NCBI GenBank assembly: GCA_937919825.1
Contig: CALFPA010000133.1
Coordinates: 1-64,000 of the forward strand
DNA: 64,000 nt
Source of the DNA: an uncultured Spartobacteria bacterium
GTDB taxonomy: Bacteria > Verrucomicrobiota > Verrucomicrobiia > Chthoniobacterales > Terrimicrobiaceae
Direction: 5' to 3'
Part shown: piece by piece, positions 1-64,000 of the stretch
Layout of the letters: every line of letters begins with the position of its first letter
Position numbering within the stretch: the stretch's first letter is position 1
Made by a program: the position numbers and the translations under genes
Notes under the pieces: generated by a model
What the model saw: only the letters and a program-made list of their open reading frames with translations
The model's database searches: none
Told to the model about the DNA's origin: nothing

Positions 1-202
1 TGCCTGCCCAGCGCGAACGATATTCCGCGTCGCGAACCGTCAAGACCGTCTGGGCTTGAAGGATTGGGGCCATAGCAAGCGCCAACAAACAAAGCAACCA
101 GGTTACAGAAGTGCAGGAAGCCTTCGGAATTTTATACGGAGACAAGTCGTCGGGATGCCAACGAGGTCTCAGCGGATAGGGCTTGTTAATTTTGGAAAAC
201 AT
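1..202 (-). CDS. Secreted protein, 5' part only (cut by window edge)
   Basis: An open frame starts at ATG 202-200 and runs off the left edge after 67 codons without a stop. The first about 33 residues are polar and basic. They are followed by a hydrophobic run (VTWLLCLLALAMAPIL) ending in QAQ, which reads as a signal peptide with cleavage near residue 50; the mature part begins TVLTVRDAEYRS. There is no convincing ribosome binding site, as for most genes here. It lies downstream of the response regulator on the same strand, 108 bp away. The visible portion is too short to name a family. Confidence 0.55.
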   Translation of the reverse strand, partial: MFSKINKPYPLRPRWHPDDLSPYKIPKASCTSVTWLLCLLALAMAPILQAQTVLTVRDAEYRSRWAG

Positions 203-310
203 CGGGGGATCTGAGTGGTCAGATTTTGGTCAGGCCAATCAGAGTGCCTAATTTTTCGAGCATTTAGTCAAAAAGTCCTCTGAAAGTCTATTATACCTTG
301 GTCAAACGGC

Positions 311-934
311 CTAAGACTCTTGATTGGTGATTCCCAACCGCTCCGCCACCACCACCAACTGAGCCAGGGATTCCGCGCGCATCTTGGTCATTACCCGACT
401 GCGGTGGACTTTGATGGTCTGCTCGACCAGCCCCAGCAAGGATGCAATTTTTTTATTGGGAAGGCCCTGGGTAACAAAGCGGAGCACTTCGCGCTCCCGA
501 TCTGTCAGGGTCTCCAGGCGCTGACGGAGCTCGTCGACTTCTTTTTTGTTGAGTTCCAATTCGGAGGATTTTTTCAAGCCCGTGCGGATGGAGGAGATAA
601 GATCCTTGTCTTTGACCGGCTTGGTTAAAAAATCCACAGCTCCTGCTTTCATGGCCCGGACGCTCATGGGGATGTCTCCGCGAGCGGTCAGAAAGACGAT
701 GGCCAAAGTCGATCCCTCGGCCACGAGTTCGCGCTGGAGATCCAACCCAGTCATGCCAGGCATTGATTCATCCAAAACAATACACCCCGGACTGGGTGGG
801 CGGGCGGCGGCGAGGAAATCGGCGGCGCTGGTATGGCAAGCGACTTGGAAGCCCTCGGCTTTCAAGAGGCGACGCAGTGCTTTGAGGAGGTCGTTTTCGT
901 CATCGATGAGGATAACGGATGGGGATTCGTTCAT
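311..934 (-). CDS. FixJ/NarL-type response regulator
   Basis: A 207-residue two-domain response regulator. The receiver domain (about 5-125) has the acidic pair D11/D12, the phospho-acceptor D55 in VLDESMPG, and the conserved Lys in LTKPVKD. A LuxR-type helix-turn-helix (about 140-200, LTDREREVLRFVTQG then NKKIASLLG) binds DNA. The start chosen is ATG 934-932, which overlaps the kinase stop as ATGA; the frame extends 23 codons upstream, but only through the kinase coding sequence. The domain arrangement and partner match the FixJ/TodT class, which activates transcription after phosphorylation by a PAS kinase. The target genes cannot be told from the window. Confidence 0.9.
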   Translation of the reverse strand: MNESPSVILIDDENDLLKALRRLLKAEGFQVACHTSAADFLAAARPPSPGCIVLDESMPGMTGLDLQRELVAEGSTLAIVFLTARGDIPMSVRAMKAGAVDFLTKPVKDKDLISSIRTGLKKSSELELNKKEVDELRQRLETLTDREREVLRFVTQGLPNKKIASLLGLVEQTIKVHRSRVMTKMRAESLAQLVVVAERLGITNQES

Positions 935-2742
935 GTGGTTTCTGGGCGAAGTGGTAGGTGAAAGTGAAAACTGGTGCCGCGGCCCTTGTTGGCCTCTGCC
1001 CAAAGCCGACCTCCGTGCGCCTGAATGATGGTCTGGCTGATTTTGAGACCCAAGCCCAAGCCGGAGGGCTTCGTCGTGTGGAAGGCCTCAAAAATCCAAT
1101 CGCCCGACTCCGGTAGGCCACAACCATTGTCTCGGACGGAAAAGCGAACCCCGGAGCCCTCGGCTGCGCAGGAAAGAATGAGGGATTTCCCACGCGTCCC
1201 ATTCTCATGCATCGCCTCAAGGGCGTTTTTGATCAGATTGATGAGCACCTGCTCCACAGGAATCTGGTCGGCCAAGAGATTAGGAAGCCTTTTCGGAATC
1301 TTTTTAGAAACCAGGGCGCCGGAGGTATCGAGATCTGTCTTCAGAAGTCGGAGCACATTGTTAAGCAGGCTCGAGGGGGCAACCGGTTTCAGCACCGGCT
1401 GGCCTCGCTGAAGGATGGAACGCAGGCGCCGGATCACATCGGCCGCGCGGATGTCGGCGGCCACAATGTCCTTCAGGATTTCCCGAAGCTCGTTCTGGTT
1501 CGGAACCGGCAAATCGAGCTGACGCTGGGCAGCCTCGGCGTTGCTGAGAATGATCGCCAGGGGCTGGTTGATCTCATGGGCTAGCGAGCTGGAGAGTTCA
1601 CTCATCGAGGCGATTTGCGAGACGCGGGCGAGTTTTTCCTTTTGCAGGGCGAGTTCGAGGCCCAGGGCATGTTCGTCGCTGACATCGATGCCAATCCCGA
1701 TCAGGTGGGGCTTGTCGCCGATTTCGATTTGAACCGTGCTGAAGAAATGCCTCGTGGCGGAGCCATCGGAGTGGACGAGATCGAGTTCGAAATTGGCGGA
1801 TCCTTCGGAAAAGGTTTTTTCGAGCGATTCGCTCAAGGCGGAGTGGTCCTCCTTGCGAAAGAAGTCGTGAATTTTTGTATCGATGAATTCGGAGGGGTTC
1901 GCCGGGCGCTTGTTCCAGCGTCGGATGATGCCCTCTTGGGATTGAAGAAAAAGGAGGCCGGGAGCGCCTTGGAAAACCGCATCGGTGAGCTTTCGTTCGC
2001 GGAGGAGGTCCGCCTCGCGTTGCTGAAGATTTTCCGCCAAACGCCTGGAGCGAAGCATATCCTCGCTCAACTCGAAGGCCATCACGCCCACGATTCCGAG
2101 GAAGAACAAGCTGGTCATAATCGGAGCCTCCACGACTCCCCAGAGAACGAGCATGGTTTGAAGAGAAAGTGCCAACACAAAAAAAACGCTGCTCGAGCCC
2201 ACGCGTAGGGCTCGATTGTAAGCGCCGGCGCTGTAGGCCCGCCAAGTCGTGTCCACAAGATAGGCAGCAAGAACAAGCAGGCTCACTTGGCCGACGAGTA
2301 TTAAGGGGTTTGGAATACCCTCCACGACCGTGACCGCTTGGCCGAAAAATATGATGCGGTTGAGGCCGTCGATCGAGGAATAGAAGGCGTTCGGGCTGAC
2401 CAAGAGATTGAGCAGAAGGGCTAGCGTGCGAAGGCCAATGACGGTGAGTTCGAGCCATGGTCTTCCTGAGCCAAGATAGAAATGTATGAAGCCGATCAGG
2501 GCGAGCGTCACGGCCCAGCGGGATAGGTTATACCATTGAAGAATCGCCCCGAGTTGATCGACATCGGTGACCCTCATCATCGCCAATTCGCAACCCGCCA
2601 TTCCAGCCGTGCAGGCGGCCATGAGGCAGAACATTAGGCTGGCCCAGGCTTTGCGATTTCGGATCCAGACGAACAAGTGGATCGCCGCCAAGATCAGCGA
2701 GGCAGATGTGGCCCCGGTCCAGACCACGATGACCCAATTCAT
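931..2742 (-). CDS. PAS-containing membrane sensor histidine kinase
   Basis: A 603-residue kinase. The N-terminal about 235 residues contain roughly seven hydrophobic segments. A PAS-like domain follows (about 250-365), then a HisKA domain with the phospho-acceptor H389 in SSLAHEINQPL. The HATPase domain has an N box (NLIKNALEAM), a G1 box (DNGCGL) and a GLGLGLKISQ motif. The H-box type is that of FixL/DctB-like kinases. The start at ATG 2742 is preceded by GGAGG 8-12 bases upstream, one of the few clear Shine-Dalgarno sites in the window. The gene is translationally coupled (ATGA) to the response regulator after it. No haem or other cofactor ligand could be identified, so the signal is unknown. 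Confidence 0.9.
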   Translation of the reverse strand: MNWVIVVWTGATSASLILAAIHLFVWIRNRKAWASLMFCLMAACTAGMAGCELAMMRVTDVDQLGAILQWYNLSRWAVTLALIGFIHFYLGSGRPWLELTVIGLRTLALLLNLLVSPNAFYSSIDGLNRIIFFGQAVTVVEGIPNPLILVGQVSLLVLAAYLVDTTWRAYSAGAYNRALRVGSSSVFFVLALSLQTMLVLWGVVEAPIMTSLFFLGIVGVMAFELSEDMLRSRRLAENLQQREADLLRERKLTDAVFQGAPGLLFLQSQEGIIRRWNKRPANPSEFIDTKIHDFFRKEDHSALSESLEKTFSEGSANFELDLVHSDGSATRHFFSTVQIEIGDKPHLIGIGIDVSDEHALGLELALQKEKLARVSQIASMSELSSSLAHEINQPLAIILSNAEAAQRQLDLPVPNQNELREILKDIVAADIRAADVIRRLRSILQRGQPVLKPVAPSSLLNNVLRLLKTDLDTSGALVSKKIPKRLPNLLADQIPVEQVLINLIKNALEAMHENGTRGKSLILSCAAEGSGVRFSVRDNGCGLPESGDWIFEAFHTTKPSGLGLGLKISQTIIQAHGGRLWAEANKGRGTSFHFHLPLRPETT

Positions 2743-2827
2743 GCGCGCACCTCCTTCAAACAAATGCTCCTGGGAAACTCGTAGGCGCTGGGCATCACCG
2801 AGTCATATCTCCCGCCTGGGAATCCGA

Positions 2828-3799
2828 TCAAGCTCCGGCATGTCCATGGCTTTTTAAAAGCTCGTCGAAGCGGACCAAAAAATTCGCATACGCAGGGTAG
2901 CGCTCATGGTTTTCCCGGGGCTTGTAGCGCCAGTGTTTATAGGGCCAGAGCCAACATTCCGGGTGGGCATGAATGCCAGGCTCCAGCGCATCCCAGCATT
3001 TTTGGGCCAGTTCCGCGGGGTCGGCCTCGGGCGGGCATGCGATCGGTGCGTGTTGAATCATGCGATAGCGACCGTCAGGCAAGGGGTGGCATTCGAAGGG
3101 AGCGATGACCGCGCCGGTGCGCTGGGCGAGGGCGACATGGGCAGGAGTCACACTGGCCATCAGGCCGCCAAAGGTGGTGATCGGAACGGCGCCTTGGCGG
3201 GGGTCGATATTCAAGTCGATCAGCATTCCAAATTTTCCGCCGGACTTCAGATGCTTGAGCATTTTCAACATGGCGCGCTCCTGCGGGATGACGGTGCTCC
3301 CGGTGCTGGCACGGAGTTGATTGAAAATCGGGCCGAGGAATTTGTTTTTGAAATTTTGGGCAATCACGGGGCCTCGCGTGATCGAGTAGGCACCGATGAG
3401 CGAAATCCACTCGAAATTGGAAAAATGCATGCAGCAGTTGATGACGGATTTCGTTGGACTCCCGGCGCAGGGATCCCTGTCCCAACCTTCAAAGACGATG
3501 TGCTCGCGGACGAATTCCTCGGTGAGATTCGGAGCCCAGAAAAGCTCGAGCATCGTGCGGGCGAAGTTGCGGTAGGACCCACGGGCGATCCAGCGCTTGC
3601 GGGCGGGGGAAAATTTACCGGGGAACGCGGACTCGATATTTTGAAGTGCTGTGCGGCGTCCGCGTGGATCGCACCAATAAACGATGGATCCGATCAAATT
3701 GGCGAGGGGGCGGAGGGCGCGAAAGCTCAGTTGGCGGACGAGCCACGCGGCGGCTGTGAGGCCGGCGTATTCGAGCCAGTCGCGGAGGGGGTGCTTCAC
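2828..3799 (-). CDS. Lipid A biosynthesis-type acyltransferase (LpxL/HtrB family)
   Basis: 323 residues from GTG 3799, which overlaps the metG stop as GTGA; a longer ATG-less extension inside metG is unlikely. The family transfers an acyl chain from acyl-ACP to lipid A precursors at the inner membrane face. The signature HX4(D/E) dyad is visible as H125 and E130 in MHFSNFE. The N terminus has a hydrophobic segment (about 10-43), and a later ID-PRQGAVPITTFGG block matches the second family motif. It is last in the operon PpiD-like, TPR, metG, acyltransferase. Which acyl position or lipid is modified cannot be deduced, and LpxL-like proteins also act on other glycolipids. Confidence 0.85.
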   Translation of the reverse strand: MKHPLRDWLEYAGLTAAAWLVRQLSFRALRPLANLIGSIVYWCDPRGRRTALQNIESAFPGKFSPARKRWIARGSYRNFARTMLELFWAPNLTEEFVREHIVFEGWDRDPCAGSPTKSVINCCMHFSNFEWISLIGAYSITRGPVIAQNFKNKFLGPIFNQLRASTGSTVIPQERAMLKMLKHLKSGGKFGMLIDLNIDPRQGAVPITTFGGLMASVTPAHVALAQRTGAVIAPFECHPLPDGRYRMIQHAPIACPPEADPAELAQKCWDALEPGIHAHPECWLWPYKHWRYKPRENHERYPAYANFLVRFDELLKSHGHAGA

Positions 3800-5343
3800 G
3801 CTGGAACTTCGATTCGTGGAAACAATGGAACCGGCTCGCCGAGTTGGTGGGCGTCGGGAAGTTGGCCCCAGGCGGTGTTGGCGAGGGTGAGTTCGCCGGA
3901 CCAATTAAGTTGGGCGCGCATGGCGTTCGATTCCTCGGGAAGGATCGGCAAAAGCAGGATCGAAATGATGCGGAGCGACTCGCTTAGGGAGTAGAGGACT
4001 TCGTCGAGCTTGTCGGCTTGGGCGGGGTCCTTGGCGAGTTTCCACGGAGCGGTTTCTTCGACATACGCGTTGCAGCGAATGACGATTTCCATGAGCGCTT
4101 CGATGGCGGTCTGGACATGGAAGGCCTCCATCGCCGAGTCCCAGGCCTTGGTTTTTTCCTGAACGAATTCAGCGAGCGGGGAGTCGGTTTTTTTCAACAC
4201 GCCCGAGCGGTAGCGTTTCGCCATGTTGAGGGTTCGATTCAGCAAGTTGCCGAGGCTGTTGGCGAGTTCGGTGTTGTAGCGCTGTTCCAGCCGTTCGTTC
4301 GAAAAGTCCGCGTCGCGGCCGGTCGCGATGTCGCTCAGGAGATAGTAGCGCGTGGCGGCGCGGCCGTAGCGGTCCACGAGTTCCGAGGGATCGACAATGT
4401 TGCCGAGGCTCTTGCTCATTTTGGCGCCAGCGATGTTCCACCAACCGTGAACGAGAAGCGTGGGCATTTCGTCATCCGTGAAGCCGAGCGCGTGGAGCAT
4501 GATGAGCCAGTAAATGCCGTGCGGTGGAGCGAGGATGTCTTTTCCGATGACATGCACGGCGGGCCAGCGCGATTTGAAGAGCGAGAGGTCCGCGCCAGGG
4601 GCTGCATCGTAGCCCGCGAAGCTGATGTAGTTCGAGAGCGCGTCGAACCAAACATAGGTCACAAAATCGCGGTCAAATGGCAGCTCGATGCCCCAAGTCA
4701 GGCGGGATTTTGGACGGGAAATGCAAAGGTCTCCGGCGAGTTTTTCCACCGCGTTGCGGAGTTCGGTCACGCGAAACTCAGGGACGACGAGGGGATTTCC
4801 GGCGGCGGAGCGTTTGTCGATCAGGTCGAGCAGCCATTGGCGGTGCTCTGCGAGTTTGAAGTAATAATTTTCCTCTTCGATCAAGACGACCTCGCCCCAT
4901 TCCGGGCCGAATTCGCCGTCGGGACCGCGTTCTTTTTCGGTGAGAAATTGCTCCTGGCGCACGCTGTAGTGGCCGCTCTGGGTGGCTTTGTAGAATTTCC
5001 CTTCGTCCCAGAGGCGCTGGAGCATCCCTTGGACGCAGTGCTTGTGCAGGTCCTCGACCGTGGCGGCCCAAGCGTCGTAGCGGATATCGAGTTTCTTCCA
5101 AAGCGCGACGAAAAGCTCGGTGATCCCGGCAACAAACTCGGCTGGCTCGACACCTTGCTTGGCGGCGGATTGCTGGACCTTCTGGCCGTGCTGGTCCACT
5201 CCGGTCATGAAAAAAACCGGCTCCCCGCGGAGCCTGCGATGGTGGGCGATGGCATCGGTCAGGACTTTTTCGTAGGCGTGGCCGATGTGCGGTGCGCCGT
5301 TCGTGTAGTCGATGGCCGTGGTGATGAAGAAGGTTTTGCTCAT
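3796..5343 (-). CDS. metG: Methionyl-tRNA synthetase
   Basis: 515 residues; charges tRNA-Met in the cytoplasm. HIGH is at residues 19-22 (PHIGHAYEKV) and KMSKS at 308-312. The length is that of the compact form without the C-terminal tRNA-binding EMAP domain. In the connective-peptide region the usual zinc-knuckle cysteines (Y-C-x-x-C) are replaced by YSVRQEQF, so no zinc site is apparent. The start ATG 5343 overlaps the stop of the upstream TPR gene (ATGA), and the stop overlaps the next gene (GTGA), so translation is probably coupled through the operon. Confidence 0.97.
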   Translation of the reverse strand: MSKTFFITTAIDYTNGAPHIGHAYEKVLTDAIAHHRRLRGEPVFFMTGVDQHGQKVQQSAAKQGVEPAEFVAGITELFVALWKKLDIRYDAWAATVEDLHKHCVQGMLQRLWDEGKFYKATQSGHYSVRQEQFLTEKERGPDGEFGPEWGEVVLIEEENYYFKLAEHRQWLLDLIDKRSAAGNPLVVPEFRVTELRNAVEKLAGDLCISRPKSRLTWGIELPFDRDFVTYVWFDALSNYISFAGYDAAPGADLSLFKSRWPAVHVIGKDILAPPHGIYWLIMLHALGFTDDEMPTLLVHGWWNIAGAKMSKSLGNIVDPSELVDRYGRAATRYYLLSDIATGRDADFSNERLEQRYNTELANSLGNLLNRTLNMAKRYRSGVLKKTDSPLAEFVQEKTKAWDSAMEAFHVQTAIEALMEIVIRCNAYVEETAPWKLAKDPAQADKLDEVLYSLSESLRIISILLLPILPEESNAMRAQLNWSGELTLANTAWGQLPDAHQLGEPVPLFPRIEVPA

Positions 5344-5681
5344 GATGGTTCGACTTTGAGTTTTCCACCCCAAGAAAGGATGCGGGCCTTGGCGCCGGCG
5401 GCTTCGGCTTCCTTGATTTGGTGGTTGCGGACATAGAACAGCGAAAGGCTGGTCCAGGCGATTTGGTTCTGCGGATCGAGTTGCGTGGAGCGAAGGCCGG
5501 CCTCGATGGCTTCGGGGTATTGGCCGTTTTTCATGAGCGCCATGCCGAGGGCGTGCCAGCCATCGAAAAAATCCGGATCGATCTCGACGCAACGGCGGTA
5601 TTTTTCGATCGCCGCTCCGAGTTCGCCCACCGCGATGTCTCCGGTGGCGTCGTCGAAGAGCGTGTCCTTTTCAGAATCCAT
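5340..5681 (-). CDS. Small TPR protein
   Basis: 113 residues from ATG 5681, overlapping the upstream stop by one base (TGATG) and the metG start by four bases. Residues about 15-85 form two tetratricopeptide-like repeats (AAIEKYRRCVEIDP, then EAIEAGLRSTQLDP), and the rest continues in a helical pattern. TPR proteins act as protein-protein scaffolds. No signal peptide or catalytic motif is seen, so it should be cytosolic. Its place between the PPIase and metG is conserved only in the sense of tight coupling here; a specific partner is unknown. Confidence 0.8.
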   Translation of the reverse strand: MDSEKDTLFDDATGDIAVGELGAAIEKYRRCVEIDPDFFDGWHALGMALMKNGQYPEAIEAGLRSTQLDPQNQIAWTSLSLFYVRNHQIKEAEAAGAKARILSWGGKLKVEPS

Positions 5682-7195
5682 CAACCCTGCTCGGCTCCGG
5701 GCATCGTGATGCGGGCCGCCTCGCGGGAAACGCGCAGCCACTCGGCGAACAGGAGGTCGCGCTTGCCTTGGAGCATCGTTTCGCGCAGTTCCGTGCGGCG
5801 TTCCGTGTAGAGTTTTTCGTCCACCGGACCACGGCTTTGGAGCTGGATGGCAAAGCCTCCCCAAGGAGCTTGCTCGAGCTTGGAAATTTCTCCGTCTTTC
5901 AAAAGCAGCGTGGGGGCGGCGAGGTTTTGGTCCAAGCGCGAGGTGGATTCGGCGGCCGGGATGAGGGCCTGGAGTTCGGCGGTTTCGAGTTTTTGGGCTT
6001 CGGCGGCCTCCTTGAGGGATTTTCCGGAAGCCACAGCGGCGGCGAGTGTGTTGTAGGCGGAATTGGCTGATGCGGCGAAAAGCTGGGAGGCTTTTTGCGC
6101 ACGAATCACGGTTTCGATTTGAGCGCGGGATTCCTCGAGGGTGAGGGGACGCACCGGGGCGGTCTCTACGAGTTCCACGATGTAAAAAGCATCACCGGCC
6201 TGAAGGATGTCGGAAATCTGGCCGGGCTTCGCGAGCAGGAAAGCGGCGGGAGCGATGGCGCGGATGGCTTCCTTGGAAACGGGTTGTTCCGTTCCATTGC
6301 TGCTGAGTCCGCCGCGATCGAATGCCGCCAATTTTTTAATTTCCACACCGGCTTCTTTCGCCAACGACTCGAAGGAGCCTGCGATTTCAGCGCTTTTCGC
6401 GGCCACGGCGCTCGCGGTATTGGCGAGTTTTTGAAGGGCTTCAATCTTGGCTTTGGCCTCGAGTTTCGGCTCCGCTGGCAGCTCGAATGCGGCGCAACGG
6501 ACCGTGCGGTTTTCCTCGGTGAGGAGGGATTTTTGGTTGGCTTGATGGAAGGCGGCAATTTCCTCCTCGGTCACCGTGACCTGCCCGGCCGTATCGTCAT
6601 TTTTAAATTTCACATAGGTCGCGGTGACCGGTTGAAAAATGCGCGAGACGGATTCCAACTCCGAATCCCCGACGGCGGCTGGCGCCTCGACAATATCCGA
6701 GATCAAATCCAGGCGGATCGAGTCGCGAATGACCTCCTCGAGCTGTCTCTCGCTGAATCCACGCGGCGTCAATTGCTCGCTCACGAAGGAAGTGTATTTC
6801 GTCGGGTCGAACTGCCCTTGAGTTTGAAAAACGGGGATCGATTTGATGCGGTCCGCGATTTGATCGTCGGTGGGCTCGACGCCGAGTTCCTGCGATTGGT
6901 GCTGGAGAACGAGGAGATTCCAGACGAACTGCGTGATCGCCATGCCTTGATCTGGCGCGGTGCCGCCGAGTTTTTCGAGGAGGTCGAATTGCCCAAGGGC
7001 GCTGGTGAGGTGGTAGTTTTTCACCTGACGCTCGATCGCCGCAGGGTTCAGGGCCTTGCCATAGATGCTTGGATCGCGAACGGATGCCAGCTCGTCGAGT
7101 TGTGTGGTGTTGTAGAGAAAAACAAACGCCACGATCGTGATAAAGGCGACCAGAAGCATGAGGCCGCGCTGGTTTTTCCGGAGAATTTGAATCAT
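5681..7195 (-). CDS. SurA/PpiD-like membrane-anchored periplasmic folding factor
   Basis: 504 residues. One transmembrane segment (about 12-29, LMLLVAFITIVAFVFLY) anchors a large periplasmic part. Residues about 40-190 resemble the SurA N-terminal chaperone region (FVWNLLVLQHQSQELGVEPTDDQI). A parvulin-like stretch lies about residues 240-345 (SFESLAKEAGV, FLLAKPGQISDILQ, YIVELVE). This matches the PpiD architecture: a single TM, a chaperone domain and a degenerate rotamase. It likely helps fold exported proteins. It starts 48 bp from the divergent thiD gene and heads the metG operon. Whether the isomerase site is active cannot be judged. Confidence 0.85.
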   Translation of the reverse strand: MIQILRKNQRGLMLLVAFITIVAFVFLYNTTQLDELASVRDPSIYGKALNPAAIERQVKNYHLTSALGQFDLLEKLGGTAPDQGMAITQFVWNLLVLQHQSQELGVEPTDDQIADRIKSIPVFQTQGQFDPTKYTSFVSEQLTPRGFSERQLEEVIRDSIRLDLISDIVEAPAAVGDSELESVSRIFQPVTATYVKFKNDDTAGQVTVTEEEIAAFHQANQKSLLTEENRTVRCAAFELPAEPKLEAKAKIEALQKLANTASAVAAKSAEIAGSFESLAKEAGVEIKKLAAFDRGGLSSNGTEQPVSKEAIRAIAPAAFLLAKPGQISDILQAGDAFYIVELVETAPVRPLTLEESRAQIETVIRAQKASQLFAASANSAYNTLAAAVASGKSLKEAAEAQKLETAELQALIPAAESTSRLDQNLAAPTLLLKDGEISKLEQAPWGGFAIQLQSRGPVDEKLYTERRTELRETMLQGKRDLLFAEWLRVSREAARITMPGAEQG

Positions 7196-7243
7196 AAAAA
7201 ATCAGTTAAAAATGGAATCGTGAAGAACTATGGACTCCCGCCG

Positions 7244-8056
7244 ATGAAATCAAGCTTCCCCAGATTGGGTGGAACACCTCCCGTCGTCCTCACGATCGCC
7301 GGTTCGGACAATTCCTGCGGCGCGGGCATTCAGGCCGATCTCAAAACGATTTCCGCCTTCGGTGCCTATGCACAGACGGCGGTGACTTGCGTGGTGGCCG
7401 AGGTGCCCGGTCGTGTTTCTGCGATCCAAGCCATTCGCCCCGAAGTCGTCGCCGAACAAATCCGAATGAGCTTTGAGGCATTCCCCGTCGCCGCCGTGAA
7501 AACCGGGATGCTTTACTCGACTCCCATCATCCGCGCTGTGGCCGAGGTTTTGGGAAAAACCAAACGCCGTGTTCCGCTCGTCATTGATCCCGTGATGGTG
7601 GCCTCCAGTGGCGATCCGCTTCTGAAGCCGGCCGCCATCGCTGCCTATCGGCGTTTGCTTTTTCCGCTCGCCACTCTCGTTACTCCGAATCTTGACGAAC
7701 TTCGCATCCTCTCTGGCATGCCCTGCCGCGACCTCGCCGAGATCCAGCAAGCCGGCGCGGTGCTGGTCGATCGCTACGGCTGTGCCTTTCTTCTGAAGGG
7801 CGGGCATCTCAAAACCTCGACCGCCACCGACATTCTCGCGACGCCGGGCGGGTTCGAAACCTTTCGCGCTCCATTCCGAAAAAATGCCGAAACGCACGGA
7901 ACTGGCTGCACCCTCTCGGCCGCCATCGCTGCGGGCCTTGCCAATGGCCAGTCGCTCTCCCAAGCCGTGGCGGACGCGAAAATCTACATCACCCGCGCCA
8001 TCGGGAAGGGGCACCGTTGGAAATCCACCGCCGCTCTGAACCACTTTCCGCGTTAG
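7244..8056 (+). CDS. thiD: Hydroxymethylpyrimidine/phosphomethylpyrimidine kinase
   Basis: 270 residues, the usual ThiD length. It phosphorylates HMP and HMP-P in thiamine biosynthesis. Evidence: the N-terminal AGSDNSCGAGIQADLKT signature, KTGMLYS, the DPVMVASSGDPLL block, LLKGGHL and the C-terminal anion-hole/catalytic motif THGTGCTLSAAIA. The start ATG 7244 was chosen because the frame upstream runs antisense through the PPIase gene. Its stop overlaps the stop of the convergent RsmA-Nudix gene by four bases. No other thiamine gene or TPP riboswitch is nearby. Confidence 0.95.
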   Translation: MKSSFPRLGGTPPVVLTIAGSDNSCGAGIQADLKTISAFGAYAQTAVTCVVAEVPGRVSAIQAIRPEVVAEQIRMSFEAFPVAAVKTGMLYSTPIIRAVAEVLGKTKRRVPLVIDPVMVASSGDPLLKPAAIAAYRRLLFPLATLVTPNLDELRILSGMPCRDLAEIQQAGAVLVDRYGCAFLLKGGHLKTSTATDILATPGGFETFRAPFRKNAETHGTGCTLSAAIAAGLANGQSLSQAVADAKIYITRAIGKGHRWKSTAALNHFPR

Positions 8057-9402
8057 GATTTCAACAGCGGCAGCACTTGCAAAAACACCGGGCTGAAATC
8101 CCCGGGCGTCGCTGCCACCCAGGCGCGGATTTTTTCGAGCGAGAAAAACGCACCCGTTTCGACCTCCAACGCCGCAGGCTGGAACGGCCCCTCGTGTTGC
8201 CCCGTGTAAATCTCGATAAATTCCCAACCCGTTGTTTCCGAGCAGGTCAATCGTCCGATCGAGGTCAACTCCGGGGCCTCAATGCCCAATTCCTCGTGGA
8301 GTTCGCGCCGAGCGGCGGTGAGGTAATCCTCCCCGGCATCGACATGGCCAGCGGCTGAAGCGTCCCAGCAAGCGGGGTTGCGATCCTTCCAGATCGAGCG
8401 TTTTTGCAGGTAAAGCTCGCCGGAGGCGTTGAATAACAACATGTGGGCCGCTCGGTGCCGGAGGTTATTCACATGGATGACATCGCGAAACTCGGAGCGC
8501 AGGACTTGGTCATTTTCGTCCACCACATCGAAGCGTTCGGCGCCGTGCTGGGCGGTTTTCGGCGAGGCCGTGAAGGCGAGGGACTCCCATTGCGCCGGTG
8601 CGAGTTGCTCGGCGCGGACGGTGGGTGGAACGCCCAGAGCGCTGGCGATTTTTTGCCAGTCGTTTTTGAATTCCGGAAGGAGATTCCGCAGTTGTTTTCG
8701 TCGTTCGGAAAAACCCCGACGCACGAGCGATTCAAAGACCGCGTCGTCGAGTGGACGCACCTTCTCGCGAGTCTTGCGACGCATCGTGATCACGGCGGAG
8801 TCCACCTTTGGTCGTGGATGAAAAACCGACGCAGGAAGTTTGCGTTCGAGCCGGATGTCCCAACGCCGTCCCGTGCAGAGTGTCATCGCGCCGTAGTCGC
8901 TTGTGTCATGTGCCGCGCCGAGGCGTTGGGCGAGTTCGAGCTGCAGCGTCAGAACGAGTCTGGAAGCGGGTGAGAGGGCGGATGCGTATTTGGCAATGAG
9001 CGGAGTCGAGATGTAGTAGGGCAGATTGCCGACGATCTTCACCGGGCCCGCTCCCCATAATTCGCGAAGGTCAAAATCCAACGCGTCGGTGTGGAACACA
9101 CGCGTTGTTCCACTCTCGAATGTCTCGCGAAGATGCAGCACGAGTCGCGAGTCTTTTTCGATCAGAGTGAGACGCGTGTCGGGCCGAACCAAAAACTCGG
9201 TGAGCGCACCAAGCCCAGGCCCAATTTCCACAATGTGATCGCCGGGTTGGATGTCGAGAAGCGCGACGATCCCTCGGGCGAGATTTTGGTCATGGAGAAA
9301 GTTCTGGCCGAGACTCCGGGTGGGTGCGGTTTGCAACTCCGTTAGCTTGCGGTGGATTTCTCTCAGCGTCATATCGAATGGCGTAGCGGTTTTTTCGTCC
9401 AT
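8053..9402 (-). CDS. rsmA: RsmA (KsgA) 16S rRNA dimethyltransferase fused to a Nudix hydrolase
   Basis: 449 residues, about 170 longer than ordinary RsmA. Residues about 10-275 are RsmA: SLGQNFLHD, the SAM loop EIGPGLGALTE, the catalytic NLPYYIS motif, HPRPKVDS and the C-terminal FSERRKQLRNLL block; it dimethylates A1518/A1519 of 16S rRNA. Residues about 290-449 are a Nudix domain with a complete Nudix box (GHVDAGED, then REL-HEELG). The domain layout (VVDENDQVLRSEFR, HRAAHMLLFN) is like YfcD/IDI-type Nudix proteins. The frame is continuous, so this is a fusion and not two genes. ATG 9372 is an alternative start. The Nudix substrate is unknown. Confidence 0.93.
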   Translation of the reverse strand: MDEKTATPFDMTLREIHRKLTELQTAPTRSLGQNFLHDQNLARGIVALLDIQPGDHIVEIGPGLGALTEFLVRPDTRLTLIEKDSRLVLHLRETFESGTTRVFHTDALDFDLRELWGAGPVKIVGNLPYYISTPLIAKYASALSPASRLVLTLQLELAQRLGAAHDTSDYGAMTLCTGRRWDIRLERKLPASVFHPRPKVDSAVITMRRKTREKVRPLDDAVFESLVRRGFSERRKQLRNLLPEFKNDWQKIASALGVPPTVRAEQLAPAQWESLAFTASPKTAQHGAERFDVVDENDQVLRSEFRDVIHVNNLRHRAAHMLLFNASGELYLQKRSIWKDRNPACWDASAAGHVDAGEDYLTAARRELHEELGIEAPELTSIGRLTCSETTGWEFIEIYTGQHEGPFQPAALEVETGAFFSLEKIRAWVAATPGDFSPVFLQVLPLLKS

Positions 9403-9532
9403 TCACAAAGCCGATGTGAAGAACCCAAGAGGGAAGGCCCGTTTTTTTCCCAACTTATTCACAACTTTCCTCCTTGAGGATCGGTTGGGCGGGTGGAAAC
9501 TTCACCGCACCTTCCCGCGAAGCCCGACTTTC

Positions 9533-11959
9533 ATGCCAAACGGACCCAATCCCTCTCACTCGGACTACCCGCCGTTCCGTTCCTTGGTGGTGCAATTTTT
9601 TCTGATCCTGGCCGCGCTGACTGGGGTTTTCCTGGCTGGTTCGATCCGGCAGGGCTCAAGCGGGATTTTTCTAGCGGTTGCCGGAGCGGCGATGGTTTTC
9701 CTGTCACCGAACCGCGTGGTGCCGTGGCGATATTGGTTGCTATGCGGCGGGCTGATGCTCTCGGCCTCGCTGTCGCTGCTCCCGCAAGCGTGGTTCCACA
9801 CGCCGCTGTGGAGGGTCGGGTTGCAGGAAAACCAAGCCCTGCCGCTGCTTTTGCAGGTCTCACTCGCACCGCGCGAAACGATTTATTGGATGCTGCTCCT
9901 CGCCGGAGCGCTTCTCACGGGGTTGTTCTCGCTGGGGCATCCGGTGCGTTCCGGGGTGAAAATTTCCCTAGCCCTCCTGGGCGCGCTGGGTTGCGCGGCT
10001 TATACCCTCGTAGCGATCCACGCGAAAAAAACCGGATGGGACTATCCCTTCGCCCCAAAAAATATTTTCGCGCCTCCGGACTTCGGTTTTTTTCCGAATC
10101 GTAACCACACGGCGGCCTTTCTCGTGACCGGTGCGGTGCTGTCGCTCGGGATCGTTCGCACCGCATGGATAGAAAAACGCTCCATCGCCTTTGTGCTGGG
10201 AGCGGCGGTGATGGGGGTTTGTTCCTACGCTTTGCTCTTCGAGTCCACTTCGCGAGGCGGCGTGGTTTTTTTGTTGGCGGGGTTGCTGGTCTGGTTGGCG
10301 ATGCTGGGGAGAGGCCATCGCTCCTCGGCGCTGGTCGTCTCCGTGCTCGCCGTCGGGTTTTTGGTCGCTGGGATTTTCTTTTCCACAGAAAGCCAGGCCC
10401 GCGATCGCGTGCTGGAATTTTTTGGAGTGTCCTCGATGGTTTCCGAGTCTGGAGAGCCAAAGTCCGGCGCAGCCTTCTCGGATTTTCGATCCAAGATTTT
10501 CAGTGACTCCGTAAAAATTGTGCGGGACTACCCGATCACGGGGACGGGGCTTGGGACTTATTCGTATGTCGTCCCGTTTTATGTCGATGCCAGTATCGAC
10601 GAGGCGATTCCGATTCATCCCGAGAGCGACTGGTTGATGGTCGCCTGCGAGTCCGGACTGCTCTTTCTTCTCTGCGCCTTCGGGCTTCTCGTGGTGCTGA
10701 TTCGGGACATGCTGCCCTTCCGTCGCAGTGCGACTTGGCCGTTGCGGTGGGGAATCATTTCGGCGGTTTTGGCGGCGATCCTCCATGCCATGGTCGATGT
10801 GCCGATCCATCGCGTGGAATTGGGTTGGTGGATTCTCGTGCTCGGCGGCTTGGCGTTTGGAAATCCCGCCCCCACCGGCACGGAGCGCAATAAATCCTGG
10901 TGGACCCAACGCCTCATTTTTGGCGCGGGGGGTGCCGGGTGTTTGGCGCTTGGGCTTTTGTTGATCCGCTCGCAGTGGTTCGGCGAGGTGCCATTTCCTC
11001 CCTACCGCGCCGCGATCGCCGTGAATCAAATGCGACAACTCGTCGAGAAAGGTCTTATCGTGGAGGCGACAAATCTCGCCCGCTCCGAGATTCCGCTCTC
11101 GCCCATGTCCACCGGTCTCTACCGCGAACTCGGCTACCGGGAGATCAAAAACGGCGGCGATCCCATCGTGGCGGAAGCCGTCTTCGCCGCCGAGCGAGCC
11201 CTGAATCCCGTCAGTTCGAAGTTGGTCTTCGACCAAGGCATGCTCTGGCTCGGCGATGATCCGAAGCAAACGGCGAGGCTTTGGGTGGAGTCGATGAAAC
11301 GGCACCTCCGCATCCAAAAAGGCGGAGCCTATTCCTACCCCGAGGAACTCTTCGGTCGAATGCTCGGCCAGGCGCGCAACCACCCCGAAATGCTCCCCAT
11401 CCTCGAGGAGTGTTCCCGCATGACTCCGAGCTTGTGGATGATTTGGATTGGAAGCACCTCGCCTGAAAAAATCGAGCAGGCTGCTTCGAACAAGGATTTC
11501 CTCGCCACCCTCGACGCCCCAGCGCGCCAGAAATTCCTGCAGGCTTGGTGGAATCGTGGCAACAAGGACGCATTGGAAAAATTCCTCGCCGAAAACCCCG
11601 ACTGGGAAGATGCGGCGTGGGGATTGCGGATTCGCCAAATGCTCGCCAAAAAGGAATACCAGCCTGCCGTCGAGGCCGCTCAAAAACGCTACGAGATCGA
11701 TCTCAGCCTGCCGAAGCTAACTCCCGAGCAGTTCGCGCAAAAAACCCCTCCGCCGGGCCTATCCGAATCCGTGGCCTACTACACGGCGCAGGGTAACCAT
11801 GTCAGCGCCCGCCGTCTTATCGCCGAATCCCTTCAGGCGAAAGATGTCGATGGCTTCCGATTGCAGTGCGCTCTGGCCATTCAAGTCGGTGACTGGCCGA
11901 CGGCTTGGAAAGCCATGGAGGGAATCCTTTCGCGAACCAACCGCGCCAACCTCCCCTGA
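9533..11959 (+). CDS. O-antigen ligase-like membrane protein with long C-terminal tail
   Basis: 808 residues from ATG 9533. Residues about 15-460 hold roughly ten to twelve hydrophobic helices. A Wzy_C-type periplasmic loop (ITGTGLGTYSYVVPFY, HPESDWLMVACESG) and FESTSRGG fit the O-antigen ligase/polymerase superfamily. The last about 320 residues are soluble, helical and TPR-like (AVFAAERALNPVSSKLVFDQGML and later repeats), as in bacterial exopolysaccharide ligase-like proteins. It probably acts in surface polysaccharide assembly, but no glycosyltransferase cluster surrounds it. Ligase, polymerase or glycan-to-protein transferase cannot be told apart by sequence alone. Confidence 0.8.
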   Translation: MPNGPNPSHSDYPPFRSLVVQFFLILAALTGVFLAGSIRQGSSGIFLAVAGAAMVFLSPNRVVPWRYWLLCGGLMLSASLSLLPQAWFHTPLWRVGLQENQALPLLLQVSLAPRETIYWMLLLAGALLTGLFSLGHPVRSGVKISLALLGALGCAAYTLVAIHAKKTGWDYPFAPKNIFAPPDFGFFPNRNHTAAFLVTGAVLSLGIVRTAWIEKRSIAFVLGAAVMGVCSYALLFESTSRGGVVFLLAGLLVWLAMLGRGHRSSALVVSVLAVGFLVAGIFFSTESQARDRVLEFFGVSSMVSESGEPKSGAAFSDFRSKIFSDSVKIVRDYPITGTGLGTYSYVVPFYVDASIDEAIPIHPESDWLMVACESGLLFLLCAFGLLVVLIRDMLPFRRSATWPLRWGIISAVLAAILHAMVDVPIHRVELGWWILVLGGLAFGNPAPTGTERNKSWWTQRLIFGAGGAGCLALGLLLIRSQWFGEVPFPPYRAAIAVNQMRQLVEKGLIVEATNLARSEIPLSPMSTGLYRELGYREIKNGGDPIVAEAVFAAERALNPVSSKLVFDQGMLWLGDDPKQTARLWVESMKRHLRIQKGGAYSYPEELFGRMLGQARNHPEMLPILEECSRMTPSLWMIWIGSTSPEKIEQAASNKDFLATLDAPARQKFLQAWWNRGNKDALEKFLAENPDWEDAAWGLRIRQMLAKKEYQPAVEAAQKRYEIDLSLPKLTPEQFAQKTPPPGLSESVAYYTAQGNHVSARRLIAESLQAKDVDGFRLQCALAIQVGDWPTAWKAMEGILSRTNRANLP

Positions 11960-12041
11960 GTTCGAAAGCGAATATGTAGAAGAGCGGCATAAAATCAGTG
12001 ACTCGCGTAGAAAAATTTCTACTTCGAATAATTCATTCCAA

Positions 12042-12073
12042 CTCCGTGCTCTCCGTGTCCTCCGTGGTTAATT
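12042..12073 (+). repeat. CTCCGTGNN 9-bp periodic repeat, three units
   Basis: Three consecutive CTCCGTG units spaced every nine bases are followed by GTTAATT, between the convergent ends of the ligase-like gene and pssA. Three relatives occur at 26823, 33148 and 42871, all intergenic. Confidence 0.75.
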
Positions 12074-12080
12074 TCTTAAT

Positions 12081-12905
12081 TCAGCTTCCCTCAACCGGCG
12101 TCTCGGGTTCGTCTTGCGGCTCGGCTTCGATTTCCTTCCGAATTGCTTTCGAGATGAAGGGCCGCACGAATCCGTAAATCAAAAATCCCACGAAAAGAAC
12201 GGCGGGCATCCAGTAGTAGTTCATCGCGGTGAAAGCCAGCAACAGGATGAGCCCGAGAAAAGCTGGCAAGGAGCGCTGGGTGCGCCAGTTCAGGCTTTTG
12301 AAGCTCGGGTATTTCACGCGGCTGAACATCATGAAGGAGAGAAAAATCAACAGCACCGGCAGCGCATATTTCCACGATCCGATGCTCCGTTCGTCCTCGC
12401 GCAGCCACAGCATGAACAGCGTGAGCGAGGCGATCAGGCCGGCGGCGGCGGGAATCGGGAATCCCTGGAAATCCTTCTCCGGTTTGTCGGAGTTCGCGGC
12501 GGCGATGCAGTTGAAACGCGCCAAGCGCAGCCCGCCGCAGAGCAAAAAGAAGAACGCAATCAACCAACCAGAGCGCTGAAAATCCCGGAGCACAATCTGG
12601 TAAACCAGCAATGCCGGTGCGATGCCGAACGAAACGATGTCCGCCAGTGAGTCGAACTCCCGCCCGAACGCGCTCTCGTGGCCGCCGAGCCTCGCCAATC
12701 GACCATCGAGTAGATCAAAAACACAGGCGCCGAGGATGAAGGCGATCGCCTCATGGTAGAGCATTCCTGTCGGCAGGCCCTGCACAGCGAGGAGCGAGGC
12801 TTCGATAATGCGAAGCGTCGCTGCGAAACCACAAAAGAGGTTTCCCGCCGTCATCAAATTCGGCAGGAGATAGATTTTCGGCTCGTTGGGATGCTGGGGG
12901 TTCAT
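12081..12905 (-). CDS. pssA: CDP-diacylglycerol-serine O-phosphatidyltransferase
   Basis: 274 residues with about seven to eight membrane segments. The CDP-alcohol phosphatidyltransferase motif is clear: D-G-x-x-A-R (LLDGRLARLG), then FGREFDSLAD with the trailing aspartates. It makes phosphatidylserine from CDP-diacylglycerol and serine. The start ATG 12905 lies 2 bp after the psd stop, so psd and pssA form an operon giving phosphatidylethanolamine. The C-terminal tail is acidic (EAEPQDEPE). Confidence 0.94.
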   Translation of the reverse strand: MNPQHPNEPKIYLLPNLMTAGNLFCGFAATLRIIEASLLAVQGLPTGMLYHEAIAFILGACVFDLLDGRLARLGGHESAFGREFDSLADIVSFGIAPALLVYQIVLRDFQRSGWLIAFFFLLCGGLRLARFNCIAAANSDKPEKDFQGFPIPAAAGLIASLTLFMLWLREDERSIGSWKYALPVLLIFLSFMMFSRVKYPSFKSLNWRTQRSLPAFLGLILLLAFTAMNYYWMPAVLFVGFLIYGFVRPFISKAIRKEIEAEPQDEPETPVEGS

Positions 12906-12907
12906 CG

Positions 12908-13534
12908 CTAAAATTTCGCCACGGGAGTTTCGCCGCCGCGCACTTTGTCGCCGACCTTCACCAAAACCTCGGCCTCGAGCGTGAAAAACATCTCGGTGCG
13001 TGAGCCGAAACGAATCATGCCGAATCTCTCGCCGCGCTCGACTTTGTCGCCCACTACGGCCCAGGGGCAAATGCGGCGCGCGATCGCTCCGGTGATTTGC
13101 TTCACCATCACGGTCGCGACGGGACCCGAGAAAACCCAGGTGCGGCTTTGGTTGAGAAACGAGGATTCGGGATCACGCGCATCGAGGAATTTTCCAGGCT
13201 TTGGCTCGGAGTGGGTGACCTCCCCGGTCAGCGGCGCGCGGTTAATGTGAACATCCAGCACGGACAGAAAAATCCCGATGCGGCGGACTTTTTTGTTCAG
13301 AAATTCCGACTCCTCCACCTCATCAATCGTGGTCACAACCCCGTCGGCTGGCGAGACGGCGATGTTCTCGCCTTCCGGGGCGACACGCTCCGGGTCGCGA
13401 AAGAAATACACAGTGAAAAGCAGCAGGGCCGCGAACAGGAATGAGAGAATCGGCAGTAGCGCCAGAGAGATGAGCCATCCCGCTGCGAAAAAACCGAGGA
13501 TCCAAGTGGCCTCGCCGAGTGCCTTGCTTTTCAT
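12908..13534 (-). CDS. psd: Phosphatidylserine decarboxylase, short form
   Basis: 208 residues from ATG 13534. This is the compact (archaetidylserine-decarboxylase-like) type. A membrane anchor (about 10-47) is followed by FFRDPER, SPADGVVTTID and DVHINRAP. The self-cleavage site GS lies in IRFGSRTEMFF, where the serine becomes the pyruvoyl prosthetic group. It decarboxylates phosphatidylserine to phosphatidylethanolamine and sits directly upstream of pssA. The longer upstream frame has no support. Divergent from the solute-binding protein gene, with a 92-bp shared upstream region. Confidence 0.93.
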   Translation of the reverse strand: MKSKALGEATWILGFFAAGWLISLALLPILSFLFAALLLFTVYFFRDPERVAPEGENIAVSPADGVVTTIDEVEESEFLNKKVRRIGIFLSVLDVHINRAPLTGEVTHSEPKPGKFLDARDPESSFLNQSRTWVFSGPVATVMVKQITGAIARRICPWAVVGDKVERGERFGMIRFGSRTEMFFTLEAEVLVKVGDKVRGGETPVAKF

Positions 13535-13626
13535 GCGCGGGAGGCTACCAAAGCGACCCTGTTTGCCAAGCCCCCGTCCTGCGTTCCCGCTTGAGTTCCG
13601 GCGCGCTGCCATGGTTGAAAGGCCTG

Positions 13627-14439
13627 ATGAATCCGATCTCAACCCTGTCCTCGCGTTGGCTTCGCGGGATTTTTGCGGCCGTTGTCGCGTTGTTGGTCAC
13701 CGTGGCCTGCAAGCCCAAGCCTCCGGCCAACGAACTGGTCGTGGGGATGGATTTGTCCTACCCGCCATTTGAAACCATCGACCCCGCTGGCAAGCCGACG
13801 GGCGTAAGCGTCGAGATCGCCGAGGCCCTTGCTAAGTCGCTCGGGAAGTCTCTCCGCATCGAAAATATCCCGTTCACCGGGCTCATTCCCTCGCTGCAAA
13901 CTGGGAAGATCGACTGCATTATTTCTTCCATGACGGACACGCCCGAGCGTCGCGGCTCAGTCGCTTTTTCCCAGCCCTATGTCGGCACTGGCCTCGCTCT
14001 CCTTGTAGACAAAAACTCATCAGCGACTTCGATCTCGGACTTGGATCAATCAGGAAAAACCCTGGCCGTTCGGCAGGGAACCACGGGAGAAATCTGGGCT
14101 CGATCGAACATCAAAAACGCCCAAATCCTCGCTCTGGAAAAAGAATCCGCTGCGGTGTTGGAGGTTATTCAGGGAAAAGCCGACGCGTTTCTCTACGATC
14201 AGATGAGCATATGGAAGAACGCCCAAGAGCAACCCGAGAAAACCCGCGCCCTCCTCGCTCCTGTTCGCAAAGAACAATGGGCCGTAGCGCTTCGCTTGGA
14301 CGATTCCGCCCTCCTCGAAAAAATCAACGCCTTCCTCCGCGAGTTTCGAGCCGCCGGGGGATTCGATAAGCTCGGTGAAAAATATCTCGGCGACCAAAAA
14401 GCCGCCTTCCGCGAGCAGGGCGTCGAATTTTATTTCTGA
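13627..14439 (+). CDS. Amino-acid-type ABC transporter substrate-binding lipoprotein
   Basis: 270 residues. A lipoprotein signal peptide with a lipobox-like LVTVAC puts the acylated cysteine at residue 28. The mature part is a family 3 periplasmic binding fold: VVGMDLSYPPFETID, GVSVEIAEALAK, IPFTGLIPSLQTGKID, FSQPYVGTGLALLV and a C-terminal DKLGEKYL. These bind polar or basic amino acids, for delivery to an ABC permease. No permease or ATPase gene is adjacent, so it is an orphan component in this window. A sensing or capture role is possible but not shown. Confidence 0.88.
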   Translation: MNPISTLSSRWLRGIFAAVVALLVTVACKPKPPANELVVGMDLSYPPFETIDPAGKPTGVSVEIAEALAKSLGKSLRIENIPFTGLIPSLQTGKIDCIISSMTDTPERRGSVAFSQPYVGTGLALLVDKNSSATSISDLDQSGKTLAVRQGTTGEIWARSNIKNAQILALEKESAAVLEVIQGKADAFLYDQMSIWKNAQEQPEKTRALLAPVRKEQWAVALRLDDSALLEKINAFLREFRAAGGFDKLGEKYLGDQKAAFREQGVEFYF

Positions 14440-14457
14440 GCCAGTTCCGAGGTCTTG

Positions 14458-15870
14458 TTAGGCTAGGCGATCGAGGAGCTTTTGGTGGATGCCGTCGAAG
14501 CCTCCGTTGCTGAAAACGATCACGACATCGCCGGATTTTGCCAAGGGCTTGAGGCGCTCAATGATCGAGTCGGCGGTGGGTTCGTAGAAGGCCGGTTTGC
14601 CGGTCGCCGCGATGTCGGCGACGACTTGGTCGGGCTTGAGGCGCTCGTTTTCGGGAAGCTGGTCGAGGCGAGCGACCTGGGAAATGAAGACGCCATCGGC
14701 CTCGGCGAAGGCTTTGGGAAGGTCGTTCTGAAACACGGCGCGGCGGGTCGTGTTCGACCTCGGTTCGAAGAGAGCCCACAGGCGGACGGGGCCGTATTTT
14801 TTACGGAGGCCAGCGAGGGTTTCGCGGATGGCCGTGGGGTGGTGACCGAAGTCGTCGATGATCGTGATGCCGTTGACTGTGCCGCGAACTTCCTGGCGGC
14901 GACGGATGCCTTGGAACGAGGTCAGCGCGGCGCGGATTTTTTCGACAGGAACGCCGTAGTAATGCGCGGCGGAGGCGGCCATGGCGGCGTTGCGGATGTT
15001 GAAGTCACCCGAGAGAGGGATTGAGAAGGTTTCGTTGAACAACTCGAAGCTCGATCCCGTCGGCGCGTGCGTGGCGTTTCGAATCTGGTTCGCGCAGTTT
15101 GGCGAAAAGCCGACTTCGACAATCGGAGCAGGGCAGTTTTTCGCGACATCGAGGCAGTTCGGGTCGTCGCCATTGAGGAGCACCATGCCTTCGGAAGGGA
15201 CGATGTTGAGCAGGCGGCGGAAGCTCGTTTTGATCTCGTCGAGGTCGCGGTAGATGTCGGCGTGGTCGAACTCGATGTTGTTCACGATGACGAGTTCGGG
15301 GAGGTAGTGGACGAATTTCGAGCGCTTGTCGAAAAACGCCGTGTCGTATTCGTCGCCCTCGAGGATGAAATACTTCGAGTCACGGATGTTCGAGCCCTGG
15401 CCGAGATTCGATGGAATTCCTCCAATCAAGTAGCCGGGTTCGAGTCCCGCCGATTCAAAAATCCACGAGAGGATCGAGGTGGTCGTGGTTTTTCCGTGCG
15501 TGCCGGTGACGACGAGATTGTGGCGGCCGCGCAGGACGAAATGCTTCAGCGTTTCCGGCAGCGAAAGGTAGAGGAGCTTGCGGTTCAGAACGGCCTCCAC
15601 AGCGGGATTGCCACGCGACATGGCGTTGCCGATCACGATCAAGTCGGCGGCCGGGATGTCGGCGGGATCGAAGCCTGGCGTGATTTTGACGCCCTTCGAT
15701 TCGAGGAAAGTGGACATTGGCGGGTAGACATTTTCGTCCTGCCCGGTGACTTGAAAGCCCTTGTCTTGCATGGCTGCGGCGACGGATCCCATGGCGGTCC
15801 CGCAAATGCCGAGGAAGTGGATGTGGCGTGGGGTGGTGTTCAAAGTGTTCGGTCCGGTTTCAGTAGACAT
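14458..15870 (-). CDS. mpl: UDP-N-acetylmuramate:tripeptide ligase
   Basis: 470 residues, normal for Mpl. It reattaches recycled L-Ala-gamma-D-Glu-meso-DAP to UDP-MurNAc in murein recycling. Seen: the Mur-ligase N-terminal HFLGICGTAMGSVAAAMQ, the ATP loop VVTGTHGKTTTTSI, EGDEYDTAFFDK and NIEFDHADIY, and the C-terminal DDFGHHPTAI and FEPRSNT. The start ATG 15870 lies inside the last four codons of the upstream flavoprotein gene, suggesting coupled translation. The genes have no obvious functional link. Confidence 0.95.
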   Translation of the reverse strand: MSTETGPNTLNTTPRHIHFLGICGTAMGSVAAAMQDKGFQVTGQDENVYPPMSTFLESKGVKITPGFDPADIPAADLIVIGNAMSRGNPAVEAVLNRKLLYLSLPETLKHFVLRGRHNLVVTGTHGKTTTTSILSWIFESAGLEPGYLIGGIPSNLGQGSNIRDSKYFILEGDEYDTAFFDKRSKFVHYLPELVIVNNIEFDHADIYRDLDEIKTSFRRLLNIVPSEGMVLLNGDDPNCLDVAKNCPAPIVEVGFSPNCANQIRNATHAPTGSSFELFNETFSIPLSGDFNIRNAAMAASAAHYYGVPVEKIRAALTSFQGIRRRQEVRGTVNGITIIDDFGHHPTAIRETLAGLRKKYGPVRLWALFEPRSNTTRRAVFQNDLPKAFAEADGVFISQVARLDQLPENERLKPDQVVADIAATGKPAFYEPTADSIIERLKPLAKSGDVVIVFSNGGFDGIHQKLLDRLA

Positions 15871-17005
15871 CCTTGCGGTAGCGTTTCTCTTTTTTCAGCG
15901 CCTCGACATATTCCTTGGCCTGCTCCGCGCTCTTGCCGCCGTGTTTTTCGACAATCTCGTGGAGGGCGGCATCGACATCCTTCGCCATCCGCTTCGCATC
16001 GCCGCAGACATAGAAATACGCGCCGTTCTCGAGCCAATCGAAAAGCTCGGCGCCGTGCTCGTGCATGCGGTGCTGCACATAAATTTTGTGCTCCTGATCG
16101 CGGGAAAATGCCGTGTCGAGCCGGTGAAGCGATCCATCCGCCAGCGCCGCCTCCAATTCTTCGCGGTAGAGAAAATCCGTGGCCGCGCGCTGGTCGCCAA
16201 AGAAAAGCCAATTCCTCCCCGTCGCCCCCGTCGCCTTGCGCTCCTGCAAAAACGCACGGAACGGCGCAACGCCAGTTCCAGGGCCGACCATGATCATCGG
16301 CGTGTCGGAGTTTTCAGGCATGCGGAAATGTTTCGCTGTGTGGACAAATACCGGAGCGGATCCGTGCGTGCGTTCGGACAGGTATGTCGAGCAAACCCCC
16401 TCGCGTTGGCGCGGGCTGTTGTCCACCGAGTAGCGCACGACAGCGATCGTGAGGTGCACCGATTCGCCGACGGCTTTCTGCGAGGAGGCGATGGAATAAA
16501 GGCGCGGCTGGAGTTTGCGGAGGACTTTGACAAATTCGGCGGGCGTAAATTTCGCGGCAGGAAATTGCTGAAGCACATCCAGCACATCCAGACCCCACAG
16601 GAAATTCTCGAGAGCGGCTTTTTCCTCAGGGAGCAGGAATTCTTCCAAATAAGCAGCCGCAGGATCCAATGTCGCCACGGCTTGCAGGAGTTGCTTCGAG
16701 GGCTCGGTAAGAATGTAGCTTTTCGTCAACGCCTCGCGGAGCGGCATCTCGACGGCATCTGCGCTCGGCACCACTTCGTCGCCAGAAAAACCCAGTTCGC
16801 GGAGCACGAGCTCGACCAACTCCGGATTGTTCGAAGGAAACACCCCCAGCGAGTCGCCCACTTCGTAATGCAGCCCTGAACCGGCGAGCGAGAGTTCAAA
16901 GTGGCGCGTCTCTTTTTGGGAGCCCTCGCCTGTGAGTTTGCGGTTCACTGCCAGCGCCGCCCGGAAAGGGTTTTTGCGCGAGTGAACGGAATCCGTCGAT
17001 GACAT
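15860..17005 (-). CDS. FAD/NADP(H)-binding reductase resembling sulfite reductase alpha subunit without the flavodoxin domain
   Basis: 381 residues. Order: a short N-terminal segment; an FAD_binding_1-type domain with the inserted helical region (residues about 15-225; YEVGDSLGVFPSN, RLYSIASS, GVCSTYLSER); and an NADP-binding domain (about 230-381; VGPGTGVAPFRAFL, WLFFGDQRAATDFLY, YFYVCGDAKRMAKDV, ending RYRKDVY). This is the C-terminal two thirds of CysJ or cytochrome P450 reductase, and the FMN-binding flavodoxin domain is absent. Such stand-alone forms pass electrons from NADPH to a separate partner, which is not in the window. The start at ATG 17005 was chosen because the frame beyond is antisense to katG. 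Confidence 0.88.
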   Translation of the reverse strand: MSSTDSVHSRKNPFRAALAVNRKLTGEGSQKETRHFELSLAGSGLHYEVGDSLGVFPSNNPELVELVLRELGFSGDEVVPSADAVEMPLREALTKSYILTEPSKQLLQAVATLDPAAAYLEEFLLPEEKAALENFLWGLDVLDVLQQFPAAKFTPAEFVKVLRKLQPRLYSIASSQKAVGESVHLTIAVVRYSVDNSPRQREGVCSTYLSERTHGSAPVFVHTAKHFRMPENSDTPMIMVGPGTGVAPFRAFLQERKATGATGRNWLFFGDQRAATDFLYREELEAALADGSLHRLDTAFSRDQEHKIYVQHRMHEHGAELFDWLENGAYFYVCGDAKRMAKDVDAALHEIVEKHGGKSAEQAKEYVEALKKEKRYRKDVY

Positions 17006-17212
17006 AGGGCGGCAAGTAAAGAAAGGAACCCCGCGCCGCGCAAGCGCCATCGCCAAGCCCTGACAAGCGTCAGACTTTCTCAGAAAAAGACTCCCGCCCT
17101 GAAAACTCGGGTGTGTTTTTTTATTTCTCGCAATCGCCAGTTGGCTTTTGATCAAAAATGTTCGCAGCCCTCGCGGCTCACCGTTCGTATCGAAAAGCTC
17201 CAATCCTTTTAA

Positions 17213-19399
<2,187 letters not shown>

Positions 19400-19432
19400 A
19401 AAATACACCGCGCTAGGCCCAATTCGGGAGAG

Positions 19433-19475
19433 TTGACTCTGGCCCATATGAGACTATTAATAGCTTCATATGAGA
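19433..19475 (+). promoter_or_regulatory. Promoter/operator of the Xre-RES module
   Basis: TTGACT (19433-19438), a 16-bp spacer and TATTAA (19455-19460) make a good sigma-70 promoter. Two direct CATATGAGA repeats (19445-19453 and 19467-19475) lie 22 bp apart, on one helical face, flanking the -10. The second includes the ATG of the antitoxin gene, so the transcript would be nearly leaderless. This fits antitoxin autoregulation. The binding is inferred. Confidence 0.6.
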
Positions 19476-19961
19476 ACGATCGTAACAAAACGCAAGGTCG
19501 CCAATCGGGCTGAAGCTGGAACAACCGGCGAGGGAGTTGTCAGGTTTTGTGTCCTAGGATCCGCTCCAGCCACCAAGTCTGGCCGGTTTACCCCCGCCAA
19601 ACTTGTCGAGGCGCTTCAAGTCGGGCTTCCTTTTCGGGAGTTGCTTGAACTTCAAACCCGCCTCGCCGTGCCGGCGGACAAATTGGCTCCCATGTTGGGG
19701 ATTTCGAAGGCCACATTTCACCGGCGCAAGGGCGGAGCCGCAAAACTCCCCCCCGCCGTTTCCGATCGCGTGGTTCGTTATGCCAGACTTCTCGGGCAGG
19801 CCCTTCAGGTCTTCGGCAATCAGGACTCCGCCAAACAATGGTTGGGGGCTCCCCAATTCGGCCTCGGTGGTGCCGTTCCGTTGGACTACGCCCGAAGTGA
19901 GGTCGGAGCCCGCGAGGTCGAAAACTTGCTCGGTCGCATCGAATACGGTGTCTATTCGTGA
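19470..19961 (+). CDS. Xre/MbcA/ParS-type antitoxin
   Basis: 163 residues. The middle part is a Xre-like helix-turn-helix (KLAPMLGISKATFHRRKG). The C-terminal half carries a DUF2384-type toxin-binding region (VVRYARLLGQALQVFGNQDSAKQWLGAPQFGLGG split over two motifs, and the terminal VENLLGRIEYGVYS). This is the standard antitoxin of RES-domain toxins: it represses its own promoter and blocks the toxin active site with its C terminus. Its stop overlaps the toxin start (GTGA). The coding density of C-ending codons is lower than in neighbours, consistent with acquisition. Confidence 0.9.
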   Translation: MRTIVTKRKVANRAEAGTTGEGVVRFCVLGSAPATKSGRFTPAKLVEALQVGLPFRELLELQTRLAVPADKLAPMLGISKATFHRRKGGAAKLPPAVSDRVVRYARLLGQALQVFGNQDSAKQWLGAPQFGLGGAVPLDYARSEVGAREVENLLGRIEYGVYS

Positions 19962-20416
19962 AGAGGCGTGCTTGGCGGATTGTGAGGGATAGGCATGCGA
20001 CCTCTGCCTTTGATGGCGAGGGAGCCAGACTTTTTGGAGGTCGATGGAACTCGCTCGGAACCCCCGTCGTTTATGCCAGCGGCACGATGGCTCTGGCTGC
20101 ACTCGAGACCCTGGTCCATCTCAATCCTCCCCTGCGATTCCGGTGTGTCTCCATCGAGATGACCTTCGATGATGCGTTGGTTGAAGCGGTGAACCCATCA
20201 ACACTGCCTTCCGATTGGTGCGAGGAACCGCCTCCGCTATCCACTCAAGCCATAGGCGATCTCTGGGTGAAGAAAGCCCGCTCTGCCGTGCTGGAACTCC
20301 CGAGCGTCATCATCCCCTCGGAGACAAACTATCTCATCAACCCCAAGCATCCCGACTTCCGCAAAATCCACATCGGCAAGCCGGTTCCTTTTGCCTTCGA
20401 TTCGAGGTTGATTTGA
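19958..20416 (+). CDS. RES-domain toxin (NAD+-depleting family)
   Basis: 152 residues from GTG 19958, overlapping the antitoxin stop. RES motifs are visible: R29 in GGRWNSLG, Y39 in VVYASG, E50 in ALETLVH, and a C-terminal NYLINPKHPDF segment. Characterised relatives (ParT, MbcT, Res) cleave or phosphorolyse NAD+ or modify phosphoribosyl-pyrophosphate synthetase, stopping growth. The neighbouring antitoxin and length support a complete, potentially active module. Which of these chemistries applies is unknown. Confidence 0.9.
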   Translation: MKRRAWRIVRDRHATSAFDGEGARLFGGRWNSLGTPVVYASGTMALAALETLVHLNPPLRFRCVSIEMTFDDALVEAVNPSTLPSDWCEEPPPLSTQAIGDLWVKKARSAVLELPSVIIPSETNYLINPKHPDFRKIHIGKPVPFAFDSRLI

Positions 20417-20469
20417 GGACAAGGATTCTTCCCGCGACAAGATCGCGAGGATCTGGGTAGGCTACGGCC

Positions 20470-20880
20470 ATGGTTGAAATCTCGATCAAATATCTGGGCG
20501 ACCTCCGGTGTGAGGCGCGGCATGAGCCTTCGGGCACGGTGATCACGACCGATGCGCCGGTGGATAATGAGGGGCGCGGGGAGTCGTTCTCGCCGACCGA
20601 TCTGGCGGCGACTTCGCTGGGGGCTTGCATGCTCACGATCATGGGGATTGCCGCGCGCCGACAGGGGGTGGATCTCGGCGCGACAACGGTCAAGGTGGTG
20701 AAAGAAATGACGCCAAAACCCCCGCGCCGGATTGCGAAGTTGACTGTGGTTTTTACGGTGCCGCTGTCGGCCTCGCATGAGAAACGCGCGATGCTCGAGG
20801 AGGCGGCGAGGAGTTGCCCAGTCCATCTGAGCCTGCATCCCGAGGTGGTGCAGGAAATGCGGTTCGACTGGATCGGTTGA
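20470..20880 (+). CDS. OsmC/Ohr-like family protein
   Basis: 136 residues. The two redox cysteines of the OsmC superfamily are present: C53 in TSLGACMLTIMGIAA and C116 in SCPVHLSL. The FSPTDLAATSLG signature precedes the first. Family members reduce organic hydroperoxides using these cysteines. This one is of the YhfA-like subgroup by length, so the peroxidase substrate is uncertain. It stands 50 bp after the toxin gene and convergent with the HD-domain gene. Together with katG it gives the area a mild oxidative-stress flavour. Confidence 0.88.
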   Translation: MVEISIKYLGDLRCEARHEPSGTVITTDAPVDNEGRGESFSPTDLAATSLGACMLTIMGIAARRQGVDLGATTVKVVKEMTPKPPRRIAKLTVVFTVPLSASHEKRAMLEEAARSCPVHLSLHPEVVQEMRFDWIG

Positions 20881-20886
20881 GACCGC

Positions 20887-22473
20887 TCAGGCGGCGGATT
20901 TTTGTTCGCGTTTTTCGGACTTGGGGGCTTCGTGCTCGTCGCGTTTCGGGTAGGCCACGCGGGCGTGGAGCATGTTGACGAGTGAGAATCGGAAGCTGTC
21001 GGCGATGCGCCAGATTTCGGAAATGGTGAGTGGGGATTCGTCGAGTTGGCCGGAGGCAAGGCGGTTGCGGACGATTGAAGTCACGAGATCATCGATGCGC
21101 TGCGGGGTGGGGCGGTCGAGGCTGCGGGAGGCGCTTTCGATTGAGTCGGCGAGGGAGACGATGGCGGATTCTCGGGTTTGCGGGCGCGGGCCGGGGTAGC
21201 GGAAACTCTCTTCACTCACCTCGGGAATGTCATCCTCGCGGAGGTTCATGATTTTTCCGCCGAGGCGGGCGTCTTCCTGTTGCTGGAGCGCGCGTTGGTA
21301 GAAATACGAAACGGTCGAGGTGCCGTGGTGTTGACGGATGATGTCGATGATTTCGTCGTTGAGCTTGTGCTTGAGGGCGAGGTCCACGCCTTCCTTCACA
21401 TGGGCGACGATGATAAGGGCGCTCATGGTCGGGGTGAGGTCGTCGTGGGGATTTTCGCCTTGGTGGGTGTTCTCGGTGAAATACTGGGGCTTCAAAAGCT
21501 TGCCGATGTCGTGGAAATACGAACCGACTCGGCAGATCGTGGCATTCGCGCCGATGGCTTCGGCGGCGGCTTCGGCGAGGTTGGCGACGGCGAGACTGTG
21601 GTGGTAGGTGCCGGGGGCTTCCATGCTCAGGCGTTTGAGCACGGGGTGGTTGAGATCGGTCATCTCGAGCCAGGAAATGTCGGTCGTGATTTTGAAAAGA
21701 TGCTCAATGATCGGAAGAAGTCCGCTGACGACGACGGCCGTGGCGATGCCGGTGGCGAAGGCCGCAAGACTTTGCCAGCCGACCATGGCCCAATCGGTTT
21801 GCGCGGGGAGTTCCCAAATGATCGGGCCAATCTGGCCGAAGGTGGCGGCAAGAACCCATGTGGCGAGGCCGACATAGACGCCAGCACGGACGAGGCGGCT
21901 CCGGCGGCGGACCTGCAGGGTTACAAAAACGGCGATGAAGCCGGTGATTAATGAGATGACAAGAAAAACGGGATCGATCCGGCCGATCAAAAGTGATCCC
22001 CAGAGGCTCGAAAAAACCGCCGCGTAGAGGCCATGGTTGCGGCCGAGAAGCACCGAAAGAACCAACGGTGCGAAGGCGTAGGGAATGAGCAGCGGGGCGA
22101 GTTGGAGGTCGAGCGCGCCGCTGGCGGCTTGCGACAAAATAATTTTGATAACAAAGAGTTGCGCGAGGAGAATGCCGAAAACCACACCCAACCGCGAGTT
22201 CGTGAGCATTGTTTGCGGGTGGTTGATCCACAACTGCGCCACGGCGGTGACAAAAATCAGAAGGCAGAGCAGAAATTTCTTCGCGGGTTCCTCCTGGATG
22301 CCGGTGAAAATCAAGGCGGCCAAGCCCATGACAAACGCGGCGAGGATGATCGCGCGCATCGTCCAGCCCGTTTCCAGCGCTTCGAAAAACTCACTTTCCT
22401 CAATCGTGCGGCGACGCTTGCCACAATCGCGGCCCTGATCGATCAGGCGCCAGCGTTTAAAAAATCCGAACAT
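20887..22473 (-). CDS. 7TM-HD phosphohydrolase (PgpH/YqfF-like, without extracellular domain)
   Basis: 528 residues. After a short cytosolic start come about seven membrane helices (residues about 38-255) and a cytosolic HD domain (about 275-460) with YHHSLAVANLA, the metal-binding H321-D322 in FHDIGK and a later RQHHGTSTVSYFY. PgpH proteins degrade cyclic-di-AMP. Typical members are about 700 residues, with an extracellular 7TMR-HDED domain between the first and second helices; that domain is missing here. The gene follows phoH on the same strand, the usual phoH-yqfF neighbourhood, but ybeY is not seen. c-di-AMP specificity is inferred from the family. Confidence 0.85.
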   Translation of the reverse strand: MFGFFKRWRLIDQGRDCGKRRRTIEESEFFEALETGWTMRAIILAAFVMGLAALIFTGIQEEPAKKFLLCLLIFVTAVAQLWINHPQTMLTNSRLGVVFGILLAQLFVIKIILSQAASGALDLQLAPLLIPYAFAPLVLSVLLGRNHGLYAAVFSSLWGSLLIGRIDPVFLVISLITGFIAVFVTLQVRRRSRLVRAGVYVGLATWVLAATFGQIGPIIWELPAQTDWAMVGWQSLAAFATGIATAVVVSGLLPIIEHLFKITTDISWLEMTDLNHPVLKRLSMEAPGTYHHSLAVANLAEAAAEAIGANATICRVGSYFHDIGKLLKPQYFTENTHQGENPHDDLTPTMSALIIVAHVKEGVDLALKHKLNDEIIDIIRQHHGTSTVSYFYQRALQQQEDARLGGKIMNLREDDIPEVSEESFRYPGPRPQTRESAIVSLADSIESASRSLDRPTPQRIDDLVTSIVRNRLASGQLDESPLTISEIWRIADSFRFSLVNMLHARVAYPKRDEHEAPKSEKREQKSAA

Positions 22474-22520
22474 GTTAAGAATTATTCAAATGGCCAAAGG
22501 CGGGAGATTCAAGAAGGATT

Positions 22521-23492
22521 TTAAATCCGGCTCTCCCGGGATCCCCGGTGGTCTTTGTAGGCCAAGACGATAGACTGGACCAACGGGTGCCTAACGACAT
22601 CCTTTTCCGAGAAGAAATGCATGCCGATTCCCTGCACATCGCGCAGGGCGGAGGCGGCTTCGACGAGGCCACTGAGTTTGTTGCGCGGCAGGTCGATTTG
22701 GGTGACATCGCCGGTGACGACGCATTTCGACCCGATGCCGAGGCGGGTGAGGAACATGAGCATTTGCTCGGCGGTGGTGTTCTGCGCCTCGTCCAAAATC
22801 ACAAACGAATTGCCGAGTGTGCGGCCGCGCATGTAGGCGAGGGGAGCGATCTCGATAATATTGCGGTCCATGAGCTTCTGAAGTTCCTCGGCTTCGAGTA
22901 GGTCGTGGAGGGCGTCGTAGAGCGGTCGCAGGTAGGGCAGAATTTTTTCCTCAAGCGCGCCGGGCAGGAAACCCAAAGCCTCGCCGGCCTCGACGGCGGG
23001 ACGGGTGAGAACGATGCGTTTGATTTTTTCCTGCTTGAGGGCCGCGACCGCGCAAGCGACGGCGAGGTAGGTTTTTCCGGTTCCGGCGGGGCCGACTCCA
23101 AAGGTGATGTCGTGGCTTTGGATCGATTGGAGGTAGGCTTTCTGGCCGGCGGTGCGCGGAACGACCGGAGGCTTGCGCGGCGAGCAGTGAATTTTCGTTT
23201 CGATCAGGCTTGAGAGCGGTTCGGCGGAAGCATTGGGAGAAGCGGAGTCGAGGGCCTGAAGGAATTCCTGGCGTTGGATCGATACGCCCTGCTTGGCGGC
23301 GGTCTGGAGTTGATCGAAGACGCTGCGCGCGCGGTCGATGGCGGATTTTTCCCCTTCGAACCGAATCCAGCCATCGCGGGCCGTGGCGCGAACTCCGAGC
23401 CGGGCCTCGAGATCCTTGAGGAGCTTGGGATCGCCGGCGTAGAGGGATTGGGCGATCCGGGCGTTTTCGAATTCGAGGGTGAGTGTTTCCAT
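22521..23492 (-). CDS. phoH: PhoH-like ATPase
   Basis: 323 residues from ATG 23492 (an in-frame TTG precedes it). The N-terminal about 110 residues are the small PhoH N domain. The ATPase domain has Walker A (GVGPAGTGKTYLA), Walker B (FVILDEAQNTT) and the sensor VVTGDVTQIDLP. The family is linked to RNA metabolism. It precedes the HD-domain phosphohydrolase, as in many bacteria. Confidence 0.95.
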   Translation of the reverse strand: METLTLEFENARIAQSLYAGDPKLLKDLEARLGVRATARDGWIRFEGEKSAIDRARSVFDQLQTAAKQGVSIQRQEFLQALDSASPNASAEPLSSLIETKIHCSPRKPPVVPRTAGQKAYLQSIQSHDITFGVGPAGTGKTYLAVACAVAALKQEKIKRIVLTRPAVEAGEALGFLPGALEEKILPYLRPLYDALHDLLEAEELQKLMDRNIIEIAPLAYMRGRTLGNSFVILDEAQNTTAEQMLMFLTRLGIGSKCVVTGDVTQIDLPRNKLSGLVEAASALRDVQGIGMHFFSEKDVVRHPLVQSIVLAYKDHRGSRESRI

Positions 23493-23507
23493 CAAAATCT
23501 CGGCGAA

Positions 23508-23930
23508 CTACTTGTAAGCATAAACCAAGGCCCAACCGGTGCGCTCCACGGGGGATTTGTGCACGGTGACGATGGCGTAGTAGGTGCCGGTCTTTTTGGG
23601 GGCGACTTTCGTTGTGACGAGGAATCCCGGGCGGGAGGTGTTCTCACTGACGAGTTGGCCTTCGGAATTGTATATTGCGAGGGAGAGCACGGCTTTTTTC
23701 ACATCCGTGCCGAGGCAGAAGATGTAGTTGTTGCCTTTGAAAAGCTGGGCTTGGATCGCCTGCTTGTCCTTCACTCCGAGGTCGCCTCCCCAAGCGTCCT
23801 CGCGGACATTGAAGCTCTGCTTCACGAAGGGTGTAGCCGCTTCGTAGGCGAACGACAGGGCGTCGTCCACATAGGCAAAAACCGGAGCGAGAGCAAGGAG
23901 GGGGAGGAAAATGAGCAGGGATTTTCTCAC
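23508..23930 (-). CDS. Small secreted protein of unknown function
   Basis: 140 residues from GTG 23930, with a clear signal peptide (MRKSLLIFLPLLALAPVFA, cleavage near residue 19). The mature part is beta-rich (NYIFCLGTDVKKAVLSLAIYN, GTYYAIVTVHKS), with a single cysteine. I do not recognise the family; the pattern resembles small periplasmic beta-sandwich proteins. It starts 5 bp downstream of the stop of the 271-residue secreted protein, so the two are probably one operon and may work together. Confidence 0.75.
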   Translation of the reverse strand: MRKSLLIFLPLLALAPVFAYVDDALSFAYEAATPFVKQSFNVREDAWGGDLGVKDKQAIQAQLFKGNNYIFCLGTDVKKAVLSLAIYNSEGQLVSENTSRPGFLVTTKVAPKKTGTYYAIVTVHKSPVERTGWALVYAYK

Positions 23931-23935
23931 GCGAA

Positions 23936-24751
23936 TCAGGCTCCCTTGCCGGTGATCGAAATGACGGTATCGCGGGTCATTTCATTGATTTTCTGCACAT
24001 TGTCCAAGGAAATAGTGTTGCCGTCCTTCGCTCCGATGAGAGGACGAATTTCCTTGAGCATCTTGCGGACGCGAACCACGAAGCGGTCGTTCGATAGGCG
24101 TTTGCTGGAGAGGGTGCCGAGTTGTTTGGAAAAATACTCCAGCAGGAGAGGTTGGTGGAGGAGTTCCGCGCTGTCGGGGGTGTAGGTCTTGCGAACGATC
24201 GAGGTCAGAACCTCGGTGCCGCGAATCCAGCCGCCCATGCTCACGAGTTGGGCGAGTTCGTTGTCGCCGAGCTCCTCCATGGCGCCTTTCACATCTTGGA
24301 GCGCGCCGTCGAATTCCTTCCGCACAGCCTGCCAATCCTTCACCTCGGCTTTGTCGGTGATGCTCTTCGCCCGCTCAAGCACGGCTTTTTCGACATTGAT
24401 CGCCTTCGAGAGGGAGAGGACACGCCGGCCGATTTCCTTCACGCGCTCGGGGTCCTCGGCCTCCACGGCCACGAAACCCTCAGCGATCACGGTCCCAAGA
24501 AGCAGGGCGACTTGAGCGCGGTTGCCGGTTTGTTTTCCCAAATTCTCCCGCTGCTCGCCGCGCCAGTTCGGGTTGCCGAGTTTGTCGAGCACGCCGAAAA
24601 CCTCGCTGGGCACGGGAACGACGACATCGTCGATGGATTGGGCGGGAAACTCGGAGAGGTCGATGGAGTCGGCGGGCTTTTGGGCCGTGCAAACGCCGTT
24701 CATGGCCACCACGCAGAGAAGGGCGGTCACTGTTTTCGATAGGGTCGGCAT
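23936..24751 (-). CDS. Secreted helical protein of unknown function
   Basis: 271 residues from ATG 24751, with a signal peptide (LSKTVTALLCVVAMNGVCTAQ). The mature protein is mostly helical and charged, with long amphipathic stretches (RVKEIGRRVLSLSKAINVEKAV; KEFDGALQDVKGAMEEL). I do not recognise the family. A GTG at 24778, nine codons upstream with GGAG just before it, is an alternative start that would still give a signal peptide. It is divergent from the heptose kinase gene and followed closely by another secreted unknown. Confidence 0.72.
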   Translation of the reverse strand: MPTLSKTVTALLCVVAMNGVCTAQKPADSIDLSEFPAQSIDDVVVPVPSEVFGVLDKLGNPNWRGEQRENLGKQTGNRAQVALLLGTVIAEGFVAVEAEDPERVKEIGRRVLSLSKAINVEKAVLERAKSITDKAEVKDWQAVRKEFDGALQDVKGAMEELGDNELAQLVSMGGWIRGTEVLTSIVRKTYTPDSAELLHQPLLLEYFSKQLGTLSSKRLSNDRFVVRVRKMLKEIRPLIGAKDGNTISLDNVQKINEMTRDTVISITGKGA

Positions 24752-24815
24752 TTTCAAAATTGAGCGTTGTTGTGCCACTGGTCTCCGGATAGAAAACTCG
24801 GTCGCTGAATCTGGT

Positions 24816-25820
24816 ATGAATCCCGAAAGATTACAACATCTTCTTCAGGCCGCAAAAGGCCGCCGCCTCCTCGTCATTGGCGATGTGATGCTCGATGAAT
24901 TCGTGTGGGGCAAAGTCTCCCGCATCTCGCCGGAGGCCCCGGTGCCGGTCGTCGAGGTTCACGAGGAAACTTGCTACCCCGGCGGTGCGGCGAATGTCGC
25001 CCGCAACCTCAGCCCATTCTGCGCGGAGGTTCATTTGTGCGGCCTCGTCGGCAGCGACTCGCACGCCGAAAAACTCCGCAGCCTGCTCGCCGCCGAGAGG
25101 ATTTCCACTAGCGCCCTCGTCGCCGATCCCACGCGCTCGACGATTGTAAAAACCCGCATCGTCGCCCGCCAGCAACAGGTCGTGCGCGTGGACCGCGAAC
25201 GCCGCAGCCCGGTGGGCGTCGAGGTTTTGGAGCGGGCCTGCGCGGCGATCGAGGAGCTTTTGCCGCAGATGGACGCCGTAATTTTCGAGGATTACGGGAA
25301 GGGTTTTCTCGGCCAGGAACTCAAAGACCGCGCGACCCAAATGGCCCGTCAGGCCGGGAAGTATCTCTCGGCAGACCCCAACCCCACGAACCCGCTCGAC
25401 TGGCGCGGGGTCGATCTGTTGAAACCCAACCGCTCCGAGGCTTTCGCTATGGCCGGCCTGCAGGATCCCGGCGCCGCCGAGAATCCCCTCAATGACCTGC
25501 CTCTCCTCGAAACCGGCTCGATTCTTTTGAAAAAATGGGACCTCGCCTCGTTGCTGGTCACGCTCGGCGAGCACGGCATGATCCTCTTTCGTTGCGGCGC
25601 GGAGCCGTATCACACGCCCACGCGGGCGAGGGAGGTTTTCGATGTTTCGGGCGCGGGCGACACGGCCATCGCGCTCTACACTCTGGCGATTTGCGCCGGG
25701 GCCACGCCCGCCGAGGCGGCGGAAATTTCCAACTACGCCAGCGGCGTCGTCGTCGCCAAACTCGGCACCGCCACGCTCACCGCGCAGGAGTTGACCGAGG
25801 CGTTTCACAACCATGGGTAA
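24816..25820 (+). CDS. hldE: D-glycero-beta-D-manno-heptose-7-phosphate kinase
   Basis: 334 residues, matching only the kinase half (RfaE1) of bifunctional HldE; the cytidylyltransferase half is not encoded here. PfkB-type signatures: GDVMLDEFVWG, PGGAANVARNL, and the C-terminal VSGAGDTAIALY with catalytic D282. It makes heptose 1,7-bisphosphate for the lipopolysaccharide core. The stop lies inside the start of the heptose bisphosphatase gene (8-bp overlap), matching their consecutive reactions. Confidence 0.93.
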   Translation: MNPERLQHLLQAAKGRRLLVIGDVMLDEFVWGKVSRISPEAPVPVVEVHEETCYPGGAANVARNLSPFCAEVHLCGLVGSDSHAEKLRSLLAAERISTSALVADPTRSTIVKTRIVARQQQVVRVDRERRSPVGVEVLERACAAIEELLPQMDAVIFEDYGKGFLGQELKDRATQMARQAGKYLSADPNPTNPLDWRGVDLLKPNRSEAFAMAGLQDPGAAENPLNDLPLLETGSILLKKWDLASLLVTLGEHGMILFRCGAEPYHTPTRAREVFDVSGAGDTAIALYTLAICAGATPAEAAEISNYASGVVVAKLGTATLTAQELTEAFHNHG

Positions 25821-26343
25821 CCGCCGCGCGGTATTCCTCGATCGCGATGGCACGGTGATGGAGGAGGTGAACTACTGCAACGACCCCAAGACCGTGCGGG
25901 TTTTCCCGGGAGCCCTCGAGGCGCTCCAGCGTCTGCGCCAAGCGGGCTGGATCACGATTGTCGTGACGAACCAAAGCGGCCTCTCGAAAGGCAAAATCAC
26001 GCCCGAGCAATACGAGGCGGTGAATGCCGAATTCCTCCGTCAACTCCCCGGCGCCATCGATGCGGTGTATTTCGCGCCCGACCATCCCGAAAATCCCACC
26101 CCCCGCCGCAAGCCCGGGACTGGAATGCTCGAGGAGGCCGCGCGGGAATTTGGGATCGACCTTTCACAGAGTTGGATGATCGGTGACAAGGCGATCGATG
26201 TGGAATGCGGCCGCCGCGCCGGTTGCCAAACGATCCTCGTCCGCACCGGCTACGGCGCGAACCTTGAAAATACCGGCGCCGACTTCGTGCACGAGGGGAT
26301 CGTCACCGCCTTGGAGAGGATCAGTGACCTCAATCTGGGGTAA
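25813..26343 (+). CDS. gmhB: D,D-heptose 1,7-bisphosphate phosphatase (HAD family)
   Basis: 176 residues. HAD motifs: the nucleophile pair in FLDRDGTV, the threonine/serine motif VVTNQSG, a lysine in RRKPGTGM, and GDKAIDVECG. The enzyme removes the C7 phosphate of heptose bisphosphate, the step after the kinase it overlaps. Most GmhB proteins have a zinc loop with cysteines and a histidine before RKP; here the loop reads PDHPENPTPRRKP without cysteines, so it would be a zinc-free form. Confidence 0.9.
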   Translation: MGNRRAVFLDRDGTVMEEVNYCNDPKTVRVFPGALEALQRLRQAGWITIVVTNQSGLSKGKITPEQYEAVNAEFLRQLPGAIDAVYFAPDHPENPTPRRKPGTGMLEEAAREFGIDLSQSWMIGDKAIDVECGRRAGCQTILVRTGYGANLENTGADFVHEGIVTALERISDLNLG

Positions 26344-26344
26344 T

Positions 26345-26809
26345 TTATTTTTCCGCCGCCTTCGGTGCGACGAAGCCTGAGATCAAAAATAAAATGGCCG
26401 CCACGCAGATGCAGGAGTCGGCGACATTGAAGGCCGGCCAGTGCCCATACCACGGCAGGATCACATCAAGGAAATCGACGACATAGCCGTGGAGGAGGCG
26501 GTCGGTGAGGTTGCCGACAATCCCGCTTGCGAGCAGCGCGGCGCCGAGGCGGCTCGGGGCGTCCAGAAAGCATCCACGCCGCGCCATCATGGCGACCGCC
26601 ACGAGCGCGACCGAAGCGAGCCCGATGAAAAAGGCGTTGTTGTCTTTCATCATCCCAAACGCCGCGCCGGTGTTGTGAACCTGCACCAGATTAAAAAATC
26701 CAGGAATGACCTCGATGGTCACATGGGTCGGAATGTTGGCGAGGACCAGAAATTTCGTGATCTGGTCGAGGATGTAGAGCGGCAGCGCCAAAAAAAGAAC
26801 CAACCTCAT
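26345..26809 (-). CDS. lspA: Lipoprotein signal peptidase
   Basis: 154 residues with four membrane helices. It cleaves signal peptides of diacylated prolipoproteins. The two catalytic aspartates are seen in GNLTDRLLHGYVVDF and FNVADS, and the N-terminal DQ-TK pair (LDQITKFLV) and HNTGAAFG are typical. It lies just downstream of ileS on the same strand, the classic ileS-lspA order, separated by 43 bp that hold a CTCCGTG repeat. The stop is 1 bp from the stop of the convergent heptose phosphatase gene. Confidence 0.96.
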   Translation of the reverse strand: MRLVLFLALPLYILDQITKFLVLANIPTHVTIEVIPGFFNLVQVHNTGAAFGMMKDNNAFFIGLASVALVAVAMMARRGCFLDAPSRLGAALLASGIVGNLTDRLLHGYVVDFLDVILPWYGHWPAFNVADSCICVAAILFLISGFVAPKAAEK

Positions 26810-26822
26810 AAAGAATTCATCA

Positions 26823-26852
26823 CTCCGTGTTCTCTGTGTCCTCTGTGGTCAA
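26823..26852 (+). repeat. CTCCGTGNN repeat, three degenerate units
   Basis: CTCCGTG-TT-CTCTGTG-TC-CTCTGTG-GTCAAT fills the short gap between ileS and lspA. It keeps the nine-base period and the trailing GT(T/C)AA of the other copies. Confidence 0.7.
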
Positions 26853-29570
26853 TCATCCCAGAGCGGTTTCACAGCGGCCGCAGAGCGTCGGGTGGGTGGC
26901 GCTTTGACCGACTTCGGGGCGGTGGCGCCAGCAACGCTCGCAACGGGCGTTCGAGGTTTTCGCCACCTCGCAGCTCGGGGTGGGGGATTCGGAGATTTCG
27001 AGGTCGCTCAGGATGAAGATTTCTTCGGCTTCGGACTGGACCGGTGCGAGGGATTTCAATTCCTCGGGCGTCGCACCGAGTTGGATTTTCGCCTCGAGCG
27101 CACTGCCGATCTCACCGGCTTTTTGGGGCTTTTCCACAGCCTGCGAAATGCGGCTGCGGATTTGAAGGAGTGCATCCATCTGCGCGATGGTGTCGGCGTT
27201 TTGCCAAGCCGGATCAGGTTTTGGAAAATCCTGCGCATGGACCGAGCTGCCTGGCTGGAAGTGGCCCCAGGCCTCCTCGGCGGTGTAGGCGAGGATCGGC
27301 GCAAGCAGGCGGACGAGTGTGTCGAAAACCCTGTGCATCGCGAATTGCGTGCCGCGGCGGCGCGGGGAGGATTTGGCGTCGCAGTAGAGTCGGTCCTTTG
27401 TGATGTCCACATACAGGCTGCTGAGATCGACGGCGCAGAATTGGTTGATCGTGTGGTGCACACGGTGGAACTCGAGTTTCTCGTAGGCGTCGAGGCAGGT
27501 GGCGACGACTTCCTGGAGGCGCGCAAGGATCCAGCGGTCGACGAAGATGAGCGATTCCGGCGCGGGAGGATTTGCGGCGTCGTAGTCGTGGAGGTTCGCG
27601 AGGAGGATGCGGAGCGTGTTGCGGACGCGGCGGTAGGCATCCGAGAGGCGCGTGAAGATTTCCTCGGAGAAGGGCACATCGTCGGTGAAGTTCACACTAC
27701 TGACCCACAGGCGGAGCAGGTCGGCGCCGTATTTGTTCACATAGTGGTCGGCGTCGGTGGGCTTCTGGTAGCCACCCGCGGCGGACTTCGAGATTTTCTT
27801 CCGCGTGTCGACATCCATCACGAAGCCGTGGGTGAGCACGGTGCGGTAGGGGGCTTTTTCGTTCAGCGCGACGGAGGTCATGAGCGAACTCTGGAACCAA
27901 CCGCGGTGTTGGTCGGTCGCTTCGAGATAGAGGTCGGCGGGAAAGGCGAGTTCGGGGCGTTGGCGCAGGACGGTTTCGTGGCTGAGGCCGGAATCGATCC
28001 AGACATCGAGCGTGTCGTTGCGGCGAGTGGTGCCGGCGGGGAGGCCGACGAGTGAAGCCCAAGCGGCATCGTCGAGTTCGAACCACGAGTTGGTTCCTTT
28101 TTCGGAGAAAACCTCGGCGACCTTGTTGATGACGGCGGGGTCGAGGATCGGCTCGCCTTTTTCATTGTAGAAAACCGGAAGCGGCACGCCCCAAGTGCGC
28201 TGGCGCGAAATGCACCAGTCGGGACGGGATTCCACCGTGCCGCGAATGCGGTTGCGGCCCCAATGCGGAATCCAATGCGTGCTGTCCACCTCGCGAAGCG
28301 CGGCCTCGCGGATCCCGTCGATACGGATGAAAAATTGCTCGACCGCACGGAAGAGGATCGGGGTTTTGGAACGCCAGCAGTGGGGGTAGTCGTGAAGGTA
28401 ATCGGACTGGCCGAGGAGTGCGCTGCGTTCGGTGAGGATGCGGAGGACTTCCTTGTTCCCCTGCTCGAGGACATGGAGGCCGACGAGTTCGGGAATGCCG
28501 CATTCCTCGGTGAATTTGCCGTAGGCATCGACGGGCGAGAGGACATCGAGGCCATTCGCTTGGCCGGCGAGGTAGTCGTCCGCGCCATGGCCCGGCGCGA
28601 TGTGAACCTGCCCCGTGCCTTTTTCCATCGTCACGAAATCGGCGGTGATGACAGGGACTTCGCGGTTAAGGAAAGGATGGCGGGCTTTCGAGCCGGCGAG
28701 TCCGGCACCGGTGAACTCGCATTCGGCGGGAGCGGCCGAGGATTTGGTTTCGGCGAGAAACGCCTCCCAAAGCGCGTTGGCGATGACGAGCGATTTGGCG
28801 GAGCCATCGGCGAGAGTGACTTTGCGGAGGGTGTATTTTTCCTGGGGGTGGACGGCGATGGCGAGGTTCGCGGGAAGTGTCCACGGCGTGGTGGTCCAAA
28901 TCACAAACGAGGCGTCACCAATCGGACTACTCGCGGCGGCGAAGGCCACATGGATCGCGGGGTCGGTGCGCTCGGCGTATTCCACCTCGGCCTCGGCGAG
29001 TGCAGTGTGCGCGCCGGTGCTCCAGAGGACGGGTTTTTTCTTGCGATAGACGAGGCCTTTTTCGACGAACCTCGCAAAGGCGCGGATCATTCCGGCCTCG
29101 TAGCCGGGATCGAGCGTGAGGTAGGGATTTTCCCAATCTCCAAGCACGCCGAGGCGTTTGAACTGGCGGCGTTGGATGTCAATGAATTTGCGGGCGTATT
29201 CCTCCGAGCGGCGGCGGACCTCGGCGGGCGCGAGGCCGGCGGAGGATTTGACCACACGGAACTCGATCGGGAGGCCGTGGCAGTCCCAGCCAGGAACGAA
29301 CGGCGCGCGGAAGCCGGCCATGGTTTTGGATTTCACCACGAAGTCCTTGAGGATCTTGTTGAGCGCGGTGCCCATGTGGACATCGCCGTTGGCGAAGGGC
29401 GGGCCGTCGTGGAGCAGGTAGAGCGGGGCGTCCTTCCGGCGCTCTTGGATTTTGGCATAGAGGCCGCTGGATTCCCATTTGGCGAGGATTTCGGGTTCGC
29501 GCTGGGCGAGGCCCGCCTTCATCGGGAAGTCTGTTTTCGGAAGGTTGATGGTGTCTTTGTAGCCGCTCAT
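26853..29570 (-). CDS. ileS: Isoleucyl-tRNA synthetase
   Basis: 905 residues, bacterial class. Domains in order: catalytic core, CP1 editing domain (FVIWTTTPWTLPANLA; GTGQVHIAPGHGADDY), the second signature, the anticodon-binding region and a C-terminal zinc finger (CERCW, then LCGRC). The HIGH-equivalent reads HMGT (GDVHMGTALNKIL) and the KMSKS-equivalent reads KKISKS. The rest of the core is intact (WDCHGLPIEF; SWFE), so it should be functional. Start ATG 29570; divergent from the cytidylate-kinase-like gene. Confidence 0.97.
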   Translation of the reverse strand: MSGYKDTINLPKTDFPMKAGLAQREPEILAKWESSGLYAKIQERRKDAPLYLLHDGPPFANGDVHMGTALNKILKDFVVKSKTMAGFRAPFVPGWDCHGLPIEFRVVKSSAGLAPAEVRRRSEEYARKFIDIQRRQFKRLGVLGDWENPYLTLDPGYEAGMIRAFARFVEKGLVYRKKKPVLWSTGAHTALAEAEVEYAERTDPAIHVAFAAASSPIGDASFVIWTTTPWTLPANLAIAVHPQEKYTLRKVTLADGSAKSLVIANALWEAFLAETKSSAAPAECEFTGAGLAGSKARHPFLNREVPVITADFVTMEKGTGQVHIAPGHGADDYLAGQANGLDVLSPVDAYGKFTEECGIPELVGLHVLEQGNKEVLRILTERSALLGQSDYLHDYPHCWRSKTPILFRAVEQFFIRIDGIREAALREVDSTHWIPHWGRNRIRGTVESRPDWCISRQRTWGVPLPVFYNEKGEPILDPAVINKVAEVFSEKGTNSWFELDDAAWASLVGLPAGTTRRNDTLDVWIDSGLSHETVLRQRPELAFPADLYLEATDQHRGWFQSSLMTSVALNEKAPYRTVLTHGFVMDVDTRKKISKSAAGGYQKPTDADHYVNKYGADLLRLWVSSVNFTDDVPFSEEIFTRLSDAYRRVRNTLRILLANLHDYDAANPPAPESLIFVDRWILARLQEVVATCLDAYEKLEFHRVHHTINQFCAVDLSSLYVDITKDRLYCDAKSSPRRRGTQFAMHRVFDTLVRLLAPILAYTAEEAWGHFQPGSSVHAQDFPKPDPAWQNADTIAQMDALLQIRSRISQAVEKPQKAGEIGSALEAKIQLGATPEELKSLAPVQSEAEEIFILSDLEISESPTPSCEVAKTSNARCERCWRHRPEVGQSATHPTLCGRCETALG

Positions 29571-29732
29571 GAAAGTCGGGGAGCATAATCAGCGGCGCGT
29601 GGCAGGGTCAACGCCACCGCTCGGCGATATCATGGCCGCAGACACTTCGACGGAAGGAACCCGGGACCTTGCATTTTTTGCTTGAACGATAGGCGGCGGA
29701 GGAGGAATTGTTTTTGTCCAGTTCAACCCCCT

Positions 29733-30479
29733 ATGAAAACCGATCATCAAATCGACCTTTGTCGTGCCTTCGTGCAATCATCCTCCTTTTGGAGTGAGGA
29801 TATCCCGGAACAAAAAACAGATGGTCCCGTAATCACAATTTCCCAAGCTGCCGGGGCGAGGGGAAATCCGATCGCGGCCGAACTTGTTAGTCACCTACTC
29901 GAAAATTCCACCATCCCGCAACATCGACCTTGGACGGTCTTCAATCAGCGGCTCGTCCATCAAGTCGTCGAGGAGCATGGCCTGCCGAATAGCACGGTGG
30001 GATTTTTTCCCGAGGACCGGACGGGACATTTGATGGATATGCTCGGGGAGGCGCTGGGCCTGCATCCCGGGGTTTTTACGGCAGTCGCCAAAACGGCAGA
30101 GACCGTCCTGCGGCTTGGCCAGTCCGGCAATGCGGTGATCGTCGGACGCGGCGGGAATTTCATTACCAAAAACATCCCGATGGCCTTGCATGTGCGATTG
30201 GTCGGGACGCTGGAAATCCGAATCCGGAGTTTTGCGAGCATCTACAAAGTCTCCCAAGACGAGGCGGTGAAGGAAGTCGCCCGTCGTGATCGGGCGCGGA
30301 AAAACTACATTCTCGAAAATTTCCGCCAGGACATCAACGATGTCACCAACTACGACCTCGTTTTAAATACGGACGATTTGAGTGACAGCGACGCGGCGCG
30401 GATCATTTCCAGCGCGCTGGAGGCGAAGGTGCGACAGGCCAGGGCGATTTCCCAAAACGGCTCGCGTTCGCGGCAATAA
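29733..30479 (+). CDS. Cytidylate kinase-like protein
   Basis: 248 residues from ATG 29733. A P-loop-like start (ITISQAAGARGNPIAAELVSHLL), VIVGRGGNFI, RVAR-like AVKEVARRDRARKNYI and the C-terminal YDLVLNTDDLS match the cytidylate kinase-like family (Cytidylate_kin2). Members are predicted nucleotide kinases of unsettled substrate. The glycine-rich loop has SQAAGARG in place of a canonical GxxGxGKS. It stands alone between ileS and rpoN, convergent with rpoN. Confidence 0.82.
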   Translation: MKTDHQIDLCRAFVQSSSFWSEDIPEQKTDGPVITISQAAGARGNPIAAELVSHLLENSTIPQHRPWTVFNQRLVHQVVEEHGLPNSTVGFFPEDRTGHLMDMLGEALGLHPGVFTAVAKTAETVLRLGQSGNAVIVGRGGNFITKNIPMALHVRLVGTLEIRIRSFASIYKVSQDEAVKEVARRDRARKNYILENFRQDINDVTNYDLVLNTDDLSDSDAARIISSALEAKVRQARAISQNGSRSRQ

Positions 30480-30491
30480 GTCGGGATCGGG

Positions 30492-31856
30492 TTAAAAAGC
30501 CTTCCGCAGGTGGCTCGGTAGGATGCCGAGTTGCTCGCGGTATTTCGCGACCGTGCGGCGGGCGACTGGCAGTCCGCGGTCGGCGAGGAGCTTCACGAGA
30601 TCCTGGTCGCTGTAGGGGCGCGTTTGGCTTTCCTCCTTTACGATTTGCGCGATGGCTTGGCGGACACTTTCGTTGCTCACCGTCTCTCCGTCGGAATTCG
30701 TGTAGCCGTGGGTAAAGAAATACTTCATCTCAAAAACCCCATGCGGCGTGGCGATGTATTTGCCGGCCGATGCGCGGCTCACGGTCGTCTCGTGAACTCC
30801 AACGGCCTCGGCGACCTGCACCATTCGCATGGGCTTGAGGTGGGCGGGGCCGAGGTCCATGAAATCCCTTTGCTGGGCGACAATCTCGCGGGCGATGTTG
30901 AAGATCGTTTGTTGGCGTTGCTGGATGCTGCGGATGAAAAAATTTCCGCCTCGGATTTTGTCACGCAGGTAGTCGCGAACCTCCTTCGAGTCGGTGGCGA
31001 GCATGTCTTTGTAGGAATCCGAAATTCTCAGGCGGGGAATTTCGTCGCTGTTCAGGGAAACGACATAGTCATCTCCCTCGCGCTCCACGATGACTTCGGG
31101 CGTGACGACTTGATTCGTATCCTCGGCAAAAGCCCGGCCGGGAGCGGGATCGAGGCGAGCAATCACCTCGGCTGCGCGCTGGATTTCGGGAATTTCCAAG
31201 TGGAGTGCCTTGGCAATGTCGTTGAGTTTTTTTCGCCCCAACTCATCCAAGTGGTGGCGGACAATGCGGGATTCGACGGAATGCTGGCGGCCTTGGGCTT
31301 TGAGTTGACGCAGGAGGCATTCGGAGAGAGTGCGGGCGGCAATGCCGGGGGGGTCGAACTGCTGGATTTTTTCTAAAACTCCCTCGACATCGATAGACAT
31401 GACATCCATCGAAGCGGCAATTTCCTCGCAAGTCGCGCGGAGGTAACCGCCCTCATCGAGGTTTCCGATGATTTCGACTGCGATCTCGGCGTCTTCCCTC
31501 GTCCAGTTGGCTGTTTGGACTTGCTCCAAAAGATGCTCGGTGAGGTTGTGGGGGCGGATTTGGGAGTCCAGGAAATGCTGTCGCTTTTCGAGGGCTTCTT
31601 TGGACCAGGATTCTCCCGGGGAACGCTGGCAGTAGTATTCGTTCCACTCATCTTCTATGCGGGAAGTTTTTTCGGTTTCGGAAGAACTGGGCTTATCGGA
31701 GGGCATTTCCTCCAAGGCGGGATTCGAGCGCAGTTCGGTATCCACCAACTCGAGCAATTCGTTCAGGGGAGCTTGCAGAACATGCAGGCTTTGTTGCATC
31801 TGCGGCGATAGCGATTGTTGCATCGCCATGCCGCCCACTTGTTGCATTCCGGCCAT
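30492..31856 (-). CDS. rpoN: RNA polymerase sigma-54 factor
   Basis: 454 residues. The N-terminal glutamine- and leucine-rich activator region (QQSLSPQMQQSLHVLQAPLNELLELV), the core-binding region, the DNA-binding helices (MVQVAEAVGVHETTVSRASAGKY) and the RpoN box (ARRTVAKYRE) near the C terminus are all present. It directs -24/-12 promoters that need an enhancer-binding ATPase. No such activator or clear -24/-12 promoter was found within the window. Divergent from the cysteine desulfurase gene. Confidence 0.97.
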   Translation of the reverse strand: MAGMQQVGGMAMQQSLSPQMQQSLHVLQAPLNELLELVDTELRSNPALEEMPSDKPSSSETEKTSRIEDEWNEYYCQRSPGESWSKEALEKRQHFLDSQIRPHNLTEHLLEQVQTANWTREDAEIAVEIIGNLDEGGYLRATCEEIAASMDVMSIDVEGVLEKIQQFDPPGIAARTLSECLLRQLKAQGRQHSVESRIVRHHLDELGRKKLNDIAKALHLEIPEIQRAAEVIARLDPAPGRAFAEDTNQVVTPEVIVEREGDDYVVSLNSDEIPRLRISDSYKDMLATDSKEVRDYLRDKIRGGNFFIRSIQQRQQTIFNIAREIVAQQRDFMDLGPAHLKPMRMVQVAEAVGVHETTVSRASAGKYIATPHGVFEMKYFFTHGYTNSDGETVSNESVRQAIAQIVKEESQTRPYSDQDLVKLLADRGLPVARRTVAKYREQLGILPSHLRKAF

Positions 31857-31974
31857 ATTTCAATGGCCAGACTAGGCATGAAATCTGCTCCTGCAAGCAT
31901 GATTCACGCCATCTTTGAGAAAGGCCCGGGTTGCATTGAGTGGTGCGACGAGATAATGGGGAGCCCTTTCTGAA

Positions 31975-33123
31975 ATGGGCCCCTTGATTTATTTGGACAA
32001 CAACGCGACGACTCCCGTCGTGCCGGAGGTTTTGGGGGCGATGGAGCCCTGGCTCCGGGGAGGCTTCGGCAACCCCTCAAGCGGCTACCGACTCGGCCGT
32101 GCGGCGTCAGCGGCCATCGACACGGCGCGCGGCCAAGTCGCCGCGCTGGCGGGATGCCAATCCGAGGAATTGGTTTTTACCAGCTGCGGAACCGAGTCGA
32201 TCACCACGGCGATCTACTCTGCCGTTGCTTCCAAAAAACGCCATATCGTCACCAGCGCGGTCGAGCACAGCGCCACATTTCGACTTTGCGAGGATTTGGC
32301 CAGGAAGGGGTTTGAAATCACCCGCCTCCCTGTAGATGCCACGGGACAGCTGGACTTGGACGAGTTGAAGGCGGCCATCCGACCCGAGACCGCCTTAGTT
32401 TCCCTCCTTTGGGCCAACAACGAAACCGGCGTCCTCTGGCCTCTCGAAAAAATCGCCGACCTTGTTCAAAAAACCAACGCCATCCTCCACATCGACGCCG
32501 TGCAGGCTTTCGGGAAAATTCCGCTCCGTCTCGAAGGTCTCGGTGTGCATTTCATGAGTTTCTCGGGACACAAACTCCATGCTCCGAAAGGTGTCGGTGC
32601 CCTCTACATCAACCGCCGCGTTCCCTTCACCCCTTTCCTGCGCGGCACTCAGGAAAACGGCCGCCGCGGAGGCACGCAGAATGTCGCCTCGATCGTCGCC
32701 TTTGGGAAAGCCGCCGAACTCGCCGCCGCCCATCCGCTCGAACCCACTCTCCGCGACCGCCTCGAAAGCTCCCTCCTCGCCACCATCCCCGGCTGCTCCG
32801 TCAACGGCGACCGCGCCAACCGTCTTCCAAACACCACCAATCTCTCATTTCCAGGCATCGAGAGCGAAGCCGCCCTCATCCTCCTCGACGAGCGCGGCGT
32901 CTGTTGCTCAGCCGGTTCCTCCTGCGCCACCGGATCCGGCAAACCCTCCCATGTCCTGAAAGCGATGGGCCTCACCGACGCCCGCGCCAAATCCTCCCTC
33001 CGCCTCTCCCTCAGCCGCCTCACAACCCCCGAGGAAATCACCCGCACCGCCGAAATCCTCCCCGCCGTCATCACCAAACTCCGCACGACCTCCCTTTCCG
33101 AAAGCCCCGTCACATTCTCCTAA
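31975..33123 (+). CDS. Cysteine desulfurase (NifS/IscS family)
   Basis: 382 residues, a PLP enzyme of aminotransferase class V. It converts cysteine to alanine and an enzyme-bound persulfide for Fe-S clusters or thio-cofactors. Visible: YLDNNATTPVVPEV, the cofactor-stacking EHSA, HIDAVQAFGKIP, the Schiff-base lysine K200 in SFSGHKLHAPKG, and the persulfide cysteine C317 in GSSCATG. The last cysteine region has the NifS-type CCSAGSSCATG. No isc or suf partner is next to it, but the Moco genes of this window need such sulfur donors. Confidence 0.93.
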   Translation: MGPLIYLDNNATTPVVPEVLGAMEPWLRGGFGNPSSGYRLGRAASAAIDTARGQVAALAGCQSEELVFTSCGTESITTAIYSAVASKKRHIVTSAVEHSATFRLCEDLARKGFEITRLPVDATGQLDLDELKAAIRPETALVSLLWANNETGVLWPLEKIADLVQKTNAILHIDAVQAFGKIPLRLEGLGVHFMSFSGHKLHAPKGVGALYINRRVPFTPFLRGTQENGRRGGTQNVASIVAFGKAAELAAAHPLEPTLRDRLESSLLATIPGCSVNGDRANRLPNTTNLSFPGIESEAALILLDERGVCCSAGSSCATGSGKPSHVLKAMGLTDARAKSSLRLSLSRLTTPEEITRTAEILPAVITKLRTTSLSESPVTFS

Positions 33124-33147
33124 TATGACTCAAACCCTCTTCTACCT

Positions 33148-33179
33148 CTCCGTGCTCTCCGCGTCCTCCGTGGTTAATT
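33148..33179 (+). repeat. CTCCGTGNN repeat, three units
   Basis: CTCCGTG-CT-CTCCGCG-TC-CTCCGTG followed by GTTAATT lies between the cysteine desulfurase and tex genes. It is almost identical to the copy at 12042. Confidence 0.75.
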
Positions 33180-33200
33180 CAATTTAATTTTCACCAACTC

Positions 33201-35465
33201 ATGCTCGAAAAACACCTCCTCCAAATCGTCCAGGAACTTTCCCTGCAACCCCGCCAAGTCGCCGCCACCGCCGTCCTTCTCGAGGAAGGCGCGACCGTGC
33301 CGTTCATCGCCCGCTACCGCAAAGAGCGCACCGGCGAACTCGACGAAGTCCAGATCGCCAATATCCGCGACCGCATGCAGGAACTCGAGGAATTGGACAA
33401 ACGCCGCGAATCGATCCTCTCGTCGCTCGAGGAACGCAAACTCCTCACCGAGGAATTGAAAGTCAAAATCGACGCGGCCAAAAACCTCTCCACCCTCGAG
33501 GATCTCTACCTTCCGTTCCGCCCGAAAAAGCGCACCCGCGCCACGATGGCCAAGGAAAAAGGCCTCGAGCCGCTCGCCGACATCCTCTGGGAGCAAAACC
33601 CGAACACCGATCCCGAGGCCGAGGCCGCCGCGTTTATCAGCGTCGAAAAGGAAGTCCCCGACACCGCTGCCGCCCTCGCCGGAGCGCGCGACATCCTCGC
33701 CGAGCGCATCAATGATTCCGCTGAGGCCCGCGCCGCGCTGCGCGATCTCTACCTGAACAAAGCCGTGCTCAAATCCAAAGTTGTCTTTGAAAAAGAAAAG
33801 GACGCCGCGAAATTCAAAGACTACTTCGATTGGAGCGAGCCGGTCGCCCAATGTCCCTCGCACCGATTTCTCGCGATCCGTCGCGGCGAGACCGAAGGGC
33901 TGCTTTTCTCCCGCATCACCCCACAGGAGGAGCAAGCACTCGCGGCGCTCGACCACCTTTTCGTCAAAGGCTCGCACGCTTCTGCCCAGCAGGTCCGCCT
34001 CGCCGCGCATGATTGCTACAAGCGCCTCCTCGGTTTCGCCATGGAGGGCGAGGCCCGCGTTTTCTATAAAAAGAAAGCTGATGAGGAAGCCATCCGCGTC
34101 TTTGCCGAAAATATCCGCGAACTCCTCCTTGCCTCACCGCTCGGCCAAAAAACCACCCTCGCGCTCGACCCCGGATTCCGCACGGGTTGCAAACTCGTCG
34201 TGCTCGATCCTCAGGGAAAACTCCTGATGAACGAAGTCGTCTATCCCGAAAAGGGAGCCCGCGACCGCGCCGAAGCTGCTGAAGTCATCAAGTCAGTCGT
34301 CTCCCGTTTCAAAATCGAAGCCATCGCCATCGGCAACGGCACCGCCTCGCGGGAGACGGAAACCTTTGTCCGCGCCCTCGGCCTGCCTGCCGCCATCACG
34401 ATTGTCGTCGTGAGTGAATCTGGCGCATCGATCTACTCCGCCTCGGAAGTCGCCCGCGAGGAATTCCCGAATCTCGACCTCACCGTTCGTGGGGCCATTT
34501 CTATCGGCCGTCGCCTCATGGACCCCCTCGCCGAACTCGTGAAGATCGACCCGAAATCCATCGGCGTCGGCCAATACCAGCACGATGTCGACCAATCCGC
34601 CCTCAAGCGCTCGCTCGATGACGCGGTCGTCTCGTGCGTGAACCATGTCGGCGTGGAACTCAACACCGCCAGCGCGCACCTCCTCGGCTATGTCTCCGGC
34701 CTCAACTCCCGCACCGCACTAGGCATCGTGGAATTCCGCAACCAAAACGGCCCCTTCAAATCCCGCAACGAACTCCTCAAAGTCCCCGGCCTCGGTCCCA
34801 AGGCTTTTGAGCAGTCCGCCGGCTTCCTCCGCATCCGCAACGGCGCGCACCCGCTCGACGCCAGTGCCGTCCATCCCGAGCGCTACGACCTCGTGGACAA
34901 AATGGCCGCCGACCTCGGTTGCTCCGTCAGCGAACTCCTCCAGAATCCCGCCCGCCGCACCGCCATCAAGGCCGAAAAATACACCACGCCTGAAGTCGGC
35001 CTGCCCACCTTGCAGGACATCCTGAAAGAACTCGCCAAGCCCGGCCGCGACCCACGCAAGCAATTCGAGGCCTTTTCGTTCTCTGACGAGGCGATGAAAA
35101 TCGAAGATCTCAAGCCCGGCATGAAGCTCCCCGGCATCGTCACGAATGTCGCCGCGTTCGGCGCGTTCATCGATGTTGGTGTTCACCAGGACGGCCTCGC
35201 ACACATCAGCCAACTCAGCGATCAATTCGTCAAAAACCCTTCGGATGTCGTGAAGGTCGGCCAAAAAGTGAACGCCACCGTGATGGAGGTGGATTTCGAG
35301 CGCAAACGCATCAGCCTTTCCTTGAAAACCAACCCCGAACTCGGCGCCCAGTCCCGCGGCCCGCGCGACAGCGGCGGCGGATCGAGAAATTTCCAACCTC
35401 GGCCCCAGCAAAAACAAGCCCCGCAAGTCGATTGGTTCACCGCCGCGATGAACAAAAAGAACTAA
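33201..35465 (+). CDS. tex: Tex-family RNA-binding transcription accessory protein
   Basis: 754 residues, full length. Tex N-terminal helical region (VPFIARYRKERTGELDE), a YqgF-like domain (ALDPGFRTGCKLVVLD; IAIGNGTASRETE), helix-hairpin-helix motifs (LLKVPGLGPKAFEQSAGFLRI, split) and a C-terminal S1 domain (about 640-710, GIVTNVAAFGAFIDVGVHQDG). The tail is basic and glycine- and glutamine-rich. It binds nucleic acid and affects transcription. Starts 77 bp after the cysteine desulfurase gene. Confidence 0.96.
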   Translation: MLEKHLLQIVQELSLQPRQVAATAVLLEEGATVPFIARYRKERTGELDEVQIANIRDRMQELEELDKRRESILSSLEERKLLTEELKVKIDAAKNLSTLEDLYLPFRPKKRTRATMAKEKGLEPLADILWEQNPNTDPEAEAAAFISVEKEVPDTAAALAGARDILAERINDSAEARAALRDLYLNKAVLKSKVVFEKEKDAAKFKDYFDWSEPVAQCPSHRFLAIRRGETEGLLFSRITPQEEQALAALDHLFVKGSHASAQQVRLAAHDCYKRLLGFAMEGEARVFYKKKADEEAIRVFAENIRELLLASPLGQKTTLALDPGFRTGCKLVVLDPQGKLLMNEVVYPEKGARDRAEAAEVIKSVVSRFKIEAIAIGNGTASRETETFVRALGLPAAITIVVVSESGASIYSASEVAREEFPNLDLTVRGAISIGRRLMDPLAELVKIDPKSIGVGQYQHDVDQSALKRSLDDAVVSCVNHVGVELNTASAHLLGYVSGLNSRTALGIVEFRNQNGPFKSRNELLKVPGLGPKAFEQSAGFLRIRNGAHPLDASAVHPERYDLVDKMAADLGCSVSELLQNPARRTAIKAEKYTTPEVGLPTLQDILKELAKPGRDPRKQFEAFSFSDEAMKIEDLKPGMKLPGIVTNVAAFGAFIDVGVHQDGLAHISQLSDQFVKNPSDVVKVGQKVNATVMEVDFERKRISLSLKTNPELGAQSRGPRDSGGGSRNFQPRPQQKQAPQVDWFTAAMNKKN

Positions 35466-35516
35466 GATCAATCAACGATGCCCGCAACCTCCCCGCCCTC
35501 CGAAATCATCAACCGC

Positions 35517-35596
35517 CTGGAGGGACGGGCTCTGTCCCGTCCGGCGGTGGGCAAGGCTACTCGATGGCCGCGGATGACACAGAGGTCATCCCTCCA
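35517..35596 (+). repeat. 80-bp inverted-repeat element, copy 1
   Basis: Ends are TGGAGGGA and TCCCTCCA. Each end carries its own hairpin: GGACGGG-CTCTGT-CCCGTCC on the left and GGATGAC-ACAGAG-GTCATCC on the right. The two loops are complementary, so the left and right 25 bases form terminal inverted repeats with about 19 matches. The 30-bp middle is less structured. No coding capacity; resembles a MITE. Confidence 0.8.
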
Positions 35597-35624
35597 AAAT
35601 TAAGCGCGCGAGGGCAGCCATCGT

Positions 35625-35660
35625 GTAGCGGAACTCTGAAAGAGTTTCGACGGCGTTAGG
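35625..35660 (+). repeat. GTAGCGGAA...GGCGTTAGG element, short form
   Basis: Begins GTAGCGGAA, contains the stem AACTCT-GAA-AGAGTT and ends GGCGTTAGG. The same ends, in opposite orientation and around a longer stem, bound the element at 41659-41729. Confidence 0.55.
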
Positions 35661-35730
35661 CGTGGCTGCGCGTTCTGCGGTTATGAACCGCCGGGACTAA
35701 AAAAGAATGGGGTAAGTCAACTTCGCCGAC

Positions 35731-35811
35731 CTGGAGGGACGGGCTCTGTCCCGTCCGGCGGTGGGCACGGCTGCGCGATGGTCGCAGGATGACACAGAGG
35801 TCATCCCTCCA
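35731..35811 (+). repeat. 80-bp inverted-repeat element, copy 2
   Basis: Same orientation as copy 1 and near-identical to it in both terminal arms. The middle differs (GGCACGGCTGCGCGATGGTC against GGCAAGGCTACTCGATGGCC) and is one base longer. Confidence 0.8.
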
Positions 35812-35871
35812 AGTCGGATTCGGGGTGAATCTCGATGGAGTTTTTGTTCGATGGTCGCGGAGGACTCGTGG

Positions 35872-36672
35872 CTACTCGAGGGCGACGGGGTTGGTCAGGG
35901 AGCCAATTTTTTCGATTTCGATGGTTACCGAATCGCCGGCTTGGAGCCATACGGGCGGCTTTCGGGCCATGCCGACGCCGCTCGGGGTGCCTGTGAGAAT
36001 CACAGTTCCTGGCAGGATCGTGGTGCTGGCACTGAAAAAGGCGATGAGTTCGGACACGCTGAAAATCATGTCGGCGGTGGTCGAGTCCTGCATGGTCGCG
36101 CCATTCAGAATCGTGCGGATGCGGAGGGCATCGGGGTTCGGGATTTCATCCTTGGTGACGATCCAGGGTCCGAGCGGGCAGAAGGTGTCGAAAATTTTCC
36201 CACGGCACCATTGGCCGGAGCTGAGCTTGATCTGCCAATCGCGGGCGCTCACATCGTTGGCGCAGGTGTAGCCGAGCACATAATCGAGGGCGTTTTCCTT
36301 GGAGACATTTTTGGCGGTGCGGCCGATGACGATGGCGAGTTCGCATTCGTAATCGACCTCGTGGCTGGCGAGGTGGGTGGGAATCAAAATCGGATCGCCG
36401 GGATTTTGAACGCAGGAGGCGGTTTTGATGAAAAGAACGGGGCGCTCGGGTGGTTTGGCGCCGAGCTCCTCGGCATGCTTGCGGTAGTTCATGCCCGAAC
36501 AGAGGACGACGCCGGGCTCGATGGGGGCGAGGATTTTGGCGATGTCGGCGGGGCGGTCGGTGGAGCGGACTCCTGTGAGGAGGTCGCCTTCGAGTTGCGT
36601 GGCGCGGCCGTCGGGATGGATTTCCGCGAGGCCGGTGAGGCCTTGGGAGTCGAGGTGGCGTTGGATTTTCAT
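35872..36672 (-). CDS. Fumarylacetoacetate hydrolase family protein
   Basis: 266 residues. The C-terminal FAH fold is clear: CSGMNYRKHAEELG, the metal-binding EVDYECELAIVIG (acidic E-x-E), GYTCANDVSARDWQ, KIFDTFCPLGPWIV and TGTPSGVGMARKPP. Members hydrolyse or hydrate acylpyruvates and related catabolic intermediates with a divalent metal. The N-terminal about 60 residues are the usual short extra domain. It is divergent from the GH36-GH29 gene with 174 bp between. FAH proteins also occur in L-fucose/2-keto-3-deoxy-sugar breakdown, which would fit the neighbour, but the substrate is not shown by sequence. Confidence 0.88.
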   Translation of the reverse strand: MKIQRHLDSQGLTGLAEIHPDGRATQLEGDLLTGVRSTDRPADIAKILAPIEPGVVLCSGMNYRKHAEELGAKPPERPVLFIKTASCVQNPGDPILIPTHLASHEVDYECELAIVIGRTAKNVSKENALDYVLGYTCANDVSARDWQIKLSSGQWCRGKIFDTFCPLGPWIVTKDEIPNPDALRIRTILNGATMQDSTTADMIFSVSELIAFFSASTTILPGTVILTGTPSGVGMARKPPVWLQAGDSVTIEIEKIGSLTNPVALE

Positions 36673-36772
36673 GAAGCGATGAAATCGGGTCAGTTTCGTG
36701 GCGTGTTGCCAAGCATGGAGTAAACAAAAACCCCTCCGCGCCGCCGGCGAAAACCACGCGGCTCTCTCCCCG

Positions 36773-36792
36773 TGTCACATATTTATGTGACA
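36773..36792. promoter_or_regulatory. Perfect 20-bp palindrome, probable operator
   Basis: TGTCACAT-ATTT-ATGTGACA is a perfect inverted repeat, 55 bp upstream of the GH36-GH29 start and 101 bp upstream of the divergent FAH gene. It is not the TGTGA-N6-TCACA order of CRP/FNR sites. The position suggests a dimeric repressor or activator of one or both genes. Confidence 0.6.
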
Positions 36793-36846
36793 TGACGCGG
36801 AAATTTTACCCCGCTAAGAACTCCGCTTCGGAACCCATTTTTTCCC

Positions 36847-39800
36847 ATGAAACAACTCGTCGCTTCTCTCCTGATTCTCGCTATCGCCTGCCGCTTGGAG
36901 GCGGCAACCCGGATAGAGAACAACCGCTATGCCGTGAATGTCGAAGCTGCCGATGGCACTTTCACGATCGCTACAAAGCCCGATGGAAAAATGGTGCTTC
37001 CTGCCGGCAAGCTCAGCGGCACGGCCGGAAAAGCAAAAACGATTTCGCTGGATGACAAAAAATTCGGCCAGGGCCAGGGCATCGAGATCATTTATCCTGA
37101 TGGAAGCCGCGAAGTGGTGGCTCTCTACCCGAATCTCCCGTTTGTCACCTTCCGCTCCACTTTCCACAACGCTGGAAACGAACCGCTCGTGCTCAATCAT
37201 GTGCCGACGGTTTCCGCCGCCGTGGACCTCGGCAAACCGCTCTCCGGAATCAGCACTCTCGGCACCGGCGGCCTACTGGAGCCCGACAAAAATCCCGGCA
37301 GCTACGCGTTTCTCTCGATGGCCGATCCGCAGACCCGTGCAGGCGTGGTGGGTGGTTGGTTGACGCATGATCGCGGGAGCGGCGTGGTTTTTTCCCCTGT
37401 GAAAGATGGCACGGCGCGTATCCAAGCGCAGATCGATTATGGTCGCTTGCGGATCAAGCCTGGCGCGGAAGCTGTCGGGGAGTGGTTCGCGCTTGGGTAT
37501 TTCGACGATGCGCGGTTCGGCCTCGAGGCCTATGCGGACGCGGTCGGCAAAATCTACGATGTCAAATTGCTGCCCCAAACCTCCGGCCTATGCACTTGGT
37601 ATATGGACCGGCACGCCGCCGCCTGCGACGAGGTGCATTTGAAGGAATTAACCGCCGCGTGCGCGAAAGAATTAAAGCCTTTCGGATTCGAATACATCCA
37701 GATTGATGACGATTGGCAGGATGGGGTGAAGGAAAACGGACCAAAGAAAAACTTCTCAATCCATGCCCCCAAGGGGCCGTATCCCGGAGGCATGAAAGCC
37801 ACGGCGGACATGATCGAGAGCTTCGGTCTGGTGCCGGGCATTTGGTTCATGCCCTTTGCGGGAAATTACAAGGACCCCTTTTTCAAAGACCGCCAGAATT
37901 TGTTTGTGAAAAACGACAAGGGGCAACCCTACGAAACATCCTGGGGTGGCACCTGCTTGGATATGACGCTCCCAGAGACGCAGGAGTTTGTCCGCAGCAT
38001 CGTCCACCGCATCGCGCATGACTGGGGCTACAAATTTTTCAAGATGGATGGCTTCTGGACCGGTAGCGGCACCCCTCAGATGTATGTGAACGACGCCTAC
38101 AAGCGCGATGGCATTGGCGATGCGGTTTTCGCCAACCCGGACAAAACAAATATTGAGGCCCTGCGCGACGGCGCGAAACTTGTGCGCGAAGCCGCCGGCC
38201 CGGATGTTTTCTTGCTCGGCTGCTGCGTGGTGCAAAATATGCGGTCCTTTGGCGGTTCCTTCGGCCTTCTCGATGCCATGCGCGTGGGGCCCGATACGAA
38301 TGACGGTTCGATCGGTTCCCTTCATGCTTCCCCGGTGTGGTTCCTGCACGGCCGCGTTTGGTGGAACGATCCCGACTTTGTCTCGGTTCGCGCTGGACAT
38401 TCCTTGGATCGAGCCCGCCTGAATGCGGGATGGACGGCGATTTCGGGGCAGCTTTTTTACATCAGCGATTGGTTGCCGGCCTATCCCGCAGATCGCCTCG
38501 ATATCATCAAACGCTGTCTCCCTGCACACGGCCTGCCCTCGCGTCCGGTCGATGTCTTTGAGAGCCGGATCGCGAGGATTTGGCACATCACCGACACGCG
38601 CCAACCGGCGCGCCGCGATGTCGTTGCCTACTACAATTGGGATAAGGACCGCGCCGAAATCTCTGCCACTCCCGAGCGCATCGGCCTGCCGCCCGCGAAG
38701 GAGTATGTCGGCTTTGATTTCTGGGCGAACAAGTTCATCCCGCCCTTCACCGGCCATCTCACGGCCTCCCTGCCCGGGCACTCCAGCCGCATCATGGCGA
38801 TCCGCCCGGTTTCGGAAAATCCCCAACTCCTCAGCACCTCGCGCCATGTCACCCAAGGCATGGTCGATGTCACCGGCGAAAATTGGGACGCCGAAAAATC
38901 CGAACTCTCCGCCACCAGCAAATTGGTCGGCAACGATCGCTACGAGATTCGTATCGTCGTGCCCTCCTCTGAAAAATCCTGGCGCGCCACGGGCATCAAG
39001 ATTTCCCCGGAAGACGAAGCCGCCGGCGTGAAAGCCGAGATCAAGCAGGACGGCCCCCGCCTCCGCGCGAACCTCTCTAGCGCCACCAGTCGGGAGGTGA
39101 AATGGACCGTCGCCTTCGAGCGCGGCGCAGCCGTTGATGTCCTCCCGCCGCCCGTCGCCGGCCTGAAGGCCCATGTGGAATACAACACCATCTCCCTCTC
39201 ATGGACCGATAGCGGCGCCGCCGCCTACCGTGTGACCCGCAGCGACGGTGAGACGGTTACCGAGCCGCTTGCGATGTTTATCGACACCAAATTCCCGCGC
39301 GAGAAACCTCTGACCTATAAAGTCGAGGCGCTCGCCGGCGATGGCCAAGCTGCCGCTCCCGCCTTGATCGAAGTCACCCCGCTTACGGTCATGATAGCCC
39401 CGCAGGTTCCCCCGCTCCCCACGGTTTCTCTCGACGCGAACAACACGAAATTCGTCGAAAACACCGCTGGCCAAGCCCGCTTCGGCCTCAGCTACACCGG
39501 CAAGCCACTGAGCGTCGACGGTAAGACCTATTCCAACGGCTACGGCACTCATGCCAACGCCGTCGCAGTCGCCACCATCCCCAAAGGAGCCACCCGCTTT
39601 GTTGCGACGGTCGGCATCGACGACGCCGGGCGCGTGGGCGGAGAGGCCACTGTCTTGTTTGAGGTTTACGGCGATGTGAAGGAAATGGGCGAAAAACCCG
39701 TCCTGCTGGGGCAGTCCCCGGTCCTGAACACCAAGGAACTCGCCTCGTGGAACTTCAATGTGGAGTTGAACACCCGCTTCAAGGAAGTGCGCCTCGTCGT

Positions 39801-41655
39801 TAAGGACGGCGGTGACAAAGTCCACAGCGACCATGCGGATTGGGTGAATGCCGGCTTCATCGTCCCCGCCGAGCCCAAGCCTGAGGCTCTTGTCCCGCTC
39901 AACCATGTTCCCCAAATCCACGAGACCAAGGAGCAGTATGAAAAGCGCACGCAGTGGTTCCGCGACGCGAAGTTCGGTCTTTTTATCCACTGGGGTCCCT
40001 GCTCGCTGGGTCAAAAAGAGATCGGTTGGGGGCGCGAAGCGAACCGGCCTTGGGATATCAACCAGCACGGACCGAGGTTGGACGATCCCGTTTATGACAA
40101 TTACTACAAGGGGTTCAATCCGGAGAAATTCGATCCCGCCGCCTGGGCGCGCCTAGCGAAGGAGTCCGGCATGAAATACCTCGTGCTGGTCACCAAGCAT
40201 CACGACGGGTTTTCGATGTTCGATACGAAGCTCTCGGATTACAGCATCAAGCACACTCCCTACGGGCGCGACATCGTGAAGGCTGTGGCTGATGCCTGCC
40301 GCAAGGAGGGGATCAAGCTCGGGCTCTACTATTCCACACGCGACTGGTATCACCCCGATTACCTCGTCGGTGACAATGTCAAATACGACGAGTGGTATCG
40401 CGGCCAGATCGAGGAATTGCTCACGAACTATGGCGAAGTCGACCTGCTGTGGTTCGACCATGTTGGCGGTAGGGATTGGGGAAAATGGCGGTTCGATAAG
40501 TTGTTTTCCACGATGTATCGCCTCCAGCCCCGGATGCTGGTGAACAACCGCGCGGCGAAGTTTTGCGGCCCGCGGACACCGGAGGACAAAGGTCCGCCAT
40601 CTCCCGAAATGGCAAAAATGGTGGATGGGGATTTTTACACGCCCGAGGGGCATATTGGTTCCATGGACCTCGCGAGGTATTGGGAATCCTGCATCCATGT
40701 CGGCAAGGGTTGGTCCTACCGCGGCGAGGAGGGTTTTAAGACACCCGAGGAATGCATTCGCATGCTTGTGAGTTGCACCACCGGCGGCGGCAATCTTCTG
40801 TTAAATTTCGGCCCGCGCCCCGATGGCACGATTGCCGATGCGGAAACCACCGTGGCCAAAAAAACGGGCGAGTGGCTCGCCAAATACGGGGAGTCGATCT
40901 ACGGCACGCGCGGTGGACCCTACAAAAACGGCCCTTGGGGTGGAGCCTGCCACAAGGGAAATAAACTTTTCCTCCACATCTACCAGTGGCCTGAAAACGG
41001 GATCATCGGCTTCGATCCGCTCCCGCAAAAAATCCTCTCCGCCCGCACGCTGGACGGCGCCCCCGTTCAGTTCCGCCAAGGCCCGAATGAATTCACCGTT
41101 GAGATTCAGAAAAAAGACCAGACCTCACCCGTCACCGTGGTCGAACTTGCCATCGACTCGCCGATCCCGGAGGGAACGATCTACGGCCACGCGCAGGTGG
41201 CGACCAACAACCTCGCGGAATTTGGCCGCGACCTCACAGCGAATGCGACCCTCACCACCAGCTCATCCAGTGAGCACGATAACCCGGTCCAGCGGGACTC
41301 CCTCTTGCGAGGTGAGCGTTCCCCGAGCGGGTATGCCTTCCACACAAACGCCGAGGAAAACCCCTGGGTGCAGATTGATCTGGGCGAATCCAAAATGGTC
41401 CATGCCGTCATGATCGAGAACTGCCCCGGCGATCGGCGCTCCGAGGGCTTGATGCTGTCGATTTCCGAGGATGGCAAGACCTGGGAAACCGTTTGGAAAG
41501 CCCCCGCTTGGCAGGATAAATGGCTCGCCACCCTCACGCGCTTCCACGCCGGAATCACCGTTCCCGGCCGCCAAGCCCGCTACCTGCGACTCGAAACCAA
41601 AGATGTCTCCCCGCGTCCCTTACTCCTGCAGCGGGTCACCATCCTCGGCCAATAA
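36847..41655 (+). CDS. Secreted GH36/27-like alpha-galactosidase fused to GH29 alpha-L-fucosidase
   Basis: 1602 residues. Signal peptide 1-19 (LVASLLILAIACRLEA). Then an N-terminal beta domain and a GH36/27-type barrel (about 260-600: FEYIQIDDDW; nucleophile D401 in FFKMDGFW; acid/base D483 in MRVGPD). A C-terminal beta domain and an FN3-like module (about 765-845) follow, then an NPCBM domain (about 857-1005; THANAVAVATI). The GH29 barrel is about 1026-1420 (KFGLFIHWGP, TKHHDGFSMFD, nucleophile D1204 in DLLWFD). A discoidin-like F5/8C domain is about 1453-1602. Both active sites look intact. It should release terminal alpha-galactose and alpha-L-fucose from glycans in the periplasm or outside. 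galM follows 92 bp later. Confidence 0.9.
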   Translation: MKQLVASLLILAIACRLEAATRIENNRYAVNVEAADGTFTIATKPDGKMVLPAGKLSGTAGKAKTISLDDKKFGQGQGIEIIYPDGSREVVALYPNLPFVTFRSTFHNAGNEPLVLNHVPTVSAAVDLGKPLSGISTLGTGGLLEPDKNPGSYAFLSMADPQTRAGVVGGWLTHDRGSGVVFSPVKDGTARIQAQIDYGRLRIKPGAEAVGEWFALGYFDDARFGLEAYADAVGKIYDVKLLPQTSGLCTWYMDRHAAACDEVHLKELTAACAKELKPFGFEYIQIDDDWQDGVKENGPKKNFSIHAPKGPYPGGMKATADMIESFGLVPGIWFMPFAGNYKDPFFKDRQNLFVKNDKGQPYETSWGGTCLDMTLPETQEFVRSIVHRIAHDWGYKFFKMDGFWTGSGTPQMYVNDAYKRDGIGDAVFANPDKTNIEALRDGAKLVREAAGPDVFLLGCCVVQNMRSFGGSFGLLDAMRVGPDTNDGSIGSLHASPVWFLHGRVWWNDPDFVSVRAGHSLDRARLNAGWTAISGQLFYISDWLPAYPADRLDIIKRCLPAHGLPSRPVDVFESRIARIWHITDTRQPARRDVVAYYNWDKDRAEISATPERIGLPPAKEYVGFDFWANKFIPPFTGHLTASLPGHSSRIMAIRPVSENPQLLSTSRHVTQGMVDVTGENWDAEKSELSATSKLVGNDRYEIRIVVPSSEKSWRATGIKISPEDEAAGVKAEIKQDGPRLRANLSSATSREVKWTVAFERGAAVDVLPPPVAGLKAHVEYNTISLSWTDSGAAAYRVTRSDGETVTEPLAMFIDTKFPREKPLTYKVEALAGDGQAAAPALIEVTPLTVMIAPQVPPLPTVSLDANNTKFVENTAGQARFGLSYTGKPLSVDGKTYSNGYGTHANAVAVATIPKGATRFVATVGIDDAGRVGGEATVLFEVYGDVKEMGEKPVLLGQSPVLNTKELASWNFNVELNTRFKEVRLVVKDGGDKVHSDHADWVNAGFIVPAEPKPEALVPLNHVPQIHETKEQYEKRTQWFRDAKFGLFIHWGPCSLGQKEIGWGREANRPWDINQHGPRLDDPVYDNYYKGFNPEKFDPAAWARLAKESGMKYLVLVTKHHDGFSMFDTKLSDYSIKHTPYGRDIVKAVADACRKEGIKLGLYYSTRDWYHPDYLVGDNVKYDEWYRGQIEELLTNYGEVDLLWFDHVGGRDWGKWRFDKLFSTMYRLQPRMLVNNRAAKFCGPRTPEDKGPPSPEMAKMVDGDFYTPEGHIGSMDLARYWESCIHVGKGWSYRGEEGFKTPEECIRMLVSCTTGGGNLLLNFGPRPDGTIADAETTVAKKTGEWLAKYGESIYGTRGGPYKNGPWGGACHKGNKLFLHIYQWPENGIIGFDPLPQKILSARTLDGAPVQFRQGPNEFTVEIQKKDQTSPVTVVELAIDSPIPEGTIYGHAQVATNNLAEFGRDLTANATLTTSSSSEHDNPVQRDSLLRGERSPSGYAFHTNAEENPWVQIDLGESKMVHAVMIENCPGDRRSEGLMLSISEDGKTWETVWKAPAWQDKWLATLTRFHAGITVPGRQARYLRLETKDVSPRPLLLQRVTILGQ

Positions 41656-41658
41656 GAA

Positions 41659-41729
41659 CCTAACGCCTGAAGCTCCGCTGGAATTTCCGCGCTTGGCTTT
41701 GCCATCCTCAAAGCCAAACATTCCGCTAC
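41659..41729 (-). repeat. GTAGCGGAA...GGCGTTAGG element with a 9-bp stem
   Basis: Read on the minus strand it begins GTAGCGGAA and ends GGCGTTAGG, like the element at 35625. The core is a perfect hairpin, TTGGCTTTG-CCATCCT-CAAAGCCAA (41693-41717, palindromic so visible on both strands). It lies between the glycosidase gene and galM and could serve as a terminator or RNA-stability hairpin. Confidence 0.6.
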
Positions 41730-41747
41730 TCAACCGTGTCGAATCAA

Positions 41748-42812
41748 ATGGTCCAAACAGCAAAAGCCAGTGTTTCGAGCCGCCCATTCGGCAAACTGCC
41801 CGATGGCCGCGAAACCCGTTTATTCACTCTCTCGAACGGATGCGGACTCGCCTGTGACATCACGGACTACGGCGGCATCGTCACCGCGATCCGCGTCACG
41901 CGCCCCGATGGGTCGGTGGTCGATGTGGTTCTCGGATTCAATACCCTCGAGGGCTACCTCGGCCCGCATCCCTATTTTGGAACGCTGATCGGCCGGGTCG
42001 CGGGCCGCATCAGCGGGGCGAAATTCCAGCTTGATGGGTGCGAGTATCCACTGGCCGCCAACAACGCGCCCAACCACCTCCACGGCGGCCCCGGCGGGTT
42101 CGACAAGCAACTCTGGCAGGCGGAGGTTTCGACAAAGGAAAGCGAGGCGTCCCTGCGCCTCTCCTGTCTGAGCCCGGACGGGGAGGAGGGCTATCCCGGC
42201 AATGTGCGCGTCACGGTGGTTTATTCCCTCACGGAAAAAAACGAATTCGTCATTCGCTACGAAGCCGAGACCGATCAGGCCACGCCGCTGAGCCTCACGA
42301 ACCATTCGTATTTCAATCTCGCCGGAGAAGCCTCCGGGAATGTGGGTGGCCATGTGCTCCAAATTTTCTCGGACGAAATTGCCGCCACCGACGAGGCCAT
42401 GACCCTGCTCGGCACCCGTGTGCCCGTCGTCGCTCCGGGAAATGATTTCAACCAACCCCGCCGACTGGCGGATGCGATTCCCGAGCTGTTGAATAACCAT
42501 GGCGACAATTATTTCATTCGCCGCGCTGCCAGTGGGCAACTCGTGCCCGCCGCCATTTTGCAAGATCCGGCCAGCGGGCTCACGATGACCACACTCACCA
42601 CGCAGGATTGCGTCCAGCTTTACAGCGCGGCGATCCTCGACGGCACGCTCCTCGGCAAATCCGGTGTGCCCTACGCCAAACACGCCGGCCTCTGCTTGGA
42701 ATGTCAGGGCTGCCCCGGCGCCGTCCACGACCCCGCGCTCGGCAACATCATCCTCCGCCCCGAGGAACGCTACGATCACACGACCCTCTACGCCTTCCGC
42801 TTTTCGGAATAG
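41748..42812 (+). CDS. galM: Aldose 1-epimerase (galactose mutarotase)
   Basis: 354 residues from ATG 41748; an in-frame GTG at 41736 is an alternative start. It interconverts alpha and beta anomers of galactose and similar sugars. Catalytic residues: His in NHLHGGPGG, His in NHSYFNLAG and the base Glu in CLECQGCPG. There is no signal peptide, so it acts in the cytoplasm. Its position after an alpha-galactosidase fits processing of released galactose. Confidence 0.94.
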   Translation: MVQTAKASVSSRPFGKLPDGRETRLFTLSNGCGLACDITDYGGIVTAIRVTRPDGSVVDVVLGFNTLEGYLGPHPYFGTLIGRVAGRISGAKFQLDGCEYPLAANNAPNHLHGGPGGFDKQLWQAEVSTKESEASLRLSCLSPDGEEGYPGNVRVTVVYSLTEKNEFVIRYEAETDQATPLSLTNHSYFNLAGEASGNVGGHVLQIFSDEIAATDEAMTLLGTRVPVVAPGNDFNQPRRLADAIPELLNNHGDNYFIRRAASGQLVPAAILQDPASGLTMTTLTTQDCVQLYSAAILDGTLLGKSGVPYAKHAGLCLECQGCPGAVHDPALGNIILRPEERYDHTTLYAFRFSE

Positions 42813-42870
42813 GCCCCCGGCCTCCTGACCCTCCTCGGCGGGGCAGTGTGGATGTGGACGAAAAGAAGCA

Positions 42871-42893
42871 GTTAAACCACGGAGTTCACGGAG
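42871..42893 (-). repeat. CTCCGTGNN repeat, two units
   Basis: On the minus strand CTCCGTG-AA-CTCCGTG-GTTTAAC, between the converging ends of galM and the response regulator gene. Inverted relative to the other copies. Confidence 0.65.
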
Positions 42894-42933
42894 GAAGGGT
42901 AGGGCGTCCGCGCCGCGTGGGGATTTTTACGGG

Positions 42934-43599
42934 CTAGTGGATTTTGCCTAAAAATTTGGCCACGGCCTGGGAGCGGGAGTGGACATGGAGTTTTTTGTAA
43001 ATGCGGGTGGTGTGGGTCCGCAAGGTGTCGTGGGCGATTTTGATTTCCTCGGCGATTTCCTTCATCAGGTAGCCCTTGGCGAGCAGTTCGAGAATTTCTT
43101 TTTCGCGGGTGGAGAGGTTGCTGGAGACTTCGGATTGGGCCGTCGCGGGGGTCTCGCGGAAGGTGTGGACGATCCGTCGGGCGATGGCGCTGCTCATCGG
43201 GGCGCCACCGTCCCGCACTTCTTGGATGGCCTGCTGAAGCCTCTCGGAGGTGACGGGCTTGATGAGGTAGCCGATCGCGCCTGCCGACAGCGCCTTGAAG
43301 ACGACTTCGGTGTCATCGAACACCGTGATCATGACAATCTGAAGCTCGGGCAGGAGCGCGGAGAGGTGCCCCGCGCATTCCACGCCGCCCATGCCTGGCA
43401 GGTTGATATCGAGGAAAACCAAGTCCGGAGCGAGGGCGGGAAATTCCTCCAGGGCCTGCTCGGCGGATTTTGCAATTCCGACGCACAGGATCCCGCGGCC
43501 GGCTTCTTCGAGCATGGACCGGAGGTCTTCCGCGAGGTGGGGATCGTCTTCGACGATTCCGATGCGGGTGGGTGGCGGTGTGGGAAGTGGGTCGTTCAT
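42934..43599 (-). CDS. NarL-family response regulator
   Basis: 221 residues from ATG 43599, overlapping the kinase stop (ATGA). Receiver (about 12-130): E17-D18-D19, phospho-acceptor D64 in VFLDINLPG, and Lys in YLIKPV. LuxR helix-turn-helix (about 155-215): LSTREKEILELLAKGYLMKEIAEEI (two pieces), HDTLRTHTTRIYKKL. It should be activated by the glycosidase-like sensor kinase. Likely targets are the nearby GH36-GH29 and galM genes, an inference from position only. Confidence 0.92.
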   Translation of the reverse strand: MNDPLPTPPPTRIGIVEDDPHLAEDLRSMLEEAGRGILCVGIAKSAEQALEEFPALAPDLVFLDINLPGMGGVECAGHLSALLPELQIVMITVFDDTEVVFKALSAGAIGYLIKPVTSERLQQAIQEVRDGGAPMSSAIARRIVHTFRETPATAQSEVSSNLSTREKEILELLAKGYLMKEIAEEIKIAHDTLRTHTTRIYKKLHVHSRSQAVAKFLGKIH

Positions 43600-46526
43600 G
43601 GCCGATTTGGTTTCAATAATGGCAGGCTGAAGGTGATTTTCGTTCCGGCGCCCGGCGTGCTGTTGATCGTGCATGTGCCGCCGATTTCCTTCAGCCGCGC
43701 TTGCATATTCACCAATCCATTTCCTGACGAGTCTGTGGAGGTGGGATCGAAGCTGCAACCATTGTCGGCAATGGCGATCACGAGCGCGCCGGCGGCGATG
43801 GAGATTTGCAGAGTGATCAACGCGGGGCGGCCATGGCGGACGGCATTTCGGAAGGCTTCGCGCGTGGCGAGATAGAGTGTGAGGCGAGATTTTGAGGAGA
43901 GGTGGAGTGGCGGGATGTCGTCCGGAATTTCCACGCGGAGGCGGATGCCGGAGTCGGCGAGGTAATTCTCGGCGAAGCGCTGGAGATAGTCGGCGAGGTG
44001 GGGGAGGTAGTCGCGTTCAGGGTTCACCGCCCAGACGATTTCGTTGAGCCGGCGAAGGCTCTCGGTGGATGTCTGCTGAAGGGCTTGGGCCATGCTGCGG
44101 ACGGCCTCGTGCGTGCTGCCAATCTTTTCGCCCAGCATGGAAATGTGGCTGAGCCCCGAACCAATCTCGTCGTGCAGGTCGCGGGCGATGCGGGCCCGCT
44201 CCTCGTGGCGGGCCTTGGATAGCTCGAGGGCGTTGTTTGAGCGGAGCCAATCAAAGTATTTCCAAACCCCAAATCCGAGGCTGGCGGCAAGCAAGACCAA
44301 TAGTGCCCAAAACCAAGCCTGGCGCTGCGCCGGCAGGGGGAGGTTCAACTCCACCAACTGGGTCGTTCCGAAGGCGCGGTTGCGGATATCGATTCGCCAG
44401 GCGTTCTCTCCAGCGGATTCGATGCCGGTGATTTCGCATCCGGTGGCGGAGGAGGGGAGGGGTCGGATTTTGCTGTAAACAAAAAGGCTCCCTGACGAGG
44501 CCCCGGCATCCGTGAGTTCAATCGCCATGCCAGAATCGAGGGCGGTGACATTTTTGATCTCCGCCGCGCCACAGTAGATATGGAAATTCGAGCCGATCAG
44601 AATCGGTTTCTTCAAATCGTGCGGCAACTCGGTGAAGACGAGATGCTCCGAAGCCGTGGCGGCGAGGAAGCGGGTGGTGTAGCTCTCCTCTGCCACGCCG
44701 AGGTAGGCATTGTCCCAAAAGGACCACACGGCGTAGCGCGCTCCGGACTGCCCGCCGATTTCGGCGAAATCAAGGGATACAGTGTCCTCCCATTCACTGG
44801 GATTCCACAGCAAGGCGACAGTCCACGACCCCCAAGGGCGGGCAACCCGGCCGACGAGTCGGGGCCACTCGGTGGAGGTGCCGAGGTCGAGGATTTCCGT
44901 CTCCTCGCGCGCCGGCGGTTGGAGGATTTCGAAATTGCGGATGTAGGATTGGAACTTCGGAAGAAACCAGTGGTCGGCCGTGAATGCGTTCCCACAGGAA
45001 AGGCCCACCATGCTCAGCCAGGTGCGGGTGATGGGCCATCCGCCAGCCAAGGGGCTGACATCGCGCAACTCCGTGGCGAGGATAGACACATCATTGTCCA
45101 CGGCATACCAGCGCCGGTTGAGCGGGAAGGCCCAGAGGGAGTCCTTGATGACATCGCGGAGTCCCTGGCGTTCGATGTTCGGCCCCGACCGGGTGGAGTC
45201 CATAAATCCGAGCCCCGCCCGCTTCGATCGAATCATGCAGGAGAGCAAATAAGTCGATTCGCCTGCAGCGGAGCGGATCGCCTCGAAATGCTTCCGGTGC
45301 CTCTCAAAGAGGGTGAGGTTTTGGCCGTCGGGCTTGGCCTCGGCAAAATGATAGACGAGTTTCAGGAACCGGAAGCCCTTGTCTGCTGCGGCTTGGATCG
45401 CACGGAGGTTTTCCTCAGAGGGATTCAAGTCGTTGTTCAGAGACAACCGAATGCCTGGAGTGGACTGGATCGCGGAGATGCGTTCGACAAAACGCGGCAG
45501 TTGTTTGGCGATTTCCTCAGGGGTTTGGCCCAATGACTCGAGCGAACGGTCCAGCACGATGGCTTGCGGCCGCAGGCGACCCCGCGAGGCGCGGACGAAA
45601 TCGATCGCCGCAAAAACATCTTTTTCCGTGCTGCGGAATTCCGAGAAGACATCCATCCAACCATCGAGGGCGCCCAGTGAGGTGCGTGCCCCGTGGGTTC
45701 GGGCGACCCACTCCACCCAGCGGCGCTTGGCCTCCCGGGGCGGCTCGAAAAACAAGCCGAGCTGTTGCCCCCAGCGAACCTCCCTAGGTGGGAGCTCCGC
45801 GGGGAACATTTCAGATTCGACAAAAAAATTGTCGCAGGAAACCTCGCCCTGGACGAAAGCGACTGGCTTGCCGACCGGGCCGATGAAAACCCCGACTCCC
45901 TCCCTTCGATAAATCCCGAACTCCTCCCGCACTGGGATGGTTTTTTCGAGTTCGGCGAATGTTTTCGTGAGGACGCCTGGATTCTGCGCCGTGAGAATCC
46001 AATCCTGCAAACTCCCCGCACCCGCCCACGGAGTGCCGATCGGGGCGTTATTTTTTTTGGGACGATCGATCATCCGCAGTTGAATCAGGGTGACGCTGCG
46101 ATCCCCAAGGTTGCGAATTCCCGCGTTGATCAGCAGGCAGGGCGTTTCCTCGAAGCGATCGATCCTCAGCATGAGGTCGATGCCGAGTTCCTCGAAACGG
46201 ACGGTGGAGATCTCCGCTTGGGTCTTGCCATAGGGAACGGTCCGGTCGGCAAAGGCTTCGGCTCCCACAGGGCGGCCTTCCCGCGAATCAAGGAAATGCC
46301 GCTGCCCGTCGATTTCGATTTCGGCACCGAAATGCATGTCCCCCATTTCCAAACCCGCCGCTTGAATCCAGAAAGATCGCCCCTCGGCGCGCATCTCGAA
46401 GCCGACCTCCGCGCCCGAGCCAGCGGCGCGGAATACCGCCAAGAGCGTGGCCAGACAAAAAACGAAACACCTCGCTCGGGTCGAAGCGTGCACAAAAAAA
46501 CGCCCCGCTCCATAGGCAGGATTCAT
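43596..46526 (-). CDS. Sensor histidine kinase with a degenerate GH36-like periplasmic sensor
   Basis: 976 residues from ATG 46526. Signal-like segment (CFVFCLATLLAVFRAAGSGA), then about 690 periplasmic residues, one TM helix (about 734-754) and a NarX-type kinase: HisKA_3 with H785 in ARDLHDEIGSG and a HATPase (FRNAVRHGRP; DNGCSFDP; GNGLVNMQARL). The periplasmic part aligns by eye with the GH36 module encoded next door: IRSAAGESTYLLSC against VREAAGPDVFLLGC, and MDSTRSGPN against LDAMRVGPD. The nucleophile position reads V391 (FLKLVYHF) and the acid/base reads N450, so catalysis should be lost while sugar binding may remain. It probably senses galactosides and signals to the coupled response regulator. 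Confidence 0.85.
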   Translation of the reverse strand: MNPAYGAGRFFVHASTRARCFVFCLATLLAVFRAAGSGAEVGFEMRAEGRSFWIQAAGLEMGDMHFGAEIEIDGQRHFLDSREGRPVGAEAFADRTVPYGKTQAEISTVRFEELGIDLMLRIDRFEETPCLLINAGIRNLGDRSVTLIQLRMIDRPKKNNAPIGTPWAGAGSLQDWILTAQNPGVLTKTFAELEKTIPVREEFGIYRREGVGVFIGPVGKPVAFVQGEVSCDNFFVESEMFPAELPPREVRWGQQLGLFFEPPREAKRRWVEWVARTHGARTSLGALDGWMDVFSEFRSTEKDVFAAIDFVRASRGRLRPQAIVLDRSLESLGQTPEEIAKQLPRFVERISAIQSTPGIRLSLNNDLNPSEENLRAIQAAADKGFRFLKLVYHFAEAKPDGQNLTLFERHRKHFEAIRSAAGESTYLLSCMIRSKRAGLGFMDSTRSGPNIERQGLRDVIKDSLWAFPLNRRWYAVDNDVSILATELRDVSPLAGGWPITRTWLSMVGLSCGNAFTADHWFLPKFQSYIRNFEILQPPAREETEILDLGTSTEWPRLVGRVARPWGSWTVALLWNPSEWEDTVSLDFAEIGGQSGARYAVWSFWDNAYLGVAEESYTTRFLAATASEHLVFTELPHDLKKPILIGSNFHIYCGAAEIKNVTALDSGMAIELTDAGASSGSLFVYSKIRPLPSSATGCEITGIESAGENAWRIDIRNRAFGTTQLVELNLPLPAQRQAWFWALLVLLAASLGFGVWKYFDWLRSNNALELSKARHEERARIARDLHDEIGSGLSHISMLGEKIGSTHEAVRSMAQALQQTSTESLRRLNEIVWAVNPERDYLPHLADYLQRFAENYLADSGIRLRVEIPDDIPPLHLSSKSRLTLYLATREAFRNAVRHGRPALITLQISIAAGALVIAIADNGCSFDPTSTDSSGNGLVNMQARLKEIGGTCTINSTPGAGTKITFSLPLLKPNRP

Positions 46527-46630
46527 GAGCTCGGGTTGGTGGTTCGGCACAACCCGAGGATAGTTTTTCCGGGAAATTGGGCGATGATAATTGCCAATCA
46601 ACGCGTCCTCCCGCGACGACTGGCGACGCC

Positions 46631-47527
46631 TTACCAAAAAATCCTAGGGGCGATGTCCGGAGGGAGGGGATTGGGGGGCGGGGCTTCTTGTTTGAGCAAG
46701 GATCGCCTCGTTTCCGTGGGGGATTTTCCGTAAACTCGGGAGAAGCAGCGGGTGAAATAGAGGGGATTTTCGAAGCCGCATCGGTCCGCGATTTCCTTGA
46801 TCGCCAGACTGGATCGTCCGAGCAGGGCCATGGCGAGTTGGAGCTTGAGGAGGCGAAATGTCTCCATGGGCGCATGCCCCAGGGCGGATTGAAAAAGGCG
46901 GCAGAGGTGTTTTTCCGTCACGCCGGCGCGCTTGGAAACCTCCCCGAGTTGCAGGGCGTGATGCGGATTCGTTTCGAGAATCGACCTCATGAAATTCAAC
47001 GACGCGTGGACTTGCTCGGGCAGGCGGTGGGCCACACTCAGCCCCTCCTCGCCGGGAGGTTTCAGCAGAATTCCCAAGAGGCACTCCATGAAAAGACTCT
47101 CCTCGGGCTTGGCGCTCAGGATCGGCCAAGCCGTTTCCCCATGCGAGGCGATGCGGCCGATCAAATGGCGCAACATCGGAGCAATCACGGGGTCGGGATT
47201 TTCGATAAGAACCGGCCAGTTCTCGAGCGCGGGCCAGTCGCGGGGAAGGCTCTCGATGTCGAAATGCACATAGGCATGCCGCGTGGGAGATTTTGCATCC
47301 CAAGTGTAGGCTTCCTGAAAACCGGGGCGTGCGAGAATGAAACTGCCGGGCGGTGCCTGCCACGCCTCGTCGCCCAATTGGTAGCTGGCCGTTCCCTCGA
47401 TCATCAAAACCAACTCGAAATCCTCGAGGACGCGCGGCGGCAGTTTGTCCCCGGGCCGGTAATGAACCACCGAGCCGTAGATATACTGGAGGGCCAACCG
47501 ATCGGATGCGCGAATTGGAGATGACAT
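46631..47527 (-). CDS. AraC-family transcriptional regulator
   Basis: 298 residues from ATG 47527. The N-terminal cupin (about 15-110; YQLGDEAWQAPPGSFILARPGF) is the sensor of AraC-type sugar regulators. Two helix-turn-helix motifs at the C terminus are clear (LGEVSKRAGVTEKHLCRLF; AIKEIADRCGFENPLYFTRCF, then GKSPTE). Located 104 bp upstream of the sensor kinase on the same strand and divergent from the desaturase operon, so it may control either. The upstream 26 bp at 47541-47566 are nearly palindromic around AACTTCGCAAGTT. Confidence 0.92.
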   Translation of the reverse strand: MSSPIRASDRLALQYIYGSVVHYRPGDKLPPRVLEDFELVLMIEGTASYQLGDEAWQAPPGSFILARPGFQEAYTWDAKSPTRHAYVHFDIESLPRDWPALENWPVLIENPDPVIAPMLRHLIGRIASHGETAWPILSAKPEESLFMECLLGILLKPPGEEGLSVAHRLPEQVHASLNFMRSILETNPHHALQLGEVSKRAGVTEKHLCRLFQSALGHAPMETFRLLKLQLAMALLGRSSLAIKEIADRCGFENPLYFTRCFSRVYGKSPTETRRSLLKQEAPPPNPLPPDIAPRIFW

Positions 47528-47540
47528 AGAAAAGCGAGGA

Positions 47541-47566
47541 CGCTTTAAACTTCGCAAGTTATAGCG
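47541..47566. promoter_or_regulatory. Imperfect palindrome in the AraC-desaturase divergent region
   Basis: Centre AACTT-CGC-AAGTT (47548-47560), flanked by CGCT on the left and AGCG on the right. It lies 14-39 bp upstream of the AraC start, where a site for autoregulation or divergent control would be expected. The binding protein is not known. Confidence 0.45.
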
Positions 47567-47731
47567 TTCCGGGCCGAGTGGAATGCGAATTTTGTGCATA
47601 TTTACCCAACTCCTGTCCATTGGCAAAAGGCGACGAATGTTTATCGTGGTTCCTGTCTGCGGAGGGTTGGGTCATTGCTCAAATCCTTCCGGCCATTTCC
47701 AAAACCCAGAAACTCCACCCAAAAAACCACC

Positions 47732-50011
47732 ATGAGCGACAACCATGCCACTGCCACGCTAACGCGTCCGCCCAAGAGCCTCGACTACAGCCTCACCGGA
47801 GAAAATTCCACGAAGGCGATCGAACGCGGCCTCGCCGAGGCCGATTGGTATCAAAGCCCCGTGCCGCGCGCCGAGATGCGCAAGCTCCTCGAACGCCGCG
47901 ACGGCCCGGCCATTCGCGACACGATTTTGTGGTTCGCTCTTCTGGGCCTGACGGGGTGGGGGACTTTCGCGCTGTGGGGGACCTGGTGGGTGGTGCTGCC
48001 CTACGCGGCTTACGCGGTGCTTTACGCCACGGCGTCCGATTCCCGTTGGCACGAGGCCGGGCACGGAACGGCCTTCCGCACAGATTGGCTGAATAATTTC
48101 CTCTATGAAGTCGCCTCGTTCATGGTTCTGCGAGAATCCGTGGTCTGGCGTTGGAGCCACACCCGGCATCACAGCGACACGATCATCGTCGGCCGCGATC
48201 CGGAAATTCAAATTCCCCGCCCGCCAAAGCTCCGGGAGCTTTTTTTCGGCCTTTTCGCCATCGGGGTTTATCGGGGTTATCTTCCCGGGTTGCTTCGCCA
48301 TGCCGCTGGCAAAATTTCCGCCGAGGAGCGGACCTACATCCCCGAGACGGAATTTTCAAAAATCACGCGCAACGCCCGCATCATCGTGGCGATCTACGCG
48401 GCGACGATTGCCCTAGCCGTCGCCATTCATAGCTGGGTGCCCATTTTCCTGATCATCCTGCCGCACTTTTTCGGCACTTGGTTGATGATCGTGCACAACA
48501 CCTGCCAGCACGCGGGTCTCGCCGAGAATGTCCTCGACCACCGCTTGAACTGCCGCACCGTTTACATGAACCCGATCAGCCGGTTTATCTACTGGAACAT
48601 GAACTACCATGTGGAGCACCACATGTTCCCGCTCGTGCCGTTCCATTCCCTTTACAAGCTCCATGCGCTCGTCAAGGACGACTGCCCGCCGCCCTATCCT
48701 TCGATTCTATCGGCCTGGCGCGAGATTTTGCCGACCATCATTCGCCAGAAAAAAGACCCGACCTATCATGTGAAGCGCGTCCTCCCGCCGCCGAAAGAGC
48801 GCGCCGTGGAGGGCCTCGTCTCGGGCGATGCCAAGCCGGATGCCGAAGGCTGGGTGGAGGTTTGCGCCCAGGCCGATCTCGGCAAGGAGGATGTCCTTCG
48901 TTTCGACCATGGCCGAAAAACCTTTGCCCTCATCCGCGATGCGGCGGGCAGCCTTTACGCAACCGATGGCATTTGCACCCACGGCAACAACCACCTCGCC
49001 GAAGGCCTCGTAAAAGGCGGCATCATCGAGTGCCCGAAGCACAATGGCCGCTTCAACCTCGCCGACGGCTCGCCCGCCCGCGCGCCGATCTGCCGCGGCC
49101 TCGCCACTTATCCGATCGAAGTCCGCAACAATCGAATTTACCTCAATATCAATAAGCCCGGCGGCGCCGGTGCGCGGGAACAAAAAAGCCGCACCCTGCG
49201 TGTCGTGAGCTCGGCCAATGTCTCGACCTTCATTCGCGAGATCGTGCTCGAACCGGTGGATGGCCCGCTTTCCTACGAGCCCGGCGATTACTTGCAATTC
49301 GCCATCCCCGCCTACGGCGAGATCGCCTGCCGCAGCTTCGATATCCCTGAGCCCTACGCCTCAGTCTGGCGTCAGCACGGAATCTTCGACCTCGTGGCGA
49401 AAAACCCCGATGGCGCGAAGCGCAATAACTACTCGATCGCCAGCCACGCGGGCGAAGGCACGATCCGCCTCAATGTGCGCCTCGCCACGCCGCCTCCCGG
49501 CCAGGAATGCCCCACCGGCACCGGCTCCAGTCACATGTGGGCGCTCAAACCGGGCGACACCGTGGATGCCATCGGGCCGTTCGGTGATTTCCACATCAAG
49601 CCGACGCGCAAGGAAATGGTCTACATCGGCGGCGGCGCGGGCATGGCCCCGTTGCGCGCCCACCTCACGCACCTGCTCGAAGTCGAAAAATCCGCCCGCC
49701 GGGTTTCCTTCTGGTATGGCGCCCGCTCGCGTCAGGAATTGTTCTACACCGATCTCTTCGAGGAACTCGCCGCGAAGCATCCGAACTTCACCTTCGAAAC
49801 CGCCCTCTCGGCTCCTCTCGACGAGGACGGCTGGTCCGGCCACACCGGCTTTATCCATGAGGTCGTTCTCGCCAAAGCCCTCGAAAATCATGCAAACATC
49901 GGCGGCGTCGAATTCTACCTCTGCGGACCGCCGATGATGATCAAGGCCTGCACGAAAATGCTCGCCGACCTCGGCGTTCCACCCGCGCACATCGCCTACG
50001 ACGAATTCTAA
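47732..50011 (+). CDS. Membrane fatty-acid-desaturase-like oxygenase fused to Rieske ferredoxin and NqrF-like reductase
   Basis: 759 residues. Part 1 (about 1-370) is a membrane di-iron desaturase/hydroxylase with four or more helices and three histidine boxes: HEAGH (107-111), HTRHH (143-147), HVEHH (293-297). Part 2 (about 375-475) is a Rieske domain with the [2Fe-2S] ligands C415/H417 and C434/H437. Part 3 (about 485-759) is a ferredoxin-reductase-type module with the flavin motif NYSIAS, nucleotide loop GGGAGMAPLR (from 633) and C-terminal YLCGPPMMIKACTKML, closest in pattern to NqrF. One chain therefore holds NAD(P)H oxidation, electron relay and O2-dependent oxidation. The lipid or other substrate is unknown. 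Confidence 0.9.
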   Translation: MSDNHATATLTRPPKSLDYSLTGENSTKAIERGLAEADWYQSPVPRAEMRKLLERRDGPAIRDTILWFALLGLTGWGTFALWGTWWVVLPYAAYAVLYATASDSRWHEAGHGTAFRTDWLNNFLYEVASFMVLRESVVWRWSHTRHHSDTIIVGRDPEIQIPRPPKLRELFFGLFAIGVYRGYLPGLLRHAAGKISAEERTYIPETEFSKITRNARIIVAIYAATIALAVAIHSWVPIFLIILPHFFGTWLMIVHNTCQHAGLAENVLDHRLNCRTVYMNPISRFIYWNMNYHVEHHMFPLVPFHSLYKLHALVKDDCPPPYPSILSAWREILPTIIRQKKDPTYHVKRVLPPPKERAVEGLVSGDAKPDAEGWVEVCAQADLGKEDVLRFDHGRKTFALIRDAAGSLYATDGICTHGNNHLAEGLVKGGIIECPKHNGRFNLADGSPARAPICRGLATYPIEVRNNRIYLNINKPGGAGAREQKSRTLRVVSSANVSTFIREIVLEPVDGPLSYEPGDYLQFAIPAYGEIACRSFDIPEPYASVWRQHGIFDLVAKNPDGAKRNNYSIASHAGEGTIRLNVRLATPPPGQECPTGTGSSHMWALKPGDTVDAIGPFGDFHIKPTRKEMVYIGGGAGMAPLRAHLTHLLEVEKSARRVSFWYGARSRQELFYTDLFEELAAKHPNFTFETALSAPLDEDGWSGHTGFIHEVVLAKALENHANIGGVEFYLCGPPMMIKACTKMLADLGVPPAHIAYDEF

Positions 50012-50021
50012 AAATCCTGAT

Positions 50022-50876
50022 ATGCCCACCGCACCCACTCTAAAAATCCACATCAACTACTGGTCGCTCCTCGACGAAGGCGATCCAACCACCGAGCAGG
50101 GCCTGCGCACTCATTTGTCGCTGGTCCGGGACGCCGGATTCCAAGGCTACTGCGGGACCTCTGACTTCCCGAAGATCAAGGAATTGATTCAGGAATACGG
50201 TTTGCGGTTCGGCGGGGCTTTTGACGCCGGCCGTGTCGAGCAATTCGCCCCCAAGATCGCCGCCCTCATGGCCATCGACAACGGCCCGATCAATTGCCAA
50301 CTCGCCGACCATGACACGCCAACCGACGAGGCGGTCGCCCTGACGATCGCCTTGATGGCGGAGGCAAAAAAACAGAACGCGCCAGTCCATCTCGAAGTCC
50401 ACCGCGACACCTGCACCGAGACCCCGGAAAAAGCCGTCGCCATCGTGGAGGGCGTCCTCAAGGCCACGGGCCAGCTGCCCCTCATCAACTACGATTTCTC
50501 GCACCCGGCCATCGTGAAGCACCTCCTGCCCGAGAACTACATCTCGCGCCTCTTTGACGAAACCAACATCCCCGTCTTCCAACAGTCCACCCTCTGGCAC
50601 ATGCGCCCCTTCAACGGGCACCATTGCATGATTCCGATCACCGACGGCAAAGGCAACTTCTCGCCCGAATACGAGGACTGCCGCCCGTTCATCCGCCAGG
50701 CCCTCAAGCACTGGCTGGCCGGCCCGCGCCCGACCAACGAACTCTGGGTCGTGCCCGAGCAAGGCACCACCATCGGCTACAACCTGAGTTGCTTCCCAAA
50801 TGTCTGGCAGGACACCATTGTCCTCGGCAACGACATCAAAAAAATCTGGAACGAACTGCTCGCCGAGCAGTCCTGA
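50022..50876 (+). CDS. Sugar phosphate isomerase/epimerase-like TIM-barrel protein
   Basis: 284 residues, 10 bp after the desaturase fusion, so clearly co-transcribed. The pattern (AGFQGYCGTSDFPKIKELIQEYGL in pieces, APVHLEVHRDTCTETPEKA, LPLINYDFSHPAIV, FQQSTLWHMRPFNGHHCMIP) matches the xylose-isomerase-like/AP-endonuclease-2 superfamily, with acidic and His residues that could bind a metal. There is no signal peptide. Proteins of this class isomerise, epimerise or cleave sugars. Pairing with an oxygenase suggests it handles the oxygenated product or its precursor, which is an inference. Confidence 0.8.
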   Translation: MPTAPTLKIHINYWSLLDEGDPTTEQGLRTHLSLVRDAGFQGYCGTSDFPKIKELIQEYGLRFGGAFDAGRVEQFAPKIAALMAIDNGPINCQLADHDTPTDEAVALTIALMAEAKKQNAPVHLEVHRDTCTETPEKAVAIVEGVLKATGQLPLINYDFSHPAIVKHLLPENYISRLFDETNIPVFQQSTLWHMRPFNGHHCMIPITDGKGNFSPEYEDCRPFIRQALKHWLAGPRPTNELWVVPEQGTTIGYNLSCFPNVWQDTIVLGNDIKKIWNELLAEQS

Positions 50877-50927
50877 TTTGCCCGCGAGACTTTCAACAAC
50901 GCGCTGGCTTTTTGGAACAATTCCGAG

Positions 50928-52112
50928 ATGAAGCCTTTGTCTCCCAGCGAAGCGGAGGAGCGGATTTTTTCGCTTCGAGGAACGGTGCCGTCCGTGAGTT
51001 GCGCGCTGGAGGCGGCGGCTGGAAAATTTTTGCGGCAGGACATCACCGTGGACCACGACCTTCCTCCGTTTGACCGAGTCATGATGGATGGGCTGGCGGT
51101 GCGCTCGAGCGGGTGCCGCCGGTTTTTGGTCCAGGGCGTAGCGCCTTCGGGCCAGCCGCAGATTGCCCTTCCTCCCGCCGAAGACGCGGCGATCGAAGTC
51201 ATGACCGGCGCGGTGCTGCCGGACGGAGCCGATGCGGTTCTGCCCTGCGAGTGGTATGACTTGCACGAAGGCGTGGCGGTTCTTCATCCCGGAAAGAAAA
51301 CGCGGGCGGGGGAGTTTATACATCGGCAAGGCTCGGATCACCGTGCGGGCGACGCGTTGCTCCGCTCGGGAGTGCGTCTCGGGCCAGTCGAAATTGGCAT
51401 CGCGGCGGCGTGTGGTTGTGCCGAAATTCAAGTGGCCGCTCCGCTGCGGATCGCGGTTCTCGGAACGGGTGACGAGTTGGTTCCGGTCGGGAAGGTTCCG
51501 GAGGCCGGCCAGATTCGCCGCTCCAATACGCACGCCCTCGCGGCGGCGCTGCAGTTGGCGGGGCATGGTCCAACTGCGACCCGATGCCTGCGTGATGATC
51601 CCGAGGATTTGCGGCAGGGGCTCACGGCGGTTTTGTCCGAGAACGATCTGGTGGTTCTCACCGGAGGTGTGTCCAAAGGGCGCTGGGATTTGGTGCCGGA
51701 AATTCTCGTCAGTCTCGGCGCGGCATCGATCCTTCAGGGCATCGCCCAACGCCCGGGAAAACCCATGGGAGTATGGCAAATGCCCGCTGGTCAGGTGGTG
51801 TTCGGGCTCCCCGGCAACCCGGTGTCGGCCCTTGTCTGCCTGCACCGCTATGTCCTTCCCGCGCTGTCGCACTGGAGCGGCGAGTCGACGGCGCCGCGGA
51901 CACGCCGGATTCTGCGCGGGGGATTCACCAAGCCGCCGGGGTTGACGCTTTTTCTGCCGGTCCGGGAAATGTCCAACGGCACGGTGGCTCCCGCTCCGGT
52001 CGCCAATTCGGGGGACTTCGCAGGTCTCACCGGTAGCGACGGCATCGTCGAGGTGGATGAAAGTTTTGCAGAGGGCGAGGCCGCTCCTTACTTTCCTTGG
52101 CTCGCGAAATGA
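50928..52112 (+). CDS. moeA: Molybdopterin molybdotransferase
   Basis: 394 residues, normal MoeA length. It inserts molybdate into adenylylated molybdopterin. Seen: LPPFDRVMMDGLAV, GTGDELV (the MoCF-like domain), the GGVSKGRWD loop, and GLPGNPVSALV, with the C-terminal domain following. It heads the plus-strand Moco operon; its stop overlaps moaC as ATGA. No mogA/moaB homologue is in the window, although MoeA needs adenylylated substrate. Confidence 0.95.
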   Translation: MKPLSPSEAEERIFSLRGTVPSVSCALEAAAGKFLRQDITVDHDLPPFDRVMMDGLAVRSSGCRRFLVQGVAPSGQPQIALPPAEDAAIEVMTGAVLPDGADAVLPCEWYDLHEGVAVLHPGKKTRAGEFIHRQGSDHRAGDALLRSGVRLGPVEIGIAAACGCAEIQVAAPLRIAVLGTGDELVPVGKVPEAGQIRRSNTHALAAALQLAGHGPTATRCLRDDPEDLRQGLTAVLSENDLVVLTGGVSKGRWDLVPEILVSLGAASILQGIAQRPGKPMGVWQMPAGQVVFGLPGNPVSALVCLHRYVLPALSHWSGESTAPRTRRILRGGFTKPPGLTLFLPVREMSNGTVAPAPVANSGDFAGLTGSDGIVEVDESFAEGEAAPYFPWLAK

Positions 52113-52612
52113 AACCGCCAAAAGAGGAACCCGCACCGAGCTGGACTCATCTGGATTCAAACAAGAATCCAGCCATGGTCGACATCTCGGGAAAACAACC
52201 CTCCGCCCGCACCGCCGTCGCCGAGGCCGAGGTTTGGCTGCCTCCGGAAATCGTCGCGCAAATGCAGGATGGTGACATCCGCTCGCCGAAAGGGCCTGTT
52301 TTTCACACCGCGATCATCGCGGGAACGATGGCCGCCAAGCAGACATCGAATCTCATCCCGTTCTGCCACGCGCTTCCGTTGGAAGGTTTGCGTATCACGA
52401 TTGATCCCCCGAAAAATGGAATTCTGAAAATCCAGGCGCTGGCAAAAACCAGCCACAAGACCGGCGTCGAGATGGAGGCTCTGACAGCAGCGAGTGTCGC
52501 CGCGCTGGCCGTTTACGACATGTGCAAGGCCTTCTCGCCCGCCATGGAAATCCGCCGCGTCCGCCTGCTCGAAAAGCGTGGCGGAAAGACCGACTACACC
52601 GCTGGCTTATGA
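52109..52612 (+). CDS. moaC: Cyclic pyranopterin monophosphate synthase
   Basis: 167 residues. It converts the MoaA product into cyclic pyranopterin monophosphate. Motifs: SARTAVAEAEVWL, GTMAAKQTSNLIPFCHALPL, the catalytic SHKTGVEMEALTAAS and YDMCKAF. The start ATG 52109 overlaps the moeA stop and its stop overlaps the next start, so the operon is fully coupled. The N terminus carries about 20 extra residues. Confidence 0.96.
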   Translation: MKPPKEEPAPSWTHLDSNKNPAMVDISGKQPSARTAVAEAEVWLPPEIVAQMQDGDIRSPKGPVFHTAIIAGTMAAKQTSNLIPFCHALPLEGLRITIDPPKNGILKIQALAKTSHKTGVEMEALTAASVAALAVYDMCKAFSPAMEIRRVRLLEKRGGKTDYTAGL

Positions 52613-53433
52613 CTCCGCGTCTGAACGGACTCCTTCTTGCCGGTGGGAAAAGCTCCCGCATGGGTCGTGACAAAGCCTCGATGGTTGTCGGGGGCGATGG
52701 CATCACCCAGGCCCAGCGCGGGGCGGATCTGCTCGGCAAATTCTGCGAACGCACCTTCGTTTCCCTCCGCGATGGCCAGACCGCGCCCGAAGGGGCGCAG
52801 GGACTCGAGGTTTTGGTGGACTCCCCGTTGGCCCAGGGTCCGCTTTCCGGAATCCTCGCGGCTTTCCAAAAAGACCCTGAAGCAGCCTGGCTCGTGCTCG
52901 CCTGCGATCTTCCGTTTGTTTCCGAGCAGGTGCTGTCGGACTTGATCGCCCACCGAAAAACAAACGACGCGCCGCCTTTTGTCGCGTTCGCCTCATCAAG
53001 CGACAGCCTCCCGGAGCCGCTTTGCGCGATTTACGAACCCTCGGCGCGGGCGGTGTTGGAGCGTCACGCCGCGCGTGGCCACTTCTGCCCGCGCCACATC
53101 CTGATCGAGGAAAAAGCCGATTTGATCGCGTTGCCAGAGGGAGCGGCGGAAGCCCTGACAAACTTGAACACGCCACAGGACCTGGAGGAAGCGGGCGGTT
53201 TCCCCATCCACCTCTCGTGGTTCGGGCATCTTTCGGAGCTGCGCGGACTGAGCGACGAAACCATTCGCACCAAAACCGAGACAGCCGGGGCCTTGCTCCA
53301 CGAGCTTTCCCAACGCCATGGCCTCGACCTCTCCACCACCCGCCTGGCGGTGAATGACGAGTTCGCTTCGGGCGACCAACCGCTTCGTCCTGGCGACAAG
53401 ATCGCCCTCCTTCCGCCGTTCTCCGGCGGCTGA
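52609..53433 (+). CDS. MobA-MoaD fusion: Moco guanylyltransferase with C-terminal sulfur carrier
   Basis: 274 residues. Residues about 1-195 are MobA: LLLAGGKSSRMGRDKA, ACDLPFVSE and the later EKADLIALPEG; it adds GMP to the cofactor. Residues about 198-274 are a MoaD-like ubiquitin fold (IHLSWFGHLSELRGLSDE, LRPGDKIALLPPFSGG), ending with the essential Gly-Gly whose thiocarboxylate donates sulfur in molybdopterin synthesis. The frame is continuous and the protein ends exactly at GG. MoaE follows at once, its normal partner. No moeB activating enzyme is seen here. Confidence 0.92.
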   Translation: MTPRLNGLLLAGGKSSRMGRDKASMVVGGDGITQAQRGADLLGKFCERTFVSLRDGQTAPEGAQGLEVLVDSPLAQGPLSGILAAFQKDPEAAWLVLACDLPFVSEQVLSDLIAHRKTNDAPPFVAFASSSDSLPEPLCAIYEPSARAVLERHAARGHFCPRHILIEEKADLIALPEGAAEALTNLNTPQDLEEAGGFPIHLSWFGHLSELRGLSDETIRTKTETAGALLHELSQRHGLDLSTTRLAVNDEFASGDQPLRPGDKIALLPPFSGG

Positions 53434-53437
53434 CTCC

Positions 53438-53872
53438 ATGAGTTTTCGCATCCATCCCCATCCGATCGATCCAGCGCCTCTCCGACAGGAGTTGGAGGGA
53501 AACGAACACGGCGGCTTGGTTTTTTTCGAGGGCCGCGTGCGGAACCACCACGAGGGCCGGTCGGTGGTCGGGCTTCACTACCAAGCCTATCTGGAATTGG
53601 CAGAGAAGGAGGGACGCCGGTTGCTGGAAGAAATTTCCACCAAACACGGCGTGCGCGCGGCAGCCATTCACGCCACGGGTGATCTCCAGCCCGGCGACCT
53701 CGCCGTTTGGGTCGGCGCGGCGGCAGCGCATCGCGAGGAGGCGTTCGCGGCGTGCCGGGAGTTGATCGATGCCATCAAGGCCCGCGTTCCGATTTGGAAA
53801 CGCGAAACCTATGCCGACGGCCATGGCGAGTGGGTCGAGGGATGCGCGTGCGGGTCGCAGCATTCGCATTGA
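53438..53872 (+). CDS. moaE: Molybdopterin synthase large subunit
   Basis: 144 residues. MoaE signatures: GGLVFFEGRVRNHHEGR, LHYQAYLELAEKE, AAAIHATGDLQPGD, AAHREEAFAACRELIDAIK and VPIWKRETYADG. With the MoaD module of the preceding gene it forms molybdopterin synthase. It begins 4 bp after that gene and is followed within 3 bp by the MOSC-FdhD gene. Confidence 0.95.
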   Translation: MSFRIHPHPIDPAPLRQELEGNEHGGLVFFEGRVRNHHEGRSVVGLHYQAYLELAEKEGRRLLEEISTKHGVRAAAIHATGDLQPGDLAVWVGAAAAHREEAFAACRELIDAIKARVPIWKRETYADGHGEWVEGCACGSQHSH

Positions 53873-53875
53873 TTT

Positions 53876-55177
53876 ATGCTTCTTCGCATCCACGACATCT
53901 GGATTTCGCCCGGCCACGACTTCAAGGGACGCCACGGCCTCGGCCGCGAAACTCATGGCACCATCCGACTCGACGAAGCCCGCTGCGAGGCGGGCATGGG
54001 GATCGTTGGCGACCGCTACCACGGCAAGGATCCGAACTCCAAAACCCAAATAACCCTTCTCTCCCTCGAGGTGGTGGAGGAAATGTGTCGCCACCTGGGA
54101 ATTCCACATCTCGATTATTCGGTGCTTCGCCGGAATGTTCTGGTCTCCGGCGTGGATTTGAACGGCCTGATTGGAAAAAAATTCTCCATCGGCGATGTCG
54201 AGTTCGAGGGAGTGGAGGAGTGCAAGCCGTGTTACTGGATGGACGAGGCGGTTGGCCCCGGAGCGAATGCCTTTCTTGCCGGACGCGGTGGCCTGCGTTG
54301 CCACATTCTGACTGGCGGAACCCTGCGATGCGGCAAAGTCGAATTAAACCTACCCGAAGCCCGCTCGAAGCCCTGCCCGGCCTTGCTCCAGGAGGAAACA
54401 AAAACGCGGGAAGTCGTCGACGACCTTACTGTCGAGCGGGCACTGCAAATCCTGCTCAACGGGTCGCTTTATTCCGTAACCATGCAAACGCCCGGAGATG
54501 AGGGGCTCCTCGTTCGGGGGCTTCTCCACTCGGAGGGGATCGACACCACGGGCTACCGGGTCGCTTTCCAAACCGAGCGGAAAAATGCGACCCTCATTGA
54601 GGTTTGTATCGACGATCCATCGCACTCGGGTTCGACCCGGCGATTGGCGTCAACCTCGTCTTGCGGGCTTTGCGGCAAGGAATCCCTCGATCCGTCGTTC
54701 CTCGAAATCCCACCCGTCTCCAAAAATATTCCGATCGACGCCACGCGTCTTCGCGCGATCCATGCCGCCGTGCGGGCGCGTCAGTCCACCTTCTCCGGCA
54801 CCGGCGGCTGCCACGGCGCGGCGGCCGCCACGGCCAGCGGTGAGATTCTTTGCGTGTTCGAGGACATTGGACGCCACAACGCGGTGGACAAAGTCGTGGG
54901 GTTCCTGCTCGAAAACGAAATCCTCGCTTCGGCCGCCGTGCTGACAGTCAGTGGTCGGGTTTCCTTCGAGATTGTTCAAAAATGTGCCCGCGCAGGCATT
55001 CCCGTGCTTTCGGCGATTTCTGCACCCTCTTCCCTCGCTGTGGAAACAGCGGAACGCTGGGGGATCACGCTCGCCGGATTTTGCCGCGACAACCGCGCCA
55101 CTTTTTACAGCAGCCTCCATCGTGTCGAATCGACTACAGAATCTTTGTCCAAAGATTCGCCGCCACGAGGAGAATAA
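53876..55177 (+). CDS. MOSC domain fused to FdhD sulfurtransferase
   Basis: 433 residues. Residues about 1-165 are a MOSC domain (GIVGDRYHGKD, EECKPCYWMDEAVGP, GRGGLRCHILTGG), a Moco/sulfur carrier fold. Residues about 170-433 are FdhD: the redox CxxC in STSSCGLCGKESL, GTGGCHGAA, FEDIGRHNAVDKVVG, VSGRVSFEIVQKCARAGIP. FdhD passes sulfur from a cysteine desulfurase to the Moco of formate-dehydrogenase-type enzymes. Joined to a MOSC module, it suggests handling of both sulfur and cofactor for the YdeP-like enzyme of this cluster. The whole is one frame. Confidence 0.9.
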   Translation: MLLRIHDIWISPGHDFKGRHGLGRETHGTIRLDEARCEAGMGIVGDRYHGKDPNSKTQITLLSLEVVEEMCRHLGIPHLDYSVLRRNVLVSGVDLNGLIGKKFSIGDVEFEGVEECKPCYWMDEAVGPGANAFLAGRGGLRCHILTGGTLRCGKVELNLPEARSKPCPALLQEETKTREVVDDLTVERALQILLNGSLYSVTMQTPGDEGLLVRGLLHSEGIDTTGYRVAFQTERKNATLIEVCIDDPSHSGSTRRLASTSSCGLCGKESLDPSFLEIPPVSKNIPIDATRLRAIHAAVRARQSTFSGTGGCHGAAAATASGEILCVFEDIGRHNAVDKVVGFLLENEILASAAVLTVSGRVSFEIVQKCARAGIPVLSAISAPSSLAVETAERWGITLAGFCRDNRATFYSSLHRVESTTESLSKDSPPRGE

Positions 55178-55880
55178 TCCCGCCGGTGATCTGCCGCACG
55201 CGCAACGGCGGCAGAAACCCACACCCGCAGCGGGACCCGAGCCATCCGCCGACAAGAACTGCGAGCGGGAGGAGCCAGAATGCCCACAATACCGCGCCGT
55301 CGCCTTGGAATTTTTGCAACTGACCCGCCAGCCCGGAGGCGCTGTTCACAAAAATAAAACCGGCGGCAAGGGCTGCGACTTGCTTCGCCGGAGCCCAGCG
55401 CGCGAGGTGGAGGATGGGTGCCAAAAAGATTCCCCCACCAATCCCGACAACCCCCGAGAGAAAACCCAGACCGGCTCCAAGGATCGGCCCGGCTTTTCCT
55501 ATCCATCGACGAAACGCGCTGTCGGAGGGCGAGTCGTCCTGCTTGATCGGGACGAGCAACAAAACCCCGGCCGCCGTGAGCGACGCGGCCAGCAGCCAGA
55601 GAAATGCCGCTTCGCGCACCGGAAAGAGGCCTCCGAGATAGGAGGCGGGAATTGAACAGGCGAGGAAGGGTAGGCTCCTCCGCCAAGGAAAATGCCCGGC
55701 CCGGGCGAATTGCGCGAAGCCGGTTGCGGAGACGATCAGATTGCAGGCCAGAGCGGGAATGGGTAGCAGAGCGGGCGGGACCCCGTGCCAATGCAGAAGC
55801 GCGAGGTAGGACGAACCTCCTCCGAACCCGACGCTCGAATACACCAGCGCCACCAGAAAAAAGAGAAAGGCAAGAAGCAT
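55134..55880 (-). CDS. TauE/SafE-family membrane transporter
   Basis: 248 residues with about seven to eight membrane helices and the two TauE/SafE repeats (VYSSVGFGGGSSYLALL; GFLSGVVGIGGGIFLAPIL). The family exports sulfite or other sulfur-containing or organic anions. It is convergent with the MOSC-FdhD gene (44-bp 3' overlap) and shares the minus strand with moaA, whose stop lies 10 bp upstream of its start. Its place in a Moco island suggests anion traffic linked to the molybdoenzyme, not shown. Confidence 0.88.
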   Translation of the reverse strand: MLLAFLFFLVALVYSSVGFGGGSSYLALLHWHGVPPALLPIPALACNLIVSATGFAQFARAGHFPWRRSLPFLACSIPASYLGGLFPVREAAFLWLLAASLTAAGVLLLVPIKQDDSPSDSAFRRWIGKAGPILGAGLGFLSGVVGIGGGIFLAPILHLARWAPAKQVAALAAGFIFVNSASGLAGQLQKFQGDGAVLWAFWLLPLAVLVGGWLGSRCGCGFLPPLRVRQITGGIILLVAANLWTKIL

Positions 55881-55890
55881 GGCGAAAAAT

Positions 55891-56916
55891 TCACCCGCCA
55901 ATGAAGGACATCTCGACCTTCTGCGCGGGTCCGCTGACGGAGCGGATTTCCGAATAGCGGTCATTCCGCCGGCTCCAGAGCTCGGACACCAGACGGTGGA
56001 GCGACTCGTCATCGAGGTTCTTGGCCCTTATCGCTCCGACAAGATCAAAGCCCTCCGAAGCGAACAGGCAGGTGAAAAGCCGTCCATCAGCCGAGAGCCG
56101 CGCCCGAGAGCACTGGCGGCAAAACGGAGCGGAGATCGAGGTGATGACTCCGAACTCACTGCCATTGTCCCGGTGGCGGTATCGGTTCGCCACCTCGCCG
56201 GGATAGTCCGCCGCCACCGGCTCGAAATCAAATTCCCGCGCGAGCATCGCGAGGATTTCCGTGCCCGGAACAACCATCCCCGGATCCCAATGATTCGTGT
56301 TTCCGACATCCATGAATTCGATGAAGCGGAAGGTCACGCCGAGTTCCTTGAAGTGCCGCGCCATCGGGAGGATTTGGGAATCGTTCACGCCGCGCTGGAC
56401 GACCATGTTGACTTTTACTCCGAGCCCGGCCGCTTGCGCCGCCGCGATGCCTTCGAGCACGCGGGAGGGATGGTGGCCGCGCCCGTTCATCGCGCCGAAT
56501 ATTTCGGGATCGAGCGCGTCGAGGCTCACGGTCACGCGATGCAGGCCGGCCTCTGCGAGCTCTTCCGCGAACTCCGCCAAAAGCAGTCCGTTGGTGGTCA
56601 TGGCCACATCCTCCAGCTCCGCAAAGCGCCCGAGCCCCCGCAGGAATTTCACCGCACCCCGCCGGAGCAGCGGCTCGCCGCCGGTGAGGCGAAGTTTCCG
56701 CACCCCGCAGCGGACGAACGCCCCGATGATCCGGTCGAGTTCGGTCAACCGCAACAACTGCTCCTTGCGAAGGAACACATGGTCTTTGTCGAAAACCTCG
56801 GCCGGCATGCAATAAGTGCACCGCAGATTGCAGCGGTCGGTGAGCGACACCCGCAGATCACGCACCGGGCGCCCGAGCTGGTCGAGTGGCGGGGTGGTGG
56901 CGGGATCGGATGACAT
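55891..56916 (-). CDS. moaA: GTP 3',8-cyclase
   Basis: 341 residues from ATG 56916. A radical SAM enzyme for the first Moco step: CxxxCxxC in DRCNLRCTYC, GGEPLLR, VSLDAL, a second cluster motif FCRQCSRARLSADGRLFTC, and the C-terminal Gly-Gly (SFIGG) needed for function. Transcribed away from the YdeP-like gene (118-bp gap). With moeA-moaC-mobA-moaD-moaE it leaves only the adenylylation and MoaD-activation steps missing from the island. Confidence 0.96.
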   Translation of the reverse strand: MSSDPATTPPLDQLGRPVRDLRVSLTDRCNLRCTYCMPAEVFDKDHVFLRKEQLLRLTELDRIIGAFVRCGVRKLRLTGGEPLLRRGAVKFLRGLGRFAELEDVAMTTNGLLLAEFAEELAEAGLHRVTVSLDALDPEIFGAMNGRGHHPSRVLEGIAAAQAAGLGVKVNMVVQRGVNDSQILPMARHFKELGVTFRFIEFMDVGNTNHWDPGMVVPGTEILAMLAREFDFEPVAADYPGEVANRYRHRDNGSEFGVITSISAPFCRQCSRARLSADGRLFTCLFASEGFDLVGAIRAKNLDDESLHRLVSELWSRRNDRYSEIRSVSGPAQKVEMSFIGG

Positions 56917-57034
56917 CGGGTTGGAAAACCCGAAAACATACCGCCCGCCCGCTTGCTTGGAAACGACTTGTTCTCGCGCCTCATCAGCCCAATATCTCCC
57001 GGCGGCCAGTCCGCAAAGAAACCCGACACAAGCC

Positions 57035-59269
57035 ATGGCTGAACAAAAAACCGAAGCCGGCGGATGGGGAGCTCTCAATTCCTCCCTGCACTTCCTCCGC
57101 CGTGAAAGTTTCCTCAAAGGCAACGCGACCCTCTTTCGCATGAACCAGCCGCGTGGCTTCGATTGCCCGGGCTGCGCTTGGCCGGACCCTAAAAATCCTT
57201 CGCCCACGGAATTCTGCGAGAATGGCGTCAAGGCCTTGACCTACGAAACGACCACCAAGCGCGCGACGCCCGAGCTTTTTGCGAAACACACCGTCACCGA
57301 GATGCGCGGATGGGATGACTTTACACTCGAGAACACCGGCCGGCTCACGCACCCGATGGCCTACAATCCCGACACCGACCGCTACGAGGCGGTTTCGTGG
57401 GACGAGGCGTTTGACCGCATCGCGCGGCACCTGCGCTCGCTTGGCTCGCCGGATGAGGCGGCTTTCTACACCTCCGGCCGCACCAGCAACGAGGCGGCAT
57501 TCCTTTACCAACTGCTCGGCCGGCTTTTCGGAACGAACAATTTCCCCGACTGCTCGAATATGTGCCACGAGTCCAGCGGCGTCGGGATGGGTGAATCGAT
57601 TGCTACTGGCAAAGGCACTGTGACGCTCGAGGATTTTGAAAAAGCCGACGCAATCTTTGTCTTCGGCCAAAATCCCGGCACCAACCACCCGCGCATGCTC
57701 TCCGAGCTCGAGAAAGCCTCGAAGCGCGGGGCGAGGATTGTGAGTTTCAATCCGCTCAAGGAAGCGGGTCTCCTGAATTTCACGCATCCCCAAAATGCCG
57801 TCGACATGCTCCTCGGCCGCAGCACGCCGATCAGCTCGCATTACTATCAAGTGCAGATCGGAGGCGACATGGCCGCCATCCGCGCGATGGCGAAATTCAT
57901 TTTGGAAAAAGCCGAGTCCGACCGCTCGGTCCTCGATCACGATTTTCTCGAGCGCCACACGCACGGATTCGAGGAATATCGCCGCCTCGTCGCGGAAACT
58001 CCTTGGGAGGTTCTCCTCGAGCAGAGTGGACTCGACCGCCACCAGATCGCCGAGGCGGCGGAGGTCTATCTCGGCGCGGGCTCTGTGATTTGTTGCTGGG
58101 CGATGGGGCTCACCCAACACCGCCACGGAGTCGCCAACATTCAAGAGGTGGTGAACCTACTTCTGCTGCGCGGAAATATTGGCCGCCCGGGTGCCGGAGC
58201 GTGCCCCGTTCGCGGACACAGCAATGTCCAAGGTGACCGCACCATGGGCATCACCGAGGAACCCAAGGAGGAATTTCTCGCCCGTCTGGAAAAGGAATTC
58301 GGCTTCACCGCGCCTCGCCATCACGGCTTCTCGACCGTCCACACCATCAAGGCCATGGCTGAGGGACGCGTGGGATTTTTCCTCGGCATGGGCGGGAATT
58401 TCGCCTCCGCCACTCCCGACTCCGACCTCACTTGGCAGGCACTGCGCCGGTGCGGGATGACGGTCCATGTCTCGACCCACCTGAACCGCAGCCATGTCGT
58501 CCATGGCGCGGCCGCGCTGATCCTCCCCTGCCTCGGCCGCTCGGAGGCCGACATCCAGGCTGGCAGCAGGCAATCGGTCACGGTCGAAGACTCGATGAGC
58601 ATGGTCCACGCCTCCACGGGCATCAACCGCCCGGCGTCGGAACACCTCAAGTCCGAACCCGCCATCATCGCTGGTATCGGCGCCAAACTTTTCCCGAACG
58701 GGCCGGTGGACTGGAATTACCTTGTTTCAGATTACGACCACATCCGCGAATGCATCGAGTCGGTCATCCCGGGCTTTGCGGATTACAACAAGCGAATCCA
58801 GCAACCCGGCGGGTTCCATTTGCCAAATCCTCCCGCTAACCGCGAGTGGCGCACTTCCACCGGACGGGCGAATTTTATTTCCAACACCCTGCCCCGCATT
58901 TCCGTGCAACCCGGCCATCTGCGCTTGATGACTCTGCGCTCGCACAATCAATACAACACCACGATCTACGACAGCGGCGACCGCTACCGCGGCATCACTG
59001 GCGAGCGCCGCGTTCTATTTCTCAATGCCGACGACATGCGCGAACTCGGCCTCACGGAAAAATCCAGTGTCACGATCCGGAGCCACGCTGCCGACGGCAG
59101 GGAGCGCCGTGCGCCCGAGTTCCGTCCCGTCGCCTATTCGATCCCGAAAGGCTGCGCCGCCGCCTACTACCCCGAGACCAATGTCCTCGTTGGCATCGAC
59201 GAACACGCCGTCAAAAGCCATACGCCGATGTCGAAATTCATCGAGGTGTCGTTGGAGCAAGAGGGGTAG
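57035..59269 (+). CDS. YdeP/FdhF-like molybdopterin oxidoreductase
   Basis: 744 residues. The family is alpha-subunit-like formate dehydrogenases of the YdeP type: FDCPGCAWPDP near the N terminus, FYTSGRTSNEAAFLYQLL, SNMCHESSG, VFGQNPGTNHPRM, GMGLTQH-like WAMGLTQHRHGV, GNIGRPGAGACPVRGHSN and a C-terminal molybdopterin-binding domain (LMTLRSHNQYNTTIYD). There is no twin-arginine signal, so it is cytosolic. No in-frame UGA is present, so no selenocysteine. It is the expected client of the Moco genes and FdhD here. The substrate is uncertain; acid-resistance roles are reported for E. coli YdeP. Confidence 0.9.
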   Translation: MAEQKTEAGGWGALNSSLHFLRRESFLKGNATLFRMNQPRGFDCPGCAWPDPKNPSPTEFCENGVKALTYETTTKRATPELFAKHTVTEMRGWDDFTLENTGRLTHPMAYNPDTDRYEAVSWDEAFDRIARHLRSLGSPDEAAFYTSGRTSNEAAFLYQLLGRLFGTNNFPDCSNMCHESSGVGMGESIATGKGTVTLEDFEKADAIFVFGQNPGTNHPRMLSELEKASKRGARIVSFNPLKEAGLLNFTHPQNAVDMLLGRSTPISSHYYQVQIGGDMAAIRAMAKFILEKAESDRSVLDHDFLERHTHGFEEYRRLVAETPWEVLLEQSGLDRHQIAEAAEVYLGAGSVICCWAMGLTQHRHGVANIQEVVNLLLLRGNIGRPGAGACPVRGHSNVQGDRTMGITEEPKEEFLARLEKEFGFTAPRHHGFSTVHTIKAMAEGRVGFFLGMGGNFASATPDSDLTWQALRRCGMTVHVSTHLNRSHVVHGAAALILPCLGRSEADIQAGSRQSVTVEDSMSMVHASTGINRPASEHLKSEPAIIAGIGAKLFPNGPVDWNYLVSDYDHIRECIESVIPGFADYNKRIQQPGGFHLPNPPANREWRTSTGRANFISNTLPRISVQPGHLRLMTLRSHNQYNTTIYDSGDRYRGITGERRVLFLNADDMRELGLTEKSSVTIRSHAADGRERRAPEFRPVAYSIPKGCAAAYYPETNVLVGIDEHAVKSHTPMSKFIEVSLEQEG

Positions 59270-59278
59270 AGGCCGCTT

Positions 59279-60304
59279 TCAGTTCAGGGGGTTTTTCACC
59301 AGCTTGGTGATGCGGCCCCACTTGTTCCAATCCTGGATGTAGAGGTCGCCTTTTTGGTCGATCGCGCAGCCGTGGGGAGCGGTGAAGACGCCGTCTTTCC
59401 AATCCTTCGGTGGGACGCCGAAACCGGCGCGTTGGGTGAGGATGGGGTTATCGCCGAGCTCGCTGAGGACTTTGTAATTTTTATCGAGAAGCAGGGCGCG
59501 GCCGCCGAGTTCCGCGACGAGCAGGAGGTCGCCATGGACGAAGGTGCTGGTGGGTTGGCGGAGGCCGGTGATCGGGATGGCGATGGGGTTTCCGTTGAGG
59601 TCGATGGTTTGAATGCGGTGGTTCTCGCGGTCGCTGATGATGAGGATCGGCTTGTTGGGGTTGCGGGCATCGAGGGTCATACCGTGGCAGATTTTGAACT
59701 GGCCGGGCTCGGTTCCCGGGGCGCCGAATTTGCCGAGGAATTTTCCGTCCTGCGCGTATTTGTAGATGAGGTTCGTGCCGTAGCCGTCGGCGACATAAAT
59801 GGTGCCGTCCGCGCCGACGACGACTGCCGTGGCATTGGTCCAGCCGCGGTCTTCGGAGCCGGGCTTGTGGTCGATTTGGAAGATGACTTTTCCGTCGAGG
59901 TCATGTTTGCAAACGCGGCCGCCGCCGACGGCGTAGAGGAATTCCTTCCCGCCCTCCTCGTTGACGACGAGGCTGTGGAAGCGGCGCGAGGGTTCGCCCC
60001 AACTGCGGACAAAGGTGCCGTCGGGCAGATAGATGATGATGCCGTTCGGTCCGTCGGTGGAGACATAGATTTTGCCCGATTTATCGACTGCGATATTGCC
60101 GTTGGTGTGGCCGATGAATTCCTGGCCGGGAATGTGCCCCCAGTCGGGGACGGTTTGGTAAACCCAATCGCCTTGGCCGGTGAGGGCACCAACTTTTGGT
60201 TCCACTGCAGGCGCAGGTGTCGAGGCGGGCTTTTGGTCCGGATGGGCTTGAACGGAAAAGGCGGTGGCCAAAAGAATCGAGGCGGCGAGGTTTTTTGTGG
60301 TCAT
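59279..60304 (-). CDS. Secreted NHL-repeat beta-propeller protein
   Basis: 341 residues from ATG 60304. Signal peptide (MTTKNLAASILLATAFSVQA), a proline-rich linker (KPASTPAPAVEPKVG), then repeats of about 45-50 residues typical of an NHL propeller: NIAVDKSGKIYVSTDGP, AVVVGADGTIYVADGYG, FKICHGMTLDARNP, ILIISDRENHRIQTIDLNG, CAIDQKGDLYIQDWN. The pattern resembles peptidyl-alpha-hydroxyglycine lyase propellers, but the enzyme identity is not established. Convergent with the YdeP-like gene, 9 bp apart. Confidence 0.83.
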   Translation of the reverse strand: MTTKNLAASILLATAFSVQAHPDQKPASTPAPAVEPKVGALTGQGDWVYQTVPDWGHIPGQEFIGHTNGNIAVDKSGKIYVSTDGPNGIIIYLPDGTFVRSWGEPSRRFHSLVVNEEGGKEFLYAVGGGRVCKHDLDGKVIFQIDHKPGSEDRGWTNATAVVVGADGTIYVADGYGTNLIYKYAQDGKFLGKFGAPGTEPGQFKICHGMTLDARNPNKPILIISDRENHRIQTIDLNGNPIAIPITGLRQPTSTFVHGDLLLVAELGGRALLLDKNYKVLSELGDNPILTQRAGFGVPPKDWKDGVFTAPHGCAIDQKGDLYIQDWNKWGRITKLVKNPLN

Positions 60305-60454
60305 AGATAGGAGGCTAATGGTGGGCAATTCCATGGGCGTGGACAATTCCGAAGTGCGTGAGGACGCTCGGGAGGATCGCAAAATTCGATTTTTGAAGTT
60401 CCCTTTTCACCTCGGGCAGATTTGAATCCGCCTCCCCTAAATAATCCTACCTCT

Positions 60455-61276
60455 ATGCCCATCAGCATCCCGATCGAAGACAGCTACACGGACATTATCG
60501 GAAAAGCCCAGCGCGGGCTTTCCATCAACGACGAGGCGCTCGCAGCCAAGTCCGGCGCCACAGTCGCCGAAATCTTGATCCTGAAATCCGGCGAACTCCA
60601 GGAGCCCCTTCTGCGCCAGGTCGCGGGTGTTCTCGGCCTCGGAGCTAACGCGCTCCTCGCTTTGGCCAAGTCATCCTACCAGCCCGCCCCCGTCCATGAG
60701 CCAGAGGGCCTCGCGCATTTCAATACGGTCTTCGAGGACATGACCGTGAATTCCTACCTCGTCTGGGATCCCGCCTCGAAGGAGGCCGCCTTTTTCGATA
60801 CCGGAGCAGATGGCCAGCCGATGCTCGACTTTGCCGCCAGCCACGGGCTTCAAGTGAAGCAGATTTTCATCACCCACATCCACACCGACCACATTCTCGA
60901 TCTCGACCGGTTGGTCAAAGCCACCGGCGCGCATGCATGGGTGTGCGAGAAGGAACCGCTCCCGAATGCCGAGTCGTTCAGCCCCGGTCGCGTTTTTCAA
61001 ATCGGGAAGCTCTCGGTGGGAACCCGACTCACGAGCGGCCATGCCGCCGGCGGGGTGACCTTTTTCATCCAAGGCCTCTCGCAGCCCGTCGCCATCGTCG
61101 GTGACTCGATGTTTGCGGGATCCATGGGCGGAGGGATGGTTTCCTACGCGGATGCCCTGCGCAACAACCGCGAGCAAATCCTAACCCTTCCCGCGGCCAC
61201 CATTATTTGCTCCGGCCACGGCCCGCTGACGACCGTCGGAGAACAAAAACACGCCAATCCCTTTTTCACCGCTTAA
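60455..61276 (+). CDS. Metallo-beta-lactamase-fold hydrolase with N-terminal HTH-like domain
   Basis: 273 residues from ATG 60455. Residues about 10-75 form a Xre-like helical domain (IIGKAQRGLSINDEALAAKSG, then EPLLRQVAGVLGL). The rest is an MBL hydrolase with the metal motif HIHTDHILDL, a later Asp in IVGDSMFAGS and His in CSGHGPLTT. The pattern fits glyoxalase II-like or persulfide-dioxygenase-like proteins. The dehydrogenase gene follows after 15 bp, suggesting a joint metabolic role. The substrate is unknown, and the HTH might instead be an oligomerisation module. Confidence 0.85.
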   Translation: MPISIPIEDSYTDIIGKAQRGLSINDEALAAKSGATVAEILILKSGELQEPLLRQVAGVLGLGANALLALAKSSYQPAPVHEPEGLAHFNTVFEDMTVNSYLVWDPASKEAAFFDTGADGQPMLDFAASHGLQVKQIFITHIHTDHILDLDRLVKATGAHAWVCEKEPLPNAESFSPGRVFQIGKLSVGTRLTSGHAAGGVTFFIQGLSQPVAIVGDSMFAGSMGGGMVSYADALRNNREQILTLPAATIICSGHGPLTTVGEQKHANPFFTA

Positions 61277-61291
61277 CCACCAAACACCACT

Positions 61292-62179
61292 ATGAAAGAA
61301 ACCATCGCATTCATCGGAGTTGGTCGCATGGGCGCCAACATGGCCCGCCGCCTCAAGGACAAAGGACACACCGTCACCGCCGTCTACGACTCGCACGCCC
61401 CGCTCGCCACCGAGCTCGCGGCGGAAATCGGCGCGGAAGCCTGCCAAACTCTGGCCCGCGCAACCGAACTCGCCAGCTTGATCATCACGGTCGTTACCGA
61501 TGACAAGGCCATGCACGCCATTTTTGCCAAGCAGGGCGACAGCCTCCTCGTCGGCGCGAAAGGCAAACTTTTCGTCAACTGCGCCACCGTTTCTCCTCAG
61601 GTTCACCTCGATGTCGAGGCCCTCGCACACCAAGCCGGCGCGGAATCGCTCGAAGCCTGCATGGCCTCCAGCATCACCCAAGCCCGCGAAGGAACCCTCT
61701 ATCTCATGACTGGCGGCTCAACCGCCGCCTTCCAGCGCGCGGAAGCGATCCTCAAGGATATGAGCATTTCGCTCCGCCACATCGGCGCCACCGGCCAGGC
61801 TGCTCAGGTCAAGGCTTTGGTCAACATGGTCATGAATATCAACACCGCCGGACTCGCTGAGGGCCTTGGCCTCGGAGCCGCTCTCGGTCTGGATCTCACC
61901 ATGCTCCGCGAAGTGTTTTCGCAAACCGGCGCCGATTCCCGCGTCCTCAAGACCGACGGCGAGGACATGCAGAACCGCGACCACTCCTGTTTCTTCTCCG
62001 GCGCCCACGCCGCAAAGGACAGCGGCATCGCGCTCAGCCTCGCCCACGAAAAAGGCCTTAATCTCCCGCTCGCCGAAGCCACCAAGAAGCAATACGACCG
62101 CATGGTGTCGGAAGGCTTTGGCGACTTGGACAAATCCGGCGTCGCCGAGCTCACCTTCCCGGGCCGGGGCAAAAAATAA
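61292..62179 (+). CDS. 3-hydroxyisobutyrate dehydrogenase-family oxidoreductase
   Basis: 295 residues. The N-terminal Rossmann fold (AFIGVGRMGANMARRL), the substrate motif GTLYLMTGG, the catalytic lysine in GQAAQVKALVNMVM and the C-terminal all-helical domain are present. Family members reduce or oxidise 3-hydroxy acids (3-hydroxyisobutyrate, tartronate semialdehyde, 6-phosphogluconate relatives) with NAD(P). It is in an operon with the HTH-MBL hydrolase. The exact substrate is not predictable. Confidence 0.88.
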   Translation: MKETIAFIGVGRMGANMARRLKDKGHTVTAVYDSHAPLATELAAEIGAEACQTLARATELASLIITVVTDDKAMHAIFAKQGDSLLVGAKGKLFVNCATVSPQVHLDVEALAHQAGAESLEACMASSITQAREGTLYLMTGGSTAAFQRAEAILKDMSISLRHIGATGQAAQVKALVNMVMNINTAGLAEGLGLGAALGLDLTMLREVFSQTGADSRVLKTDGEDMQNRDHSCFFSGAHAAKDSGIALSLAHEKGLNLPLAEATKKQYDRMVSEGFGDLDKSGVAELTFPGRGKK

Positions 62180-62323
62180 CCCGCCCACGCGCAGAGGAGG
62201 GGAACCGCAAGTAAAAGTATCTCCCGCAGAGATACCGAGGCGCAGCGATGGGGTGATCAACTGACCCTTGCCTCGGTGTATTTCTCTTGTTGGACAGTGC
62301 GCGGAGCTTAGGGTTATTACCCT

Positions 62324-62530
62324 ATGAAAATCCTAAGCAACCTCTGCTTCGTTCTTGGCCTCGCCTCGGTCCTCGCCTCCATCGCCATCTGGTATTATGC
62401 CGGCGGAAAAGAGGCAACATTTGAAGCCCGCACGCACGGCGAGCTTTTCGGTATTTTTGTTGGCCTATGGGCGCCGACATTTCTGATCCTCTCGAACCGC
62501 CTCGCGCGTTTCGCTGACGAACAGAAATAG
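62324..62530 (+). CDS. Small two-helix membrane protein
   Basis: 68 residues with two hydrophobic segments (about 5-26, CFVLGLASVLASIAIWYYAG; and about 41-57, LFGIFVGLWAPTFLILSN). No known family recognised. The start ATG 62324 is preceded by an AGGGT-TATT-ACCCT inverted repeat (62310-62323), which would place a hairpin at the start codon. The upstream 144 bp contain a degenerate CGCAGAG-type repeat (about 62223-62252) with no gene. Confidence 0.65.
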   Translation: MKILSNLCFVLGLASVLASIAIWYYAGGKEATFEARTHGELFGIFVGLWAPTFLILSNRLARFADEQK

Positions 62531-62625
62531 CCTTCGCTACGGCTTCGGCTGTCACTGAATTTGGATATCAAGACTGTGGGCGTTGGGGATTGCGCCGACG
62601 GGGCGCTATGTGGTGGCTCGGCGGA

Positions 62626-62915
62626 ATTTCAGGCGAGCGCCGCATCGGCTTCAAAGTGAATTTCACGAGCATGTCCAAACCAGCGCCGTGCCAAATCTCG
62701 CCAGCCACCCACTCCGCCGATTTCTCGCCGAGGGGCTGCTCGCCTGCATCAACACCGATAACCCTGGAATTAGCGGCATCGATTTGCCCCATGAACTGGA
62801 TGTCGGAGCCCCGGCAACAGGGTTAAGCCCAAAGGATGTCGATCAAATGCTCCGTAATGCGTGGGAAATGGCTTTTCTCGGAGAGGATAAAAAGCATAGT
62901 CTGATCTCAAGTTGA
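62626..62915 (+). pseudogene. Frameshifted C-terminal remnant of an adenosine deaminase family gene
   Basis: One frame gives RRIGFKVNFTS; the next gives VQTSAVPNLASHPLRRFL, AEGLLACINTDNPGISGI and DLPHELDVG...RNAWEMAFL. Together these match the end of adenosine deaminases, where a continuous protein reads roughly GFEVNLTSNVQTSAV. The frames meet near 62674: adding one A after ACGAGC would restore TSNVQT. The catalytic-site motif reads TDNPGISGID, where active enzymes usually have TDDP. No upstream two thirds of the gene is visible, so this is a fragment and not a functional gene. Confidence 0.7.
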
Positions 62916-62982
62916 TCCCGCTTAAGACCGGATAGTCAGGCTGGAGACGCAAAACGAAGCCTTATTTTCCACAGCCTTTTTG

Positions 62983-63654
62983 ATGTATTCCGACTCTGTG
63001 TTTGAGTTTCTCCCCGATCCTTCCAGCGCCTCCGGTGGGCAAAAAATTGACCCTGATTTTCTATTCCGACTTAACGAGGAATTACGACCCCGGATGATCG
63101 TCAGCCTCACATCCCGAGGGGCTTCGCGGGATGTGGCCGAGGATGTGGTTTCCGAAATTCTCGCCGAATGTGTCGCCGAGTCTCCGCGCAATCTGCTGGC
63201 GCGTTTCAAGGGCGAAGGCCCGCTGGATGGTTGGCTTCTGCGCGTGGCGATTAACCGCCTCATTTCCCGTCAACGCCGCGAGCGATTGATGGAGCCTGCG
63301 GAGATTGGGGAGATTGAATCCCTGCCTTGCGAAAGTATGGAGGTGATGGAAGAGGCCTTGCAGGCGATCGTTTCCAAGGCGCTTCGCGAAGCCATCGAGT
63401 CGTTGCCGGCGGAGGCGAGGCTTCTGTTGTGGTTGAGGCATGGTTATGGAGTTGCGCAAAATCGGCTTTGCATCTGCTGGTGCAGCACCCCGAGCAAGCT
63501 CTCCCGTGCGTTGTCCTCCGCCCGCAGAATCGTCCGGGACCAAACCCTGCGATCCATTCAAATAGAGGATCCCGGTTTGCATTTGCAGTGGCAGGACATC
63601 TCCGGCGTGTGCTCGAACTCCCTTCTTTTTTCAGAAAACCGCCATGTCGCCTGA
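62983..63654 (+). CDS. ECF-like sigma-70 family factor
   Basis: 223 residues from ATG 62983 (a TTG lies one codon earlier). Region 2 is recognisable (RPRMIVSLTSRGASRDVAEDVV; GPLDGWLLRVAINRLISRQRR). Region 4 reads LLLWLRHGYGVAQN, then STPSKLSRALSSARRIVRD, a helix-turn-helix of the right size although with an unusual cysteine-containing turn (RLCICWC). The C-terminal about 35 residues extend past region 4. It overlaps the next small gene by 11 bp, suggesting that gene encodes its partner. Confidence 0.75.
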   Translation: MYSDSVFEFLPDPSSASGGQKIDPDFLFRLNEELRPRMIVSLTSRGASRDVAEDVVSEILAECVAESPRNLLARFKGEGPLDGWLLRVAINRLISRQRRERLMEPAEIGEIESLPCESMEVMEEALQAIVSKALREAIESLPAEARLLLWLRHGYGVAQNRLCICWCSTPSKLSRALSSARRIVRDQTLRSIQIEDPGLHLQWQDISGVCSNSLLFSENRHVA

Positions 63655-63892
63655 TTCCTCGAGCGAGGCCGATCCAAACGCGGAGGATGGATTAAAAGAC
63701 ATTTTTGGCTTTCTTGAAAAAAGTTTTCCCGATGGCGCTCGCGACATCACCGTGCCACCGGAGTTGCGGCGGCTCATGATGGAATTTGCCGAGGGAAAAA
63801 TCCCGGCCTCCGAGATCGAAGCACTATGCACCCAAATCCTCCGCTCCCCGGAGTCGATCCGCGCCCTCGCCCAAATCCTCGGCAGGGTCTAA
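63644..63892 (+). CDS. Small acidic protein encoded with the sigma factor
   Basis: 82 residues, starting inside the end of the sigma factor gene. Mostly helical and acidic (DIFGFLEKSFPDGARDITVP; ELRRLMMEFAEGKIPASEIEAL in parts). No membrane segment or zinc motif. Unknown family; the coupled position would fit an anti-sigma or co-regulator, with no direct evidence. Its stop overlaps the stop of a gene entering from the right edge. Confidence 0.6.
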   Translation: MSPDSSSEADPNAEDGLKDIFGFLEKSFPDGARDITVPPELRRLMMEFAEGKIPASEIEALCTQILRSPESIRALAQILGRV

Positions 63893-64000
63893 GCGGGGCG
63901 GGCCAATTCTTCTTTCAGCCAGGCAAGAGCATCGTCCCGGGTTTTCAATCCGCCCTCGAGTTGGAGCGCCTGTGCGGAGTCGAGGAGCTTTTTGAAAGGC
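63889..64000 (-). CDS. C-terminal end of a gene cut by the right window edge
   Basis: Open on the minus strand from the edge to TAG 63891-63889. The 36 visible codons read PFKKLLDSAQALQLEGG, then LKTRDDALAWLKEELARPA and stop. The amphipathic helical pattern and normal codon use suggest a real gene end. Too little is present to name it. It overlaps the convergent small gene by 4 bp. Confidence 0.5.
   Translation of the reverse strand, partial: PFKKLLDSAQALQLEGGLKTRDDALAWLKEELARPA

Follow-up and report, generated by a model that had tools for sequence, protein, structure and literature searches.

Results

The Kinase and Its Neighbours

The window, i.e., the whole stretch of 64,000 nucleotides that was analysed, carries on its minus strand a gene (43596..46526) for a protein of 976 amino acids, P0001, with an ATG start codon at 46526 and a stop codon at 43598-43596. 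The protein is composed of a signal peptide, with a hydropathy peak at residues 18-39, an extracytoplasmic part of about 695 amino acids, a single transmembrane helix located by hydropathy (residues 736-756; 44259..44321), and an intact HisKA_3/HATPase kinase (residues 776-970; 43617..44201). Pfam places HisKA_3 at residues 776-837 (E=6.5e-10) and HATPase_c at residues 882-970 (E=4.4e-11), both above cut-off, and the H-box RIARDLHDE as well as the N-box REAFRNAVRH are intact. The stop codon of the kinase gene overlaps by 4 nt (ATGA) with the ATG of the following minus-strand gene, which encodes a NarL-type response regulator of 221 amino acids (42934..43599) with a receiver and a LuxR-type DNA-binding domain (Pfam). 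Among NCBIfam models, the kinase matches UhpB, NarQ, and NarX best and the regulator NarL, in each case below the curated cut-off. With its H-box, N-box, ATPase domain, membrane anchor, and cognate NarL/LuxR-type regulator, P0001 is, as judged from its sequence, a sensor histidine kinase of the HisKA_3 (NarX/DesK) type.

Two plus-strand genes, identified by Pfam, are convergent to the regulator gene. One encodes an aldose 1-epimerase (41736..42812), and the other P0002 (36847..41655), a fusion enzyme of 1602 amino acids with GH36, NPCBM, GH29 fucosidase, and F5/8 domains and intact catalytic residues; both are candidate target genes of the P0001 system. An AraC-type regulator (46631..47626, minus strand; Pfam) is encoded just upstream of P0001, and beyond the glycan-related neighbours there are housekeeping genes. 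The stretch 47594-50011 (plus strand) encodes a chain of 805 amino acids that combines fatty acid desaturase, Rieske, and FAD/NAD-binding reductase domains. Two long minus-strand ORFs of 706 and 533 amino acids (50040-52160 and 52703-54304), whose status as genes is doubtful, gave no match in Pfam.

Homology between the Sensor and GH36 Enzymes

When Pfam is applied to the sensor part of P0001, it returns no glycoside hydrolase match, no Reg_prop repeats, and no Y_Y_Y domain, from which follows that the relationship described here escapes routine annotation. When, instead, 13 sensors are compared as a profile with 12 GH36 enzymes by hhalign, the match has E=3e-115 and extends over 690 columns, which amounts to the sensor in its full length. 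The original prediction, which had read the periplasmic part as a GH36-type domain, is thereby borne out, and by profile comparison the P0001 sensor is a complete homologue of GH36. It can be divided into an N-terminal region with approximate limits (residues 40-280; 45687..46409), a degenerate catalytic barrel from which the beta3-alpha3 loop is deleted (residues 285-540; 44907..45674), and a C-terminal part (residues 541-735; 44322..44906), which is the most strongly conserved portion of the sensor. The barrel is also reached by phmmer, which matches residues 382-451 of P0001, containing both catalytic strands, to the Thermotoga alpha-galactosidase GalA (TmGalA) in the PDB (1zy9, 5m0x; E about 1e-3).

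Searched with tblastn, the genome itself yields a GH36 paralogue on contig C116 (E=2.8e-46), and the GH36 enzymes match the solved GH36 alpha-galactosidases 6lcj (Thermus) and 1zy9 across the barrel. A scan of the genome's contigs found relatives of the kinase domain only, owing to the specificity of the peptide patterns that were used. The sensor had originally been aligned by eye with the enzyme next door; the homology is real, but P0002 is related to it only distantly (17-23% identity), and the closest enzyme, 38% identical, is a GH36 protein of 790 amino acids from another family of the same class (locus L142). AlphaFold models made from the window sequence alone, either of the sensor paired with P0002 (pLDDT 33) or of the barrel alone (pLDDT 35), have too low confidence for use.

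Distribution of the Fusion

A survey of homologues for the same fusion, as had been proposed, identified 23 fusions, spread over 16 genomes of the window's phylum, so that there are at least 23 such sensors. Six of them occur in the window's genus, where 6/16 congeners carry one, and the others occur in further families of the same class and in a second class of the phylum, probably Kiritimatiellia, to which family f46 with the carriers G351, G795, and G796 belongs. The kinase is included in 22 of the 23, the remaining one (L055) reaching its contig end before the kinase, and these 22 full fusions are open, with intact H-boxes, across the phylum. Some genomes hold two or three fusions, and at L108:4162-11496 (plus strand) two different pseudo-GH36 kinases stand in tandem, each with its own regulator. 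A sample of 296 genomes from the phylum to which G939 (a Bacteroidota record) belongs contained no fusion; the profile that was used did recover fusions in other searches, but this set had no positive control, so that the empty answer shows little. L003 (G000:C141:2622-3536), a 435-aa open frame on a short contig, matches no more of the sensor than its N-terminal part (residues 52-296), and the frame's own N-terminal part appears sulfatase-like by eye.

In all 19 loci where the contig continues past the kinase (the window and 18/18 others), a regulator gene is adjacent. The other neighbours are usually carbohydrate-degrading, esterases included, and differ between loci, as seen in a screen that had no random-gene control. 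By Pfam, GH29 genes are neighbours in the window and in L109, L112, and L141, GH95 adjoins L107, GH36 with an esterase adjoins L110, GH59/GH127 adjoins L111, GH43 adjoins L109, a rhamnosidase-like domain adjoins L052, and sulfatases adjoin L054 and L138.

Loss of the Active Site

In TmGalA, O2 of galactose is in contact with D387 and R383, O3 with R383, Y191, and K325, O4 with K325, D220, and W257, and O6 with D221, while W190 and W257 make hydrophobic contacts and D327 is the nucleophile (PMC5132143). The 23 fusions were compared with 14 enzymes residue by residue, with positions mapped onto TmGalA. In an active GH36 enzyme the Asp nucleophile stands at the end of beta4 and the Asp acid/base at the end of beta6. 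In P0001, the place of the nucleophile D327 is taken by V391 (45354..45356) and that of the acid/base D387 by N450 (45177..45179), all pocket codons given here being on the minus strand. These two assignments, which come from phmmer and the alignment, and those of D401 and D483 in P0002 had been correctly made from the letters alone. The alignment further equates K389 (45360..45362) and R446 (45189..45191) with the sugar-contacting K325 and R383, and D326-R327 (45546..45551) with the D220-D221 pair that binds O4 and O6, so that the second Asp has become Arg; R360 (45447..45449) stands where Trp257 is found in the pocket.

All nine galactose-contact residues are kept in 14/14 enzymes and in 0/23 fusions. 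The nucleophile is lost in 22 of the fusions and the acid/base in 21; L140 retains the former and L128 and L135 the latter, and in no fusion are both catalytic acids kept together. The equivalents of K325 and R383 are retained in 22/23 and 21/23 cases, respectively, and that of D220 is D in 18 and E in three more. W190 is kept in 13/23, Y191 in 9/23, D221 in 2/23, and W257 in none. In addition, a barrel loop of about 40 residues (beta3-alpha3) is absent from 23/23 fusions, where the spacer from beta3 to beta4 has 25-39 residues, compared with 70-86 in the enzymes. One fusion (L141:6532-9018, plus strand) has a beta4 region, QHIHRQERFHV, unlike that of all others, which may reflect a local frame error or divergence.

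How selective the loss is can be seen from the barrel alignment, where ten columns have an acidic residue in 13 or all 14 of the enzymes. Columns 391, 450, 327, and 294 are lost in the fusions, while columns 326, 423, 477, 479, 518, and 533 persist in 20-22 of the 23. Three of the lost columns (391, 450, and 327) are catalytic or sugar-binding, and the fourth, 294, comes directly after the Y191 position. It follows that the active site, and not the fold, has been given up. Profile homology, the comparison of fusions with enzymes, and the sensor tree described below thus uphold the proposal of a catalytically dead, GH36-derived domain on a NarX-type kinase.

The net charge over the nine pocket positions is -2 in every enzyme, 0 to +3 in the fusions, and +3 in P0001. 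A global shift in charge can be rejected as the cause, since the whole sensor carries a similar charge in both groups, -0.06 per 100 aa in the fusions and -0.18 in the enzymes. Fusions from outside the window's genus show unrestrained variation at the acid/base position (N, G, M, V, E, T, D, Q, S), which would be expected of a pocket whose ligand changes from fusion to fusion, or of one that has no ligand. Within that genus the fusions have also lost W190 and Y191, two residues that in TmGalA pack against the sugar, so that little of the original sugar site is left there.

Origin of the Fusion

When the catalytic columns are left out, the tree of the sensors unites the 23 fusion sensors in one clade (95/98). 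Its sister, with support 100/100, is the L142 enzyme (L142:8428-10797, minus strand), which stands alone without a kinase, has all catalytic and contact residues and the loop, and adjoins GH29 and GH28 genes; no regulator was found at it in the 18-kb locus. As the tree places it, this enzyme is a living relative of the ancestor of the putative receptor.

The kinase domains of the fusions do not form one clade (p-AU 0.003), a result that is tentative because the kinases were sampled by similarity to that of P0001. A single fusion event followed by simple descent is rejected on this ground, and swapping of sensor or kinase is, again tentatively, likely. The related kinases that were scanned mostly bear Reg_prop and Y_Y_Y sensors. 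Taken together with the lack of monophyly, this suggests that a sensor of that type gave way to the pseudo-GH36 module, perhaps more than once.

The ratio dN/dS is about 0.27 for P0001 versus L052 and about 0.16 for L108 versus L109; the pair L053/L055 has too low divergence and too few changes for selection to be judged. That P0001 is a decaying gene is rejected, given purifying selection in the diverged pairs and open fusions conserved across the phylum.

Discussion

P0001 is probably a membrane sensor kinase in which a whole GH36 protein that has lost catalysis serves as a receptor for glycans and controls genes of glycan degradation. Reading the sensor as an enzyme turned receptor is supported as the best account of the pattern of residue and loop loss, since the losses are limited to active-site residues and a single loop of the barrel, and fold, reading frame, kinase, and regulator are all kept. 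The proposed mechanism is as follows. The enzymes of the cell would release a glycan fragment, which would bind uncut in the remodelled pocket of the barrel, near K389, R446, and D326. Once bound, it would rearrange the dimer across the single membrane-spanning helix and thereby switch autophosphorylation, the phosphoryl group would be transferred to the partner NarL-type regulator, and the regulator would adjust the expression of neighbouring glycan-degradation genes, here the epimerase gene and that of the GH36-GH29 enzyme. The change in pocket charge from -2 to neutral or positive hints at an acidic ligand, such as a sulfated or uronic sugar, and this is the weakest step of the explanation.

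How far does the retained part of the pocket speak for binding? The GH36 domain could instead be a structural scaffold, with an old pocket that holds no sugar, and signals could be sensed by another surface, e.g., that of residues 541-735, or by docking of a partner protein. The C-terminal part is indeed the best conserved of the sensor, the pocket residues are variable, and W190, Y191, and W257 are all lost in the window's genus. Against an idle pocket, K389 is retained in 22/23 fusions and R446 in 21/23 although their catalytic partners are gone, the D326 position is D or E in 21/23, and the gene neighbours point to glycans. We regard such a scaffold as an unlikely arrangement, with a minor chance that still has to be reckoned with. 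It is very improbable that the glycosidase activity of the sensor is weakened or changed rather than lost, and that signalling accompanies turnover of a substrate. The GH10 domain of RsgI6 does retain very low activity (PMC4711584), and the nucleophile is still present in one fusion and the acid/base in two, but no fusion has both acids, P0001 has V and N in their places, and Trp257 and the beta3-alpha3 loop are gone from 23/23. Loss of catalytic residues would also be seen in a gene undergoing decay, or in an ORF that joins an enzyme to a kinase as an artefact of annotation; with 22 full fusions open and intact in their H-boxes, purifying selection in diverged pairs, and a kinase gene that overlaps its regulator gene, the chance of this is negligible.

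Beyond the reading of P0001 as a glycan receptor, a wider scheme can be formulated for the phylum. A kinase family would have been made once from GH36 by removal of the catalytic acids and the substrate loop and by inversion of the pocket charge, to give receptors for acidic (sulfated or uronic) glycan fragments, and the module would later have moved between kinase chassis. This scheme in its entirety is speculative and has clearly less than an even chance of being right.

The nearest precedent in idea is RsgI6 of Clostridium thermocellum, an anti-sigma factor with a GH10 domain whose activity is very low and whose binding is kept, so that sensing domains derived from glycoside hydrolases are already known (PMC4711584). 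In RsgI6 an extracellular glycoside hydrolase domain is the carbohydrate-sensing module of a transmembrane regulator (PMC4711584), as it would be in P0001; the difference is that here the domain is GH36, the regulator a histidine kinase, and the catalytic acids are lost across a clade of 23 members. With the GH36 alpha-galactosidases (TmGalA, 1zy9/5m0x; Thermus, 6lcj), P0001 shares profile homology over the whole sensor, the barrel strands, and the equivalents of K325, R383, and the first Asp, D220; it differs from them in lacking the nucleophile, the acid/base, D221, W257, and the beta3-alpha3 loop, and in being fused to a membrane kinase. From NarX, NarQ, and UhpB with their NarL-type regulators it differs in having an unrelated sensor and signal, while HisKA_3 and HATPase_c are common to all. 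The Reg_prop/Y_Y_Y (HTCS-like) sensor kinases, which control polysaccharide utilization (PMC3243724), are similar in their extracytoplasmic sensor of about 700 amino acids, their single membrane helix, and their carbohydrate gene context, and their HisKA_3-type kinase is the nearest to the fusion kinases. They have a double beta-propeller and Y_Y_Y where the fusions have pseudo-GH36, and in HTCS the regulator lies within the hybrid, whereas here it is a separate NarL protein. By analogy, then, the fusion loci resemble the polysaccharide-utilization control exerted by these systems. A search of open-access papers found no description of a kinase with a pseudo-GH36 sensor, in agreement with what had been suspected.

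If the receptor reading is right, P0001 would be a clear case of a whole glycosidase turned into a receptor of two-component signalling, with an intact enzyme relative in hand. Such receptors, which Pfam does not flag as GH36 and routine domain annotation overlooks, would make it possible to predict the glycans to which particular genes respond in bacteria otherwise difficult to study. Adjoining another fusion kinase, a GH36-NPCBM-SASA esterase protein that resembles P0002 is encoded at L110:11558-15463.
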